From Deltaproteobacteria bacterium (GTDB lineage: Bacteria; Myxococcota; B64-G9): DNA of 64,000 nt. Numbering within the stretch: position 1 is the first letter of the stretch; the number at the start of each line of letters is the position of its first letter. Below are positions 1-64,000 of the stretch, in pieces. A program made the translations under genes and the position numbers. The notes under the pieces were generated by a model. That model had not been told where the DNA came from. It worked only from the letters and a program-made list of their open reading frames with translations, and did no database searches. The stretch spans positions 1 to 64,000 of the forward strand of contig JAFGRB010000033.1 in the NCBI GenBank assembly GCA_016935365.1. The letters run 5' to 3'.

Positions 1-197
1 AGGCAGGCGCCGCCGTCCTCGTGATAGCCCGGAAGGCACGCCCCGCAGACCGCCACCTCGCCCGAGCCGTCGCACTCGCGGTGCTGCTCGCCGCAGCGCA
101 GATCCTCGCAGGTGGCTGCCGGGGTCGACTCCGAGCCGCAGCCGGCCGCCGAGGCCAGCAAGGCCCACCCGAGGCCGATACGCAAACCGTGTCTCAT
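1..197 (-). CDS. Putative lipoprotein, N-terminal part (gene runs off window start)
   Basis: Reverse-strand translation MRHGLRIGLGWALLASAAGCGSESTPAATCEDLRCGEQHRECDGSGEVAVCGACLPGYHEDGGAC; lipobox-like AAGC and Cys-rich EGF-like spacing. Confidence 0.65.
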   Translation of the reverse strand, partial: MRHGLRIGLGWALLASAAGCGSESTPAATCEDLRCGEQHRECDGSGEVAVCGACLPGYHEDGGAC

Positions 198-272
198 GAC
201 ACACCCCTCGCCTCTGGATTCCTGGCTGAAATGCTAGCACGGGACCGGCTCGCGGACTAGAATGAGCCTGAA

Positions 273-437
273 ATGGAGGAGCAAGCGGAAAGCCGAGCTC
301 GCGCCGGTCCTCGGGCGCCGGATGCCGCCACGGTGCGCAAGCGGCTCGCGCAGTGCGCTCGGCTCAGCGCTTTCTGCCTGTACCTGCAGAGAGCCGTGAG
401 CGAGGCCCGCAAGGACGGATCGAGCCATGAGCGATGA
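273..437 (+). CDS. Small hypothetical protein (54 aa), stop overlaps start of next gene
   Basis: ATG at 273, in-frame TGA at 435-437; overlaps ATG 427 of the nucleotidyltransferase-like gene. Confidence 0.5.
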   Translation: MEEQAESRARAGPRAPDAATVRKRLAQCARLSAFCLYLQRAVSEARKDGSSHER

Positions 438-948
438 TCGGCTGCTGGTGGTCGCCGAGCGACTGGCGGGTGTCCTGGGCGAGCAGTGTGTGTTGATCGG
501 CGGCCTGGCTGTGGCCGCCTGGGGACACGTGCGGGCGACCCGCGATGTCGGCTTTGCCTCGCGCGTGGACGCCTCTCTGATCCGGGAGCGACTGGCGAAG
601 GCAGGCATCCCGAACGAGCTACGGACGGGCGACCCGTTTGGGGGCGATCTCGAGTGGGTCGTGCACGGTACGCTCGACGAGGTGCCGTTCGAGATCCTGG
701 CACCGCCGATGCCGGTCGACTGGGATGCCGCGAGCGAGATCGACATGCCGGACGGGTGTGTGATCCGCTTGGTGGGGCTGCGCGATCTGCTGCGCCTCAA
801 GATCGGAGCAGGCGGCCCGCGCGATCTCTGGGATGTGGCCTCGCTGCTCAAGTCCTACCCGGAGGAGAGGGATGTGGCGCTCTCGGAAGCCGAGAGACAG
901 GGGCGGCGCGAGGCGCTGATCGAGTGGCTGAACGATCCCCGCCTGTGA
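427..948 (+). CDS. Nucleotidyltransferase-like protein (AbiEii/MNT-like fold)
   Basis: LIGGLAVAAWGHVRATRDVG.. matches the GG..W..R.T.D pattern; LRDLLRLKIGAGGPRDLWDV typical C-terminal part. Confidence 0.65.
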   Translation: MSDDRLLVVAERLAGVLGEQCVLIGGLAVAAWGHVRATRDVGFASRVDASLIRERLAKAGIPNELRTGDPFGGDLEWVVHGTLDEVPFEILAPPMPVDWDAASEIDMPDGCVIRLVGLRDLLRLKIGAGGPRDLWDVASLLKSYPEERDVALSEAERQGRREALIEWLNDPRL

Positions 949-958
949 TCTGTCGAGC

Positions 959-3900
959 TCAGGGCGCTTTGCGGACCAGCTCGAAGCCGTCGAGCCGCAT
1001 GCCGGCTGCGCGCTCCGCTTCCTCGAGCAGGGCGGTGGGATCGCTCTCCCCGACCGAGAAGTCGAGCGGGTAGAGCACGAGCTCCTTGAAGTCCGTCACG
1101 GCCAGCTTGCGGCTGTCCGGGGAGAAGGCGACCGTGGTCACACCGCCGGCTGCGCGCAGGCGCAGCAGGGGCTTGCCGCTCGTGAGCTCCCAGACGATGG
1201 CCAGGCGATCGTCGCTCCCGGTGGCCAGAAAGCGGCCGTCCGGCGAGAGCGCCGCCTTGTTGACCCACTGCTTGTGACCGGCGAAGCGGCGGATCTCGGC
1301 CCCGCTGGCCGCGTCCCAGAGGATGGCCAGCCCGTCCTTGCCCGTCGAGACGAGCACGCGCCCGTCCGGCGCGTACTGGACGCTCGTCGCCCAGTCGCTG
1401 TGACCGGCCAGGGTCTTCAGCACTCTGCCCGCTCTCCAGTCCCAGATCCGGACCTTGTGATCCCCGCAGGCCGTGGCCAGGTGCTGGCCGTCGGGTGAGA
1501 ACGACACGTCCCAGACCCACTCGCCGTGACCGCCGAGCAACCCGACCCGCTCGCCGCTCTCGATGCGCCAGATCCTCGCCTTGTCGTCCCGTGCGCCGCT
1601 CGCGAGCAGGCGCCCGTCCGGCGAGAAGTCGATGCCGTAGCTGCCGTTGGTGACTCCCCGGAAGAGCTGCACGGTCTTGCCGGTGCGCGCGTCCCAGACG
1701 CGGACCGTGCCGTCCAGGGAAGACGAGGCGAGGTGCACGCCGTCTGCGGAGAAGGCGACCGGGTAGATCCCGTTCGTGTGTCCCTGCATCCTCCGGATGA
1801 GGCGACCGTCCGCGGTCCACAGCCTGACCAGCCGGTCCCAGCAGCCGGTCGCCACGCGCGCGCCGTCGGGGGAGAACCCCACGCCGTAGACCCAGTCGCT
1901 GTGAAGCAGACGGGTGGGACCGCCCTCGGACTCGAGCCGCCAGAGGCGCACGCGGTGGTCCCTGCCCGCAGAGGCCAGCAGGCCTCCGTCAGGGCTGAAG
2001 GCGACCGAGTCCACCGTGTCGTCGTGGGCCTCGAGCGTATCGAGCAGATCGCCGCTACCCGCGTCCCAGATGCGCACGGTCCGGTCTGCCCCGCACGAGG
2101 CCAGGCTTCGGCCGTCTGCGGAGAAGACGCTCTGGCTCACGAAGTCGCGGTGGCCGGTCAAGCTCACCAGCAGCTTGCCGCTCTCGCTGTCCCAGATCCG
2201 GGCCAACTTGTCGTAGCTGGCGCTCGCCAGCTTGCTGCCATCCGGCGAGAAGACCACCCTGTAGACCGCATCCCTGTGGCCGGTCAGGCAGCGCTCCTTC
2301 TTGCCGCGCGCCGCATCCCAGATGCAGGCGGTCTTGTCCCAGCTCCCGCTGGCGAGCCGGCGGCCGTCGGGCGAGAAGGCGAGCCCCCAGACTTGATCGC
2401 CGTGCGCGGCGATCGTCCGCACGGGACGCTGCTTGCCGATCTCCCAGACGACGATCCGGCCGGCGTGATCGCCCGCGACCACGCGCTCCCCGTCGGGCGA
2501 GCAGGCCACTGAGTGGATCGGGGCGCGCGTGGACTGCGTCTGGAAGACGGGCTCCGAAACGTCGAGCCGCCAGACCTTGACGCGACCGTCCCGGCTGCCG
2601 GTGGCGATGTGCGCCGCGTCCGGAAACCAGGCCAGGCTCCAGATGCGATCGCCGTGGGCCTGGACCTGGACAGCGATCCGCCTGCCGGCCACCTCGTAGA
2701 CGATGAGCTGCCCGGCGGCGTTGCAGGTCGCCAGGTGCCGGCCATCGGGCGAGAAGGCGAGCTGGGTGACGCACTCGGATTGCGCGAGGTCCTCCACCAG
2801 CTCCGAGACGCGCCGGCTGCGCGCGCGGTAGAGATGGGAGATCGCGTCGACGAGCAACATCTCGTGACCCGCGTGCGAGCTGGACCAGTCCGGGTCGAAG
2901 ACGGAGCTCTTTCTGTTGCCGGGGTTATAGACCAGCGATGCCGCAGCGTAGATCCGGCCCGCCAGGTAGTCTCGCTCCTCGATCAGGTGTCCGGCGCGCT
3001 TGGCGTGGGCCTGGGCCAGGTGGAAGTGGCTGTGGAGCCTCTGCTCGTGCTCCTCGGCCCGGGCCAGGGACTCCGCTCGCCGGGCATCCACCTCTCCCCG
3101 GTAGAGGATCGAGATGAAGACCAGCGAGGCGATGATCGTGGCGAGCAGCAGCAGAGAGGCCGAGAGGACCGCCTTGTTCTTGCGGGCGAAGCGGCGCAGC
3201 AGCTCCCAGGAGCCATAGTCGTAGGCCGCGACGCGCTCGCCGGTCATGTAGGCCCGCACGTCACCGGCCAGATCCCGCGCGCTGGCATAGCGGGACCGAC
3301 GGTCCACTCGCATGGCCTTCTCGACGATGGCCGCCAGCTCGGGCGCGGCCTCGGGGCAGAGCTCGCGGACGGTCTTCCGGCGGCCGCGGACCACGCGCTT
3401 GAGGATCTCCTTGCCCGTTCGTCCGGTGAAAGGCGGATGCCCGGTCAGGATCTCGAACAGGACCGCACCCAGACCCCAGATGTCGCTGCGCTCGTCGATC
3501 AGCTCGTACTGGCCCTGCGCCTGCTCCGGGCTCATGTAGGCCGGCGTGCCGAGGGCCAGGCCGACCGCGGTATGCGAACCGCTGTCCTCGAGGTAGAGCT
3601 CGATCCCGCGAGCGATGTCCTTGCTCCGGACGTCCTTCACGCCGCTCACCTTGGCCACGCCCCAATCCAGCACCACCGTCTCGCCGAACTCGCCCACCAT
3701 CACGTTGGCGGGCTTGAGATCGCGGTGGATGACACCCCGGCTGTGGGCATAGGCGATGGCGTTGCACAGGTCCAGGAAGTGGCCGAGCAAGGACAGGCGC
3801 TCCGGCAAGCTCTCGCAGGCTTGCAGCGCTTCGGCCAGCGACTGACCGCGCACCCAGCGCATCGTGTAGTACAGGGTGCCGTCCGGATGCCGGCCCAGCT

Positions 3901-4300
3901 CGTAGACCGGGACGATGTTGGGGTGCTCGAGCTGGCCGGTGATCTTGGCCTCGCGCAGGAAGCGCTCGGGCCGCTGCATGCTGGTCGGGTGCGAGCCGGA
4001 CTGGCTGCCGGCGCTGCGCTTGGCCAGCAGTTCCTTCATGGCGATCTCGCGGCCCACCTGGCGATCGAAGGCCAGCAGCACCCTGGCCTGGCCCCCTTGC
4101 CCGATCTGCTTGCCCTTGTAGTACTGGCCGGTCCGCTCCTGGGGCACGTTCTCCAGCGCGTGCGGATCCTCGATGGCCTGCCGGCCGCGCTCGCGGGCCA
4201 GGGAGTCGTCCGAGCGGCCCGGGCCCAGGGAAGCGGCGTGGGTATCGAGATCCAGCTCGAGCGTGGCGCGGTTCTCGTCGGGTCTGGACCGGTCGCTCAT
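959..4300 (-). CDS. Serine/threonine protein kinase with C-terminal WD40 repeat propeller(s)
   Basis: Kinase motifs IGQGGQARVLLA, HRDLKPANVMV, LDWGVAK, GTPAYMSPEQA; TM segment; many 'VAFSPDGRxLASGxxDxxVRIWD' WD40 repeats. Start MSDRSRPDEN at 4300. Confidence 0.92.
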   Translation of the reverse strand: MSDRSRPDENRATLELDLDTHAASLGPGRSDDSLARERGRQAIEDPHALENVPQERTGQYYKGKQIGQGGQARVLLAFDRQVGREIAMKELLAKRSAGSQSGSHPTSMQRPERFLREAKITGQLEHPNIVPVYELGRHPDGTLYYTMRWVRGQSLAEALQACESLPERLSLLGHFLDLCNAIAYAHSRGVIHRDLKPANVMVGEFGETVVLDWGVAKVSGVKDVRSKDIARGIELYLEDSGSHTAVGLALGTPAYMSPEQAQGQYELIDERSDIWGLGAVLFEILTGHPPFTGRTGKEILKRVVRGRRKTVRELCPEAAPELAAIVEKAMRVDRRSRYASARDLAGDVRAYMTGERVAAYDYGSWELLRRFARKNKAVLSASLLLLATIIASLVFISILYRGEVDARRAESLARAEEHEQRLHSHFHLAQAHAKRAGHLIEERDYLAGRIYAAASLVYNPGNRKSSVFDPDWSSSHAGHEMLLVDAISHLYRARSRRVSELVEDLAQSECVTQLAFSPDGRHLATCNAAGQLIVYEVAGRRIAVQVQAHGDRIWSLAWFPDAAHIATGSRDGRVKVWRLDVSEPVFQTQSTRAPIHSVACSPDGERVVAGDHAGRIVVWEIGKQRPVRTIAAHGDQVWGLAFSPDGRRLASGSWDKTACIWDAARGKKERCLTGHRDAVYRVVFSPDGSKLASASYDKLARIWDSESGKLLVSLTGHRDFVSQSVFSADGRSLASCGADRTVRIWDAGSGDLLDTLEAHDDTVDSVAFSPDGGLLASAGRDHRVRLWRLESEGGPTRLLHSDWVYGVGFSPDGARVATGCWDRLVRLWTADGRLIRRMQGHTNGIYPVAFSADGVHLASSSLDGTVRVWDARTGKTVQLFRGVTNGSYGIDFSPDGRLLASGARDDKARIWRIESGERVGLLGGHGEWVWDVSFSPDGQHLATACGDHKVRIWDWRAGRVLKTLAGHSDWATSVQYAPDGRVLVSTGKDGLAILWDAASGAEIRRFAGHKQWVNKAALSPDGRFLATGSDDRLAIVWELTSGKPLLRLRAAGGVTTVAFSPDSRKLAVTDFKELVLYPLDFSVGESDPTALLEEAERAAGMRLDGFELVRKAP

Positions 4301-4449
4301 GCCCAGAGAGCCTAGCACAGGCAGGCCGTGCTGTCCGGATTCCGGACACGCGGGCCTCGGTCCCCGCCGCAAGACCTCGTAAACACGGGGCCGAGGAGCG
4401 TGGCGTGCTCCTTGCAAGCCAGAGAGCAGGGATGCCAGGGAGGTATGAG

Positions 4450-5988
4450 ATGCTGGCGCGTGTCTGCTCGAGCGCTGTCATCGGCGTGGACGCCTATCGG
4501 ATCGACGTGGAGGTGGATCAGTCCAGGGGCCTGCCCCACTTCGCCACCGTGGGGCTGGCCGAGGGCGCGGTTCGGGAGAGCCGGGTGCGAGTCGAGTCCG
4601 CCCTGCGCAACTGCAGCCTCGAGTTCCCGCGCCGCCGGATCACGGTCAACCTGGCGCCGGCCGACGTCCGCAAGGCGGGCACGGCCTTCGACTTGCCGAT
4701 CGCCCTGGGGCTGGTGTCGGCCTCCGAGCCCCTGGAGGCCGAGAAGCTGGCCTCGACGGTCGTGGTGGGCGAGCTGGGTCTCAACGGCGAGGTCCGGCCC
4801 GTCCCGGGTGTGCTGTCCATGGCGCTCATGGCCCGCAGCGAGGGAATCGGCGAGATGGTCTGCCCGGCCGCATGCGCCGCCCAGGCCTCGGTCGTCGGCG
4901 GGGTCCGCGTCCTGCCGGTCAACCACCTGCGCGAGGCCGTGCTGCACTTCGCCGGGGAGCGGGAGATCGAGCCGTTGTGGATCGACCCGGCTGAGGTGAT
5001 GAAGGAGCGGGGCGGGACGGCCGGCGTGGACTTCGCGGAGGTCAGGGGCCAGCAGCACGTCAAGCGCGCGCTGGAGGTCGCTGCGGCAGGAGGGCACAAC
5101 CTGCTGCTGGTCGGCCCGCCCGGGACCGGGAAGACCATGCTCGCCCGCAGGCTGCCGACCATCATGCCGGCCTTGAGCTTCGAGGAGGCGATCGAGACGA
5201 CCAAGGTCTACTCCATCATGGGCTTGACCCGCCCGGGCTCGGCCCTGGTGACGCGCCGGCCTTTTCGGGCGCCGCACCACACCGTCTCGGATGCGGGGCT
5301 GGTCGGCGGCGGCCCCGTGCCGCGGCCGGGAGAGGTGAGCCTGGCACACAACGGCGTGCTCTTCCTGGACGAGCTTCCCGAGTTTCGAAAGAACGTGCTG
5401 GAGGTGCTGCGCCAGCCGCTCGAAGACGAGCAGGTCACCATCGCCCGCGCATCGATGTCTCTCCAGTTTCCGGCCAAGATCATGCTGGTGGCTGCCATGA
5501 ATCCATGCCCCTGCGGATACCTGACGGATCCGGACAAGACATGCCTGTGCAGCCCCCAGTCCATCCAGCGCTACCGGGCACGCGTGAGCGGCCCGCTTCT
5601 CGATCGAATCGACATCCAGGTGGAAGTGCCGGCCGTGCCCTGCCGGGACCTGATGCGCCGGCCGACCGGCGAGTCCTCGGCGGTCATCCGTGGGCGCGTC
5701 GTCGCCGCGCGCCGGCACCAGTCCAGGCGTTTCCAGGACCTGCCGGGGGTCGCGTGCAATGCCCGCATGGGGCCCGCCAGCGTCCAGAAACACTGTGTCC
5801 TGGCCGATGCCGAGCGGGCGCTGCTCGAGCGGGCCGTGCGACAGATGGGCTTCTCGGCGCGGGCCTACGAGCGGATCCTCAAGGTGAGCCGGACGATCGC
5901 GGACCTGGAAGGTGCAGATCGGATCGCATCGACCCATCTGGCCGAGGCGATTCAGTACCGCTCGCTGGACCGGGATGCGATCCGTTGA
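4450..5988 (+). CDS. comM: YifB/ComM family Mg-chelatase-like AAA+ ATPase
   Basis: GVDAYRIDVEVDQSRGLPHFATVGL..., Walker A GPPGTGKTMLARRLPTIMP, FRAPHHTVSDAGLVGGG, NPCPCGY. Exact start uncertain (4405/4432/4450). Confidence 0.92.
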   Translation: MLARVCSSAVIGVDAYRIDVEVDQSRGLPHFATVGLAEGAVRESRVRVESALRNCSLEFPRRRITVNLAPADVRKAGTAFDLPIALGLVSASEPLEAEKLASTVVVGELGLNGEVRPVPGVLSMALMARSEGIGEMVCPAACAAQASVVGGVRVLPVNHLREAVLHFAGEREIEPLWIDPAEVMKERGGTAGVDFAEVRGQQHVKRALEVAAAGGHNLLLVGPPGTGKTMLARRLPTIMPALSFEEAIETTKVYSIMGLTRPGSALVTRRPFRAPHHTVSDAGLVGGGPVPRPGEVSLAHNGVLFLDELPEFRKNVLEVLRQPLEDEQVTIARASMSLQFPAKIMLVAAMNPCPCGYLTDPDKTCLCSPQSIQRYRARVSGPLLDRIDIQVEVPAVPCRDLMRRPTGESSAVIRGRVVAARRHQSRRFQDLPGVACNARMGPASVQKHCVLADAERALLERAVRQMGFSARAYERILKVSRTIADLEGADRIASTHLAEAIQYRSLDRDAIR

Positions 5989-6001
5989 TTCCGCTTGCCG
6001 C

Positions 6002-6922
6002 TCAGGGGGCGATCAGCCGCAGCGCCTTCGGCAACACGTCCAGCGAGATGGGGAGCTTGCCGGGCTGCTCGCCGTCCATGTCGATCAGCACCTCCGCGTC
6101 GCTGCTGGCCTCGACGTGCAGGCCGCGAAGGGATCGCACCTTGGGCAGATCGAGGTGGGTGCCCTGGTAGATGCGCAGACCCTGGGTGAGCATCTCGAGC
6201 TTGGAGAAGTCGCCCAGGATCACGACGTCGAACAGGCCGTCGTCGATCTCCGCGCCGGGCGCGACCCACATGCCGCCGCCGTGATACTGGCCGTTGGCGA
6301 CGGCCACGTTGTTGATGCACAGCGTCTCGTCGAAGTGATCGTCCACTTTGAGCCGGATGGTCTGGTTGCGGTAGAGCAGCATGGCCCGGGCCGTGCCGAG
6401 AAAGAACGACGCCTTACCGCCCAGCGCCTTGGATGAGCGATTGACCATCTCGTCGACCAGCCCGCCGATGCCGAAAGAAGTGATGTTGATGAAGTGGCGC
6501 CGGCAGGGGCGACCCGCTCCATCGAGAAAGGAAGCCCGGCCCACATCCACCGTCCGGAAATGCCCGCTCCGAAGGACGGGCAGACAATCCACCAGCTTGC
6601 GCCCGATGCCCAGGGTCTTTCGCAGATCGCCGCCCGTGCCCCGGGGCACGATGCCCAGCAGCGCTTCCGGGTTGATCGGCTCCTCTTCCTCGAAGAAGCC
6701 GTTGACGACCTCGTTGTAGGTGCCGTCTCCGCCGACGGCGATGATGCGCTCGGTTCCGGCGAGCAAGCCCTCGCGTACGATTTGGGTGGCGTCTCCGGAA
6801 GCGGTGGTGAACCGTTCGTCGAACTCATCCAGCGTGTTCTGCAACGCGGTCCGGATCGATGACCATTCCTGACCGGTCCTTCGATTGGCACTATGGGGAT
6901 TGATCACGACCAGGGTTTTCAC
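6002..6922 (-). CDS. Diacylglycerol/lipid kinase family protein
   Basis: VKTLVVINPHSANRRTG, GGDGTYNEVVNGF, PRGTGGDLRKTL; GTG start at 6922. Confidence 0.88.
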   Translation of the reverse strand: MKTLVVINPHSANRRTGQEWSSIRTALQNTLDEFDERFTTASGDATQIVREGLLAGTERIIAVGGDGTYNEVVNGFFEEEEPINPEALLGIVPRGTGGDLRKTLGIGRKLVDCLPVLRSGHFRTVDVGRASFLDGAGRPCRRHFINITSFGIGGLVDEMVNRSSKALGGKASFFLGTARAMLLYRNQTIRLKVDDHFDETLCINNVAVANGQYHGGGMWVAPGAEIDDGLFDVVILGDFSKLEMLTQGLRIYQGTHLDLPKVRSLRGLHVEASSDAEVLIDMDGEQPGKLPISLDVLPKALRLIAP

Positions 6923-6963
6923 ATCGCCTCCCTTTGCTCCGGCGCACCGCTCCTGGCGGGTCC

Positions 6964-9669
6964 TCAGTCGATCTCGCGGTAGCCTGTCACGGTCCACTGG
7001 CCACCGCGATGTGTGAATGTCACCTCGATCTCTTTGCGATCGGTCGGGCTCGAGAACAAGGACATGGGTTGCATGGCCCGTTGCTGGCTGGACTCGAACT
7101 CGGTGGCGCCAAAAGCGATGCGGGGATAGCTGCCGCCGGTCATCTGCCAGAGATCGTCTGCCTTGGCCTTGCTGAGGTGCTGGACCAGCCAGGGGAAGGT
7201 GGGTAGCTCCGGTGCCGAGTGTTTGCCGGAATCGAGCACCACCAGGCGCCGGAGCCGCTCGGGCAGAGTCTTCTCGACCATGGTCGCATAGCTGAATGCG
7301 AGCACCTTGAGCAGATCCTCGTCCCGTCTCGACCGCGCCGGGGCTGCCAGGGGATTCTTGTCCTTGCCGTCCGGCAGCCCGTCCCCATCCGAGTCGCGGC
7401 GCCGTGCGTTCGTGCCCAGGTGCTTCTCCTCGAAGTCCGTGAGCCCGTCGCCATCCGCATCGGCGAAGAAGTCCTGCAGCTTGTGCTTGAACACGCGCTG
7501 GAGCGTCTTGAAGCGGGGGCGCGAGGGGTTTGGAGAGCGCGCGAAGGTGCGGGTCAGGGCGATTGTGATGGCGCGACCGCGCACCTTGAGCGAAAAAGTC
7601 GGGGGCGGGACCTGGCCCTGGGGATCCGCGAAGCTGGTCAGGCCGGAGAAGACCGGCTCGTGCCACGTCCTGCCGTCCGCCGACCAGGTCAGGAAGAGAT
7701 CCATGTGGTTGCCCAGCCGGTCTTCGGCGAACAGGACCCAAACGCGATCCTGGTCGACTTCCTTGGCATACGGGTGCTGGGAGGAGCGCGCGCCTTCCCA
7801 GAAGGCCATCAGCGGCAGCTTGGGGCGCTGTCGCAGGCTTGCCGAGCGCAGACCCTCCAGGAAACCGGCGATGGCAGTCGGAGAGCCGTCGGCGAGCAAG
7901 GAGGCTGAGGCCAGCCACGCGGTCCGATGCTCGGCCTCCAAGAGCGCGATCAAGGGCTCCACGCTGCCGGGCACCTGGAGACCTCTGGCCAGCGCGGCCG
8001 AGAGCCTCTGCAGGTAGGGGTCTTCGTTCTTGAGACCCCAGAGAATGCCTCGGCCGTACTCCGTCTTGCCCAAGCGGTAGAGCGCCCTCGCCAGCACGAG
8101 CCGGGTCCACATGGCCGACTCGGACTCGATCAGCGACTCCAGCTTCGTCACGTAGCTCCGATCCAGGCTGTCGAAGAAGCGCACCGTGGGTCCATCCGGC
8201 GCGGGCGGGGTCTCGCGGAGGCGATCCATGAAGTACAGCAAGGCGCTGTGACATCCCGTGTGGGCGAGCACGTCGAGCAGGAGCCGGCGCTTCTCTCCGC
8301 TGGCCTTGTCGAGGAGCCTGAGCACCCGCTCGGCCGTCGGCTCTCCCCCTGCGCCGAGCGCCAGGATGCAGAGCTCCATCTCGTCTCGTACCTCGCTGTT
8401 CTGGCGGCTCTCGCGGTAGAGCTGCTTGAGCTGGCCGAAGAGCGGCTGGACCATGGACGGCGAGCGGAGCAATGCCAGCCCTTTGTAGATTCCGCGCCGG
8501 GCCGCGACGTGCGTTTCGATCGTCAGCCGCTTGACGAGGGCCTTGACTGCGCCTTCGCTGCCCACATGGCCGAGGGTGACCGCCGCAGCGCTGCGGGTGA
8601 GCGGATCTTCATGCTGGAGTGCGGCCAGAACCCGATCGCGTTCGGATTCGAGACGTTGGTAGGAGATGGCGCGCAGTACTGCGCGGCGGACCAGGCTCGA
8701 GCGGTCGTCGAGCGCCTTGCCGAGGGCTTCGGCCAGCGCGGGCGACCCGGTCCCCGGCTTGAGCTTGGCAACGGTCGAGGCGCTGCCGAGGCGCACCAGG
8801 GTTCGGGCGTCGCCTAGCCCGCGCGCGCAGGCGAGGGCTGCCTTGCTCCCGTGGCCGGTCAGCCAGCGCATCGGACCGCGCGAGTGGCGCAAGGCGGCCT
8901 GGTCGCCGGTCGCCTGGACGAGCAGATCCAGAGCGCTGTCATCACCCAGACGCGAGAGCGCCTCGGCGGCCTGGAGCCGACTCTCCAGGCCCTTGCGCCC
9001 GAGCTCCGCAGAGCGCTTCAGAGTCTTGACGGAAGGGTCCTTCGCGCCCGGCAGCCAGGCGGCCTTGGGGATGTCGAGCAGGATGTCCTGCAGGATGCGG
9101 AGCTGCTTGTCCGGCTCGACCCCGAGCTTCCTCGCCGCGTAGGCTGTCCAGACCTTGTCCGTCGCATGCGTGAGACCCTTGATCTCCTCCAGCGACTTGC
9201 GAGCCGATGTCGAGCCGGAGTCGCCGAGGGCCCTCAGCGCGCGAATGCGCACGGCGTGGCTGTCGGAGCGGACCGCGTCGACGATGACGCCGACATAAGC
9301 GCCGTAGTTCATCAGGCAGAGGGACTTGGCTGCCTCGACGCGCACGGCCGGCGACGTGTCCGAGGTCATCTCGACGAGTTTCTCGCGGACCCCCTTGGTA
9401 TTGTAATGCCACAGCACGCCGGCTGCCTCGGCGCGCGGGATCTCCTGCTGGCTGTCCGCCAGCTTGAGCAAGGTCGGCAGGACGCGGGGATCGGAGATCC
9501 GGACGAAGACTGTCAGGGCCATCTCGTAGTCGCGGATGTCCTTGCCGCTCAGAAGCCGGGATGCCATCCAGGCCACCCGGTCGGTCTCCCCACGAGCCTG
9601 CGGTATAAACGAGCAGACGCACAGCGCGCAGGCGAGGGCGGACAGCTTGAGTCGTCCGGGAGCGGCCAT
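6964..9669 (-). CDS. Secreted HEAT-repeat protein with DxDxDG Ca-binding-type motif
   Basis: Signal peptide MAAPGRLKLSALACALCVCSFIPQARG; HEAT-like repeats; DADGDGLTDFEEKHLGTNARRRDSDGDGLPDGKDKNP. Confidence 0.8.
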   Translation of the reverse strand: MAAPGRLKLSALACALCVCSFIPQARGETDRVAWMASRLLSGKDIRDYEMALTVFVRISDPRVLPTLLKLADSQQEIPRAEAAGVLWHYNTKGVREKLVEMTSDTSPAVRVEAAKSLCLMNYGAYVGVIVDAVRSDSHAVRIRALRALGDSGSTSARKSLEEIKGLTHATDKVWTAYAARKLGVEPDKQLRILQDILLDIPKAAWLPGAKDPSVKTLKRSAELGRKGLESRLQAAEALSRLGDDSALDLLVQATGDQAALRHSRGPMRWLTGHGSKAALACARGLGDARTLVRLGSASTVAKLKPGTGSPALAEALGKALDDRSSLVRRAVLRAISYQRLESERDRVLAALQHEDPLTRSAAAVTLGHVGSEGAVKALVKRLTIETHVAARRGIYKGLALLRSPSMVQPLFGQLKQLYRESRQNSEVRDEMELCILALGAGGEPTAERVLRLLDKASGEKRRLLLDVLAHTGCHSALLYFMDRLRETPPAPDGPTVRFFDSLDRSYVTKLESLIESESAMWTRLVLARALYRLGKTEYGRGILWGLKNEDPYLQRLSAALARGLQVPGSVEPLIALLEAEHRTAWLASASLLADGSPTAIAGFLEGLRSASLRQRPKLPLMAFWEGARSSQHPYAKEVDQDRVWVLFAEDRLGNHMDLFLTWSADGRTWHEPVFSGLTSFADPQGQVPPPTFSLKVRGRAITIALTRTFARSPNPSRPRFKTLQRVFKHKLQDFFADADGDGLTDFEEKHLGTNARRRDSDGDGLPDGKDKNPLAAPARSRRDEDLLKVLAFSYATMVEKTLPERLRRLVVLDSGKHSAPELPTFPWLVQHLSKAKADDLWQMTGGSYPRIAFGATEFESSQQRAMQPMSLFSSPTDRKEIEVTFTHRGGQWTVTGYREID

Positions 9670-9783
9670 GGATTTCCTCCGACGGAACGAGATGCGAACC
9701 GCCCATCGGGCGGGGGGAGCTGAACGATATCGGGACAGAGTCTAGCGCTGCTGCTCTCCCGACGCAAAGAAATACCCTTCGGC

Positions 9784-11139
9784 TCAGGGCTCGGGGTAGA
9801 GGCGCTGCCCCTCATCGCGGATATTTGCGAAGGGCAGGGGATGGAAGAGCAGTTGCTCCTGGCCGTCGATGCGGATGCGGCCCGTGGCCCAGGGCGGATC
9901 GTTCATGGCGGCCTGGCTCGGCACCACGCGCTGTGCAGGGCCGGTCACGTGGCCGGGCAGGATGGCCTGCCAGGACCCTATCCGACAGACAAGCCCCTCA
10001 TCCGCTGGAGCGCTCGCCTCGGTACGGCGATCGAGATGCAGGACCGAGAGGTCGCTCGTCTCGCTGCGGGTCAGGATGCGCTCGACGACCCGCAGCGGGA
10101 CCCAGAGGGAGCCTATTTCGGTCTCGACGGGAATCGCCTCCAGGCTGGAGTGCCAGACGGGCAGCTCGATCACCAAGTGCTGGCCCGGGCTGGCTGCGAG
10201 GTCCTTCCAGATGCGCCCGCGCAGCTGCGAGACGTCCTCTCGCAGGTGCTTGTCGAGCTGCGGCGCCGGCCTCTCTTGCAGCCCGTCGTCCCAGACGTCC
10301 AGGACGAGCAGGGAGGCCTCCTGGCGTCCCTCGATGCGGATCGAGGCCACGGTGGCCTTGCCGAGCTTTCTCCTCTTGGCCGGGTCGTCGAGCCCGTGCG
10401 CCAGGATCTGCTCGAGCAGGGCTTCGAGGATCCGGGCCAGTGGCTCGAACTGCCGGAAGCCGACCTCCAGCCGCCCGCACTGGTACTGCAGGGAGACCGG
10501 CTTGGTGTGCTCTCTTCCCCAGCGGCGGCAGCGCTCGCGGAGGCGCAGCAGCGTGGGCGCAAGAGGAACACGATGCACCACGGCCAGCTCTTGGCCAAGG
10601 CGCCGGGCCACTCTGTGCAGGCGAGCCGCACACGCCATGGCCTGCCGCCGACAACTGCGCAGCTGCTCGCTCTCGATGCGCAGCTGGCCTCCCAGCTCCA
10701 AGGCCATCTCCGCGTCCGGCGACAGCGCGTGGCTGTCGGCCTGCAGGCCGAGGGATCCCAGACGGCGCGCTCCGTGGTCGAGCACACGGGAGAGCTGGTC
10801 CAGATCCCTTTCGGCCTGCTCGAGCTGCCCGAGCCATTCGAGCTCGGCTCGCTCGGCTGGCTCGGCCAGCGAGACGATCAGACCCGAGAGCCGCTCCAGC
10901 ACCTCCTCCACGCCCAAGGGGCTGCCTTTTTTCCGGTCGAGCTTGCTCTCTAGCTCGGCGAGCTGTTTCTCGACCGAGCCGAGGCCCGCGACGGTTGCGG
11001 CCTCGCGCAAGGTGAGCAGCCGAAAACGGATGCTGTCGGCCTCCGGTGGGGACTCCTGCTGGCCGAGCCATGCGAGCAGCTGGCGGATCTCCTCGGCCAG
11101 GGTGATCAGCACTTCGTGATGGTTGGGCAGACTTCTCAT
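9784..11139 (-). CDS. CheA-like protein with apparently degenerate HPt and HATPase motifs
   Basis: HPt-like helix RFRLLTLREAATVAGLGSVEKQLAELE; CheA P4-like LLEQILAHGLDDPAKRRKLGKATVASIRIEG..LLVLDVWDDG; CheW-like C-terminal part. ATGA overlap with upstream gene; only the distal part of track ORF 9784..13143 is real. Confidence 0.65.
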   Translation of the reverse strand: MRSLPNHHEVLITLAEEIRQLLAWLGQQESPPEADSIRFRLLTLREAATVAGLGSVEKQLAELESKLDRKKGSPLGVEEVLERLSGLIVSLAEPAERAELEWLGQLEQAERDLDQLSRVLDHGARRLGSLGLQADSHALSPDAEMALELGGQLRIESEQLRSCRRQAMACAARLHRVARRLGQELAVVHRVPLAPTLLRLRERCRRWGREHTKPVSLQYQCGRLEVGFRQFEPLARILEALLEQILAHGLDDPAKRRKLGKATVASIRIEGRQEASLLVLDVWDDGLQERPAPQLDKHLREDVSQLRGRIWKDLAASPGQHLVIELPVWHSSLEAIPVETEIGSLWVPLRVVERILTRSETSDLSVLHLDRRTEASAPADEGLVCRIGSWQAILPGHVTGPAQRVVPSQAAMNDPPWATGRIRIDGQEQLLFHPLPFANIRDEGQRLYPEP

Positions 11140-13301
11140 CCATCGCTCTCGGATGGCGCGGGCGAACCGCCGCGTATCCGGTCGCGGGCCTGCTCGGCGG
11201 TCTGCTGGATGCGGATCAGGATCTCGCTCGCATCGGCCGAGAGCATCTCGATGCCCTCGGTGGCTGCTATCTCGGTCAGCTGCCGGATGGCCTTCTCCAG
11301 AGCGACTTGCTGTCGGGCCAGCGTCCGGGTCAGGCTCGAGGGGATCGGTCGGCCGGTGTCGAACCGCTCGATCAAGCTGATGATCTCCTCGGCGGTCTCC
11401 GCCATGGCCTTGCTGCTGCGTCCCACCTCGGCGAGCGTATCCGCACTCCGGGCTCTCAGCGAGCGCAAGCGGTCCAGATTCGACTGCAGCTCGCGGACGT
11501 CCGCTGCGAGCGATGTCGCGCCGGGCTGGACGCTCGAGGCCTTGTCCCGCAGGATCTCCGAGCGGCGCTCGATGGAGAGCCTCAGGCGTTCCCAGGCATC
11601 GATGCTCGAGACGGATTGCTGGCAGGCCCGCAAGGTGCGCCCGAAGACCGTCTGGACTTGCTCCACCGATCGGGCGAGGTTGTTCAGGGACTCGGTGATC
11701 GTCTCGACCAGGTCGGAGGTCGAGCGCGACAGCCCGCGGGCGTCGTCGACCAGCATGTCGAGCCTTGCTGGCGACTCGGCGTCCGCGCTGACAGCCAGGT
11801 TCGTCGAGACGGCCTCGACCTCTCGCTGGAGAGCCTGGATCCGATCCGCGGCAGCGCTGAGCTCGGAGATGCGATCCGCCAGCAGGCGAAAGCCGCTGGA
11901 CAGGGCCTGGAGCGACTCGTCGATCTGCCGCCGCATGGCGGGATCGAAGGCGGGTGGTGCCTCGCGCTGAACCTCGTCGAGCGTATCGACGACAAGACGG
12001 CAGAGGCCCTCGATTTGGACGCCGAGCAGGTCCAGCAACCCGCCTCCGCCGGAGCTGCCCGCCCGATCGGCTGGCTCGTCCTGAAGAGGAGCGAGCTGGA
12101 GGGCGAGACCCTCGATCCGCGCTGCTGCGTCTTTCATATGGAAAGAGGCCTGGTGGAGGGTCTCCAGCCGCTCGGTCAGGGAGTCCAACAAGCGGTTGAT
12201 GGCCGTGGCCAGCTCCTCCAGGACGCCGGGCTCCACCTGGACCCGGAGGCTCAGGTTGCCCTCGGATGCGCGGTCGAGTGCGAGCTTGAGTGCTCCGATC
12301 CGATCCCGGACATGCGCAGCCGTGGCGTCGTGCTCGCCGAGCCGTCTCATGCGCTCGAGCAGGCGGGTGAGGCTGGAGGCGAGATCTTCGAGCAGGCCCT
12401 TGTGCTCGAAACGCTCCGGTCCGACGCGCTCCGGCTCCTCGACCGTCTTTCTCGCTGCGCGGGTCAGCATCTCGAGCGGCGAGATCATGCGGCGGTGCAG
12501 CCACCAGATCGCCAGGGCGGCCAGCAGGACGGCCAGGGCCGGCAGCGCCAGAGAGAGGCTGCGGGCCGTCAAGGAGAGCTGCTGGCTGAGCGACTGGATC
12601 GAATCGCTGACAACAGCCGTCTCGGGGACCTGGATCGGGGCGGAGCTGCTCTTCTCGACCGTGGGAGGCGGAACGAACACGCCCACCAGGTACGGCCCCG
12701 CGCCCAGGGTCCGCCACTGCCATCCGTGGCGGTCGGCCGGGGGGCTGGGGCGGTTCGCGGACCACTCCTTCGCCAGGCGGGGCATCGCCTTGGTGAGCGG
12801 ACCGCTCGCCTTGCCGGAGCGGGAGAGCAGAATGGTCGGCGGATCCGGGATGAAGACCACGGCCTCGGAGAAGGGATCCGTACCGGACTGCAGGGCGGCC
12901 TTGGCGGCCTTGTCCTCCGAGAGCTGCTCGGGCTTCTTGTCGGACAGCGGTAGCAGGCGGTTGCAGAGCTCGTCGAGACCCTCGCGTACACCGAGCTCGA
13001 ATCTCGCGATATGCAGCTTGTCGGCGACGGCCCGGTGCTGCCTGTCGAGATCCTCTGCCCGCCTGGCCAGATCGCGGATCGCATCGCGGACGGACTCGAG
13101 CCGGGTCGTGGTGGCCAGCTCGACATCGCGTACGTCGGAGCACAGGGGCAACAGGACCAGGGGGACGGCGAGGACGGGCAGCAAGGCCAGTCCGGCAGCG
13201 ATGGCGGCCAGCTTGATGCCCAGGCCCTTCAACCCGGGTTTGAAACGTGGAGGCTCCGCCTGGTCGTCGACGGGCTGTGCGTTGTCTCGGTCCGCCTGCA
13301 T
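11136..13301 (-). CDS. Methyl-accepting chemotaxis-like transmembrane receptor with atypical signalling tip
   Basis: Two TM segments flanking a ~180 aa extracytoplasmic region, HAMP-like region (WWLHRRMISPLEML), long coiled coil. Confidence 0.7.
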   Translation of the reverse strand: MQADRDNAQPVDDQAEPPRFKPGLKGLGIKLAAIAAGLALLPVLAVPLVLLPLCSDVRDVELATTTRLESVRDAIRDLARRAEDLDRQHRAVADKLHIARFELGVREGLDELCNRLLPLSDKKPEQLSEDKAAKAALQSGTDPFSEAVVFIPDPPTILLSRSGKASGPLTKAMPRLAKEWSANRPSPPADRHGWQWRTLGAGPYLVGVFVPPPTVEKSSSAPIQVPETAVVSDSIQSLSQQLSLTARSLSLALPALAVLLAALAIWWLHRRMISPLEMLTRAARKTVEEPERVGPERFEHKGLLEDLASSLTRLLERMRRLGEHDATAAHVRDRIGALKLALDRASEGNLSLRVQVEPGVLEELATAINRLLDSLTERLETLHQASFHMKDAAARIEGLALQLAPLQDEPADRAGSSGGGGLLDLLGVQIEGLCRLVVDTLDEVQREAPPAFDPAMRRQIDESLQALSSGFRLLADRISELSAAADRIQALQREVEAVSTNLAVSADAESPARLDMLVDDARGLSRSTSDLVETITESLNNLARSVEQVQTVFGRTLRACQQSVSSIDAWERLRLSIERRSEILRDKASSVQPGATSLAADVRELQSNLDRLRSLRARSADTLAEVGRSSKAMAETAEEIISLIERFDTGRPIPSSLTRTLARQQVALEKAIRQLTEIAATEGIEMLSADASEILIRIQQTAEQARDRIRGGSPAPSESDG

Positions 13302-13305
13302 GGGA

Positions 13306-13620
13306 TCAGACCTCCACTGCCAGGGCCGCGGGTAGGCTCTCGGCGACGGTACATCCGTTTCGCTCCGCCCAGAATCGGGTATGCGCGTGGAAGGAGCCCG
13401 CCAGGATCAGCGGCGGTCCGCGGCGCCGGCCGAGCGCCCGGGCGAGCGCAAAGGGATTGATGGAGCAGCCATCCTTGTGCCAGACGATCCGCTCGATCCG
13501 TTCGGACTCGATCCACTCCAGCACCGAATCGATCTGGTCGGCCGAGCGTAGGCGGACCTCGCATTCCGAAGCGCCTTCCAGCATGGCCTGGTCGGGCGAT
13601 TGGGTCAGGATCAAGATCAT
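13306..13620 (-). CDS. Small (104 aa) receiver-like protein, probably a pseudo-receiver
   Basis: MILILTQSPDQAML..RIERIVWHKDGCSINPF..PPLILAGSFHAHTRFWAERNGCTVAESL; stop lies 4 bp upstream of the MCP-like start. Confidence 0.5.
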   Translation of the reverse strand: MILILTQSPDQAMLEGASECEVRLRSADQIDSVLEWIESERIERIVWHKDGCSINPFALARALGRRRGPPLILAGSFHAHTRFWAERNGCTVAESLPAALAVEV

Positions 13621-13675
13621 GGGAACCCCGAAAATGCACAGGGCGTTCTTCGCTGCCGCTTTCGCGCGGGGAGAA

Positions 13676-14881
13676 TCACGACGAGCGTTTTCGAACGATC
13701 CGGCTCGACAGCAGGCGATACAGGACCTTGCAGACGTCGAAAGAGCTGCGCCTGCTCGCCCGGACAATGTCCTTGATGGTCCGCTTGCCGTTGACGAGGG
13801 CGAGGACCCTGTCCTCATCCTGATCGAGCTTGATCTGCTTGATGACGCCGGTGGCGTCCTGGCAGCGGGCCAGCACCATGTCGAACTCCCGGATCTCCTT
13901 CTCGATCAACCCCCATTCATCCACACGCCTGAAGCCCTCCATCAGGACTTGATCCACCGACAGCTCGAGCTCGGCCTCTCGGCTCTCGATGGGCAGGTTC
14001 TCGGTGACGTAGAAGGCGAACTCGCCCTCTCCCCATCGAAGCACCTCGTACATCAGCTCTTCGGTCTGCTGGCGCAGGGCCTGCTTGAGATCGTCCTGCG
14101 AGATGTGATTGAGCTTGACGAGCTGCTCGCCGAGCAGCTTGGATGTGCCCCGGCGGCTCTCCAGGAAGACCTCCAGGTCGCGGGCAGAGATGGCGCCGCT
14201 CTCGATCAGAAAGCGCCCCAGCAAGAACTCATCGTCCACGTGGGCGGCCCGGGCGAAGATCACCGCGCCGTCGCGCAGGAAGATCTCGAGATGGGCCTGC
14301 CCTCGAGCGATGTGCAGGATGCCCGTATGGGCCTGAAACTTGAGCAGCTGGAAGATCTCCGCGGCCGGAATCATGCCCAGGTTGCCGCGCAGCGCCACGC
14401 GCCCGCGGGGATCCGATAGGTCTTCCGAGGTGGGGAGATCTTCCGGCTTGCGCTCCCCGACGGGCAGCAGTGGATCGGGGTTCTCCTCGGCACCCGAGTC
14501 GATGTACTTGTCGATGGCATGCTGGATGACGGTGCTCAGCGCCTCGGGCGAGAAGGGCTTGGTGATGAAATCGACGATGCCCATGGTCTTGACGAGCTTC
14601 TCGCCCATCATCTCGCCCTTGGCCGACATCAGCACGATGGGGATCTTGTCGAGATCGTCGCTCTCCCCGAGCGCCTTGCACACCTGGTAGCCGTTCATGC
14701 CGGGCATGAGGAAGTCGAGCAGGACGACGTCCGGCTTGATCTCCCTGACCTTGGCGATGCAGCTCTCGCCATCGTGGATGGAGATCACCTCGAGCCCCAG
14801 CTTGTTCAGCGTGTGGCCGATGACTTTGTGGATGGTCGGGCTGTCGTCGATGACCAGCACACGCCGTGCGGTCATGTGCAC
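13676..14881 (-). CDS. Response regulator with C-terminal DUF4388 (PatA-type) region
   Basis: Intact receiver RRVLVIDDSPTIHKV..DVVLLDFLMPGMNGYQV..IVLMSAKG..DFITKPF; DUF4388-like RGNLGMIPAAEIFQLLKFQAHTGILHIARGQAHLEIFLRDGAVIFA. Confidence 0.85.
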   Translation of the reverse strand: MHMTARRVLVIDDSPTIHKVIGHTLNKLGLEVISIHDGESCIAKVREIKPDVVLLDFLMPGMNGYQVCKALGESDDLDKIPIVLMSAKGEMMGEKLVKTMGIVDFITKPFSPEALSTVIQHAIDKYIDSGAEENPDPLLPVGERKPEDLPTSEDLSDPRGRVALRGNLGMIPAAEIFQLLKFQAHTGILHIARGQAHLEIFLRDGAVIFARAAHVDDEFLLGRFLIESGAISARDLEVFLESRRGTSKLLGEQLVKLNHISQDDLKQALRQQTEELMYEVLRWGEGEFAFYVTENLPIESREAELELSVDQVLMEGFRRVDEWGLIEKEIREFDMVLARCQDATGVIKQIKLDQDEDRVLALVNGKRTIKDIVRASRRSSFDVCKVLYRLLSSRIVRKRSS

Positions 14882-14899
14882 CTCGGTCCCGGTATCGGG

Positions 14900-15709
14900 T
14901 CAGAAAGATCGCACCTTGAGCTCGAGATCATGGGACACGGTCAGCACGCTGCTGTCTGCGACCTCGCGCCACTGGTGGCCTGGATCGCTCATGTCCGCGC
15001 CCAGCATGATGCCCTTGAACCTCAGATGGGCTTCCTTGCTCTCCTCGTCGCAGTCGACGTGCTTGCAGCTCTGGATGCCTTCCCGATGCGAGTAATGCAT
15101 GGGGATCCCACGGCAGACCGCGGCCATGACCTGGCCGTTGGTGGCCAGCATGGCGAAGGTCGACTCCTTCTTGTCCGCTCTATGCTCATCCGCGAACGCG
15201 ACGAGCTTCAGCAAGTAGTCGGCCAGGCTGCCGGCCGGCAGCTCGAGATCGTTGAGCTTGCCATCCTTGAACAGCTCGTCGAGCAGCCTGTGGAAGGCGA
15301 GCTCGCTCTCGGTTTCGCCACGGACGTTACGGGCCAGGAAAGGCGGCAGCGCGCGGAGGATCTCTTCGCGGTGCTCGTCGAGCCCGGAGAGCGTCCCCAC
15401 GTGGGCGAAGAGCCAGCGGCGGAAGCGGAAGGGATGGGTGTTGGCGTCCTTCCAGGCGCCCACGGTGCCGCGCCGGACGTGAACCAGCAGCACGTTGGAG
15501 CGGATCCCCTCGACCAGCTCGCGAAAGTCGATCTGGGAGAGGAGATCCGAGGGGCGTTTTCTCAGCAGCGGGTCGTCGCCGCTGTAATAGCCGACGCCCA
15601 CTCCGTCGTGGCGATCGTCCCGGGCCAGGCGCAAGGACTCGTTGACGTCCTGTATGGCGCACTCCAAAAGGTCCTCGTCGTTGCACATCAGGCCCAGCAT
15701 CCGGCACAT
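14900..15709 (-). CDS. Class II glutamine amidotransferase
   Basis: MCRMLGLMCN with catalytic Cys2; HDGVGVGYY; NVLLVHVRRGTVG; NTHPFRFRRWLFAHVGTL. Confidence 0.8.
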   Translation of the reverse strand: MCRMLGLMCNDEDLLECAIQDVNESLRLARDDRHDGVGVGYYSGDDPLLRKRPSDLLSQIDFRELVEGIRSNVLLVHVRRGTVGAWKDANTHPFRFRRWLFAHVGTLSGLDEHREEILRALPPFLARNVRGETESELAFHRLLDELFKDGKLNDLELPAGSLADYLLKLVAFADEHRADKKESTFAMLATNGQVMAAVCRGIPMHYSHREGIQSCKHVDCDEESKEAHLRFKGIMLGADMSDPGHQWREVADSSVLTVSHDLELKVRSF

Positions 15710-15841
15710 GCGAGCCTCCTTGGGAGAAGACGTCCCGGATGACAAACGCTACCGGATCGGGGCTTCGCGATCAAGCAAAACCCCATCGTCGGGAGAGGCG
15801 GGAGCTGCGAGCAGCCGGCTTCGCGCGGGCGGCGCCGAGGT

Positions 15842-19987
<4,146 letters not shown>

Positions 19988-20130
19988 ACCTCACAGAGAA
20001 TGGAGAGATACGGAATACACGGTTATTTCTAGCATTATCCAGACGTGGCTGTCAATTCGAGGCCCTCTGGGCTCGCGGGGCTTGATCTGGCGGATGGGGC
20101 GACCCTAGTATGCAGCCGGAGGAGGCTCGC

Positions 20131-21360
20131 ATGCGTGGAACGATCCTCGTCGCGCTCGTCCTGTGGGCGGTGGTCTCGGCAGTCGGCTGCCAGAAGGAGC
20201 CGGAGCTGGACGGCCGCAAGGTTACCGAGTGGATCTCCCTGCTCAGGCACCAGGACTGGGACATGCAGGAGAAGGCCGCGGACGCCCTGGTGCGCCTGGG
20301 GCCCGATGCCTTGCCCTATCTCAAGCGCACCCTGAAGACGGCCGGCCCGACCACCCGCCGCAGCGTGGTGGTCACGCTGGGCAAGATGGGGCCGGCTGCC
20401 AAGAGCGCGGTGCCCAACCTGCTCTCCCGGCTGGCCCGGGAGAAGGTGCCCATCATCCGGGTGGAGATCATCAAGGCGCTGGCCGCGATCGACCCGCGCG
20501 GCGCCGAGGTGGTGGCCGCGTTCGAGAAGCGCAAGCAGCGCGATGTGGAAGCGGACGTTCGGGCTGCGGCCGCCAGGGCCCTGGAGAGCCGCGAGGCGCC
20601 CCGGGCTCCGGCCGACAAGCCCGGCCCGGCGGCGCCCGGCGAGGCGCAGCCCGAGCGCTTCGAGCTCCGGGAGGCCGTGGCGGGCGTGGTCGGCAAGAAG
20701 GCGCCTGGCGTCAGCTTCGGGCTCATCGCCGAGGTGATCCGCGAGAAGCGCCGCGCAGCCCTGGTCTGGCCGGGTCTCAAGGCCGGTGAGATCCTCGACG
20801 ACGACGTGGTGGCCATGGTCTTCGAGCGCCGGCAGGACGGCTGGAAGATGCTGGCCGAGCACGGGCCCCTGCGGGGCGCGGACGCGGCCGGCAAGCTGGC
20901 CGAGGCGCTGGGCGGCGCGGACAAGCAGCGCGTCGTGCGCCCGTGCGGCGTGGCGCAGAACGAGCTGGCCGCCCACCTGGCGCGCTGGGGCGCGAGCTTC
21001 GCCCAGGCCCGCAAGGACAAGCAGGACGCTCGGGCCATGGAGGCCTACGAGCAGCTCAGCCGCGTCTTCGGGTACTCCCTGGTGGCGTTCGACGACGCGC
21101 TGGTCGAGATGCTGGCCCACGGGGCTTTCGACCGGCCGTGGCGGATCGACTGCGGGCAGGGGACGGACTGCCGGGCCGAGATCCAGGGCCCGGAAGGCGA
21201 GGCTGCCAAGCGGATCGCGATCCGGTTGCGGCCCTGCGGACAGGGTATGGTGATCGGCTCGCTGTCCCAGCAGCGCGCCGAGCCGGCCGCGGATGGGGGG
21301 CCGGCAGGGACCGAGAAGCCGGGCGCGGCCCGGGCATCGGACGGCGGTCAGGGGGGCTGA
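20131..21360 (+). CDS. Lipoprotein with HEAT-like repeats
   Basis: MRGTILVALVLWAVVSAVGCQKEPELDGRKVTEWISLLRHQDWDMQEKAADALVRLGPDALPYLKRTLK; track start 20110, 20131 fits the signal peptide. Confidence 0.75.
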   Translation: MRGTILVALVLWAVVSAVGCQKEPELDGRKVTEWISLLRHQDWDMQEKAADALVRLGPDALPYLKRTLKTAGPTTRRSVVVTLGKMGPAAKSAVPNLLSRLAREKVPIIRVEIIKALAAIDPRGAEVVAAFEKRKQRDVEADVRAAAARALESREAPRAPADKPGPAAPGEAQPERFELREAVAGVVGKKAPGVSFGLIAEVIREKRRAALVWPGLKAGEILDDDVVAMVFERRQDGWKMLAEHGPLRGADAAGKLAEALGGADKQRVVRPCGVAQNELAAHLARWGASFAQARKDKQDARAMEAYEQLSRVFGYSLVAFDDALVEMLAHGAFDRPWRIDCGQGTDCRAEIQGPEGEAAKRIAIRLRPCGQGMVIGSLSQQRAEPAADGGPAGTEKPGAARASDGGQGG

Positions 21361-21733
21361 GCGCCAGCTTGAGCAGGCGCACGCCCTCGTGCCACCAGTC
21401 GATCCGGTCCTCCAGCAGCGCACACAGCGAGAGCGCATCTCCGGCCAGCAGCAGGGCTGCGCGCCGGTGAGGCCACAGGCGGACCGCGCTGCGGGCCGAG
21501 CGCAGCACCTCGTCCGGGGCCAGCGAGCCGGGCCAGCCCAGCTGCACCCGGAGAAGCAGCAGGTGCAGCACGGCGCGGTCCGGCCGTAGCTGACTCGCCC
21601 GGCGGAGCCTCGCGAGCTCGGTGGCCGGCGGCGGCGGCGGATCGCACAAGATCTGCGCCCAGCGAGCGCGCGCCCTGGGCGGAAGCCGATCGAGCAGCCA
21701 GCGGTCGCGGTATCCGAAAGAGCGGCAGAGCAT
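21348..21733 (-). CDS. Hypothetical helical (TPR-like) protein, C-terminal boundary uncertain
   Basis: MLCRSFGYRDRWLLDRLPPRARARWAQILCDP..RAVLHLLLLRVQLGWPGSLAPDEVLRSARSAVRLWPHRRAALLLAGDAL; frame stays open to 21056, antisense to the HEAT lipoprotein. Confidence 0.4.
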
Positions 21734-21801
21734 GATCCCAGCCTAGCAGGCAGCCCTGACATGCGGCCGGCCGGCACGCGCCGGCACGCCGGCATGCGGA
21801 T

Positions 21802-21829
21802 TTGCGCTTCGCGACCGGGGTGATAGAAT
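21802..21829 (+). promoter_or_regulatory. Candidate sigma70-type promoter (TTGCGC-N16-TAGAAT with extended -10 TGA)
   Basis: ttgcgc at 21802 and tgatagaat ending 21829, 11 bp before ATG 21841. Confidence 0.4.
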
Positions 21830-21840
21830 CGAGCCCGGAC

Positions 21841-22959
21841 ATGCGCTGGTCCCGGAGGAGCTTCATCCAGAGCGCGCTCTCGGCAGCCGCCTTGGCGCTC
21901 TGGCCCCGAGGGCTTCGCGCCCAGCCGGCCGGCCGGTCGCGCGTGGTCGTGGTGCGCGACGGGCGGGCCTGGACGGGCCGGGGCTGGACGGACACCGATC
22001 TGGACGCCGGGCGGGTGGAGGCGATGATCGCCCGGGCGCTCCGCGAGCTGGTCGGGCTCGACGACGAGATCGAGGCGCTGCGGATCCTGCTGCCCGATCT
22101 GGTCGATGCGCGGGTGGCGATCAAGGTCAACTGCGTCAACCGCGCCCTGCCCACCCATCCCCGCTTCACGGACGCCCTGGCCGCGCTCATCACCCGGGCC
22201 GGCGCGCAGGCCTCGCAGCTCCTCGTCTACGACCGCAGCGATCACGAGCTCGCGCGTTGCGGCTACGCCCTCGGCCAGGGGGAGCGGATGCGGGTCGTGG
22301 GCTGCGATCACGCGGGCTATGGCTACGAGCAGGAGATCGCGCTCGGCGAGGCGGCGCTCCGGCTGGGGCGCATCGCGACCGAGGCGGATCACCTGCTGAG
22401 CGCCCCGGTGCTCAAGCAGCACGAGATGGCCGGCGTGACCCTGTCGCTCAAGAACCACTTCGGCTCCATCGATCACCCCGAGCTGCTGCACGGCCGGGAC
22501 CGGCAGTGCTCGCCGGGGATCGCGGAGCTCAACGCCTGCGAGGCGCTGCGCTCCAGGAGCCGTCTGGCCCTCGTCGACGCCCTGTTCGGCTCCTTCGCCT
22601 CGGGCCTGGCCGGAGAGCCGGACTTCGCGCCCATGGCCGTGATCGCCTCTGTGGACCCGGTGGCCGCGGACGCGGTCGGCCAGGCGCTGATCAACGCGCG
22701 CAGAGAAGAGCAGGGCCTGGGCCCCGTGGACGCCGTGCACCTGCGCGATGCCCAGGCGGCCGGGCTCGGTTGCTGCGATCTGGAGCGCATCGAGCGGATC
22801 GAGATCGAGCTCGCGCCCGTGGAGGAGCAGCGCGGTGAGACGGGCTGCGGGCCGACCGGCCGGCCGGGCGCTGCCGGGCTCGTCGCCCTGCTCGCTCCGG
22901 CCGCGCTCCGGGCGCGCAGATCGAGAAAATCCTTTGGAATCCGAAGCCGGTTGGAATAG
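21841..22959 (+). CDS. DUF362-type protein with Tat signal
   Basis: MRWSRRSFIQSALSAAALAL twin-arginine motif; VAIKVNCVN..PTHPRFTDAL, HEMAGVTLSLKNHFGSI, DPVAADAVG. Confidence 0.75.
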   Translation: MRWSRRSFIQSALSAAALALWPRGLRAQPAGRSRVVVVRDGRAWTGRGWTDTDLDAGRVEAMIARALRELVGLDDEIEALRILLPDLVDARVAIKVNCVNRALPTHPRFTDALAALITRAGAQASQLLVYDRSDHELARCGYALGQGERMRVVGCDHAGYGYEQEIALGEAALRLGRIATEADHLLSAPVLKQHEMAGVTLSLKNHFGSIDHPELLHGRDRQCSPGIAELNACEALRSRSRLALVDALFGSFASGLAGEPDFAPMAVIASVDPVAADAVGQALINARREEQGLGPVDAVHLRDAQAAGLGCCDLERIERIEIELAPVEEQRGETGCGPTGRPGAAGLVALLAPAALRARRSRKSFGIRSRLE

Positions 22960-22995
22960 ACTGCCCAGCCGATTGTCCGATTCTGGAGACGGGTC

Positions 22996-25419
22996 TTGCC
23001 CAAGGGAAAGGACACACCCTTCGGTCGAGTCACGGTCGAGAAGGATCGCTTCGTCGTCCAGACCCAGTTCGCGACGCCTCCGGCCTTCGTCGAGGGCTAC
23101 CGGACCGCGGTCGACGACAAGGGCATCCTCCTGCCGGACACGGGCGAGGTGGCGCCCGGGGCCCAGCTGGTCCTGGACATGCGCATCGCCGGGGGCCAGA
23201 GCGTCTTTCTGGCCACGGGCGAGGTCCGCAGCCCGCCCGATCTCCCCCCGCAGACCATCTACCTCCAGTTCAAGTCCATGGACGCCGCGAGCCAGCAGCT
23301 CCACAAGCAGATCCTGCTCGCCAGGGCCCAGGCGGCGAAGCCCAAGGCGCGGCCGGCGCCGGCTGCGGCTTCAGGCGCGCCAGCGGCCGCCGGCGGAACG
23401 GCCGAGAAGGCGAGCAGCGTCGGCCGGATGAAGCCGGGTGCTGCCGGGGCGCGCTCGACGGGCGACTCGGCCACCTCCCACCACGCCGTGATGTCCGAGC
23501 GGGCGCAGCGCGCCCTGAGCGACAGGCGCTACCTCGGGGCGCTGGCCGAGAGCATCAAGCGGATGGTGCTGGTCGAGGAGAGCGGCGGGGCCACGCCAGC
23601 CGGGCCGCTGCCCTCCCAGGTCGAGGGGCCGATCGTGGGCATCGACCTGGGCACGACCAACTCCTGCTGCGCCATGGTCAAGGAGGGCAGCCAGAACCCC
23701 TTCGTCATCCCCTCCCGCCGCGGGCACAACACCATCCCGTCGGTGGTGGCCCTCGATCCGATGGGCGAGGTGCTGGTGGGCAGCGCGGCCAAGGCCCAGA
23801 TGGAGATCAACCCGGCGCGGACCATCTACGGGAGCAAGCGCCTGGTGGGCAGACCCTTCGACTCGCCGGTCGTCAGCCAGGTGCGCGATCGCTTCCACTA
23901 CGAGATCGTGGCGGGCGCGAGCGGGGAGGCGGCGGTCCGGATCGACAAGCGCCTGCTGAGCCTGGAGGAGGTGGCTTCCTACATCCTGATGGACATCCGC
24001 AACACGGCCCAGGAGTACCTCGGCAAGCTCGTCGAGCGGGCGGTCATCACCGTGCCGGCCTACTACAACGAGAACCAGCGCAGCGCCGTGCGCAAGGCGG
24101 GCGAGCTGGCCGGCCTGTGGGTGGAGCGGATCGTCAACGAGCCCACCGCCGCGGCCCTGTCCTACGGCTACAAGCGCAAGGCCGATAGCCAGCGCTTGCT
24201 GGTCTACGATCTCGGCGGGGGGACCTTCGACGCCTCGGTGCTCGATCTCCACGGCGAGGTCTACGAGGTCCTGTCGACGGGCGGCGATACCTTCCTGGGC
24301 GGCGTCGACTTCGACACCCAGCTCATGGATCACGTGCTGATCGAGTTCCAGCTCGACCTCGGCCGGCTGCCCGAGATGGAGCGGGTCGCCTTCCTGCGGG
24401 TGCTCCAGGCGGCCGAGTTCGCCAAGCGCACGCTCAGCAGCAAGAACGAGGTGGAGATCCGCCTGCCCTTCATCGGGCGGGTCGACGGCAGCCCGGTCAA
24501 CCTCGAGGTGAAGGTCACCCGCCAGACGATGGAGGAGCTCGTCCGCCCGCTGGTCCAACGCACCCTGGACGTCTGCGATGCGGTGCTCGCGGAGCGGAGC
24601 ATGAAGCCGGCCGACATCGACGACATCCTGCTGGTGGGCGGCCAGACGCGCATGCCGCTCGTGCGGCAGATGATCCAGGAGCACTTCGGCAAGGAGCCGC
24701 TCAAGGGCGTGCACCCGGACGAGTCGGTGGCCACGGGCGCGGCCTTGCTGGCCAAGTCGGTCGACGAGCCGGGCAATCTGAAGCTGGTCGACGTGCTGCC
24801 GATCTCGATCGGGGTGGGCGTGCCCGGCGGGACGCTCAGGCGGCTCATCTCGGCCGGGACCACCCTGCCGGCCTCGCGGACGTACGGCTTCTATACGTAC
24901 TTCAACGGCCAGACCGAGATGTACCTGCCCGTCTACCAGGGCGACTCCACCCAGGTGGATCAGAACGAGTCGCTCGGCGTGGTCGAGCTGGAGGGCATCC
25001 CTCCCGGTCCGGCCGGATCGAAGATGATCGAGATCACCCTCAGCCTCAACGCCGAGGGCCTGCTGGCGGTGGCGGCCAAGGAGCGCGGGGGGGCGCAGCT
25101 GGCGGATGTCTCCCTGCGCACCTACGCGCGGATTCCAGGCGCCGCTGCGGCGGCCTCGCAGGCCGCCGCCCAGCCCGCCCCGCAAGCCGCGCCCCGGCCC
25201 GCGGCGCAGCCCGCGGCGCAGGCTGCGGCACCGTCGGCGTTCTCCGCGGCGCCGGCGGCCGCGGGCGACGACACGCTACCGCGCCAGACGGCCACCTTGC
25301 CCCAGACCGTCCGGCGAAGGCGGCAGCCAGCCGCGCCGGGGCCGCGCGCCGCGCGCCGGCAGGAGTCGCCGCGGAGGGGATTATGGGCCTTCCTGAAGAG
25401 GCTCTTCGGCCGCAGATGA
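22996..25419 (+). CDS. Hsp70/DnaK-family protein with N-terminal PilZ-like domain and basic C-terminal tail
   Basis: TTG start; DnaK motifs IVGIDLGTTNSCCAMV, NEPTAAALSYGYKR, LVYDLGGGTFDASVLDL, LLVGGQTRMPLVRQM; tail ..RGLWAFLKRLFGRR. Confidence 0.88.
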   Translation: MPKGKDTPFGRVTVEKDRFVVQTQFATPPAFVEGYRTAVDDKGILLPDTGEVAPGAQLVLDMRIAGGQSVFLATGEVRSPPDLPPQTIYLQFKSMDAASQQLHKQILLARAQAAKPKARPAPAAASGAPAAAGGTAEKASSVGRMKPGAAGARSTGDSATSHHAVMSERAQRALSDRRYLGALAESIKRMVLVEESGGATPAGPLPSQVEGPIVGIDLGTTNSCCAMVKEGSQNPFVIPSRRGHNTIPSVVALDPMGEVLVGSAAKAQMEINPARTIYGSKRLVGRPFDSPVVSQVRDRFHYEIVAGASGEAAVRIDKRLLSLEEVASYILMDIRNTAQEYLGKLVERAVITVPAYYNENQRSAVRKAGELAGLWVERIVNEPTAAALSYGYKRKADSQRLLVYDLGGGTFDASVLDLHGEVYEVLSTGGDTFLGGVDFDTQLMDHVLIEFQLDLGRLPEMERVAFLRVLQAAEFAKRTLSSKNEVEIRLPFIGRVDGSPVNLEVKVTRQTMEELVRPLVQRTLDVCDAVLAERSMKPADIDDILLVGGQTRMPLVRQMIQEHFGKEPLKGVHPDESVATGAALLAKSVDEPGNLKLVDVLPISIGVGVPGGTLRRLISAGTTLPASRTYGFYTYFNGQTEMYLPVYQGDSTQVDQNESLGVVELEGIPPGPAGSKMIEITLSLNAEGLLAVAAKERGGAQLADVSLRTYARIPGAAAAASQAAAQPAPQAAPRPAAQPAAQAAAPSAFSAAPAAAGDDTLPRQTATLPQTVRRRRQPAAPGPRAARRQESPRRGLWAFLKRLFGRR

Positions 25420-26564
25420 GACGCGCGCTGCAATCGGCGGGCTTCGCGCGCGCGCTGGGGATCGGGGCTGCCCTGCTGGCGCTCGGGTGCGCGGGCTGCG
25501 CGCTGGCGGCGCCGGCCTATCGGCCGGCCCGCGTACCGCACGGCGAGCTCGCACTGGGCGGCGGGGTGTGGGTGCTGCGGCTCGACGGGACACCGGCCCA
25601 GCGCGGCGAGGCGGCCGGCAAGCTCGTGGGAGAGCAGATCCGCCACATCCTGCCGCGCTACCTGCGTGCGGCCACGGGTGCGAAGCGGCTGGAGGAGAAG
25701 CAGCGCGAGGCGATCGAGGCGCTGGCGGCCGGGCTGCCCGCCGCGCACGCGGCGCAGCTTCGCGCCATGGCGCGATCGGCCGGGGTTCCGTACGAGCAGC
25801 TGCTGGTCGCCAACCTGGCCACCGAGGCCAGCGCGGGGCTGCACTGCTCCTGCGCGCTGGTCCGCGGTCGGGCCAGCTCGGACGGCAAGGTGAGGCTGGC
25901 GCGCAACCTGGACTGGTACGCGGGCGACGTGCTCGGCGGCAGCGGCCTGGTCGTGATCGAGTCGACCCGCGATGGCGCCCGCGCCTTCGCCAGCCTGACC
26001 TGGCCCGGGCTGGTGGGCGTGGTGACCGGCATGAACGACGCGGGTCTGGCCGCGGCCGACCTGATGGTCATGCGCGGAGAGATCCGGCCCGGGGGCCTGC
26101 CGGTGCTCTTCGCCGTGCGCTCGATGCTGGAGCGCTGCGGCTCGGTCTCCGAGGCGCTCGATTTCCTGCGCGCAGCCCGCCGCAGCATGCCGCAGAACTA
26201 CGCGCTGGCCGATCCGTCCGGCGGGGCGGTGGTCGAGACCGGGGTCGAGCGCTTCCGGGTGCGGCCGGGCTCGGGGGATCTGGCCGTCATCACCAACTTC
26301 TACGACGAGGATCGCAAAGGCCGCAGCGACGGGCGCTACGCCAGGATGATCGCCGCGATCGAGGGCCCGCAGGACGCGGACGGCCTCGAGCGGGTGCTGG
26401 CCAGGGTGGCGCTCGGCGAGATGAACGTCCAGGCCGCGGTGCTGGTGCCGGCCGATCGGGTCGTGCACCTCTCGACCGGCAAGCCCCCGGCGGCCAGGGG
26501 ACCCTGGGTCCGTCTCGACCTCGAGGCCTGGCTGCGCAGCACGCCACCATCTCCGTCGCCGTAG
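25416..26564 (+). CDS. C45-family (acyl-CoA:6-APA acyltransferase-like) Ntn hydrolase, exported
   Basis: SAGLHCSCALVRG..VRLARNLDWYAGD; GLVGVVTGMNDAGLA; ATGA overlap with the Hsp70 stop. Confidence 0.72.
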   Translation: MRRALQSAGFARALGIGAALLALGCAGCALAAPAYRPARVPHGELALGGGVWVLRLDGTPAQRGEAAGKLVGEQIRHILPRYLRAATGAKRLEEKQREAIEALAAGLPAAHAAQLRAMARSAGVPYEQLLVANLATEASAGLHCSCALVRGRASSDGKVRLARNLDWYAGDVLGGSGLVVIESTRDGARAFASLTWPGLVGVVTGMNDAGLAAADLMVMRGEIRPGGLPVLFAVRSMLERCGSVSEALDFLRAARRSMPQNYALADPSGGAVVETGVERFRVRPGSGDLAVITNFYDEDRKGRSDGRYARMIAAIEGPQDADGLERVLARVALGEMNVQAAVLVPADRVVHLSTGKPPAARGPWVRLDLEAWLRSTPPSPSP

Positions 26565-26710
26565 CCGTCGCAGGCTTTTCCCCTCTCCTCGCTCGGAGAG
26601 GCGTCCGCGTTGCTGCAACGCCGAGCACCCCCGCTCGGCTGCGCGCAACGCTCTGTTCTCACCGTAGCCGTCGCCGGCTTTTCCCCCGCTCCTCGTCCGG
26701 AGACCCGTCA
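26557..26710. repeat. Imperfect ~50 bp direct repeat (copies at ~26557 and ~26658)
   Basis: cgccgtagccgtcgcaggcttttcccctctcctcgctcggagaggcgtc vs caccgtagccgtcgccggcttttcccccgctcctcgtccggagacccgtc. Confidence 0.6.
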
Positions 26711-26728
26711 GCGCCTCGCCTCCACGCC

Positions 26729-28144
26729 CTACCGGTAGTCCTCCTTGCTCAACCCGTAGCGCTTCATCTTGTCATACAGCGCCCGCGGCGTGATGCCCGC
26801 CCGGTCGGCGGTCCGCCCGACCCGCCCGTCGCAGCGGCGCAGCAGCTCCTCCAGATAGGCCTTCTCGAAGCGCTCGAGCACGAGCTGCCTGGCCTCCTGC
26901 AGGGGCAGGTCCAGCCAGGCGGAGGCCTGCTCCCGCGGGCCGGGCGCCTCGAGGGCGGCCAGCCGGGCGGCGTCCACCCCGGAGATGGATCGCGGCAGGT
27001 CGTGCAGCTCGATCCGATCGCCCTGGCACAGCAGCATGGCCCGCTCCATCACGTTGATCAGCTCCCGCACGTTGCCGGGCCAGCTGTATCCCCGGAGCGC
27101 CTCGAGCGCCTCGGGCCGGATGGACGTGACCTCGCGGCCGATGCGCGGGCGGAGGTAGTCGATGTAGCTCTTGACCAGCTCGGGGATGTCCTCGCGGCGC
27201 TCCCGCAGCGGCGGGATGGTCAGGGCGACGACGCTGAGGCGGTAGTAGAGGTCGCGGCGGAAGGTCTTGGCCTCCACCATGGTCTCGAGGTCGCGGTTGG
27301 TGGCCGCCATGACCCGGACGTCCACCTGAAAGGAGCGCTCGCCGCCGACGCGCTGGATGGTGTGGTCCTGCAGGACGCGGAGCAGCAGGACCTGGAGCCG
27401 GTGCGGCATCTCCCCGATCTCGTCGAGGAAGACGCTGCCCCGGTGGGCCAGCTCGAACGAGCCGCGCCGCGATCGGGTGGCGCCGGTGAAGGAGCCCTCC
27501 TCGTGGCCGAAGAGCTCGCTCTCCAGGAGCGACTCGGGCAGGGCCCCGCAGTTGACCGCGATGAAGGGGCCGTCGCTCCGGGGCCCCTCGTTGTGGATGG
27601 CCCGCGCCAGCCGCTCCTTGCCCACGCCCGTCTCGCCCTGGATGAGCAGCGAGGCCCCGCTGCTCACGACCCGGGAGACCATGTCCATGAAGGACTGCAT
27701 GGCCGGGCTCAGGGAGACGAAGTCGTTCAGCCGGGGCCGGGCCAGGGGGTGGCCCATCTCGATCTGCTGCCTGGAGATCTCCCGGCGCTTGTCCAGGATG
27801 GTCTGAAGGACGCTCGCGATCTGGGCGCCGTTCAGGCCGGCGTAGAGCACGGCCTCGCAGCCGGCGGCCAGCAGCTCGGCCCGCTCGGCCGGGTCGTCGT
27901 GCTCGCTGAGCAGCACCAGGCTGGGCGCGTCCGGGATCTGCTGGAAGGTCTCGATCATGGCCTCCTTGCCCTGGAGGAGCCGGCGGTCGAGCACCGCCAG
28001 ATCGCAGATCTCCCTGGCCGCGCGCGTGAGCAGATCGCCCGAGGGCTCGGCCAGGCTCACGATCACATCCGGGCGGTCCAGGGCTCTCTTGATCCGCGCC
28101 TGGAGGGTCTTGCGCCTCAGGGCCAGCAGGACTCGAAAGATCAT
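26729..28144 (-). CDS. Sigma54-dependent transcriptional activator (NtrC-like) with degenerate receiver
   Basis: AAA+ motifs GETGVGKERLARAIH, ELFGHEEGSFTGA, FLDEIGEMP, RVMAATNRDLE; Fis-type HTH RVGRTADRAGITPRALYDKMKRYGLS. Confidence 0.9.
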   Translation of the reverse strand: MIFRVLLALRRKTLQARIKRALDRPDVIVSLAEPSGDLLTRAAREICDLAVLDRRLLQGKEAMIETFQQIPDAPSLVLLSEHDDPAERAELLAAGCEAVLYAGLNGAQIASVLQTILDKRREISRQQIEMGHPLARPRLNDFVSLSPAMQSFMDMVSRVVSSGASLLIQGETGVGKERLARAIHNEGPRSDGPFIAVNCGALPESLLESELFGHEEGSFTGATRSRRGSFELAHRGSVFLDEIGEMPHRLQVLLLRVLQDHTIQRVGGERSFQVDVRVMAATNRDLETMVEAKTFRRDLYYRLSVVALTIPPLRERREDIPELVKSYIDYLRPRIGREVTSIRPEALEALRGYSWPGNVRELINVMERAMLLCQGDRIELHDLPRSISGVDAARLAALEAPGPREQASAWLDLPLQEARQLVLERFEKAYLEELLRRCDGRVGRTADRAGITPRALYDKMKRYGLSKEDYR

Positions 28145-28156
28145 CGGTTGCGAGCC

Positions 28157-28177
28157 TCCGAAAACGACTTTTTCGGA
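28157..28177. promoter_or_regulatory. Inverted repeat TCCGAAAA-N5-TTTTCGGA, candidate activator site
   Basis: tccgaaaacgactttttcgga just upstream of the NtrC-like gene. Confidence 0.5.
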
Positions 28178-28244
28178 ATATAGCTTCCCAAAAAAAATGA
28201 ATCAACACTTCCGATTTTTACGAGGCGAGCCGGCGGTCCACTTC

Positions 28245-28256
28245 GATTCCGGAATC
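28245..28256. promoter_or_regulatory. Perfect 12-bp palindrome gattccggaatc
   Basis: Read directly; between the inverted repeat and the sigma54-like promoter. Confidence 0.35.
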
Positions 28257-28276
28257 TTGGCCGGGGTCGGATCGGC

Positions 28277-28292
28277 TGGCACGGCGATTGTC
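28277..28292 (+). promoter_or_regulatory. Candidate sigma54 (-24/-12) promoter TGGCACGGCGATTGTC
   Basis: Matches TGGCACG-N4-TTGC with one -12 mismatch and correct GG-N10-G spacing; 35 bp upstream of ATG 28326. Confidence 0.6.
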
Positions 28293-28325
28293 TCTGGGGG
28301 GGCGTCAACCTTTTCGGAGGCCGGC

Positions 28326-28463
28326 ATGGCAAAGGCGAAGAAGGACAAGAAGAAGAAAGCCAAGGGCAAGAAAGAGGAGGAGAAGAAGGAAGAAGGGGAT
28401 GACGAGGGGAAATCCGAGCAGGTCAGGAAGACAGGTCTACAGAGTTCGCTACCCAAACGCTAG
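28326..28463 (+). CDS. Small Lys/Glu-rich protein (45 aa)
   Basis: MAKAKKDKKKKAKGKKEEEKKEEGDDEGKSEQVRKTGLQSSLPKR; good RBS (ggagg) 5 nt upstream. Confidence 0.55.
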   Translation: MAKAKKDKKKKAKGKKEEEKKEEGDDEGKSEQVRKTGLQSSLPKR

Positions 28464-28475
28464 AGGAGACAAGTC

Positions 28476-28886
28476 ATGAGAGCAAAGAGTCCCTGGATGC
28501 TCGCGGTGCTCGCCCTGGCGAGCCTGGCCCTGTTTGCCGCTCCGGCGGCCGCTGCCAAGAAGGCCAAGAAGAAGGGTCCCCCGATCGTCAAGGTCGAGGG
28601 AGAGGTCGTCAAGCAGGCCAACAAGAAGGGGGCCATCACGGCGGTCCAGATCAAGACCAAGGACGGCAAGATGGTCCACGTGGTGATGGACCGCAAGGGC
28701 AAGAAGCTCGGCAAGGACCTGGCCGGCAAGAGCGCGGAAGTCGAGGGCACGACCTTCAAGAAGAAGTTCCGCAAGGAGATGCGGGAGTGGATCCGGGTGA
28801 AGACCTTCAAGGAGGCCGTGGCTGCGGCCCCGGAGCCGGATTCCGAGCCAGCGACGGAGCCGGCGCCTGAGCCCGAGGGCGAGTAG
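28476..28886 (+). CDS. Secreted small basic protein with acidic/Pro C-terminal tail
   Basis: Signal peptide MRAKSPWMLAVLALASLALFAAPAAAA then KVEGEVVKQANKKGAITAVQIKTKDGKMVHVVMDRKG. Confidence 0.7.
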   Translation: MRAKSPWMLAVLALASLALFAAPAAAAKKAKKKGPPIVKVEGEVVKQANKKGAITAVQIKTKDGKMVHVVMDRKGKKLGKDLAGKSAEVEGTTFKKKFRKEMREWIRVKTFKEAVAAAPEPDSEPATEPAPEPEGE

Positions 28887-28905
28887 TCGGCTTGCGGGGT
28901 GGGCC

Positions 28906-29274
28906 ATGGAGGCCAGAGCAGGAAAGACCGAGTCGATCGTCCTGACCGGCATGGTGGTTCCCGTCGCGTGGGACGACGACGATCAGGTGACGAGCGTGTC
29001 CATTATGGACGAGGAAGGCAACGAGTACATCGTGGAGGAGGGCAAGATGAGCGGAGAGCTTCTCGACCACGTCGACGAGGACGTGGAGGTGAACGGCGAG
29101 GCATGGGAGGACGAGTACGGCGACAAGATGCTTCGCGTGTCGGACTATCGCGTGGTCTCGAGCGATGAGGACGACGAGGACTTAGAGGACGAGGACTTCG
29201 AGGAGGAGGAGTACGAGGAAGAGGAGTACGAGGAAGAGGAGTACGAGGAAGACGAGGACGACGAAGACGAGTAG
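28906..29274 (+). CDS. Small highly acidic protein, homologous-looking to the upstream basic protein
   Basis: IVLTGMVVPVAWDDDDQVTSVSIMDEEGNEYIVEEGKMSG..VEVNGEAWEDEYGDKMLRVSDYRVV then D/E/Y repeat tail. Confidence 0.7.
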   Translation: MEARAGKTESIVLTGMVVPVAWDDDDQVTSVSIMDEEGNEYIVEEGKMSGELLDHVDEDVEVNGEAWEDEYGDKMLRVSDYRVVSSDEDDEDLEDEDFEEEEYEEEEYEEEEYEEDEDDEDE

Positions 29275-29327
29275 CCCGTCCCCGGAAAGGCGGGCGTCTT
29301 CCAGCCAGCCGTGCTAGGCTCGGCAGC

Positions 29328-30095
29328 ATGCTGGGCGCCATCGCGGGCGACATCATCGGCTCGGTCTACGAGAGACTGCCCATCAAGACCAAGCGCTTCG
29401 AACTCTTCACGCCGGGCTGCCGCTTCACCGACGACTCTGTGCTCACCGTGGCCGTGGCCGAGGCCGTGCTGAGCGAGAAGCCCTACCGGGACTGCTTGCT
29501 GGACTTCGGCCGTCGCTATCCGGACGCCGGCTACGGGGGCTGGTTTTTCTCCTGGCTGCACGCGGCCGAGCCCCGTCCCTATCACAGCTTCGGAAACGGC
29601 TCCGCCATGCGCGTCTCGCCGGTGGGCTTCGCCTTCGACTCCCTGGAGCGGGTCTGCCGGGAAGCCCGCCGCAGCGCCGAGGTGACCCACGATCACCCCG
29701 AGGGCATCAAGGGCGCCCAGGCGGTGGCAGCCTGCATATGGCTGGCGCGCCGCGGCAGCAGCAAGCAGGAGATCCGCGAGCAGATCCAGGCCCGCTTCGG
29801 CTACGATCTGAGCGCCAGCACGGACGCCATCCGCCCGACCTACTCCTTCGACGTCACCTGCCAGGGCACGCTGCCTCCGGCCTTGGCGGCCCTGCTCGAC
29901 TCCTGCTCCTGGGAGGACGCGGTCCGCAACGCGATCTCGCTGGGGGGCGACAGCGACACCCTGGGCTGCATCACGGGCGGCATGGCCCAGGCCTTCTACG
30001 GCGGCATCCCGGACGAGATATCGGAGCAGGCCAGGACCTATCTGCCCTCCGATCTCCTGGACGTCGTGGACCGCTTCTACGGCGAGTACATGTAG
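29328..30095 (+). CDS. ADP-ribosylglycohydrolase family protein
   Basis: MLGAIAGDIIGSVYE, RFTDDSVLTVAVAEAVL, SFGNGSAMRVSPVGF, AISLGGDSDTLGCITGGMAQAFYGGIP. Confidence 0.93.
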   Translation: MLGAIAGDIIGSVYERLPIKTKRFELFTPGCRFTDDSVLTVAVAEAVLSEKPYRDCLLDFGRRYPDAGYGGWFFSWLHAAEPRPYHSFGNGSAMRVSPVGFAFDSLERVCREARRSAEVTHDHPEGIKGAQAVAACIWLARRGSSKQEIREQIQARFGYDLSASTDAIRPTYSFDVTCQGTLPPALAALLDSCSWEDAVRNAISLGGDSDTLGCITGGMAQAFYGGIPDEISEQARTYLPSDLLDVVDRFYGEYM

Positions 30096-30098
30096 CTG

Positions 30099-30503
30099 TC
30101 AGCCTGGAAGCAGCGGGAATCCGAAGCGTTCGAAGCCTTTGTCCACCGCGACGCAGCGAGCCTTCGGATGCTCCTGCAGGCAGGCCACCACGCTGGCGTC
30201 CACGATGGTGAAGCCGCGGGAAGGGCTCTCGGATGCGATCTGCCAGATCCGCGAAAACAGCGTCTCGTCCACCCAGCGCCACTCGACGAGCGGGTAGATC
30301 TTGTGCATGAAGACCTCGGCCGCCTTCGAGCCGTGACGGATCTGGAGCAGCCCGAGCGTCTCTCCCAGCACGAAGGAGGTCGAGAAGAAGCGCTCGCCCT
30401 CTCTGACGAGACCGGAGAGCGCCCCCGCCACCGCCCGGTGATGTCTGTCCGCCGCCACCAGGTAAGCGTAGAAGGCCGAGCTGTCGATCACGCAAGCCAT
30501 CAC
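30099..30503 (-). CDS. PIN-domain (VapC-like) toxin
   Basis: MACVIDSSAFYAYLVAADRHH; FTIVDASVVACLQ; CVAVDKGFERFG. Confidence 0.82.
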   Translation of the reverse strand: MMACVIDSSAFYAYLVAADRHHRAVAGALSGLVREGERFFSTSFVLGETLGLLQIRHGSKAAEVFMHKIYPLVEWRWVDETLFSRIWQIASESPSRGFTIVDASVVACLQEHPKARCVAVDKGFERFGFPLLPG

Positions 30504-30754
30504 GACCCATCGTCGCCGTACAGGTAATCGTCATGCCTCTCGGCCACGTCTCCCTCTCCCTCCGAGCCCTCGATCGCCCCGGCCGCCTCCACGAACGCGC
30601 GCACCTGTTCGTCATCCATCGGCATCGGATCGAGCAGGTGCTCGCGCAGCAGCCAGCGCACCGCAGCCGAGACCGAGATCCCCCGCTGCCTCGCCCAGCG
30701 CTTCAGCGCCTCGTGATCGTCCCGCTCGAGCTGTATCTGAGCCCGCCGCTTCAT
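30500..30754 (-). CDS. Ribbon-helix-helix (CopG-like) antitoxin
   Basis: MKRRAQIQLERDDHEALKRWARQRGISVSAAVRWLLREHL; 4-bp overlap with toxin gene. Confidence 0.82.
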   Translation of the reverse strand: MKRRAQIQLERDDHEALKRWARQRGISVSAAVRWLLREHLLDPMPMDDEQVRAFVEAAGAIEGSEGEGDVAERHDDYLYGDDGS

Positions 30755-30772
30755 GCCGCCATGCTAGCAAAA

Positions 30773-30788
30773 TGCCATCATGATGTCA
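30773..30788. promoter_or_regulatory. Candidate TA operator: TGcCATCATGATGtCA
   Basis: 10-bp perfect palindrome catcatgatg (30776-30785) extended to 16 bp with one mismatched pair, just upstream of the antitoxin start. Confidence 0.5.
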
Positions 30789-30809
30789 ATCCACGAGGAA
30801 TCCACGAGG
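30788..30809. repeat. Tandem 11-bp repeat aatccacgagg x2
   Basis: aatccacgaggaatccacgagg read directly. Confidence 0.7.
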
Positions 30810-30850
30810 TGCCACCCGATTCGGGAGATTCGCGCAAGGGTCGACTTTGG

Positions 30851-30859
30851 TGGTAGAAT
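30851..30859 (+). promoter_or_regulatory. Extended -10 element TGGTAGAAT
   Basis: -10 ends 6 nt before GTG start 30866. Confidence 0.4.
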
Positions 30860-30865
30860 TCCAGT

Positions 30866-31351
30866 GTGAGGCTCAGGCAAGCCAGAGGCGAGGGCGAACT
30901 GGATCGCGTGCGGGCGCTGTTCGTGGATTACGAGCAGGAGCTGGGAGTCGATCTCCGCTTCCAGGACTTCGAGGCCGAGCTCGCCTCCCTGCCAGGAAGA
31001 TACGCCCCGCCGGCCGGCGGCCTGCTGCTCGCCTGGGAGGGCGACCAGGCGGTCGGCGTGGTGGGCATGCGATCCATCGACCAGGGCCGGTGCGAGATGA
31101 AGCGGCTGTACGTGAGCCCGGCTTGGCGCGGCCAGGGCATCGGCCGAGAGCTCTCCGAAGCGGTCGTCTCCGAGGCCCGGCGGGCAGGCTACCTGGCGAT
31201 GCGCCTGGACACGCTCGGGCGCCTGGGCGAGGCCCTGGCCCTCTACCGCTCGATGGGCTTTCGGGAGATCCCGCCCTACCGCGAAAACCCGCTCGAAGAC
31301 GCGGTCTTCCTGGAGCTGGAGTTTGGCGGAACCGAAAAGTCAAGAGGTTGA
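30866..31351 (+). CDS. GNAT-family N-acetyltransferase
   Basis: CEMKRLYVSPAWRGQGIGRELSEAVVSEARRAGYLAMRLDTL..ALALYRSMGFREIPPY. Confidence 0.9.
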   Translation: MRLRQARGEGELDRVRALFVDYEQELGVDLRFQDFEAELASLPGRYAPPAGGLLLAWEGDQAVGVVGMRSIDQGRCEMKRLYVSPAWRGQGIGRELSEAVVSEARRAGYLAMRLDTLGRLGEALALYRSMGFREIPPYRENPLEDAVFLELEFGGTEKSRG

Positions 31352-31368
31352 AATATCTAAACAAACCG

Positions 31369-31386
31369 TGTCCCACTAGTGGGACA
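31369..31386. repeat. Perfect 18-bp palindrome TGTCCCACTAGTGGGACA
   Basis: Read directly downstream of the GNAT gene. Confidence 0.8.
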
Positions 31387-31443
31387 AATGACAGCACCTG
31401 TCGGCTTTTCGGCAAGGCTGGCCAGATCTTCCCAGCTTTGGTC

Positions 31444-32145
31444 CTATCTGAGCCTTGGAACGCGAACTCTCATCGGCTGGGTGACGTGGGTCGAGCCCCC
31501 GGGTCGAAATCGGAGCTTTCGAAAGTGGTGGAGAAAGCACTTCTCAGTCCTCTTGTCTCTCAGGTCGCTCGATTTGATCCTGGCCTGGTCGACCTTTCCG
31601 TTTTCTGAGATGTGGAAGGAAATGGTCAGCTTTCCGGAAAGATCCTTGTGCTTGCTCTGCAGGCGCTCGAGGCAGTCATGCAGCGAGTCCATGTGCATCC
31701 TCACGCCTCGCCCGATCGCATCGGCGGAAAGATGACCTCGATCTTGCTCCTTGCCCCCGTTGATCAGGAAGGCCATCCGGCCGTACCACATCATCGCCTT
31801 GAAGTACCTGCGGAGCCTCAGGCTCCGGTCGTAGTGACCGCGGGGGAAGTACTGAGAGTAGTCATCCGAGTATCCGAACAGCGCGCTATTGCCCCAACCG
31901 GCGTGTGATTCGATCAGTCGAATCTCCTGGCGACCCTGTCAGCCACCGGTCCGGGCACCAATTCCAGCTCACCTCGAGTGCGAGGGTGCTCCTTCAGGTG
32001 CCGCTTGGCCGCTCGCCAAAGGCGGAACGGATCGGGTTTGTCCCGCCAAAAAGCGGTTTTCCTCCTCCTGGCAGGCTACGAGCAGCGCTGCGAGCGATAC
32101 GGCCAGGGCCAGGGCCGCGGGCACGCCGGATATCGCCTTGCTCAT
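31444..32145 (-). pseudogene. Frameshifted remnant: lipoprotein signal + DUF3160-like segment fused to AgmX/PglI-type C-terminal fragment
   Basis: Frame 1 MSKAISGVPAALALAVSLAALLVACQEEE..SHSR*; frame 2 ..HLKEHPRTRGELELVPGPVADRVARRFD*; frame 3 QEIRLIESHAGWGNSALFGYSDDYSQYFPRGHYDRSLRLRRYFKAMMWYGRMAFL.. then LHDCLERLQSKHKDLSGKLTISFHISENGKVDQARIKSSDLRD. Confidence 0.6.
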
Positions 32146-32314
32146 CCTCTCACTCCGATACATGGAAACTGGATTTCCAAGTGAGAATCATATCGCAACA
32201 GATGCCAAGAGACATAGTCCACCACCAGGAGCGAAGCAGTCCCACATCCAAGAGATTCGTTGACACTGCCGAAACCACCTGGAGATACTAGCCACTGGGC
32301 CTGGAGGTCTTGCG

Positions 32315-33574
32315 GTGGCTGTCAAAAAAAAGCCTGCTCGGCACCGCGAAAAGCAGCATCGGAATGCAAAAAGGCCGAACCATGACGAGGTCTTGACGAT
32401 CACGTCCGGGCGCCTGGGGCCGATCGAGTCCCGCGCGGAGATCAGGGTCCGGCCTCTCACGCTGTTCGTTGGACGGCAGGGGACGGGAAAATCGCTTCTC
32501 GCGCAGATGCTGTACTTCTTCCGCGGGCTGCCCAAGCTCGTCGAGCACGACCTGGCCAAGCAGCTCGCGGACGAGCCCGAGGCATTCGAGCCCAAGGTTG
32601 TCATCCGGAGGCTCATCAATGGCCTGCGCAGCAGCGAGCGCAGCTTCGCCAACATGACGCATCCGAAGATGACGGTGACCTGGGAGGGACAGCTCGCCGT
32701 CGGAAGCCTGCACACCCGGAGGAGGAAGCTCGGGTTCAACACCCAGCACGTCACCCGGGCTGTCCAGCCGAGAAACGATCTGAAGAGCGTCGTGTCCGAG
32801 GCCAGCAGGGGGCCGCAGCCGCTGAGCGCGGTCTACATTCCAGCGGAGCGGCTGTTCTACTCGCTTTCTCGGAATCCGACCAGCATCCAGATGATCAGCG
32901 CGCCGATCACGCTCGAGGTCTTCGGATGGTGGATGGAGCGAGCCGCGGCCATACAGTCGGGCTGGCCCGGAGGGCGTCCCGATACCGAGGAGGGACGCAA
33001 GATCCGGGCTCGCATGCGAACCGCTCTCGGTGGAGAGGCTGTCAGGCGAGGGCAGTCCTGGCGATGGAGCTTTGGGGATGGGAAGACGCAGCGCGAGCTG
33101 GATATCGACATGGCGTCGTCCGGACAGAGGGCCAACTGGCCCATGCTCCTGTTGCCCCAGGTGCTGTTCTCGCTCCGGAAGGACCGCGAGCTCGCAGAGC
33201 CTTTCGTCATCTACGTGGAGGAGCCCGAGATCCATCTCCATCCCGAGGCCGAGCGTGCGGTGATCGAGAACCTCGTGTTCCTCGTGAACAAGGGATTCCA
33301 GGTCGTCCTGACGACACACTCGCTCACGACCCTGTACGTGCTCAACAACCTCCTGCTCTCCTCGCGGTTGAAGCCCGGCGTGGGGTCGAAAGGCGTGCCC
33401 GAGCCGAGCTTCAGGATCAGTCCGGAACATCTGGCAGCATACCACTGCGTCGATGGACAAGTGGAGTCGCTGCAGGATGGCGAGACTGGGCTCATAGACG
33501 AGGCAGCGCTCGGACGCGTGTCCGACGACCTCGGAGCCGAGATGAACCAGCTGTATGCATTGCCACGAACATAG
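32315..33574 (+). CDS. ABC-type AAA family ATPase (AAA_15/AAA_21-like, OLD/Rad50-like fold)
   Basis: Walker A LFVGRQGTGKSLLAQML; signature-like SSGQRANWP; Walker B FVIYVEEPEIHLHPEAE; H-loop VVLTTHSLTTLYVLNNLLL. Confidence 0.85.
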   Translation: MAVKKKPARHREKQHRNAKRPNHDEVLTITSGRLGPIESRAEIRVRPLTLFVGRQGTGKSLLAQMLYFFRGLPKLVEHDLAKQLADEPEAFEPKVVIRRLINGLRSSERSFANMTHPKMTVTWEGQLAVGSLHTRRRKLGFNTQHVTRAVQPRNDLKSVVSEASRGPQPLSAVYIPAERLFYSLSRNPTSIQMISAPITLEVFGWWMERAAAIQSGWPGGRPDTEEGRKIRARMRTALGGEAVRRGQSWRWSFGDGKTQRELDIDMASSGQRANWPMLLLPQVLFSLRKDRELAEPFVIYVEEPEIHLHPEAERAVIENLVFLVNKGFQVVLTTHSLTTLYVLNNLLLSSRLKPGVGSKGVPEPSFRISPEHLAAYHCVDGQVESLQDGETGLIDEAALGRVSDDLGAEMNQLYALPRT

Positions 33575-33618
33575 GCAGACAAGCCGATCCGGTGGGTGGA
33601 TCCTGCGGAGATCTGGAA

Positions 33619-34194
33619 GTGCATCGACTGTCCGATTGCCCGAGCGACACATCATCTAGCCGCCGGGAATACGTAGCAGTGCTTCGTGACAAGAGCGGCA
33701 TGTCGCTCGAGGTGACCAGCCGCAGGCCGATCGTCGCGTACTTGCTGGACAGCGAGCACTGGGGTTCAGCGTCGGAACGCCCCGACGGACTGCTGGTGGC
33801 GGACGCTGCTCGAGGGGAGCCGGCCTCCATTTGTTTCGTAGAGATCAAGGGCGCAATCGATCCGGAAGAGGCCGATCGGCCCTTCGAGCAGATCGAGGCC
33901 GGCGTCAGGCATTTCCACCCGGACACTCACGGTCGCGAGCACCATGAGCAGTGGTCGAATGGAGTTGACCTGCCGAGCGCTGCGAGGGGTCGACGGCACA
34001 TCGAGATTCGACCTGAGGCAGACCACGATGTGCGCGGGATCATCCTCACCTCCCGGGGAGGCACGCGATATCCTCCGCGCACTATCCAGCTCTCTGGCAA
34101 GGATATTCCGATATCGGTCGTTCAGTGCTCTGGATCGTATGGTGAGGTGAAGTGTTCCCTGCGTGAGCTCTACAGACGCGCAGGTTCCAAGTAG
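33619..34194 (+). CDS. Putative PD-(D/E)XK nuclease-like partner protein
   Basis: ERPDGLLVADAARGEPASICFVEIKGAID (D..ExK arrangement); possible GTG start 33619 with RBS-like cggag, alternatively GTG 33592. Confidence 0.55.
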   Translation: MHRLSDCPSDTSSSRREYVAVLRDKSGMSLEVTSRRPIVAYLLDSEHWGSASERPDGLLVADAARGEPASICFVEIKGAIDPEEADRPFEQIEAGVRHFHPDTHGREHHEQWSNGVDLPSAARGRRHIEIRPEADHDVRGIILTSRGGTRYPPRTIQLSGKDIPISVVQCSGSYGEVKCSLRELYRRAGSK

Positions 34195-34203
34195 GGTACT
34201 GCT

Positions 34204-35547
34204 TCAGGCCAGAAGCCAGAGCAGGGCCGGCACGAGCAGGCCCATGGCCGCGAACGCGACCGCGGTGTAGCCGATGATGTCCTTGGCCTGAAGCCCCATG
34301 ATGCCCAGCAGCGGCAGCGCCCAGAAGGGCTGCAGCATGTTGGTCCAGGCGTCCCCGTAGGCGAAGGCCATCACGGTCACCCCGGGCTGGACGCCGAGCT
34401 CCGCTCCGGCACCGAGCAGCACCTGGCCCTGGACCGCCCACTGGCCGCCGCCCGAGGGCACGAAGAGGTTGACCAGGCCGGCCGACAGGAAGGTCAGCAC
34501 CGGGAAGGAGCCGGGGCTCGCGGCCTGGGCGAAGGCCTGGCTTACGAGCTCGACCAGGCCGCTGTTGCGCAGAACACCCAAGATGGCGAAGTAGAAAGGA
34601 AACTGCAGCACGATCGCGGCCGCTGCCCGACCTCCGTCCCCCAGGGCTCGCACGTAGGCGAGCAGGCTGCCGTGCAGCATGAGGCCGCATGCCAGCATGG
34701 CCAGGTTGACCGAGTTGAGATCGAAGCCGAGAAGGCCGTGCCAGGCGGCGATCGCCATGGCGACGAGGCATCCGCCGCCCAGGCCGATGCCCGGCCAGGG
34801 ACTGGTCTGCAGCCAGCCCAGAGCGCCCCGCTCGCGCCCGGGGCGCGGCGATGGCTCGCCGAGCTCGGCCGGGGGCGCCTGCTCGCTGCCCGCGGGCGGG
34901 GACAGGGCCCAGAAGAGAAGCGGCAGGCCGACCAGCAGGCTCGCCGACACGACCAGGTTCAGCGGCGAGAACAGGGTCTCGCTCACGGGCAGGATCCCGC
35001 AGACGGGCTCTAGGAAGTGGCCCGGCTCGGCCACCTTGAGCGGCGCCGAGCCGCTCAGGCCCCCGTGCCAGACGGCCATGCCCGCGTAGGCCGCCCCGCC
35101 GAGCAGCGGGTAGTGCAGGCGGATGCGCCCCGAGGCCTTGCGGGCTATCTCGCGGCCCGCGAGCGCGCCGACGATCGCGCCCAGGCCCCAGTGCACGAGC
35201 CCTGCGACGCAGGCCGTGGCCGCGACCAGCAACGCCGCCTGGGCGCCCGAGCGCGGCAGGCGGGCCAGGGCCTCGAGCAGGCGCTGGAGAGGCGGGCTGA
35301 GCGCGAGCGCGTGGCCGGTGAGCAGGATCAGGCACATCTGCAGGGCGAAGGTGAGCCCCGAGGGATCCTTGAAACCGTCGAACCAGCCGCTCCAGATCCG
35401 CGCGGCGATCCCGTCCTGCCCGTCCAGGTGGAGGTTCAGGGCGCCGAGCGCGAGCACGATCCCGGTCAGGCCCAGGGCCAGCACGAAGGGATCGGGCACC
35501 ACCCTGCGGGCGATCTCGCTCAGGCGCTGGCCGAGTCCGGCGATCAC
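34204..35547 (-). CDS. atoE: Short-chain fatty acid transporter (AtoE family)
   Basis: Multi-TM protein; RVVPDPFVLALGLTGIVLAL..WFDGF..LTFALQMCLILLTGHALA..GSAPLKVAEPGH..FVPSGGGQWAVQGQV. Confidence 0.85.
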   Translation of the reverse strand: MIAGLGQRLSEIARRVVPDPFVLALGLTGIVLALGALNLHLDGQDGIAARIWSGWFDGFKDPSGLTFALQMCLILLTGHALALSPPLQRLLEALARLPRSGAQAALLVAATACVAGLVHWGLGAIVGALAGREIARKASGRIRLHYPLLGGAAYAGMAVWHGGLSGSAPLKVAEPGHFLEPVCGILPVSETLFSPLNLVVSASLLVGLPLLFWALSPPAGSEQAPPAELGEPSPRPGRERGALGWLQTSPWPGIGLGGGCLVAMAIAAWHGLLGFDLNSVNLAMLACGLMLHGSLLAYVRALGDGGRAAAAIVLQFPFYFAILGVLRNSGLVELVSQAFAQAASPGSFPVLTFLSAGLVNLFVPSGGGQWAVQGQVLLGAGAELGVQPGVTVMAFAYGDAWTNMLQPFWALPLLGIMGLQAKDIIGYTAVAFAAMGLLVPALLWLLA

Positions 35548-35562
35548 GGGGGGCTCGAGCGC

Positions 35563-37308
35563 TCAGCGCTCGCAGGTCCAGTGGCGCTCCGGGTAGGCCC
35601 GGAAGTCCGTGCTGTTGATCTCCGGGCAGTGGTCCCGGATGGCATCCTTGAGCGCGGTCACCTGATCGTGGCTCAGGGCCATGGGCGCGAAGACGATCGG
35701 GAAGGAGCTTCCGGTGCCCTGGGTGATCTCGGTCATCAGGGCCTGGTAGAGGCCCTCGGCCTCGCCGGTCACCCAGAGCCGCTCGAAGTTGTCCTCGAAG
35801 GCCGCCACCAGGTCCGGGTAGCGGGCCGCGTCGTAGATGACCATGTTCTCGATCGTGTTGTGCTCGGCGTTGTCGGACAAATTGTAGCTGCCCGCGGCCA
35901 GGACCTGGCCGTCGATCACCAGGTACTTATGGTGCATCTGCTCCGCGTAGGAGTAATGCCAGCGGTAGCAGTAGGTCTTGAACCGGAGCGGGATGCCCGC
36001 CTCGTGCGCGGCGTAGCTGAAGTACAGCCCCGTCTCGTAGCAGGCCTGCTCGGAATCCGCGTTGCCGGCCGCGGAGAAGATGCACTCGGCCAGCTCCTGG
36101 TCCTGCTGGCTCGCGTACCACTCGCTGATGTACTCCTGGTTGTCGAGGTAGATGCGGATGTCGAGCCCGGGATCCTCGGCTCGCTTGGCCAGCAGGGCCT
36201 CGAAGACCGGGTGGGAGCGCAGGTGGCCCGAGGCGATGTGGATCGATCTGGACGCGCCGCGGATCAGCCCGACCAGGCGGTCGGAGACCGCGTTGCGGCC
36301 CTTGACGACCGAGAAGGTCGGGCCGTAACGGCTGGAGACGTAGGTATCGAAGTTGGCCGAGGTGTAGACGGCGTCCAGGTAGGGATCGTCGACGATCATG
36401 CCCGTGTGGATCGGGATGGAGTGGACCTGCTCGAGCGCGGTGCTCCAGACGAAGTCGCGCGAGTTCTCCCAGAGGTGGTTGAACTCCATCTGGAAGCGCA
36501 GCAGCAGCTCGCCGCACTCCCGGACGATGATCGTGTTCTCGTCGTAGCGCGTGGCCGCGGAGCTGGACCAGTTCGCGCTGCCGGTCACCAGGCTGCCCGA
36601 GTAGGCGTGGTCGAGCGAGTCGACGGGCCCGTCGATGATGGCGAACTTGTGGTGCATGATCTTGTTGATGTAGCGCACGTCCACGCCCGCGTCCTCGAGC
36701 TTGGCCGAGTAGGAGCCGTCGGGGTCCGAGCGGTCCGCGTTGGCGGTCTCGAAGACGAAGCGAACCTTGACGCCCCGGTCGACCGCGTGCTCCAGGGCGG
36801 TCATGATCCGGGCGTCCCGGAACGAGTACATGGCGATGTCGACCGAGCGCACAGCCGAGGCGATCAGCTCGGCCACCCGGGCCAGGTGGCTCGAGTCGTA
36901 GTCCTGCGGCGAGAAGACGACCTCGATCTGGGGCACGTGCCAGCAGCGGTGGGCGCTGGCGCGCACGAGCTGCTCCATGGCCTTGGGGCCGACGTAGTAG
37001 ACGTCGTCGAGCTCCTGGATGTCGTCGAAGTACTCGTCGTCTACCGTGCCCGGCTTGCCGTCCGGGCCGTCGCGGTAGGCGATGATGTGGCCGGCCGCCC
37101 GGCTGTGCACCCCGTCGGCCTTGAGGCGCGCCTCGTCGACCTGCAGGTCGTTGACGTAGGCCAGGACCTGCCGGACCTCGCACTCGCCGTAGAGGAAGTC
37201 CGCCTTGCCCGCCGGGGCGATGGCGTCGTCTCGCCCGTCGCCGCCGCCGTCCGCGCCGCAGGCGGCCAGCATCGCTAGCGCGAGGTAGCCCAGTCCGATC
37301 CGCTTCAT
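35563..37308 (-). CDS. Phospholipase D-like lipoprotein with N-terminal helix-hairpin-helix-like region
   Basis: Two HKD-like motifs HHKFAIIDGP and HHKYLVIDGQ; lipobox LAMLAACGAD. Confidence 0.82.
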   Translation of the reverse strand: MKRIGLGYLALAMLAACGADGGGDGRDDAIAPAGKADFLYGECEVRQVLAYVNDLQVDEARLKADGVHSRAAGHIIAYRDGPDGKPGTVDDEYFDDIQELDDVYYVGPKAMEQLVRASAHRCWHVPQIEVVFSPQDYDSSHLARVAELIASAVRSVDIAMYSFRDARIMTALEHAVDRGVKVRFVFETANADRSDPDGSYSAKLEDAGVDVRYINKIMHHKFAIIDGPVDSLDHAYSGSLVTGSANWSSSAATRYDENTIIVRECGELLLRFQMEFNHLWENSRDFVWSTALEQVHSIPIHTGMIVDDPYLDAVYTSANFDTYVSSRYGPTFSVVKGRNAVSDRLVGLIRGASRSIHIASGHLRSHPVFEALLAKRAEDPGLDIRIYLDNQEYISEWYASQQDQELAECIFSAAGNADSEQACYETGLYFSYAAHEAGIPLRFKTYCYRWHYSYAEQMHHKYLVIDGQVLAAGSYNLSDNAEHNTIENMVIYDAARYPDLVAAFEDNFERLWVTGEAEGLYQALMTEITQGTGSSFPIVFAPMALSHDQVTALKDAIRDHCPEINSTDFRAYPERHWTCER

Positions 37309-37384
37309 GGTTCGAGCCTCCCTTGCCCAGACTTGTATCAGGTCGAGGCGGAGGATACAATGGCTGGCCGCAGGGGAGGGAAGC

Positions 37385-38515
37385 GTGAGCGAGCAGAGAC
37401 AGACGGTCCGGGGCCTGCAGGAGGTGGTGGCGGCCGACACGCGGTTGAGCTTCGTCGACGGCGCGAACGGCAAGCTCTACTACCGGGGCTACGACATCGA
37501 CGAGCTGGCCGGGCGGGCCAGCTACGCCGAGACGGTCTACCTGCTGTGGTACGGCGAGCTCCCGGATGCGCAGGAGCTGGAGCGCTTCCGGGCCGAGCTG
37601 GTGGGCAACATGCAGCTGCCCACCCAGGTCGTGGAGCTGCTCAGGCTCAGCCCGCCCAACGCCAACCCGATGGTCGTGCTGAGGACGGCGCTGAGCGCGC
37701 TGGGCATGTTCGACCCGGACGGCGGCCGCAACACCGAGGAGGCCAACGACCGCAAGGCCAAGCGGATCCTCGCCCAGGTGGCCTGCATCGTGGCCTCGCT
37801 CCACCGGATCCGCTCGGGCGCCCCCCTGCTGAGCCCGGACCCCCGCTCGGGCTTCGCCTGGAACTTCCTGTACATCTTCCGCGGCCGGCAGCCCGACGAG
37901 CTCGAGCAGCGGGTGATCGACAGCCTGCTCATGCTGCACGCCGATCACGGGCTGGCCGCCTCGACCTTCGCCGGCCGGGTGGTGGTCAGCACCCAGGCCG
38001 GCATGCACTCGGCCATCTCGGCCAGCCTGGCCAGCCTCAAGGGGCCGCTGCACGGCGGTGCCAACCGGGCGGTCATGGAGATGCTCGAGGAGATCGAGCA
38101 CCCCGAGCACGTAGAGGAGTACATCGAGAGCATGCTGTCGGCGGGCGAGCGCATCATGGGCTTCGGGCACCGGATCTACAAGACCGAGGACCCGCGTTCG
38201 GTGCACCTCAGGAAGTACTCGGAGGAGCTCTGCGCGCGCGGCGAGCTGCGCTGCTACCTGGACCTCTCCCACCGGATCGAGAAGATCGTCCGCGAGCGCA
38301 AGGGCATCCGGCCCAACGTGGACTTCTACTCGGCGACGGTCCAGCGGGCGCTAGGGATCCCCAAGGAGTACTACACCTGCATCTTCGCCGTGGCGCGCTG
38401 CGCGGGCTGGATCGCCCACTGCATGGAGCAGTTCGCCGACAACCGGCTCATCCGGCCGACCTCGAACTACATCGGCGGCTTCGGCCGCGCGTTCGTGCCC
38501 ATCGAGGAGCGCTAG
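37385..38515 (+). CDS. gltA: Citrate synthase
   Basis: YYRGYDIDELA, LHADHGLAASTFAGRVVVST, KGPLHGGANRAVMEML, GFGHRIYKTEDPR, RPTSNYIG; GTG start 37385. Confidence 0.9.
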   Translation: MSEQRQTVRGLQEVVAADTRLSFVDGANGKLYYRGYDIDELAGRASYAETVYLLWYGELPDAQELERFRAELVGNMQLPTQVVELLRLSPPNANPMVVLRTALSALGMFDPDGGRNTEEANDRKAKRILAQVACIVASLHRIRSGAPLLSPDPRSGFAWNFLYIFRGRQPDELEQRVIDSLLMLHADHGLAASTFAGRVVVSTQAGMHSAISASLASLKGPLHGGANRAVMEMLEEIEHPEHVEEYIESMLSAGERIMGFGHRIYKTEDPRSVHLRKYSEELCARGELRCYLDLSHRIEKIVRERKGIRPNVDFYSATVQRALGIPKEYYTCIFAVARCAGWIAHCMEQFADNRLIRPTSNYIGGFGRAFVPIEER

Positions 38516-38547
38516 ATCCACGCATCCGGAACGGCCTGTTTTTTTTC

Positions 38548-38577
38548 TTGAAGCCGACCTCGCCTTTTGGAATAGAT
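38548..38577 (+). promoter_or_regulatory. Candidate sigma70-type promoter TTGAAG-N18-ATAGAT
   Basis: ttgaagccgacctcgccttttggaatagat upstream of the ABC/Gld operon, after a T8 run. Confidence 0.3.
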
Positions 38578-38640
38578 CCGCCCTGCTGGGCGTTCCGGCT
38601 CGCAAGGTCCCGGGCCCTGCGACGATGATGGAGGTGAGGG

Positions 38641-39627
38641 ATGACAGAAAAAGACGGACTCATGATAGACGCCCGGTCCCTGACCAAGGATTTCGGACCC
38701 ACGCGCGCGCTGGCGGACCTCTCCTTCCGCGTCAAGCGCGGCGAGATCCTCGGATTTCTGGGACCCAACGGCGCGGGCAAGACGACCGCCATGCGCATCC
38801 TGACCGGCTACCTCAGGCCGACCCGCGGCAGCGTGCATGTCTGCGGGATCCCGGTGGCCGAGCGCCCGGTCGAGGCGCGGCGCAGGATAGGCTACTTGCC
38901 CGAGAACGCGCCGCTCTATGACGAGATGATGGTGATCGACTTCCTGCGCTACACGGCCGAGCTGCGCGAGGTGCCGCCCGCCGAGCGCGACAGGCGGCTC
39001 GCGACCATCGGCAAGCGCTGCGGCCTGGCCGAGGTGCTCGGCAAGGACATCGGCCAGCTCTCCAAGGGCTACCGCCAGCGGGTGGGCCTGGCCCAGGCCA
39101 TGATCCACGACCCCGATCTCCTCATCCTGGACGAGCCGACCTCGGGCCTCGACCCCAACCAGATCGTGGAGATCCGCGAGCTGGTCAAGGAGCTGGGCAA
39201 GGACAAGACGGTCATCCTGTCCACGCACATCCTGCCCGAGGTCCAGGCCACCTGCAACCGCATCCTGATCGTCAACGAGGGGCGCCTGGTGGCCGACGAC
39301 CGGCCCGAGGCGCTGAGCGGCCGGGCGTCGGGGGCCTCGATCCGGCTGGTGCTCAAGGCCCGCGAGGGCGAGCTGGACGCCGCCGAGGTCGGCGAGGCCC
39401 TGGGCGGCATCGAGGGCATCCGCGAGGTACAGAAGGCCGAGGGCGAGGGCGCGGGCACGCTCGGCTTCGTGCTGCGCGACAGCGCCGGAGCCGACTCGCG
39501 CGAGGCCGTCTTCGGCGCGGCCGTGGACCACTCCTGGATCGTGCTCGACCTGCACCGCGAGCAGGTCTCGCTGGAGGACACCTTCCGCCGGCTGACCCTC
39601 GGCGAGCAGGAAGGAGGCGAAGGATGA
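38641..39627 (+). CDS. ABC transporter ATP-binding protein (GldA-type)
   Basis: GFLGPNGAGKTTAMRILTGYLRPTRG, LSKGYRQRVGLAQAMIHDPDLLILDEPTSGLDPNQ. Confidence 0.92.
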   Translation: MTEKDGLMIDARSLTKDFGPTRALADLSFRVKRGEILGFLGPNGAGKTTAMRILTGYLRPTRGSVHVCGIPVAERPVEARRRIGYLPENAPLYDEMMVIDFLRYTAELREVPPAERDRRLATIGKRCGLAEVLGKDIGQLSKGYRQRVGLAQAMIHDPDLLILDEPTSGLDPNQIVEIRELVKELGKDKTVILSTHILPEVQATCNRILIVNEGRLVADDRPEALSGRASGASIRLVLKAREGELDAAEVGEALGGIEGIREVQKAEGEGAGTLGFVLRDSAGADSREAVFGAAVDHSWIVLDLHREQVSLEDTFRRLTLGEQEGGEG

Positions 39628-40346
39628 CCGCCAAGACCATCGCCATCGCCCGGCGGGAGTTCCGGGCGCTTTTCGACTCGCCCGTCGCCTACATCGTGAT
39701 CGTGGCCTTCTTGCTGGTGACGGGCTGGATGTTCTTCTCGACGCTGTTCTTGCGCGAGCGGGCCGACCTGCGGGTGCTGTTCACCCCGAGCCTGTTCTCG
39801 CCGGCCATGCTGCTTCTGATCTTCGCGCCGGCCATCAGCATGCGCGCGGTGGCCGAGGAGCGCAAGAGCGGCACGATCGAGCTGCTGACCAGCATGCCGG
39901 TGCGCGACTGGGAGGTCGTGCTGGGCAAGTTCCTGGCCGACTTCGCCCTGACGGCCGCGGCCGTGCTCTCCACGCTGGTCTATGCGATCACGGTCGCCTG
40001 CATCGGGGACCTCGACTGGGGGCCGGTCATCTCGGGCTACCTCGGCATGCTGCTCTTCGCGGCCAGCCTGCTGGCCATTGGCCTGATGTGCTCGAGCTGG
40101 ACGGACAACCAGATCGTGGCCTTCATCGTCGCCCTGCTGATCGGCGCCTGCCTGTACGTGATCAGCTGGCTGCAGTTCTTCGTGCCCGACTTCATCGCGC
40201 CGCTCGTGGACTACGTGTCGCTGAGCTCGCATCTCAGCAACATGGCCCGGGGCGTGCTCGACACCCGGGACCTGCTCTACTACTTCACCCTGATAGGCGG
40301 GGCGCTCTTCATCGCCGAGCGCTCGATGGCCCACCAGCACGCCTGA
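39624..40346 (+). CDS. ABC-2 type permease (GldF-like)
   Basis: Multi-TM; FSPAMLLLIFAPAISMRAVAEERKSGTIELLTSMPVRDWEVVLGKFLA; ATGA overlap. Confidence 0.88.
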   Translation: MTAKTIAIARREFRALFDSPVAYIVIVAFLLVTGWMFFSTLFLRERADLRVLFTPSLFSPAMLLLIFAPAISMRAVAEERKSGTIELLTSMPVRDWEVVLGKFLADFALTAAAVLSTLVYAITVACIGDLDWGPVISGYLGMLLFAASLLAIGLMCSSWTDNQIVAFIVALLIGACLYVISWLQFFVPDFIAPLVDYVSLSSHLSNMARGVLDTRDLLYYFTLIGGALFIAERSMAHQHA

Positions 40347-40359
40347 GCGGAGGTGCGCG

Positions 40360-41967
40360 ATGAGCAACCGGAAAGGCATCGATACGGTCGTGGGCGTGCT
40401 GGCCGTGATCGGCATCCTGATCCTGGTCAACGTCCTGGGCGCCAAGCTCTTCTGGCGGGGCGACATGACCCGCGGCGGGGAGTTCACCCTGAGCCAGGGC
40501 ACCGTCCAGACACTCGAGGGGCTGACCGACCCGGTCACGGTGCGGGCGTACTTCTCCGAGGGCCTGCCCGGGCCGCTGGCCGCGATCTCGCGCCACGTGA
40601 AGGACATGCTGGACGAGTACTACGCCAGCGCCTCGGGCAACTTCCGCTACGAGTTCATCGATCCGACCAGCGAGGAGACCGAGGAGGACAAGCAGAAGAA
40701 GAAGGAGAGCAAGCGCACGATCACCGGCCAGATCGTTCGGGAGAAGACCAGCGTGGAGCGCGAGCTCGAGCGGATCGGCATCCGCTCCTTCGGCATCCGG
40801 GTCAACGAGGCGGACTCGATCGAGCGGAAGATGGTCTACATGGGCGTGGAGGTCCGCGCGGGCGACAAGGTCGAGGTCATCCCGGTGGTCAGGAGCGCCG
40901 AGGAGTTCGAGTACGAGCTGACCACCCTGGTGCGCAAGGTGAGCCGCAAGGACATCCCCAAGATCGGCTTCGTGGTGGGTCACGGCGGGCCGGAACCGGA
41001 GAAGGACCTGAGCCTGCTGTGGCAGAAGCTCGAGCGGATCTACGAGCTGACGACCATCGACCTGGGCAAGAAGCCCGAGATCGACGCCGACGTCCGGGCG
41101 ATCCTGGTCGTCGGCCCCAAGACCGCGCTGTCCGAGGACGAGCAGAAGGCCATCGATCGCTTCGTCAAGGGCGGCGGCTCGGCCGCCTTCCTGGTGGGCC
41201 CGGTGGCCCCCGATCCCCAGAGCCTGCAGTCCAGCCCGGCCGAGCACGGCCTGGAGGCCATGCTGGCGAGCTACGGCCTCAAGCTGGGCGAGGGGCTGCT
41301 GCTCGACGTGGAGTACGTGCCCATCCCGGTCACCCGCCAGTCGGGCCGCATGCGGGTCACCCAGACGGTGGACTACCCCTTCTTCCTGCTGCCCAAGGGC
41401 CTGGACCGCGGCCACCCGATCACCCGGGGCCTCGAGAAGGTCGTCTTCCCCTTCATGGTGCCGGTGGAGATGGAGATGCAGACCGTCAGCGGGGTCGAGG
41501 CCCGCGCGATCGTCCACACGACCGACAAGGCCATGATCCAAAAGCCGCCCTTCGATCTCAACCCCTTCCAGCACTGGACGCGCGACAGCTTCACCGAGGC
41601 AGGCGAGAAGGATCTGATCGTGGCCCTGACCGGCGAGATCCCCAGCCACTTCGACAAGGAGGCCCACGCCGCCCGCGCCCGCGTGCTGGTGGCCGGCGGC
41701 TACTCCTTCGTCACGGACGCGTTCTCGGGCCGCCAGATCGGCAACCAGATCTTCGCCCTCAACATGGTCGACTGGCTGGTCATGGACGAGGCCCTGCTCG
41801 CCATGCGTGCGCGCAGCATCGACAAGGCGCCCCTCGACGAGCTGTCCGACACGTCTCGCAACCTGGCCAAGTACCTCAACATCCTCGGCCTGCCGCTGGC
41901 CTTCGTGGCCTTCGGGCTCGTGCGTTGGCGGATGCGCGAGGCCCGCCGCAAGCGGGTCCGGATCTGA
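40360..41967 (+). CDS. GldG-family ABC-type auxiliary protein
   Basis: FTLSQGTVQTLEGLTDPVTVRAYFSEGLPGPLAAISRHVKDMLDEY; GFVVGHGGPE; C-terminal TM. Confidence 0.85.
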   Translation: MSNRKGIDTVVGVLAVIGILILVNVLGAKLFWRGDMTRGGEFTLSQGTVQTLEGLTDPVTVRAYFSEGLPGPLAAISRHVKDMLDEYYASASGNFRYEFIDPTSEETEEDKQKKKESKRTITGQIVREKTSVERELERIGIRSFGIRVNEADSIERKMVYMGVEVRAGDKVEVIPVVRSAEEFEYELTTLVRKVSRKDIPKIGFVVGHGGPEPEKDLSLLWQKLERIYELTTIDLGKKPEIDADVRAILVVGPKTALSEDEQKAIDRFVKGGGSAAFLVGPVAPDPQSLQSSPAEHGLEAMLASYGLKLGEGLLLDVEYVPIPVTRQSGRMRVTQTVDYPFFLLPKGLDRGHPITRGLEKVVFPFMVPVEMEMQTVSGVEARAIVHTTDKAMIQKPPFDLNPFQHWTRDSFTEAGEKDLIVALTGEIPSHFDKEAHAARARVLVAGGYSFVTDAFSGRQIGNQIFALNMVDWLVMDEALLAMRARSIDKAPLDELSDTSRNLAKYLNILGLPLAFVAFGLVRWRMREARRKRVRI

Positions 41968-41984
41968 GCGCGGAGGAGGCAGCC

Positions 41985-43637
41985 ATGAAGAAGTCGACCC
42001 TCATCGCCGTGCTGGTCTTCGTCGGCCTGCTGATCGCGGCCTTTTTCGTGATGCGGGACGAGAAGCAGCGGGGGATCAGCCGCATCGCTTTCGACTCCGT
42101 CGCCGCCGTGGACGTGCACCGGGTGCGGATCGCGGGGGCCAATCCGGTGGACATCGAGCGCAAGGGAGAGGCGTGGGTCCTGGGCGACGGCCGCAAGGCC
42201 AACCAGAGCTCGGTCAAGGCGCTGGTGGAGACCCTGGCCAAGCTCAAGTCCAGCGACCTGGTCACGCGAAACGAGGCGCGTTTCGCCGAGCTCGAGGTCG
42301 ATGAGGCCAAGGGCGCGCACGTCGAGATAGAGGACGCCGGCGGCAAGGAGCTGGCCCGCTTCACGGTCGGCAAGGTGGCCTCTGGCGGCTCCTACGTGCG
42401 GGTGGACGACGGGGTCTACCTGGTCAAGGGCGTCTACCAGCGGACCTTCTCCCGCAAGGCCTCGGACTGGCACGAGCTCAAGCTCTTCGACGTGGACTTC
42501 GACAAGGTGGACAAGGTCGAGCTGCGCCTGGCGGGCAAGCCCGCCTACGGCCTGGTCCGCAAGGAGGTCGAGAAGGAAGGCGGGGGCAAGGAGCAGACCT
42601 GGGAGCTCGCCGACGCCTCGGTCGTGCCGGAGGGCTTCCGCTTCGACAGCAGCGCCGCCCGCAGCCTGGCCCGCTCGGTCGTGAGCGCGCGGGCGCGCGA
42701 GATCGTGCTCGAGGATCTGGACGAGGCCAAGGCCGGCCTGGCCTCGGGCTTCGACGTGATCCGCTTCGAGGCCGAGGGCCAGGCGCACGAGCTGCAGCTC
42801 GGGGCCGACGTGGCCGAGGAAGAAAAAGACGACAAGGACGAGAAGGACGCCAAGGCCAAGCCGGCCAAGAAGGACCGCGACATCTACGCGCGCGTGGCCG
42901 GGTCCAAGGACATCTACGTCCTGCGCTCGTACACGGCCAAGGGGATCCGCAAGTCGGCCGAGGAGCTGCGCGACATGAAGTTCATGCAGCTCGACGTGGA
43001 CGCGGTGGTCCGGCTCAGCATCGCGGAGGGCAAGGAGTCGCTCGTGCTGGAGAAGCAGGGCGCCGAGTGGAAGATCGGCTCGAGCAGCAAGGAAGTCCCC
43101 GGCGACTTCGAGCTCGGCAGCCCGCTGGTCACGGGCCGGCTGCGCTCGATCGCCAACGCCCGCGCGAGCGAGCTCGCCGACCCGGCCGAACGCGACCAGG
43201 CCGGCCTGGGCGAGGCGCGCCTGGTGGCCGAGAAGGCGGACGGCAGCAAGGTCGAGCTGCTCTTCGGCAAGAACCTCGAGCGCGAGGGCCGCAAGCTCAC
43301 CTACGCGAGCGGCAACGCGGACGGGGCGCTCTACCTCGTGACCGAGGCGCTCCGCAAGCGCCTGACCGGCATGCTGGACACATTCAAGAAGCGCCCGCCG
43401 CCCGCCCAGGGCATGCCCAACCTCGATCCCCAGACCCTGTCCAAGCTCCCGCCCGAGGTGCGCGGGCAGCTCATGGAGCAGATGCGCCAGAAGCAGCAGC
43501 AGCAGCAGATGCTCCAGCGGATCCAGGAGCAGATGAAGCAGAAGAAGGAGCAGGCGGGGACCGGCAAGGACAAGCCGGGAGAAAAGGCGGGAGACAAGCC
43601 GGCCAAGACCCCGCCGCCTTCTGGCAAGGCGCCCTGA
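41985..43637 (+). CDS. DUF4340 domain-containing protein
   Basis: TM then repeated lobes VDIERKGEAWVLGDGRKANQSSVKALVETLAKLKSSDLVTRN and LVLEKQGAEWKIGSSSKE; follows GldG. Confidence 0.8.
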   Translation: MKKSTLIAVLVFVGLLIAAFFVMRDEKQRGISRIAFDSVAAVDVHRVRIAGANPVDIERKGEAWVLGDGRKANQSSVKALVETLAKLKSSDLVTRNEARFAELEVDEAKGAHVEIEDAGGKELARFTVGKVASGGSYVRVDDGVYLVKGVYQRTFSRKASDWHELKLFDVDFDKVDKVELRLAGKPAYGLVRKEVEKEGGGKEQTWELADASVVPEGFRFDSSAARSLARSVVSARAREIVLEDLDEAKAGLASGFDVIRFEAEGQAHELQLGADVAEEEKDDKDEKDAKAKPAKKDRDIYARVAGSKDIYVLRSYTAKGIRKSAEELRDMKFMQLDVDAVVRLSIAEGKESLVLEKQGAEWKIGSSSKEVPGDFELGSPLVTGRLRSIANARASELADPAERDQAGLGEARLVAEKADGSKVELLFGKNLEREGRKLTYASGNADGALYLVTEALRKRLTGMLDTFKKRPPPAQGMPNLDPQTLSKLPPEVRGQLMEQMRQKQQQQQMLQRIQEQMKQKKEQAGTGKDKPGEKAGDKPAKTPPPSGKAP

Positions 43638-43662
43638 CAAGCAAGCCCCAGGCTTTATCCCA

Positions 43663-43679
43663 TCGCTGCTTCGCAGCGA
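43663..43679 (+). terminator. Possible hairpin tcgctgc-ttc-gcagcga downstream of the Gld-like operon
   Basis: 7-bp perfect stem, 3-nt loop, followed by aaaaccc; no U-tract, so weak. Confidence 0.3.
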
Positions 43680-43780
43680 AAACCCAAACCCATTCTTTCC
43701 TTGCGCTCTGAAGGAGCGCTGCTACTCCAGCATCTCGGCTGCTCCTTGCCGCATGATGATGTTCTGTCAGATCGCCGGGT

Positions 43781-44485
43781 CTAGCGCGCCATCTCCAGCG
43801 TTCCCACCTCGAATCGCAGCCGGTCTGTGATCTCGAATCCGCCTTGCGGCCAGTCTTTGTAGAATCGCGCCTCGTAGATCCCGGGCGCGAGCAAGGGGAC
43901 GCTGAAGATGCCCTCCTTGCGGCCGTCGGTGAACATCCACGCGCCCCACTCCTCGGCCGGCGTGTCGGGCTTGACGACCGTGATCCAGTCCTGCGCGTGC
44001 CCGTGCGGGCAGCGCCACCCCACGCGCGCGGGCTCGCCGGCGCGAAAGCGGGCCGCGGGCAGCCAGAGGATCTTCGATTTCACGGCGGGCTGCACGGGCG
44101 CGACGGGCGGGCCGGGCAGGACCGAGAAGCGCAGCCTATCGACCACCTGGAACCCGCCCGCGGGCCAGTCCAGGTAGAGCCGGGCCTCGTAGTCGCCGGC
44201 CGGCAGCTGCTCGGCCACGTAGCCGCCCTCCACACGGCCCTGGGTGTAGGTCCAGTACGGGCCCCAGTCCTCGTCGGGCGTGTCGATCGGGACCACCGAG
44301 ACCCAGTCCCGGGCATTGCCGGGCGTGTCGAACCAGCTCAGCCTGACCGGGCGGCCCTCGGCGAAGCGCACCGCGGGCAGCGAGAGGTGGTTGCCGGTCA
44401 GGCAGCCCGGGTGGTGGCGCTCGGGCGGTCCGGCGAGCAGTACTGCGCTGCTGGCGAGCACGAGCGCGGCGATGGCGGCTCTCAT
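43781..44485 (-). CDS. Secreted protein with tandemly duplicated beta-sandwich-like domain
   Basis: NARDWVSVVPIDTPDEDWG..YEARLYLDWPAGGFQVVDRLRFSV and HAQDWITVVKPDTPAEEWG..YEARFYKDWPQGGFEITDRLRFEV. Confidence 0.7.
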   Translation of the reverse strand: MRAAIAALVLASSAVLLAGPPERHHPGCLTGNHLSLPAVRFAEGRPVRLSWFDTPGNARDWVSVVPIDTPDEDWGPYWTYTQGRVEGGYVAEQLPAGDYEARLYLDWPAGGFQVVDRLRFSVLPGPPVAPVQPAVKSKILWLPAARFRAGEPARVGWRCPHGHAQDWITVVKPDTPAEEWGAWMFTDGRKEGIFSVPLLAPGIYEARFYKDWPQGGFEITDRLRFEVGTLEMAR

Positions 44486-44700
44486 GGCTTCGGCCTCCAG
44501 GGACGTTAATATAGGCGAGCCCGGAGCCAGGATAGCACGGAGGGGGACGGGGTGACCATGCTCGACCTGGATCGGCCCCCTCCCTCGGCCTTCGGCCGGT
44601 CCTTCCCGCCAGGGGAGGGACGGTTTCATCTCGGGCCAGGACCTTTGCTCTGCGCGGCCGGCGTGTCATGATGGGGCTGGCGGCTGGAAGGAGGATCTCG

Positions 44701-46146
44701 ATGCACGTCGCGAGACCTGCCCTGGCGCTGTGGCTGCTCGCCTGCACGGACGGGGCGGGCAGCGGGACGGACGCGGGCGCGGACGGCGGCTTCGACTGGC
44801 CGGGCTGCGAGCGGATCGACACACAGCCCGGGCTGCTGGCCGGAAGGGCGGCCGAGTTCGACCGGCTGGCCCGCGACCTGCACCTGGCGCCGGACGGGCT
44901 GCTGCGCAACGTCTACCTCGCCGAGGACCTGGAGACGGTCGCGCACTATCGCCACACGGAGAACACGATTCTCTGGAGCGGGATCTACCTGGCCTCCCAG
45001 GCCCTGCGCTACGCGGTGACAGGCTCGGCCGAGGCCGAGCAGAACGCGCGCCGGGTGCTCGACGGGCTCGGCGACCTGACCCGGTTGACCGGCGTGCGGG
45101 GCCTGTACGGCCGCTGCCTGGCCGACCCGGTCGTGTGCTACGACCACGACGGCCACGGCCGGCCCGGCTGGACCGACTCGCCCGTGCCCGGCTACGAGGG
45201 CTGGGCCTACCGCAACGACGTGAGCAAGGACGGCTACGACGGCCTGATCTTCGGTTACGCGCTGGCCGCGGAGCACTTCGACGACGCCAGGATCCTGGCC
45301 GACGTCCGCGAGCGGCTGCGCGAGATCGCCGATCACATCGTGGGCAACCGGCTGCAGATCGTGGACGCCGACGGGCAGGTGACCGAGCACGGGGCGCTGT
45401 ACCAGTCGGCCCTGGACGACTACCCGGGCTTCAACGCCATGCTGGCCGCGAGCTTCGTCAAGGTGGCCCAGACGGCGCTCGGCGATCCGGAGCTCGACGA
45501 TTTCTACTACGCCTGCATGATGCGCACCCGCAGCGGGATCGACTGCCCGCCTGTCGACCCGGTCGACCTGGGCCCGTACATCGAGAGCATGGAGCAGCGC
45601 CTGTTCCTCTTCCAGGCCGACTGCAAGCAGAACTACGACAACTTCGACATGTGCTACCAGGCCATCTACCCGCTGCTGCGGCGCGAGCGCGACGAGGCCC
45701 TGCGCGCCAGGCTGCTCTTCGTGCTGCGCGAGAACATGTTCCACAGCCCGGACGAGCGCTACCAGAGCCTGGCGCCGATAGGCAACGCCTGGTACACCTT
45801 CGCCTACGCGGCCCTGAGCCGCGACGACCCGCGAGCGGATCCGGTCCTCGCCGACGCGGTCGACCGGGCGGTCTGCACGCTCAAGGACTTCCCGGCGCTG
45901 AAGTTCGATCGCCCCATCCCGGCCGGCGCGCAGCAGGAGGTCTGCCGCAGCCGGCTGGACGAGCCGGTGGCGGCCGAGCCGGTGCCCCTTTCCGAGTACC
46001 ACTTCGACAATTACCTGTGGAGGCTCGACTTCTTCGAGATCCAGGCCGGGCGCGCCGGCGATCGCCGGCTGGTCTACTCGCCCGAGGACTACCTGCTGGC
46101 CTACTGGCTGGGGCGCTACCACGGCATCCTGGACGCGGGGCAGTGA
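44701..46146 (+). CDS. Lipoprotein, probable alpha-helical toroid (glycoside-hydrolase-like)
   Basis: LALWLLACTDGAGS lipobox; HTENTILWSGIYLASQALRYAVTGSAEAEQNARRVLDGLGDLTRLTG; YRNDVSKDGYDGLIFGYALAAEHF. Confidence 0.7.
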   Translation: MHVARPALALWLLACTDGAGSGTDAGADGGFDWPGCERIDTQPGLLAGRAAEFDRLARDLHLAPDGLLRNVYLAEDLETVAHYRHTENTILWSGIYLASQALRYAVTGSAEAEQNARRVLDGLGDLTRLTGVRGLYGRCLADPVVCYDHDGHGRPGWTDSPVPGYEGWAYRNDVSKDGYDGLIFGYALAAEHFDDARILADVRERLREIADHIVGNRLQIVDADGQVTEHGALYQSALDDYPGFNAMLAASFVKVAQTALGDPELDDFYYACMMRTRSGIDCPPVDPVDLGPYIESMEQRLFLFQADCKQNYDNFDMCYQAIYPLLRRERDEALRARLLFVLRENMFHSPDERYQSLAPIGNAWYTFAYAALSRDDPRADPVLADAVDRAVCTLKDFPALKFDRPIPAGAQQEVCRSRLDEPVAAEPVPLSEYHFDNYLWRLDFFEIQAGRAGDRRLVYSPEDYLLAYWLGRYHGILDAGQ

Positions 46147-46214
46147 GGGGCCTGGGGAGTTGTCTGCCCGGGCATACCGGGGTAGCATGGGCGGTGTCTT
46201 CCGAGGTCGCTTCG

Positions 46215-46571
46215 ATGCTCAAGGAAGTCGAAACCGTCAGGCAGGAGCCCGGCCAGCCCGTCAAGCGCTGGTTCACCGATGAGTACTTCGATCTCTTCGT
46301 CTGGCAGCAGGGCGAGGAGATCGTCCATTTCCAGCTCTGCTACGAGAAGCCGCGCGAGGAGCGGGTGCTGAGCTGGAGAAAGGCGGGCGGCTTTCAGCAC
46401 GACGCGGTGGACGACGGGGAGCAGCGCGACGGGCGCCACAAGGCCTCGCCGATCTTCGTGGACGACGGCGCCTTCGATCGAGATGCGATTGGCGACCGGC
46501 TCCGGGAGGCGGGCGCGGAGGTCGATGCGGCGGTGATCGACTTCGTGCTCGAGCGGATCGCCGGGGGCTGA
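46215..46571 (+). CDS. Hypothetical protein (118 aa)
   Basis: MLKEVETVRQEPGQPVKRWFTDEYFDLFVWQQGEEIVHFQLCYEKPREERVLSWRKAGGFQHDAVDDGE. Confidence 0.65.
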   Translation: MLKEVETVRQEPGQPVKRWFTDEYFDLFVWQQGEEIVHFQLCYEKPREERVLSWRKAGGFQHDAVDDGEQRDGRHKASPIFVDDGAFDRDAIGDRLREAGAEVDAAVIDFVLERIAGG

Positions 46572-46591
46572 GGGAGAAGCGGAGGGAGCGA

Positions 46592-49195
46592 ATGCGAACG
46601 ATTGGGCAGACCTGGATGCTCATGGCCCTGCTCGCAGCGCTGGCCTGCTCCGGCGGCGAACCCGAGCCCGAAAAACACGACGTGCTCCAGCTCGCGGGCC
46701 AGGGCTTCGAGCTCGACTTCGATTTGCGGGTCGGCGCCTTCGAGCTGCGGGCCGGCGGCCAGACCGTGCTCGAGCACGCCAGCTGCGAGGCGCAGGCTTC
46801 GGACGCGGACGGCCAGAACGCCGAGGTCTTCCGCTCCACGGGCCGCTACCGGCTCTCCGGCCGGCTGGAGGACGTCCAGACCTCGCTCGGCAGCGGCCGC
46901 CAGGCGGTGGTGGACTGCGCGAGCATGGACGAAGGCCCGGACCTCGTCCTCAGGCTGACCGCCTACCCGGACGAGGCCTTCTTCACCGCCGAGCTCGAGG
47001 CCGTGAACGCGGGCGAGGAGACATTCGTGCTCGACAGGCTGGTGCCTATCAAGGTCGAGGCCGAGCGCGGCGGGGCGCTGCTCGTCGGGGCCCACCCGTC
47101 CACCGCCCGCATCCTCGAGTCGGGCTCGTTCTTCCTGGAAGACTACTTCGTCGACCTCGTGCCCGGCGACGTGGCCGAGTCGGTCGAGACGGTGGCCCTG
47201 GGCATGCTGCACGGCGACCAGAAGGGCCACTCGATCTCCAACTGGGACCACGCCATCAAGGACCTGGAGAGCGGCCGGGCCTTCGTGGCCGGCTCGCTGG
47301 ACTTCGAGCACGCCTCCCCGATGCTCAACGCGTCCTTCGATCCCGAGCTGGCCGAGGCGCGAGACGGCCGCACGCCCTTCACGTACTGGTCGGCGGAGTT
47401 CCCCTTCCTGCCCAACGGCAAGCCGCTCGCGCCGGGCGCGCGCTTCTCGGCCGGACCGGTCTGGATCCTGCCCGCGACCGCCGAGCCGCTTGCGGGCCTC
47501 GAGGCCTACGCCGCCGCGGTCAAGACGCACAACGCGATCCGGCTGTGGACCGAGCGCGGCGAAGAGCATCGCATCCCCACCGGCTGGAACTCCTGGACGG
47601 GCTCGGGCTCGTCGGGCGGCTACGGCGCCAGCATCGACGAGCAGCTGATGCTGGACAACCTGGCCGCCATGGACGAGCAGTTTCGCGACTTCGGCGGCGA
47701 GTGGTTCCAGATCGACGACGGCTACGAGCCCACCTACGGCGACTGGGACTGGCGAACGGATCGCTTCCCGCACGGCTCGGCCTGGATGGCCGATCAGATC
47801 CGGGCCCGGGGCCTGATCCCCGGCGTGTGGATCGCGCCGTTCCAGGTCGACGAGAGCAGCCAGACCTATGCCCAGCACGTGGAAGACGGATGGTTCGCCG
47901 AGCGGCTGCCCCTCGTCTCGGGCGACAAGCAGATCCTGGATCTGACCCACCCGGAGGTCCAGGACTGGCTCTTCCAGCGGTTCCGGCAGATCCGCGCCGA
48001 GGGCTATCGCTGGCTCAAGACCGACTTCGTGTACTGGGCGCTGGGCGCGGCGCGCTTCCACGAGCCGGGCGCCACGCGCGAGGAGGCCTACCGCATGGGG
48101 CTCGCGGCCGTGCGGGACGGCCTGCGGGCCGGGGAGGCCGATCGGGGCGATCCCGAGGGCGACACCTTCTGGCTCAGCGTGGCCATGATGGGCCCCCACG
48201 TGGGCTACGTGGACTCGATCCGGCCCAACCTGGACACCATGCCCTGCTGGGAGCGGGAAGGGCCCGACCAGGCCCGCAAGGAGGCCCAGGGCTTCAAGCC
48301 CACCGTGCGCACCATGGCCCGGCGCTACTACTTCCACAACCGGATCTACTTGTTCAACCACGACATGCTCTTCTTCCGCTCGCACCTCGATCCGAGCGTG
48401 CCGCCCATCACGGCCGAAGAGTCGCGCTGCCTGCTCAGCGCCATGGCCCTGAGCGGCTCGGTGGCCAAGCTCGGCGAGCGGATCGTCGAGATGCAGCCGG
48501 CCTGGATCGACGACTACCGGCGGGTGATCCCGGTTTACGGCCACGCCGCCCGACCCCTGGATCTCTTCGAGCGCGAGTACCCGGAGGTCTGGCACCTGCG
48601 CGTGGATCCGGCCCGGGGCCTGAACACCGGCGGCGCCGGGCCGGACTACGACGTGATCGCGCTGTTCAACTGGGGCAGCAACACAGAGCTGCGATCCAAT
48701 CCCTACAGCCCGATCGAGGACAGCGCCCGCCTGCTGAGCGCGAACCTGAGCGCGCTGGGCATGGATCGCGAGTACGTCGCGCGCGAGTTCTGGACCGGGG
48801 AGGTGATCGAGGGCGTGAGCGGCAGGATCGAGCGCGCCGTCGAGCCCCACACGGTGCAGGTCTTCGCGCTGCGCGAGCAGCTCGATCGCCCGCAGTACCT
48901 GGGCGGCAACCGGCACGTGCTCCAGGGTGCGGTCGAGATCGAATCGATCGACTGGGACGCACAGACGGCCTCGCTACGGCTCACCCAGCGCGTGGCGCCG
49001 GGCAGCCAGGCGGCGCCCTGGGAGCAGCAGCTCGACTTCCACGTCCCGGAGGGCTTCGAGCTCCAGTCGGTCGAGGTGGACGGGGCGGCGGACGGGACGC
49101 TTTCCAGCGCCCAGGAGGGCCGCGTGCTCAGGATCGGCTTCGCGGTCGAGGTGGCCCGGTCAGTCGAGATCGCGCTCGCCTTCACCACTCGTTGA
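46592..49195 (+). CDS. Lipoprotein alpha-galactosidase-like glycoside hydrolase (GH36 family-like)
   Basis: IPTGWNSWTGSGSSGGYGA, FGGEWFQIDDGYEPTYGDW, GLIPGVWIAPF, YRWLKTDFVYW. Confidence 0.85.
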   Translation: MRTIGQTWMLMALLAALACSGGEPEPEKHDVLQLAGQGFELDFDLRVGAFELRAGGQTVLEHASCEAQASDADGQNAEVFRSTGRYRLSGRLEDVQTSLGSGRQAVVDCASMDEGPDLVLRLTAYPDEAFFTAELEAVNAGEETFVLDRLVPIKVEAERGGALLVGAHPSTARILESGSFFLEDYFVDLVPGDVAESVETVALGMLHGDQKGHSISNWDHAIKDLESGRAFVAGSLDFEHASPMLNASFDPELAEARDGRTPFTYWSAEFPFLPNGKPLAPGARFSAGPVWILPATAEPLAGLEAYAAAVKTHNAIRLWTERGEEHRIPTGWNSWTGSGSSGGYGASIDEQLMLDNLAAMDEQFRDFGGEWFQIDDGYEPTYGDWDWRTDRFPHGSAWMADQIRARGLIPGVWIAPFQVDESSQTYAQHVEDGWFAERLPLVSGDKQILDLTHPEVQDWLFQRFRQIRAEGYRWLKTDFVYWALGAARFHEPGATREEAYRMGLAAVRDGLRAGEADRGDPEGDTFWLSVAMMGPHVGYVDSIRPNLDTMPCWEREGPDQARKEAQGFKPTVRTMARRYYFHNRIYLFNHDMLFFRSHLDPSVPPITAEESRCLLSAMALSGSVAKLGERIVEMQPAWIDDYRRVIPVYGHAARPLDLFEREYPEVWHLRVDPARGLNTGGAGPDYDVIALFNWGSNTELRSNPYSPIEDSARLLSANLSALGMDREYVAREFWTGEVIEGVSGRIERAVEPHTVQVFALREQLDRPQYLGGNRHVLQGAVEIESIDWDAQTASLRLTQRVAPGSQAAPWEQQLDFHVPEGFELQSVEVDGAADGTLSSAQEGRVLRIGFAVEVARSVEIALAFTTR

Positions 49196-49667
49196 AGAAG
49201 CGCTCCTCCAGCGAGCCCTGGAACCAGGCCATCATCTCCCCGATGGTCATGACCTGCTCGTCGGGGCAGGACTTCATGAACATGTCCAGGTCCTGGGAGT
49301 TGGAGCTCACGGTGGCCTGCATCTCGCCCACGGCCTCGCGGAACGCGCGCTTGCCCTCGTCCTGGGCCTGGTTGAGCTGCTTCTGGTCCATTTGGCGCTT
49401 GAGCTCCAGGTACTTCCTGAACAGGGCGTCGACCTGGGAGTTGGTGGCCTTCTGCACCTCCTGGCTCTTGCGGACGGCCAGGGCGCAGGCGTCCGGGAAC
49501 TCGGCCACGATGTCCACCATGTCCTCGAAGCCCTGGGCCTGGGTCTCGCCCATCTGCTCGAAGACGTCGACCATCTGTTCCACGATCGTCTTCTCGCAGC
49601 CGGCAGCCAGCGCGGCCAGGCCCATGGTCAACCAGCACATCCAAAGACAGACAGATCTGCAGCCCAT
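49182..49667 (-). CDS. Hypothetical lipoprotein (161 aa)
   Basis: MGCRSVCLWMCWLTMGLAALAAGCEKTIVEQMVDVFEQMG; convergent 14-bp overlap with GH36 gene. Confidence 0.65.
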   Translation of the reverse strand: MGCRSVCLWMCWLTMGLAALAAGCEKTIVEQMVDVFEQMGETQAQGFEDMVDIVAEFPDACALAVRKSQEVQKATNSQVDALFRKYLELKRQMDQKQLNQAQDEGKRAFREAVGEMQATVSSNSQDLDMFMKSCPDEQVMTIGEMMAWFQGSLEERFFNEW

Positions 49668-49780
49668 GCCTCAAGTCTCCTTCTCGATTTGGTGGTCAAC
49701 CGACCGGCATCATACCAACGATGCTCGCTCGCGCCAAGCAAAACGAGGCACTCGAACCTGCCCGGGCCGGGCCCCGGATG

Positions 49781-49925
49781 CTGTGGGACGCCTGTGGGAC
49801 GCCTGTGGGACGCCTGTGGGATGCCTGTGGGATGCCTGTGAGACAACTGTGAGATGCCAAGGGGAATGCCAGGGGAAATGCCTGTGGAATTCCTGTGGGA
49901 TGGGTGTGAGCTGGCTGTGAGATGG
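49781..49925 (+). repeat. Tandem array, 13 units, period 11 bp (two units of 12), consensus CTGTGGGATGC
   Basis: ctgtgggacgc x3, ctgtgggatgc x2, ctgtgagacaa, ctgtgagatgc, caaggggaatgc, caggggaaatgc, ctgtggaattc, ctgtgggatgg, gtgtgagctgg, ctgtgagatgg. Confidence 0.85.
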
Positions 49926-50022
49926 CGCGCCTTGGCGGCCAGGCGATTGCGCTTCTGGCTTGCTCCCGCGCGAATCCATGTTGTACTGTCTTCGAGACGC
50001 TCGGCGACGAGGGCGCCCGGCT

Positions 50023-50503
50023 CATGGCTTGGATCTTCAGCCTGTCGATGGAATGCGGTGACGACGCGGCCGCCGCTGCCGAGTTGACAGCGCACTTCGA
50101 GTCCTTCTCACTCGAAGGCGAGTCGGGGGAGTCGATCTCGATCCGCGGGCAGACTCTTCTCGATGACGAGGGGGCGACTTGGGTGATGGCCATACCCCAG
50201 GGTGTCAGCCGGGTGGGTATCCAGAGCGATGCCGATGCACGGTCGATGACCCTCTTGGGCTCGCAGCTCTACGACCGGCTGCGCATTGCCCCCAGGGGGT
50301 ATCGGTTCGCCCTTTGCGGGATCGAGGTCGACGGGTTTCGTACTTGCGCGGAGCTTTTGGATGCCGACGCGATCCGCCGCTTCCGAGGCCTCGTGGTCGA
50401 GGAGGCCATCTTCAAGGCGGTGGGTGAACCGCCCGCCTTCGAGCCGTTCGCCCCGGGTTACTGGTGGCTTCCATACGGCGGTGAGACCTATCCCCCGAGA
50501 TGA
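50023..50503 (+). CDS. Orphan hypothetical protein (~160 aa; track ORF starts 49922)
   Basis: MAWIFSLSMECGDDAAAAAELTAHFESFSLEGESGESISIRGQTLLDDEGATWVMAIPQGVSRVGI..; start uncertain. Confidence 0.5.
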
Positions 50504-50516
50504 GCCGAGTCGATCG

Positions 50517-50690
50517 GGGTGGATTGCCTGTGGATTGAATGTGGAAAGGGGCGGGGAGAACGTGGGGGATCCCTGTTGTTCGCCTGTGGATCTCGGCTGT
50601 GGATAGCTGCGGGGATTGTGTGTGGAATGACAGTGGATTTGTGCGCTGGAGAGCGTGGGCCCGAGGACACTTTGGCCTGTGGGGACCCGG
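50517..50690 (+). repeat. Diverged second block of TGTGGAT/TGTGGAA repeats, ~11-13 bp spacing
   Basis: ctgtggattga, atgtggaaagg, ctgtggatctc, ctgtggatagc, tgtggaatgac, cagtggatttg, cctgtggggac. Confidence 0.5.
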
Positions 50691-50790
50691 ACGCGGTGGG
50701 GGATCTGAGATGTGATTTTCTGATTGTATTCCGAGATCATGCATCATGGCATGCCAGTTGCAATGCAGGCTTGCAGAGAGGAAGGACCTC

Positions 50791-51876
50791 ATGCATGCCA
50801 TCTGGAAGGTCATCAAGCGGATCATCGCGGTCGCGGCCGTGCTGCCCGGGCTGGGCCCGGCCCTGCTGGCTGCCTGGGCCGGGGTCGTCGACGGCGAGCC
50901 CGAGAAGCCCATCCAGGTCTTCGACCGGCGCGGCAGGATCGTGGCCTTGCTGGACGCGGCCGGCAAGGGGGTCAGCCTGGCGCCGGCGTACACGCAGGTG
51001 GCATTCGGGCAGGTGGAGCCCAGGAGCCCTGGCCGGGTGGACCTGGCCCTGGACCTGGCCTGGCAGGCCCAGGCGCAAAAGGCCCTGCGGGAGGAGCTCC
51101 GAGACCAGGGCCTGGAGGCAGGCCTGGTGGCCGTGGAGCCCGGGACCGGCCGGGTGCGGGTCCTGGCCGCCTCCTGGAACGGGGCGCGCTTCTGCGACCT
51201 GCGGGCGCGCCGGCCGGCCGGCACGGCCATCAAGCCCCTGCTGCTGGCCGCCGCGCTGGAGCAGGGGCTGCGGCCCGAGAGCGCGCTGGACGAGGAGCCA
51301 GACGGGGAATCGCCGGGTCAGGTCTGGCGCCCTCGCAACTGCGAGGCCTGCGATTCCACGCCTCGGGTCGAGGACCTGCTCGGCTCCACCTGCACCTGCG
51401 CGCTGCATCTCACCCTGCGCCTGGGCCCGGAGGAGATCGCCCGCCAGGCGCAGAGCCTCTTGATCCGCTCTCCGCTCCCGCGCGAGCCCGCGGAGCTGGT
51501 CTTCGGAAGCCAGCTGGATCTCGTCGAGCTGACCGGGGCCATGGCGGCCATCTGGGCGGACGGCCTGGCCAGCGAGCCCGGCTTCGGCGCCCGGGCCCGA
51601 GGCGAGACAGGGCAGGCCCTGACGAGCCAGAACGCGACCGTGCTGGCGGGCCTGATCGAGCGGGCGGCTGGCGGGCTGCCGCTCGTGCGCGGCAGCACGG
51701 CCAGCGGCCGGGACGGCTGGGCGATCGCCTGCTCGCGGAGCCCCGAGCGCCTGTGCATCGGCGTGCGCGTGAGCGCGCCCCGGGGCCCGGGCCCGCCGCC
51801 GCTCCACCTGGCCCGCCTTGCCAGGCGCGTGCTCGAGCGCTTCCACCTGTCCGTGATCGGCGCCAGCTCGGATTGA
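50791..51876 (+). CDS. Penicillin-binding-protein-like transpeptidase domain, catalytic motifs degenerate
   Basis: RPAGTAIKPLLLAAALEQGLRPESALDEEP; STCTCALHLTLRLG; ELVFGSQLDLVELTGAMAAIWADGL; VRGSTASGRDGWAIACSRSPERLCIGV. Confidence 0.65.
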   Translation: MHAIWKVIKRIIAVAAVLPGLGPALLAAWAGVVDGEPEKPIQVFDRRGRIVALLDAAGKGVSLAPAYTQVAFGQVEPRSPGRVDLALDLAWQAQAQKALREELRDQGLEAGLVAVEPGTGRVRVLAASWNGARFCDLRARRPAGTAIKPLLLAAALEQGLRPESALDEEPDGESPGQVWRPRNCEACDSTPRVEDLLGSTCTCALHLTLRLGPEEIARQAQSLLIRSPLPREPAELVFGSQLDLVELTGAMAAIWADGLASEPGFGARARGETGQALTSQNATVLAGLIERAAGGLPLVRGSTASGRDGWAIACSRSPERLCIGVRVSAPRGPGPPPLHLARLARRVLERFHLSVIGASSD

Positions 51877-52105
51877 GCCTGGCTACATCCGAGAGCTGGG
51901 AATGGGTGGTATACCACAAGCAGCAGCGAAGGCGATGACGGTACTGGAAGACACTTCGGTTGGGTCCCTTGCTCTGCGCAGGCAAGGGTCTGCGGAACCG
52001 CGCTCACCGCGCTCACACGTTGACAGGCCGCGCCCGGCGTGACAGGCTGCGCAGCGAGAACGCGGATTCCTGCCCGGCTTCGCCGGCAAGGGACAGGGGG
52101 CAGCC

Positions 52106-52960
52106 GTGAACGTGAAGGGACGCTGGCTCAAGAAATCGACCATGTGGCGCAAGATCTCGCTCAACACCTGGCACACGCCCGACAACGCCACGATCTATGG
52201 GCTGCTCGACATCGACGTGGGCCCGCTGCAGGACTACCTCGCCGCCCGCAGCGAGGCCACGGGCGTCAAGTGCACCCTGACCCACGCCGTCACGCGCGGA
52301 CTGGCCCTGCTGCTGCACAGGTACCCCGAGTGCAACGTGCTGGTCCGCAGGCGCAAGATCTGGGTCCGGGACGACGTGGACATCTTCCACCAGGTCGCCA
52401 TGCCGCTCGAGGGCGAGAAGGACAAGGCCGATCTCTCGGGCGCCACGATCCGCAAGGCCGACACCAAGACGGTCGACGAGATCGCCAAGGAGCTCCGGGA
52501 GCGGGCCCTGGCCGTCCGCAAGAAGAAGGACGGCGAGATGGCCAAGAGCCGCTCGATGCTCTTCCGCATCCCCAACTTCCTGCTCAAGTGGATCATGAAG
52601 TTCATCGACTGGGTCTCCTACACGCTGAACCTGAGGATGCCCGGCACGCCCCGCGACCCCTTCGGCGGGGCCATGGTCACCAGCGTGGGCATGTTCGGCA
52701 TCAAGCTGGCCTTCGCGCCGCTGGTGACCTTCTCCAGGGTGCCGATCATCATCCTGGTGGGCCAGGTGGAGGACCGGGCCGTGGTGCGGGACGGCCAGGT
52801 CTGCATCCGGCCCATGGTCTCGTTGACCGCCACCATGGATCACCGGGTCCTGGACGGCTTCCAGGCCGGGCGGATGGCGCAGTCCATGAAGGAGCTGCTC
52901 GAGAAGCCGGAGCTGCTCGACAGGCCCGACGGCCGGGCAGAGAGCGCCGGGGCCGCCTGA
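52106..52960 (+). CDS. Stand-alone 2-oxoacid dehydrogenase acyltransferase (E2) catalytic-domain protein
   Basis: VKCTLTHAVTRGLALLLHRYPECN; SLTATMDHRVLDGFQAGRMAQSMKELLE (HRxxDG); no lipoyl domain. Confidence 0.75.
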   Translation: MNVKGRWLKKSTMWRKISLNTWHTPDNATIYGLLDIDVGPLQDYLAARSEATGVKCTLTHAVTRGLALLLHRYPECNVLVRRRKIWVRDDVDIFHQVAMPLEGEKDKADLSGATIRKADTKTVDEIAKELRERALAVRKKKDGEMAKSRSMLFRIPNFLLKWIMKFIDWVSYTLNLRMPGTPRDPFGGAMVTSVGMFGIKLAFAPLVTFSRVPIIILVGQVEDRAVVRDGQVCIRPMVSLTATMDHRVLDGFQAGRMAQSMKELLEKPELLDRPDGRAESAGAA

Positions 52961-52995
52961 GATCCGACCCCCGATTCCCGATCCTGGCCCGGACG

Positions 52996-53004
52996 TGGTA
53001 TAAT
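52996..53004 (+). promoter_or_regulatory. Extended -10 TGGTATAAT
   Basis: acgtggtataatccg, 26 bp upstream of the ORF start 53030. Confidence 0.45.
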
Positions 53005-53029
53005 CCGATCAGTCGATAAACGGGGGGAG

Positions 53030-54412
53030 ATGAGCCGGGGTGAAGCGATGAAGCGCGGAATTCCTGGTCGATTTCTCGTCTCCTTGTGCTGTCTCTGTCT
53101 GGCTGCGGCCGGCTGCTTCCGGTCGGGCTTTGCCGACGATCCGGACGGCGAGCCCGGTCCAGGCTTCTCGTTTGCCGGCGCCGGCGGCGCCTTCAGCGGC
53201 GATCAGGGCATCGTGGTGATATGGGCCGAGGCCCGCGGGGGGGATGGCAGCGAGGTCTACAGCGTCTTTCGCAGCACGGTCGCCGGCGACTACGACTTCG
53301 AGGCTCCCGTGGCCGAGCTGCCGGCCGGCAGCATCATGTTCCTGGACGAGGAGCCCGCGAGCCTGCCCGAGCTCGTGCACCACTACGTGGTCCGGGCTTC
53401 CTTCGAGGGCTACGCCGACGACAACCTGCGTGAGGTGAGCGCCTGCGTGCCGCGAGCCCAGGGCCCGAATCCGGACGTCTTCCTCTTCGACGGGGTGGGC
53501 GGGGCCTTCGCGGTCCAGGACGGGATCGTCGTGGTCTGGAACGGAGCCCGGGGCGGCGACGGCAGCGAGGAATACCGCGTCTACCGCGCGAGCGAGTCCG
53601 TGGACTACGACTTCGGCCGGCCGCTGGCCGTGCTGGGCGCGGGGTCCATCCTCTACCTGGACAGCGATCCGGTCGCGGAGCCCGGCAAGACCTTCTCCTA
53701 CGTGGTCCGGGCCCTGTACCAGGGCGTGGAGCACGGCAGCACCGGCCGGGAGGCCAGCGCGCGGGTACCCGAGCCCGACGAGCCCAGCCTGCGCTTCATG
53801 GGCGCGAGCGGGGCCATCTACCTGCGGGGCGAGGTGAACCTGTTCTGGACCGGGGCCTGGGGCGTGGACCCGGCCCAGGTCGAGTACCGGGTCTACCGCT
53901 CGATGAGCTCGGGCGGCCAGGACTTCGGCTCCCCGCTGGCCAGTCTGCCGGCCGGCTCGGTCACCTACTGCGACGAAGCCCTGCCCGACCTGAGCGATGG
54001 CACCGAGTACTTCTACGTGGTAAGGGCTTTCTACGACGGCCATGAGGACACGAACCTCGGCGAGGTCAGCGCCGAGGTGGCCGCCGAGGGGCGGGACGTC
54101 TTCTCCTGCCCGGCCGAGATGGTCAACGTCGACCGCATGTACTGCATCGACCGGGACCAGCACGCGGGCCAGCCCTGGCAGAGCGCGGTCCAGATCTGCC
54201 ACAGCGAGGGCAAGGAGCTCTGCCGCCTGATCCAGTGGTACACGGCCTGCGTCACCGCAGGCGCCGAGCTCAACGACATGACCGACTCCTACGAGTGGGT
54301 CCAGGACTCGTACTCGGCCGACATGTCGCTCAAGGCTGGCTACGGCTCGTGCGACTACATCAGCTACCACGACCGCAGTGGGGCCTACGACTTCCGCTGC
54401 TGCCTCGAGTGA
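53030..54412 (+). CDS. Lipoprotein with three FnIII-like repeats and truncated FGE-sulfatase-like C-terminal region
   Basis: Repeats ending 'YVVRAxYxG'; C-term CPAEMVNVDRMYCIDRDQHAGQPWQSAVQICHSEGKELCRLIQWYTAC. Confidence 0.7.
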   Translation: MSRGEAMKRGIPGRFLVSLCCLCLAAAGCFRSGFADDPDGEPGPGFSFAGAGGAFSGDQGIVVIWAEARGGDGSEVYSVFRSTVAGDYDFEAPVAELPAGSIMFLDEEPASLPELVHHYVVRASFEGYADDNLREVSACVPRAQGPNPDVFLFDGVGGAFAVQDGIVVVWNGARGGDGSEEYRVYRASESVDYDFGRPLAVLGAGSILYLDSDPVAEPGKTFSYVVRALYQGVEHGSTGREASARVPEPDEPSLRFMGASGAIYLRGEVNLFWTGAWGVDPAQVEYRVYRSMSSGGQDFGSPLASLPAGSVTYCDEALPDLSDGTEYFYVVRAFYDGHEDTNLGEVSAEVAAEGRDVFSCPAEMVNVDRMYCIDRDQHAGQPWQSAVQICHSEGKELCRLIQWYTACVTAGAELNDMTDSYEWVQDSYSADMSLKAGYGSCDYISYHDRSGAYDFRCCLE

Positions 54413-54422
54413 TCGACCGCCA

Positions 54423-55070
54423 TCAGTCCGGTCGTTGCTGCTTGACGACCTCGTGGACGAGCTCGGTCAGGCGCGAGAGCTGCTCGGGCGGGCCGCTGAG
54501 CAGCAACCCCATGCCCTGGCGTCCCTCGACCCGGTCCACCCAGCGCACCTCGGCCACGAGCTCGATGGACGAGCGGAGGCGGGAGGGCTGCAGGCGGACG
54601 GGGAACTGGCTGCCCGGCTCTGCCAGCGGGCCGTCGGTCCGCAGGAAGATGCCCCGGGTGGAGATGTCGGCGGTCTCGCCGGAGTGGGACTTGCCGTCGA
54701 GCGTGTAGCTCGCGCGGATCTCGGCCTTGTAGCGCGGGGCGGCCCGCCGGGCCGAGGGCTTCCACATGCCGTCGGCAAAGGCGCACATGCGCTCAAAGCG
54801 CTTGGCGTCCGCCGGGATGATCTCCAGTGTCACCCCCCGGGGCTTGTCCGGCTCCGGGCGCTCGCGGACCACCTGCACGGTCGCCTTCATGGGAAAGAGC
54901 ACGTTGGAGCCCTCGACGCAGATCTGGATGTCGAGCGACTGTCCGGCGCCCATCCGGCCCACCGAGGGGTAGAAGAGCAGGCGCTCGCTGCGGTCGAGGA
55001 TGGAGTGATCCAGCAGCTCCTGGCTGGAGTACTCGAGCAGGATCCAGTCCGGTTTCTTCTTGCTCGCCAA
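54423..55070 (-). CDS. PilZ domain protein
   Basis: RRAAPRYKAEIRASYTLDGKSHSGETADISTRGIFLRT (RxxxR and DxSxxG). Confidence 0.8.
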   Translation of the reverse strand: MASKKKPDWILLEYSSQELLDHSILDRSERLLFYPSVGRMGAGQSLDIQICVEGSNVLFPMKATVQVVRERPEPDKPRGVTLEIIPADAKRFERMCAFADGMWKPSARRAAPRYKAEIRASYTLDGKSHSGETADISTRGIFLRTDGPLAEPGSQFPVRLQPSRLRSSIELVAEVRWVDRVEGRQGMGLLLSGPPEQLSRLTELVHEVVKQQRPD

Positions 55071-55136
55071 GGGCTTCTCCCCGGGGATCGAGATGAGGGC
55101 AGGATAGCGGATCCGGGGTCGGGATGCAACAGCGCG

Positions 55137-56123
55137 TCAGGTGGCTGTCAGGGCGCCGTGGGCCCGCCAGACGGCGTGCGCGGGCGCATCCCCGGCCGCG
55201 AAGCGCGCGATCGCGTCCGGCGGCGGAGCTGACGGATGCCTCTCGCGCCACCGGGCGATGACCCAGCTGCGGTGATCGCGGGCTTCTCTCTCTCGGGTGC
55301 AGCCCGGCTCGTCGATCCGGACGCCGGCGGAGCTGCGCTCCAGGCGATAGCGGGCCGGATCGTCTCCCAGGCCGGTGTAGGTCGCCCGGAGGGCCGGGCC
55401 GGTGTAGTCGGCCCGGTACAGGCCGCAGATCAGCTCGGTGTCGTTGTCGGGCCCGGTGCGGTTGAGGGTGACGCAGGGGACGACGAGGTAGAGGGTGGGG
55501 GAAGCGGGCTTGTGGTCGGCCAGGTCGATGGCGACCTGCCGGGCCTGGAGCCGGGCGCAGACCACGGCCAGGTAGAGGCTGCGGAGAGCGGGATCGACCT
55601 GGTCTTCATCCCGCAGCGCGGCTGCGCGGTCCCGGCCCTCGGAGCGGAAGACCTCGGCCAGCTCGTCCGCGAAGGGCCCTTCCGCCCCCGCCAGCATGGC
55701 GTGCAGCGCCCCGCAGCAGTCCGAGTCCTGCCCGTAGCGATCGAGCTTGCCGTAGCGCTCGCCCTGGCCGGCCGGCTGGATGCCCACGTGGGAGTTGACC
55801 TTGACCAGCAGGACCTTGCCCGCCTCCCGGGAGGCGGGCAGCGCGTAATGGTGCTCGGCCACGTGGACCGCGCCCCACTCGTAGCGCGCGCCCAGGTTGG
55901 CCAGCCGAAAGGCCGACGGCAGGTCCTGCTTGAGGGCCGGCAGCAGGACCCGGGCGAAGTCCGCCTGGAAGACCTCGACGCACTCGCGCTCCGACTCGTC
56001 GGCGCAGGCGATGTGGAAGGCGCCCACGACCGGAAAGCCGAGCGCGCCGGCCGCATGCCGGAGCGCTGCGCAGACGGTGGGCAGCGGGGACTCGACGCCC
56101 AGCAGGTCGAGGATCGGGCGCAT
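55137..56123 (-). CDS. Conserved-looking hypothetical protein (328 aa)
   Basis: MRPILDLLGVESPLPTVCAALRHAAGALGFPVVGAFHIACADESERE.. continuous ORF between coherent neighbours. Confidence 0.6.
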   Translation of the reverse strand: MRPILDLLGVESPLPTVCAALRHAAGALGFPVVGAFHIACADESERECVEVFQADFARVLLPALKQDLPSAFRLANLGARYEWGAVHVAEHHYALPASREAGKVLLVKVNSHVGIQPAGQGERYGKLDRYGQDSDCCGALHAMLAGAEGPFADELAEVFRSEGRDRAAALRDEDQVDPALRSLYLAVVCARLQARQVAIDLADHKPASPTLYLVVPCVTLNRTGPDNDTELICGLYRADYTGPALRATYTGLGDDPARYRLERSSAGVRIDEPGCTREREARDHRSWVIARWRERHPSAPPPDAIARFAAGDAPAHAVWRAHGALTAT

Positions 56124-56173
56124 GTCTCCTCCCGGGCCCCCCGGAGCATCCACCGGGAGAATAGCACACGGTC

Positions 56174-57625
56174 TTATGGGAAGTGGAGATCGAGGGCCCA
56201 GGCCTCCCACTTCTTCTGGAAGGCGTCCATGTCCTCGCCTTCCTCGCCGAGGATCCGGCGCAGCGTCTTGTAGCCGGTCGGATCCTCGGCCTGGTGCTTG
56301 AGGAAGGCGTGGTAGTACTCGCGCAGCAGGCCCTTTTGCTGGAGGTAGTAGCACAGGTAGCGAGCCTGGGCGTAGTTGTCGCCGCTGTCGCGCAGGTAGA
56401 AGTCGTCGTCGCTGGTCGAGGTCAGCGCCTCGAAGGAGGGCAGCCGGCCGTCCTGAATGGCCTGCTTGAGCCCGGCCAGCCGCCAGTTGGTGAAGCCCAC
56501 GATCTTGCCGTCGCGCTCGCCGCACTGCTCGTACAGCGAGCCCATGCCCTCGTTGAACCAGGACGGGCAGTTCGGGAAGTTGGCGCCCACGAAGGGGTGG
56601 ACGATCTCGTGGACCAGGGTCCCGCCCCCGGTCTCGATGTTCATGATCAAGGCCTTCTGCCTGGCCGCGAAGTAGCCGTACGGGGTCGAGGGCTTGTCGC
56701 CGAAGATCTCCCAGGTGTGCTTGCGGTAGCTCTCCTCGTCGCGGAACAGCCAGATGTCGAGGATCTCGGGCGGGTCCTTGTCGAAGAAGTCCTTCTTGAG
56801 CAGGTCCACGGCCCACTTGACCGTCTTGCGGGCGCGCTGGCGCACGCGCGCGGGGCGCTCGTCGCCGACGACCACGAAAGGCGGCTGGACCACCACGCTG
56901 AAGCCCCTGGACGGGATGCGCTTGGCGAGCTTCATCACGTGCTGGGCGTAGTCCGCCCGGCTGTGGCCCTGGGGCGGGGGCGGCGGGCGGATCGTGCCGG
57001 CCTTGAGGCGCAGGCGCACGACGGTCCAGCGGTCCGGGGCGTACTTGAGCGGCCAGAGCTTCATGAACTTGCGCCGGTCCACGCGCTGGTAGCCCCCGTC
57101 CTTCCAGGCCGGCTCGTGGTAGACGACCTGGTCGTACTCCGGCTCGTAGCCGAGCACCAGGCGGAAGTGCTCCGATGCGCCGGCCCCCAGGTCGTAGTGG
57201 GTGCAGACGATGGACGGCACGCCGGAGAGCAGGTCGGCGTGCAGCTCGGCGAAGATCGCCTCCAGCCCCTCCGCGGCCCGGCCTGCATCCACGTGGTACC
57301 AGACCTCGCCCGGCTCGAAGCCGATCGCCTCCAGGGCGCGCTTGAGCTCGGCGGTGTACAGGCCGCGCCCGAGGGACGGATCGAGCCCGCTGGCTTCGAA
57401 GACCGCGTCCTGATCCACTTCCTGGCCCAGCTTGCGAAGCCACATCTCGGCACAGGCCTCGCCGCAGAAGTCCGGCTTCTGCTGGACGTGCTCCACGTCC
57501 TCGATCAGCACGGCCTGGTATGCGGTCCGGGCCTCCCGGCCGGCCGCCGCCGCGCCGGCCGGCTCGTCGCAGGCGAGGATGCAGAGCCCCAGGCCGATGC
57601 ATGCACAGAAGCGCGATCGCGTCAT
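56174..57625 (-). CDS. Lipoprotein with C39-like papain-fold region and HExxH metalloprotease-like region
   Basis: VQQKPDFCGEACAEMWLRKLG..SEHFRLVLGY; GGGTLVHEIVHPFVGANFPNCPSWFNEGMGSLYE. Confidence 0.75.
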   Translation of the reverse strand: MTRSRFCACIGLGLCILACDEPAGAAAAGREARTAYQAVLIEDVEHVQQKPDFCGEACAEMWLRKLGQEVDQDAVFEASGLDPSLGRGLYTAELKRALEAIGFEPGEVWYHVDAGRAAEGLEAIFAELHADLLSGVPSIVCTHYDLGAGASEHFRLVLGYEPEYDQVVYHEPAWKDGGYQRVDRRKFMKLWPLKYAPDRWTVVRLRLKAGTIRPPPPPQGHSRADYAQHVMKLAKRIPSRGFSVVVQPPFVVVGDERPARVRQRARKTVKWAVDLLKKDFFDKDPPEILDIWLFRDEESYRKHTWEIFGDKPSTPYGYFAARQKALIMNIETGGGTLVHEIVHPFVGANFPNCPSWFNEGMGSLYEQCGERDGKIVGFTNWRLAGLKQAIQDGRLPSFEALTSTSDDDFYLRDSGDNYAQARYLCYYLQQKGLLREYYHAFLKHQAEDPTGYKTLRRILGEEGEDMDAFQKKWEAWALDLHFP

Positions 57626-57756
57626 GGGGACCTCCTTTCCGACAACTCCAGCATGCCACGGGCCGGCCGCATCGTGGGTAAACAGACGGTAACGAGCATT
57701 GTATCACCAGCGCAACGCGGATAGGATCGATCCCTGGCAAGCCGAGGGAGGCCGAG

Positions 57757-59271
57757 ATGAAGCCCAGGGGACCGGTGCTCGCAGGAATGCTCATGCTCTT
57801 GCCGCTCGCCTGCACGGGCACGGTCGGCTCGACATCCGACGCCGGAGAGGGCCTCGACGCCCGGGAAGCGGACGGCGCGGACGGTCAGGCTGCGGACGAC
57901 GGGACGGCGGGAGGCGACCGCGCCCGGGACGCGGGAGACGCCGGCTCCGATGGCGCCGACGGCGGACCGGACGGCGCCGACGCCGGGGGCGATACCGGCT
58001 CCGGCTGCGCTACCCTGCGGGTCGAGACCGTGGACAGCGCGAGCGTGATCCCCGCGCCCTCCGGGCCCATGCCCGCGCCGGGTGTGCCCTTCGTCATCCC
58101 CGAGACCGGCGTCTCGATCGCGCGCATTTCGGACAGCGTCGACGCCGGGGGCTTCGCCTCGTTCTACACCAACGGCTACAGCCGCTTCAGCCCGGCCAAC
58201 CTGAGCGGCGAGTACGTGACCGCCTTCGCCTCCAACGGAGGCGCGGCCATCTACCGCCTGGCCGATCGCGCCGTGGTGGCCACGCTCCAGGTGGGCGAGC
58301 CCAACGAGCTCCACTGGGACTCGAGCGGGGCGGCGGGCACGGACACGCACCTGTACTACCGCACCGGCGCCCAGCTGCGGCGCCGGGACGTCCTGCTGGG
58401 CGAGGGCAGCGACGAGCTGGTCCACGACTTCACGGCCGAGTACCCCGGCGCCGGCGCGGCCATCAACGGCGTCGAGGGGGCGCCCTCGGCGGACATGCGC
58501 TACTGGGCATTCCAGATCTGCGATTCGATGGACGGCTCCGGCCAGTGCCGGGGTATCCGGGACGTGATCGTCTACGACGCGCAGGCCGATGCGATCGCGG
58601 GCCGGCTCCGCGATCGCCACCCGAGCTTTCCGACCCCGAACTTCGTGGACATGGCGCCGAGCGGATCGGCGATCGTCGTCGGTACCTGCGCCGGCAACGA
58701 TCCGCCCTTCAACGGCCCGTATGCCTGGACGCGGGACTTCCAGCGGCCCGTGCGACTGAGCACCAACTGCTCCCATTCGGGCTGGGCCTGGAGCGCGGAG
58801 GGCAAGCAGCTCTACGTGTCCCAGGACCCCTGCGGGGCGAACAACGACGAGCGCACCTTCACCTGCGACTACATCATGGCGGTCGACGTGGACGACGCGG
58901 AGGGCTGGGAAGAGCGGGTGCCGATCCTCTACTGCGGCGACATCGGCTGGGGCGTCGGCTTCCACCTGGGGCGCATCTACTTCCCCGAGGTCGCGGGCTG
59001 GTTCTTCATCTCGACCTACACGGAGCGCCAGGGCTGGGCGGCGGACCAGCTCTTCTTCGTCGAGATCGAGCCCGCCGATCGAGATCCGCGCCTCTTTAGG
59101 GTCGCGCCCACGCTCAACAGCTACGAGGGCTACTGGAGCGAGGCCTTCGCCTCGCTGGACTTCCAGGCCCAGCACGTCTACTGGGGCGCGAACTGGTCGG
59201 GCCAGGAGGCGCTCCAGCTCTACCAGGCGACGCTCTGCACGGGCTGGTGGGAGGCGCTGGCCGGGCGCTGA
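57757..59271 (+). CDS. Lipoprotein, beta-propeller-like, with Asp/Gly-rich linker
   Basis: MLMLLPLACTGTVG lipobox; DGADGGPDGADAGGDTGSG linker; continuous ORF. Confidence 0.65.
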   Translation: MKPRGPVLAGMLMLLPLACTGTVGSTSDAGEGLDAREADGADGQAADDGTAGGDRARDAGDAGSDGADGGPDGADAGGDTGSGCATLRVETVDSASVIPAPSGPMPAPGVPFVIPETGVSIARISDSVDAGGFASFYTNGYSRFSPANLSGEYVTAFASNGGAAIYRLADRAVVATLQVGEPNELHWDSSGAAGTDTHLYYRTGAQLRRRDVLLGEGSDELVHDFTAEYPGAGAAINGVEGAPSADMRYWAFQICDSMDGSGQCRGIRDVIVYDAQADAIAGRLRDRHPSFPTPNFVDMAPSGSAIVVGTCAGNDPPFNGPYAWTRDFQRPVRLSTNCSHSGWAWSAEGKQLYVSQDPCGANNDERTFTCDYIMAVDVDDAEGWEERVPILYCGDIGWGVGFHLGRIYFPEVAGWFFISTYTERQGWAADQLFFVEIEPADRDPRLFRVAPTLNSYEGYWSEAFASLDFQAQHVYWGANWSGQEALQLYQATLCTGWWEALAGR

Positions 59272-59274
59272 GGC

Positions 59275-59889
59275 TCAGGGCCAGTTCCAGTGCCGGGGGC
59301 GGGAGTCGAAGAGGATCTGGCCCCAGAGGTACATCTGACCCGGCTCGATGACGAGCGGGATGCGGTCCTGCTTGCGCTGCCAGGGCTTGTAGGCGTACAT
59401 GGCCAGCTCGCTGCAGTAGAATCGATCGCTGTCCTGCACGCCCACCAGGCCCGCGAAGTCGTAGGGCTTGCCGATGACCGCCCGGGCGCGCGCCAGCGCC
59501 TCGTCGCCCCGGCCCCCGATCGACCAGACCGGACGGACGAGCAGGACCCGGTGGCTCTTGCCGATGAAGCGCTTGAGCGAGGTCGTGTGCACGCCGGACG
59601 ACTCGGACTCGATGACCTCGTCGCGGTCCCAGTCGAGCACGGCCGCGTGGCTGATGGGCGTGCCGGTGGCGGTGGTGACCAGGTGATCGGTCACGTGGTA
59701 GCCGCGGGTGATCAGCCAGTCGCCGTTGGCGCCCAGCTCGCGGACGGCGTTGAGGATGATCTCGCTCTGGGCCTCGAAGACCTCCTTGTCGGGCGGCCGG
59801 ACGACCGGCGGGACCGAGCAGGCTAAGGCCGCGAGCAGGGGCAACAGGGACGAAAGCAGCGGACCGAGCGGCGTGCGGCTGGGCCTCAT
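59275..59889 (-). CDS. YiiX/YebB-like papain-fold (NlpC/P60 superfamily) lipoprotein
   Basis: NGDWLITRGYHVTDHLVTTATGTPISHAAVLD; GKPYDFAGLVGVQDSDRFYCSELAMYAY. Confidence 0.75.
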   Translation of the reverse strand: MRPSRTPLGPLLSSLLPLLAALACSVPPVVRPPDKEVFEAQSEIILNAVRELGANGDWLITRGYHVTDHLVTTATGTPISHAAVLDWDRDEVIESESSGVHTTSLKRFIGKSHRVLLVRPVWSIGGRGDEALARARAVIGKPYDFAGLVGVQDSDRFYCSELAMYAYKPWQRKQDRIPLVIEPGQMYLWGQILFDSRPRHWNWP

Positions 59890-59950
59890 CCGAAAACTCC
59901 TTGCTCTCGCTTCGATATCATAGACACTACGGCGGGAGAATCAAGAGCCT

Positions 59951-61102
59951 ATGGGAGGTGCGATCATGGCCAGGAAGCCCAGACGCGTGCACCCGGGCGC
60001 TCCGCCGGGTGCCATGCAGCCGCGGTCCGGCGCGCCCGGGTCGGTGATACAGGCGATCTGCTACGACGCCGACTCGATTTCGGAGCGGAAAATAGAGGCT
60101 CGGGAAGCGCTGCCGGGCCTGCTCGACGAGCGGCGGGTCGTCTGGATCCACGTCCAGGGCCTGGACGACGAGGGCCTGCTGCAGTACATCGGCGAGATCT
60201 TCCGCGTCCATCCCCTGGCGCTCGCCGACGTGATGCACACGGCGCAGCGCCCCAAGGTGGAGGCCTACGCGGATCAGTGCTTCGCGATCTTGCGCATGCC
60301 GGCCGATGCCGGGACGCTCGGCACCGAGCAGCTGGCCCTGGTCGTGGGCCAGGGCTTCGTGCTGAGCTTCCAGGATCAAGGCGGCGACTGCCTCGAGCCG
60401 GTCCGCGATCGGCTGCGCAAGAGCATCGGGCGCATGCGCGATCGGGGCGCGGGCTACCTGGCCTATGCCATCGCGGACACGGTCATCGATCACTACTTCC
60501 CCTGGCTGGAGGACTTCGGCGAGCGGCTGGAGGCCTTCGAGGACGAGATCGTCGCCCGGCCGGATGCGGACACGGTCGCGCGCATCCAGGACGTGCGGCA
60601 CGACATCCTGCGGCTGCACCGCACGGTCGTCTCTTTGCGCGAGGCCGTCAACGGCCTGCTCAAGGAGCCGCTGGCGGTCTTCACCGACGAGACCCGGCTC
60701 TTCCTGCGCGACACGTACGACCACAGCATCCGGGCGCTCGAGATGGTGGACACCTACCGGGAGCTGTCGAGCGGGCTGATGGACCTCTACCTCTCGACGG
60801 TCGGCCAGCGGACCAACGAGGTGATGAAGGTGCTGACCATCATCGCCACGCTCTTTATTCCGCTCTCGTTCATCGCCGGGCTGTACGGGATGAACTTCGA
60901 TTATCGCGTCTCGGGCTGGAACATGCCCGAGCTGCGCTGGGCGTACGGCTACCTCTTCGCCCTGGGCCTGATGGCGGCCACCGCGACCGGGCTGCTGCTC
61001 TTTTTCCGGAGCAAGGGATGGCTCGGGCGGGCCGAACGGCGGCGGCCTCACCAGGCGCCGAGGTGCGTCTCGACCCGGCCGTCCACGCTTACCCGCAAGT
61101 AG
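59951..61102 (+). CDS. corA: CorA-family divalent metal transporter
   Basis: VTLFIPLSFIAGLYGMNF-type segment (FIPLSFIAGLYGMNFDYR) and two C-terminal TMs. Confidence 0.93.
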   Translation: MGGAIMARKPRRVHPGAPPGAMQPRSGAPGSVIQAICYDADSISERKIEAREALPGLLDERRVVWIHVQGLDDEGLLQYIGEIFRVHPLALADVMHTAQRPKVEAYADQCFAILRMPADAGTLGTEQLALVVGQGFVLSFQDQGGDCLEPVRDRLRKSIGRMRDRGAGYLAYAIADTVIDHYFPWLEDFGERLEAFEDEIVARPDADTVARIQDVRHDILRLHRTVVSLREAVNGLLKEPLAVFTDETRLFLRDTYDHSIRALEMVDTYRELSSGLMDLYLSTVGQRTNEVMKVLTIIATLFIPLSFIAGLYGMNFDYRVSGWNMPELRWAYGYLFALGLMAATATGLLLFFRSKGWLGRAERRRPHQAPRCVSTRPSTLTRK

Positions 61103-62427
61103 TTGCGCAGCCCCGGCTGAAGCTTGCCCCGGCGGGTGAAGATCGGCGCCCAGGTGCCGGTGTCGGCGAAGACGAGCTCGCGGTCCAGGGGGATGAGCCG
61201 CGGCACGTGGGTGTGGCCGAAGCAGACCACCTGGACCGGCAGCAGCGCGGCGATCCGACGCGCGATCCGCGGCAGGCGCTGCTCGATCGAGAAGATGCTC
61301 TCGCCCTTGACCAGCGTCTCGTAGATGAACAGCAGCAGCGGAAAGCTCGACAGCGGCACCATGAGCTTGATCCACAGCGGGATGGGCACCAGGGCCAGGG
61401 CGATCGTGCCGCCGGTCAGCACGAGGAAGATCAGCACGCGGTCGATCCAGAACTCGCGCATGACGCGGAAGAAGCGCGAGGTGATCGGCGGCCGCTGCAA
61501 GGCGTGGAGCCTGCGCAGGGCGTCGGCCCCGATCTCGTACCTGCGGGCCAGGTCTGCGAAGGCTGGCTCCAGGTCGACCTTCCTGCGGAGCAGGCGGCGG
61601 CGGATCCCGAGCAGCCGGCTCATGACCACCAGGCTGCCCCAGAGCCAGCTGAACAGCAGGCTCCGCCGTCTGAAGGCGTAGTGCTTGAGCCAGTGCGTGA
61701 AATATCGGGACAGGTTGAGGATGTAGTCCGAGGCGTGGGGGTTGAAGGTGCCCATGCGGTTCATCAGGTGCCGGTTGGACAGGTTGCCCATGGGCAGCGC
61801 GATCTGCTCGACGCCCCTGCGGACGCAGGTGGGCTCGAGCAGGTAGCGAAAGGCGCTGTAGTGATCGTACTGCTGGCCGTGCTCGACGTAGATTTCGCCG
61901 GGCTCGGCGAAGAACCAGGGCTCGAAGCGAACGCAGTCGTCGCCGAGCTGTCCACCCGCTTCCCGGGCGCGGGCCTGCAGGGCTTCCGTGAAAGCGCGGC
62001 GTACGGCGCCGAAGTGGAACTCCCGGTCGTGGTTGCCCAGCACGTAGACGAGCTTCACCCCGGCGAGCAGCAGGCGCGCCAGGGCGCCGAGGAAGACCGG
62101 GTGGCAACCCAGCATGCGCTCGAGCTTCCAGACCGACTTCGCATCGCTGGGATCGAGACCGGTCCTGCGCTCGGAGCGAGAGACGTGCAGGCCGGCGTCT
62201 TCCTCCTCGCCGGGTACGGCCGTGACCAGGTCGAAGTCGAAGACGTCCCCGTTGAGTATGAGGACCTTGTCTGCGGCTGCGTCGTCGCGGCCTTCGAAGT
62301 CGCCGAGCAGAGCGGCCAGGTCCTCGTCCGGCAGGTAGCGGGAGGCCTTGTGGGCCTTCCAGCCGTCGGCGTGATCCTCCACATCGGAGAGGTGGAGATC
62401 CGAGAGCACCAGGTAGAGACGCTTCAT
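61048..62427 (-). CDS. Metallophosphoesterase with TM segments
   Basis: LVLSDLHLSD, LILNGDVFDFD, YVLGNHDREF, VCFGHTHVPR. Confidence 0.85.
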   Translation of the reverse strand: MKRLYLVLSDLHLSDVEDHADGWKAHKASRYLPDEDLAALLGDFEGRDDAAADKVLILNGDVFDFDLVTAVPGEEEDAGLHVSRSERRTGLDPSDAKSVWKLERMLGCHPVFLGALARLLLAGVKLVYVLGNHDREFHFGAVRRAFTEALQARAREAGGQLGDDCVRFEPWFFAEPGEIYVEHGQQYDHYSAFRYLLEPTCVRRGVEQIALPMGNLSNRHLMNRMGTFNPHASDYILNLSRYFTHWLKHYAFRRRSLLFSWLWGSLVVMSRLLGIRRRLLRRKVDLEPAFADLARRYEIGADALRRLHALQRPPITSRFFRVMREFWIDRVLIFLVLTGGTIALALVPIPLWIKLMVPLSSFPLLLFIYETLVKGESIFSIEQRLPRIARRIAALLPVQVVCFGHTHVPRLIPLDRELVFADTGTWAPIFTRRGKLQPGLRNYLRVSVDGRVETHLGAW

Positions 62428-63278
62428 CGTCTTCCGAGACGGCCGAGCAGGCCTCGGCCCACGGCCGCGAGCAGGTAACCCGCCCCGGCCAGCACGATGA
62501 TCGTGGCGCCGGCCGGGAGGCCGGGGCCGTAGCTGAGCGCCAAGCCGCCCACGCCGTAGATGGCCGAGAAGGCCACCGCGAGCAGCATCATGCGCGTCAG
62601 GCTGCGGGTGAAGTGGCCGGCCGTGGCCGCCGGCAGCGTGAGCAAGGCGATGACCATGACCACGCCCACGACCGTGGTCAGCAGCACGACGGTCAGGGCG
62701 GTCAGGCAGAGCAGGCCGAGGTAGAACAGGTCCACCCGCACGCCGCGCAGCCGGGCGAACTCCTCGTCGAAGCAGATGCCCATGAACTGGTTGAAGAACA
62801 GTCCGCCGCCCAGCAGAATGACCGCGTCGAGCACCGCCAGCAGCCACAGGTCCTCTCCGCTGACGAAGAGGATGTTGCCGAAGAGGTAGCTCATCAGGTC
62901 CTCGTCGTAGCCCGGCGTGCTGGAGATGAACAGCACGCCGACAGCCATCCCGATGGCCCACACGGCGCCGATGACCGTGTCCTCGCGCTCGCGGGCATAC
63001 AGGGAGACCAGGCCGATGACCACCGCCGCGAGCAGGGAAGCCGCGACGGCCCCGTGCAGCGGATGCAGCCAGGACAGGCCGCAGACCGCCCGCAGGTACT
63101 GGGCAGCGCCCATGCCGCCGAGCACGCAGTGGGCGATGCCGCCGGCAATGTAGCTGATACGCCGGACGACGACGAAGGAGCCGATCGTGCCGCAGGCCAC
63201 GCTGGAGAGCAGCGAGGCCCAGAGCGCATTCTGCAGGAAGGCGTGCTGCTGCAAGCCGCTCAGGAATCCCGCTTCCAT
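62424..63278 (-). CDS. znuB: Metal (Zn/Mn) ABC transporter permease
   Basis: ALWASLLSSVACGTIGSFVVVRRISYIAGGIAHCVLGGMG; multi-TM. Confidence 0.88.
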   Translation of the reverse strand: MEAGFLSGLQQHAFLQNALWASLLSSVACGTIGSFVVVRRISYIAGGIAHCVLGGMGAAQYLRAVCGLSWLHPLHGAVAASLLAAVVIGLVSLYAREREDTVIGAVWAIGMAVGVLFISSTPGYDEDLMSYLFGNILFVSGEDLWLLAVLDAVILLGGGLFFNQFMGICFDEEFARLRGVRVDLFYLGLLCLTALTVVLLTTVVGVVMVIALLTLPAATAGHFTRSLTRMMLLAVAFSAIYGVGGLALSYGPGLPAGATIIVLAGAGYLLAAVGRGLLGRLGRR

Positions 63279-64000
63279 TCGTGTCCCTCGGCCGAGCAGC
63301 GGTGATCGTGGCGGATCAGCTGGACGTCGCTGCCGTAGATCTCCCGGATGCACTCGCCCGTGATCTCGCTGGTGGGGTGGAACTGGACCTGCCGGTTGAC
63401 GCAGATGACCGAGCGCACCTTGGCGCTCACGAAGCCGATGTCGTGCGTGACCATGACGACGGTCAGGCGCTGGTTGAGCCTGGACAGCAGCTCGTAGAGG
63501 TCGTCGGCCGCTTTCAGATCGATGTTGTTGGTCGGCTCGTCGAGCATGAGCAGGTCGGGGTCGGACGCCAGGGCCCGGGCGATCAGCACCCGCTGCCGCT
63601 GACCGCCCGACAGGTCGGCGATCGGCCGCCTGGCCAGATCGGCCAGGCCGACCTCCTCGAGCGAGCGCAGGGCTCCCCGGCGATCCGACCTTCGGAACGG
63701 CCCGAAGCCCCGATGTCCCCCCAGCCGGCCCATGAGGACCACGTCGATCACCGAGGCCGGGAACTCCGCGTCGTACATCATGCTCTGCGGCATGTAGCCG
63801 ACCCGGTGACGGGACCGGGCAGGAGGCTGGCCGAAGAGCTTGACGCTGCCCTGGCTCGGCTCGAGCAAGCCCAGGATGAGCCGCATCAGCGTGGTCTTTC
63901 CGCCTCCGTTGGGACCCACGATGGAAACGAACTCGCCCGACTCGATCTGCAGGTGCACGTCGGCGAGCACGGGGTCGGGCCCGTAGGCAAAGCTAAGGTT
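63260..64000 (-). CDS. znuC: Metal ABC transporter ATP-binding protein (5' end beyond window)
   Basis: SIVGPNGGGKTTLMRLILGLL, LSGGQRQRVLIARALASDPDLLMLDEPTNNID. Confidence 0.9.
   Translation of the reverse strand, partial: NLSFAYGPDPVLADVHLQIESGEFVSIVGPNGGGKTTLMRLILGLLEPSQGSVKLFGQPPARSRHRVGYMPQSMMYDAEFPASVIDVVLMGRLGGHRGFGPFRRSDRRGALRSLEEVGLADLARRPIADLSGGQRQRVLIARALASDPDLLMLDEPTNNIDLKAADDLYELLSRLNQRLTVVMVTHDIGFVSAKVRSVICVNRQVQFHPTSEITGECIREIYGSDVQLIRHDHRCSAEGHEWKRDS

Follow-up and report, generated by a model that had tools for sequence, protein, structure and literature searches.

A predicted kinase-dead CheA homologue in a conserved, putatively PATAN/DUF4388-class chemosensory operon of Myxococcota

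Introduction

Among the described systems, the PATAN operons of cyanobacteria (pix/tax/hmp type; Mastigocoleus testarum) come closest to the locus reported here, and they share with it the gene order DUF4388 plus receiver (REC), small receiver, (CheW), MCP and CheA. DUF4388 (PF14332) is taken here to be the PATAN domain, a view to which the shared operon context also contributes. The locus lies in the window, i.e. the whole stretch of 64,000 nucleotides of myxococcal DNA that was analysed, and encodes four proteins that we name A to D. It differs from the cyanobacterial operons, in which CheW is present, by having no CheW and by the degeneration of its receptor tip and CheA. Moreover, the cyanobacterial proteins are of the DUF4388-REC (PATAN-REC) type whereas A is reversed, REC-DUF4388, and D is without the C-terminal receiver of the cyanobacterial CheA. 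PATAN regulators have been found to bind PilB in Synechocystis (PMC10519157). No paper joining DUF4388 with chemosensory systems or with Myxococcus was found in the literature searched.

Two further systems resemble the locus in their CheA-related proteins. The kinase domain of CheA3 from Rhodobacter sphaeroides is, like that of D, missing helices and ATP-binding residues (PMC10542144). However, CheA3 possesses a phosphorylated Hpt and a partner, CheA4, in its operon, and D has neither. In Pseudomonas aeruginosa, FimL is related to the N-terminus of ChpA and recruits the response regulator PilG together with ChpA (PMC10519157); it is comparable to D in being CheA-related and in recruiting a regulator, as D is proposed to do below. 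FimL resembles the N-terminal part of ChpA only, whereas D keeps P3-P4-P5 and adjoins a receptor gene of its own.

Results and discussion

Operon layout and conserved neighbourhood

Four genes on the minus strand fill positions 9784-14881 of the window exactly. In transcription order they encode A (receiver-DUF4388; 13676-14881, GTG start, 401 aa), B (small pseudo-receiver; 13306-13620, 104 aa), C (MCP-like membrane receptor; 11136-13301, 721 aa) and D (pseudo-CheA; 9784-11139, 451 aa). A gap of 55 bp separates A from B and one of 4 bp separates B from C, while C and D overlap by ATGA, the stop and the start. A sequence-only reading of this DNA had described a tight minus-strand operon of chemosensory origin, with a degenerate receptor, kinase and small receiver and with a convincing phosphorylation site in the first protein only. 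This description agrees with the Pfam and residue checks given below, since A alone among the four proteins passes Pfam cut-offs and has a complete site, the site residues are lost from B and D, and the tip of C is eroded. No match to a sigma-70 promoter was found at the operon, where terminator-like sites occur at chance level, and Rfam gave no match.

The sample of the class consists of nine genomes of uncultured organisms, of which the identified ones are metagenome assemblies, and the relationships of C and D among them rest on profiles. Searches for D at the family, order and class levels returned the same nine genomes each time, all of them with a full-length D; of the 195 phylum genomes searched, the remaining 186 yielded neither a C nor a D of this type. 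The order A-C-D is kept in 8/8 class genera with sufficiently long contigs, out of nine genera in total. Conservation of the four-gene order, on which the sequence-only reading had made its proposal depend, was thus confirmed with B as an optional member, found in four of these genera and missing in four.

The conserved block is larger than four genes, and reads amidotransferase - A - (B) - C - D - HEAT protein wherever the contig of a relative reaches. The gene directly upstream of A (14900-15745, minus strand) encodes a class-II glutamine amidotransferase (EgtC-like; GATase_4, 66.4 bits), the synteny of which extends to seven relatives and also to families f7 and f25. Directly downstream of D lies the gene for E (6964-9669, minus strand), a secreted-looking HEAT-repeat/TSP3 protein (HEAT_2, 101.6 bits) that occurs in the same 9/195 genomes of the phylum as D. 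The amidotransferase and E may belong to the system, for example with E partnering C in the periplasm.

D is a CheA homologue with a disabled kinase domain

D has no Pfam match at all, its CheW-like P5 being not above the cut-off, and thus escapes CheA collections built on the Pfam domain; weak NCBIfam CheA matches cover about 80-120 residues. A D profile from all nine genera, aligned with 11 canonical CheAs encoded in these genomes, gave an hhalign E of 5.8e-22, spanned residues 6-359 collinearly through P1, P3, P4 and the start of P5, and also matched the sequences of CheAs with solved structures (best E 1.7e-18). The AlphaFold2 model of D (pLDDT 86, pTM 0.80) has CheA core-unit chains as its top structural matches (Foldseek E 2.3e-16). 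The P4 fold (residues 190-329; 10153-10572, minus strand) superposes on CheA P4 with Z 17.7 and an rmsd of 2.1 A over 134 residues, and P5 is modelled as a beta-barrel. As judged from sequence and model together, D is a CheA homologue with the homologous P3-P4-P5 core that marks CheA. The nine D proteins form one clade in the tree (99/99), apart from 22 canonical CheAs and behind a long branch (1.96).

In the alignment to canonical CheAs, Leu42 of D (11014-11016, minus strand) occupies the column of the phospho-accepting His, which reads L, R, R, Q, H, R, R, H, Q in the nine D proteins. The column of the N-box Asn reads Q, Q, R, D, Q, N, Q, Y, E, with Gln in the window. An intact Hpt His together with the N-box Asn, which had been named beforehand as evidence against a degenerate CheA, is therefore absent from the window, where neither residue is present. 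His is kept by two of the nine members and Asn by one, each alone, and the two His-keeping members read HTLRE, not HTLKG. The second Gly of G1, the ATP lid, the F-box and the G2 box are absent in 9/9 members, with the F-box/G2 block deleted between G1 and the last P4 strands; all these residues and boxes are kept in 11/11 canonical CheAs. D lacks both the functional ATP site and, in the window, the P1/Hpt His of CheA kinases. Because the P1 His and N-box Asn are lost and the lid, F-box and G2 box are deleted, D is predicted to be kinase-dead, in that such a protein cannot act as a kinase by the known route.

C and B as probable degenerate receptor and receiver

Two hydrophobic segments (judged by eye), a periplasmic part, a HAMP-like segment and a coiled coil make up C. 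Pfam gave no MCPsignal (PF00015) match for it, only coiled-coil noise, and a HAMP match in 3/8 C members. The C profile nevertheless aligns to canonical MCPs with an hhalign probability of 96%, and the signalling tip is eroded, with STNLA-AAEA aligned to the MCP tip TNLLALNAAIEAA. The structure model of C is weak (pLDDT 69), and its closest structures are MCPs. Screening of the 195 genomes with the C profile returned the nine class genomes and one other protein, the MCP of G009, a genome from another family of the same phylum. As a control for coiled-coil bias, reversing the columns of the C profile abolished all matches in the proteins of G009, G010 and G015, in which the true profile scored 85, 28 and 32 bits, respectively.

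B has no Pfam or NCBIfam match. None of the four copies has the acidic pair, and three are without the phospho-Asp; the copy in L039 may retain D at the phospho-Asp position (judged by eye), and the window copy has neither the pair nor the phospho-Asp. Its pattern is receiver-like, with INPFALARxL where a receiver has MNGYQVCKAL. The register to the A receiver is weak (hhalign probability 4.9%), and the receiver identity of B is argued from the register and not from the profile.

Origin of the locus

The A orthologue in G009 (L210) is followed by an MCP and then by a CheA, on the same strand and in the same order as in the window. This locus differs from the window in that its MCP and CheA are intact, the CheA carrying an intact Hpt and a receiver, and in that neither B nor an adjoining HEAT gene is seen. 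MCPsignal, HAMP, Hpt, HATPase_c, H-kinase_dim, CheW and receiver domains all score above the Pfam cut-offs, and the CheA motifs HTLKG, RNAVAHGIE, DDGSG and GHGVGLD are intact. Since the MCP of G009 is the sole match of the C profile outside the class, the two loci are homologous; the dead version would most simply derive from a live operon, and the intact locus provides a direct before/after comparison. Sequence comparison did not single out the G009 CheA as the ancestor of D (49 bits versus up to 80 bits for other CheAs), and descent from exactly a G009-type CheA rests on synteny. The G009 CheA (L210:3412-6510) also has a long N-terminal part before the Hpt, seemingly made of one or two Hpt-like regions that lack the His, as in ChpA.

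Mastigocoleus testarum has four operons of DUF4388-REC, REC, CheW, MCP and CheA in this order, which is the window order once CheW is subtracted and links DUF4388 with the PATAN regulators that serve type-IV-pilus chemotaxis. The window follows this order without CheW and with degenerate B, C and D. The intact A-MCP-CheA locus of G009, the match of the C profile to it and the cyanobacterial gene order are the grounds on which we regard the operon as probably derived from a chemosensory operon of the type-IV-pilus class (PATAN/DUF4388) through loss of kinase function.

Other relatives keep parts of the locus. G015 has A, the amidotransferase and a C-like membrane protein, with no CheA seen, and in G010 A is found with a C-like protein at the contig end. 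In family f7 (L222 in G015 and L219 in G016), the gene after the amidotransferase encodes a DUF4388 protein with EP in place of DD in its receiver, which falls below the Pfam cut-off; here the locus has either decayed further or been rewired in another way.

A decaying relic, in which A alone matters and C and D are on their way out, would be compatible with the f7 genome that has A and a C-like protein without CheA, and with the fact that C (23-36% identity across genera) and D (24-46%) diverge much faster than A (64-77% across eight genera). However, C, D and B are under purifying selection at the protein level, which argues that they are not a decaying relic. Identities at codon positions 1, 2 and 3 are 0.46, 0.54 and 0.33 for D and 0.42, 0.52 and 0.35 for C, versus 0.48, 0.60 and 0.36 for canonical CheAs, with third positions near the chance level throughout, a pattern typical of selected proteins. 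The frames are moreover intact in all nine genera, the HEAT partner E shares the distribution of D, and the model of D is confidently folded. We consider decay of the locus very improbable. A CheA that has lost catalysis but persists beside its receptor and output in nine genera represents a natural split between the scaffold and the enzyme role.

A retains an intact receiver

Both domains of A score far above the Pfam cut-offs (Response_reg 85.8 bits, DUF4388 98.6 bits). D12, D13, D56, S86 and K108 of its receiver site are kept in 8/8 genera, and A thus combines a REC with DD, D, S/T and K with a DUF4388, on which basis it is assigned as a PatA-like/PATAN response regulator with an intact receiver. 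Orthologues of A extend beyond the class, and most of those without a CheA seen nearby also keep an intact site. Because the site is conserved in all eight genera and intact in related genomes with no CheA seen nearby, A probably receives its phosphate from a kinase outside the operon. Of the 26 DUF4388 matches in the genome, A scores best.

The sequence-only reading had further suggested that the whole system is phosphorylation-independent, so that A, B, C and D would signal by conformation and binding and the receiver of A would be used unphosphorylated. The degeneration of B, C and D alike is in its favour, and so is a myxobacterial precedent, FrzS, whose pseudo-receiver acts by binding SgmX (PMC11580455). 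The conservation of the five receiver-site residues in A does not support this extension, and the f7 receiver has decayed where no CheA follows A in G015, which indicates that an A-type site can be lost when unused. We therefore view full independence of phosphorylation as unlikely. The scaffold-like role that was proposed along with it is supported by the loss of catalytic parts with maintained folds, gene order and selection.

Other chemosensory systems in the genome

No CheW-domain or MCPsignal match was found on the contig of the operon (C36). The earlier observation that no further CheW, CheR, CheB or CheY is seen is valid for this contig as regards CheW but not for the genome, where CheA, CheW, CheR, CheB and CheY are encoded elsewhere. 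Two other che systems, on contigs C95 and C292, have intact CheA, CheW and MCP. The cluster on C95 (L257, G000:C95:5001-25000) consists of CheY, CheA, two CheW, an MCP, a HEAT-repeat protein, CheR, CheB, a GAF protein and CheY; a PilB/PilT-type ATPase is also encoded on this contig, on which no DUF4388 regulator was found. The C95 CheA groups with the CheAs of cyanobacterial PATAN operons in the tree (89/89).

Given the intact CheAs in the genome, D might operate in trans, either forming mixed dimers with a canonical CheA of its own cell or serving that CheA as a substrate. The P3 and P5 folds are kept, two of the nine members have the P1 His, and CheA3 of R. sphaeroides, with its non-functional kinase domain, works with CheA4 in this way (PMC10542144). 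However, the P1 His is missing in 7/9 members, the operon is without a partner CheA, and Hpt1 of CheA3 is intact while that of the window D is not. A CheA3/CheA4-like arrangement appears distinctly unlikely to us.

A receptor-controlled scaffold as the proposed function

We lean slightly towards a model in which C and D form a scaffold that holds A under receptor control, a kinase from outside the operon phosphorylates A, and the output is of the pilus class. C would sense via its periplasmic part and pass a conformational signal through the HAMP-like and coiled-coil segments to D, with which we infer it to be in contact. D would be a dimeric protein of the CheA fold that neither binds ATP nor carries phosphate, and would hold and present A, perhaps also B, at the membrane or pole. 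A would be the output, with a receiver that remains a phospho-switch and takes its phosphate from a kinase elsewhere in the genome, the first candidate donor being the intact C95 CheA. The DUF4388 of A would act on the pilus or polarity machinery, and C and D would control the location and the amount of available A. Points against this reading of the operon, as a scaffold of PATAN-class origin, are that the D profile scores the G009 CheA no higher than other CheAs, that C is only weakly MCP-like by fold, that A has its two domains in the reverse order of cyanobacterial PATAN-REC proteins, and that two of the nine D proteins keep the P1 His. The data suggest that D is now a docking platform handing signals to an intact pilus-type output protein. 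It is doubtful, though conceivable, that the locus represents a pseudokinase pathway kept throughout the class, with the signal passing from receptor to regulator via a CheA-shaped scaffold and no phosphotransfer inside the complex.

PilB was found in 9/9 class genomes, in eight of them above the curated cut-off, and its presence makes control of pili by the operon possible. The locus also hints at how myxobacteria may regulate DUF4388 (PATAN) outputs; in cyanobacteria, this domain binds PilB, the motor of the pilus (PMC10519157).

Neighbouring genes in the window

A 1381-aa protein encoded at 15842-19987, adjoining the amidotransferase on the same strand, has thrombospondin type 3 repeats, a TIG domain and MopE-like metal-binding motifs. 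Matches to PF10712 (NAD-GH) often are antisense readings of another gene. An ORF on the minus strand at 23371-25185 matches this family with 269.7 bits, and it is overlapped by a long plus-strand ORF at 22996-25419.

Follow-up and report, generated by a model that had tools for sequence, protein, structure and literature searches.

Bacterial periplasmic OB-fold (BOF) proteins such as YgiW/VisP are small exported proteins of the OB type, and exported small proteins resembling the first of the two described below exist in other phyla. Bacterial SSB carries an acidic C-terminal tail. The Pfam family DUF4920 (PF16267) looks like an exported OB-type domain. Here we describe two adjacent small genes, P0001 and P0002, from a Deltaproteobacteria bacterium (GTDB Myxococcota; B64-G9; assembly GCA_016935365.1), and compare their products with DUF4920, with OB-fold SSB proteins and with the anticodon-binding OB domain of LysRS/AspRS. 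The initial annotation had read their products as duplicated, charge-inverted paralogues that could form an electrostatic complex or function in different compartments, and literature searches returned nothing specific. As a system, the charge-inverted pair does not stand up, and a conserved or interacting P0001/P0002 pair is not supported; the family of P0002, however, looks real and unannotated.

Two adjacent genes of opposite charge

The window, meaning the whole stretch of DNA analyzed, covers positions 1-64,000 of the forward strand of contig JAFGRB010000033.1 and has a GC content of 69%. The features discussed here are:

28476..28886, + strand: P0001, 136 aa, basic small protein, predicted to be exported (ORF and translation)
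28476..28556, + strand: predicted signal peptide of P0001, MRAKSPWMLAVLALASLALFAAPAAAA (sequence and hydropathy; cleavage site placed by eye)
28575..28817, + strand: core of P0001, possible OB-like domain with weak DUF4920 similarity (Pfam, hhalign)
28906..29274, + strand: P0002, 122 aa, acidic, without a signal peptide (ORF and translation)
28930..29163, + strand: core of P0002, predicted OB-fold of order b1-b2-b3-a-b4-b5 (AF2 and Foldseek)
29164..29271, + strand: acidic low-complexity tail of P0002, net charge -31 (charge count, direct repeats)

Both are real genes, with codon-position GC that is gene-like for a window of 69% GC (GC3 of 0.91 for P0001 and 0.85 for P0002). They lie on the same strand, 19 nt apart, and probably form one transcription unit; the single operon of the initial annotation is thus retained as probable, judged from the gap only. 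Its description of neighbors of opposite charge agrees with the whole proteins, which have isoelectric points of 9.9 (P0001) versus 4.05 (P0002) and net charges of about +12 versus about -49. Each protein does end in a low-complexity tail: by residue count, the mature, Lys-rich core of P0001 (about +17) is followed by a short Pro/Glu tail (-7), and the core of P0002 (-18) by a 36-residue acidic tail (-31), in which a direct-repeat search found a 15-nt near-repeat encoding YEEEE units. The N-terminus of P0001 runs from a basic stretch through a hydrophobic one (Kyte-Doolittle peak of 2.5) to an APAAAA-KK end, as is usual in Sec signal peptides, and because of this basic start, hydrophobic stretch and cleavage-like end the protein is probably exported via the Sec pathway. 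In its hydropathy profile, the start of P0002 has no stretch as hydrophobic as that of P0001, so that the proposed distinction between a secreted and a non-secreted protein agrees with the predictions.

Several neighboring features were recorded. Divergent from P0001 is a gene for a sigma-54-type activator (26729-28144, - strand) in which GSFTGA replaces GAFTGA; beside the paralogues of this regulator, no similar pair of small genes was seen. A sigma-54-like site between the activator gene and P0001 (28277-28292, + strand; TGGCACGGCGATTGTC, TGGCAC-N5-TTGT) was rejected, as the 21 matches in the window are what chance would give (20 expected). A candidate third charged small ORF (28326-28463, + strand), encoding 45 Lys/Glu-rich residues that begin MAKAKKDKKKKAKGKKEEEKKEEGDDEGKSEQ, lies 12 nt upstream of P0001 and may not be a gene, because its GC3 is only 0.72. 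On the other side of the two genes, 30099-30754 (- strand) encodes PIN-domain and ribbon-helix-helix proteins with a 4-nt overlap, a probable VapBC-type toxin-antitoxin pair, and 32315-33574 (+ strand) encodes an AAA ATPase that PADLOC matches to models of defence ATPases, AriA and Old among them, a possible defence system that may have a second gene in the 33.5-34.2 kb stretch.

Predicted fold and relatives of the acidic protein

The AF2 model of P0002, built from an alignment of two sequences, reached a pLDDT of 81.2 and a pTM of 0.67, with two of the five models above pLDDT 70. DSSP reads in it five strands in the order b1-b2-b3-a-b4-b5, which is that of the OB-fold, and the matches listed in a Foldseek search of the PDB are OB-containing proteins (LysRS/AspRS, RPA, Rim1/mtSSB and OBody). 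The best of these has an E of 5e-3; because none passes 1e-3, the OB-fold is likely rather than proven. A viral structure library returned SSB-like proteins among many uncharacterized ones, and sequence searches of the PDB with the proteins of the pair gave chance matches only. On this model, P0002 is probably an OB-fold domain followed by a disordered acidic tail.

Among described OB proteins, the anticodon-binding domains of LysRS/AspRS are the most frequent Foldseek matches, but identity is about 8-18%, E is at least 5e-3, and P0002 is without the synthetase catalytic domain. The model also matches Rim1, mtSSB and RPA chains in strand order, and the acidic C-terminal tail recalls that of bacterial SSB. 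However, the core of P0002 is itself strongly acidic (-18), unlike a DNA-binding OB domain, its tail is a long polyacidic stretch, and Pfam gives no SSB match. An acidic core with a predicted OB-fold and an acidic tail would suit an inhibitor of some DNA- or RNA-binding protein that acts by mimicking nucleic acid. This we consider improbable, as P0002 matches no known defence family and no plasmid protein, its matches among phage proteins being at chance level.

An orthologue of P0002 is found in a second genus of the family (genome G001; Myxococcota MAG contig JAKLGA010000018.1), with a core E of 2.6e-7 and 36% identity, and this record was the only match in a scan of genome contigs. By charge count it too has an acidic core (-11) and an acidic tail (-26) of different sequence; since the tail is acidic though differently worded, acidic character is kept as a property. 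The orthologue converges on an Hsp70 gene at a distance of 19 nt, and beyond this are genes for HEAT-repeat, class II amidotransferase-like and response-regulator proteins, whose counterparts in the window lie at 13676-25419. The shared neighborhood and the orthologue together therefore mark P0002 as a genuine, diverged, syntenic gene. Before its Hsp70 domain, the Hsp70 protein of the window (22996-25419, + strand) carries about 200 additional N-terminal residues; its best matches, at 60-68% identity, come from six other genomes of the family, and one of these adjoins the P0002 orthologue. Beside the orthologous Hsp70 genes of five other family genomes, no small OB-like gene was found with a profile.

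P0001 went undetected in searches of the G001 genome, and P0002 can therefore exist without it; as far as the searches reach, the two are not a conserved unit. Among about 197 genomes of the phylum there was no convincing match to either protein other than the P0002 orthologue in G001, so that the pair is known from one genome only. The initial annotation had named absence of the pair from relatives as a reason to give the idea up, and in G001 the orthologue of P0002 indeed occurs with no detectable P0001. The same observation weighs against a further reading, in which P0002 would serve export as an anionic chaperone in the cytoplasm, shielding the very basic precursor of P0001 until it is secreted; despite the adjoining genes, the 19-nt gap and the opposite charges, we regard such a role as very improbable.

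The basic protein and the relation between the two cores

The core of P0001 comes nearest to DUF4920, although the Pfam match (E 0.0088, 16.5 bits) does not reach the gathering cut-off of 25; hhalign against DUF4920 relatives from the same family of bacteria gave an E of 1e-3 over 54 columns. The core fits the motif 'V.VeGkV ... dGk ... GkxAxaEGk', and both P0001 and DUF4920 proteins look exported. In an alignment of these relatives, C38, H40, W44, F45 and G46 are invariant, but P0001 is Lys-rich and has no Cys, and these C/H/WFG invariants are not aligned with it. A DUF4920-like lipoprotein, also below the cut-off, is encoded elsewhere in the same genome (G000:C23:12826-13032, L029), and relatives above the cut-off occur in four genomes of the family. 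As a proposed small exported protein of the OB type, P0001 would resemble BOF proteins; Pfam gives it no BOF match. Its AF2 model, from a single sequence, is poor (pLDDT 62.5) and has a long helix at the C-terminus where the last strands would be expected, and its structure matches are not meaningful. From its sequence pattern, the core may adopt an OB-fold. A search of its own genome found no convincing second copy of P0001, none of the roughly 197 genomes of the phylum had a convincing homologue, and the plasmid and phage protein sets gave no match. P0001 can thus be called an orphan within this phylum only.

Whether the two cores are related, as the initial annotation held, received mixed answers. 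Pairwise BLASTP of P0001 against P0002 gave E = 0.004, and shuffling placed the local score at P = 0.007 with a gap opening of 11 and at 0.0003 with a gap opening of 7. When 751 segments taken from the window's other genes were scored instead, seven to nine equalled or beat the pair at gap opening 11 and none did at 7. The alignment runs in register across the whole core, with K/R opposite D/E at 11 positions (permutation P of 0.018 on an optimized alignment); because the alignment itself was optimized, such permutation values lean towards a relationship. The hydrophobic pattern is alike in both cores and fits an OB-type barrel, with a reasonably confident prediction for P0002 only. Against this, comparing the acidic profile and P0001 by hhalign gave P = 0.39 and 0.35 with profiles holding two sequences, and when six-frame ORFs were searched with the acidic-family HMM, likewise a profile of two sequences, P0001 came only in 8th place, at E 21. 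The lack of an hhalign relationship between the cores was the other outcome that the initial annotation had named as counting against its idea. Because these profiles hold two sequences, their negatives have little power and cannot exclude distant kinship. The sub-threshold DUF4920 match outscores P0002 as a match for P0001. Shared ancestry of the two cores is thus weakly supported: the pairwise similarity stands, the profile comparisons show no relationship at the power that two sequences per profile allow, and the duplication that would make them paralogues is not established.

Two readings draw on this similarity. Tandem-duplicated, charge-inverted paralogues joined in an electrostatic complex would account for a score above that of shuffled sequences, an in-register core alignment with 11 K/R-D/E positions, and adjacent genes. 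We judge such a pair decidedly improbable, however, given the negative profile comparisons, the occurrence of P0002 without P0001 in G001, predicted compartments that differ, and a P0001 that is closer to DUF4920 than to its neighbor. Alternatively, the two could be genuine OB-fold paralogues of ancient origin that, once duplicated, diverged, went to different compartments and form no complex. The same pairwise evidence (BLASTP, shuffles and the 751 segments) is compatible with this, as are the predicted OB-fold of P0002 and the OB-compatible sequence pattern of P0001 near DUF4920; yet homology is not demonstrable with profiles, the fold of P0001 is not confidently predicted, and OB-folds look alike without close kinship. 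We consider ancient paralogy rather unlikely.

Proposed separate functions for the two proteins

Charge, fold and location suggest what each protein may do, and the reading we prefer, which we hold tentatively and at somewhat less than an even chance, is that the two act separately, P0002 as a cytoplasmic acidic OB binder of cationic partners and P0001 as an exported binder of envelope polyanions. P0002 would present in the cytoplasm the acidic surface of an OB-fold domain with a disordered polyacidic tail, and would most likely bind positively charged partners, such as basic proteins or cationic protein surfaces, in the manner of a nucleic-acid mimic or an anionic chaperone. To go by its net charge only (-18 in the core), P0002 itself would not bind nucleic acid. 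P0001 would leave the cytoplasm through Sec, after which its Lys-rich core would most likely bind anionic envelope material such as lipopolysaccharide or other polyanions.

A complex between the two is unlikely, because the inner membrane separates a Sec-exported protein from a cytoplasmic one; any electrostatic association would need to form before P0001 is exported. That P0002 exists for such a complex is likewise disfavored, because it occurs without P0001. The electrostatic complex of the initial annotation is thereby left improbable, and the data agree best with its alternative, in which each protein works in a compartment of its own, with a signal peptide on P0001 only. A more elaborate scheme, in which P0002 would be a cytoplasmic anionic OB-fold protein dedicated to chaperoning basic exported proteins, its local client being P0001, and in which a single OB domain would have given rise to both through duplication and inversion of charge, seems to us highly unlikely.

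Had duplication with opposite charge been shown, the locus would offer a tidy example of duplicates whose charge has been inverted, a conclusion for which the present evidence is insufficient. Should P0002 prove to be a strongly acidic OB barrel whose polyacidic tail is conserved, it would exemplify, in an uncharacterized family of Myxococcota, an OB-fold turned from nucleic acid to cationic partners.
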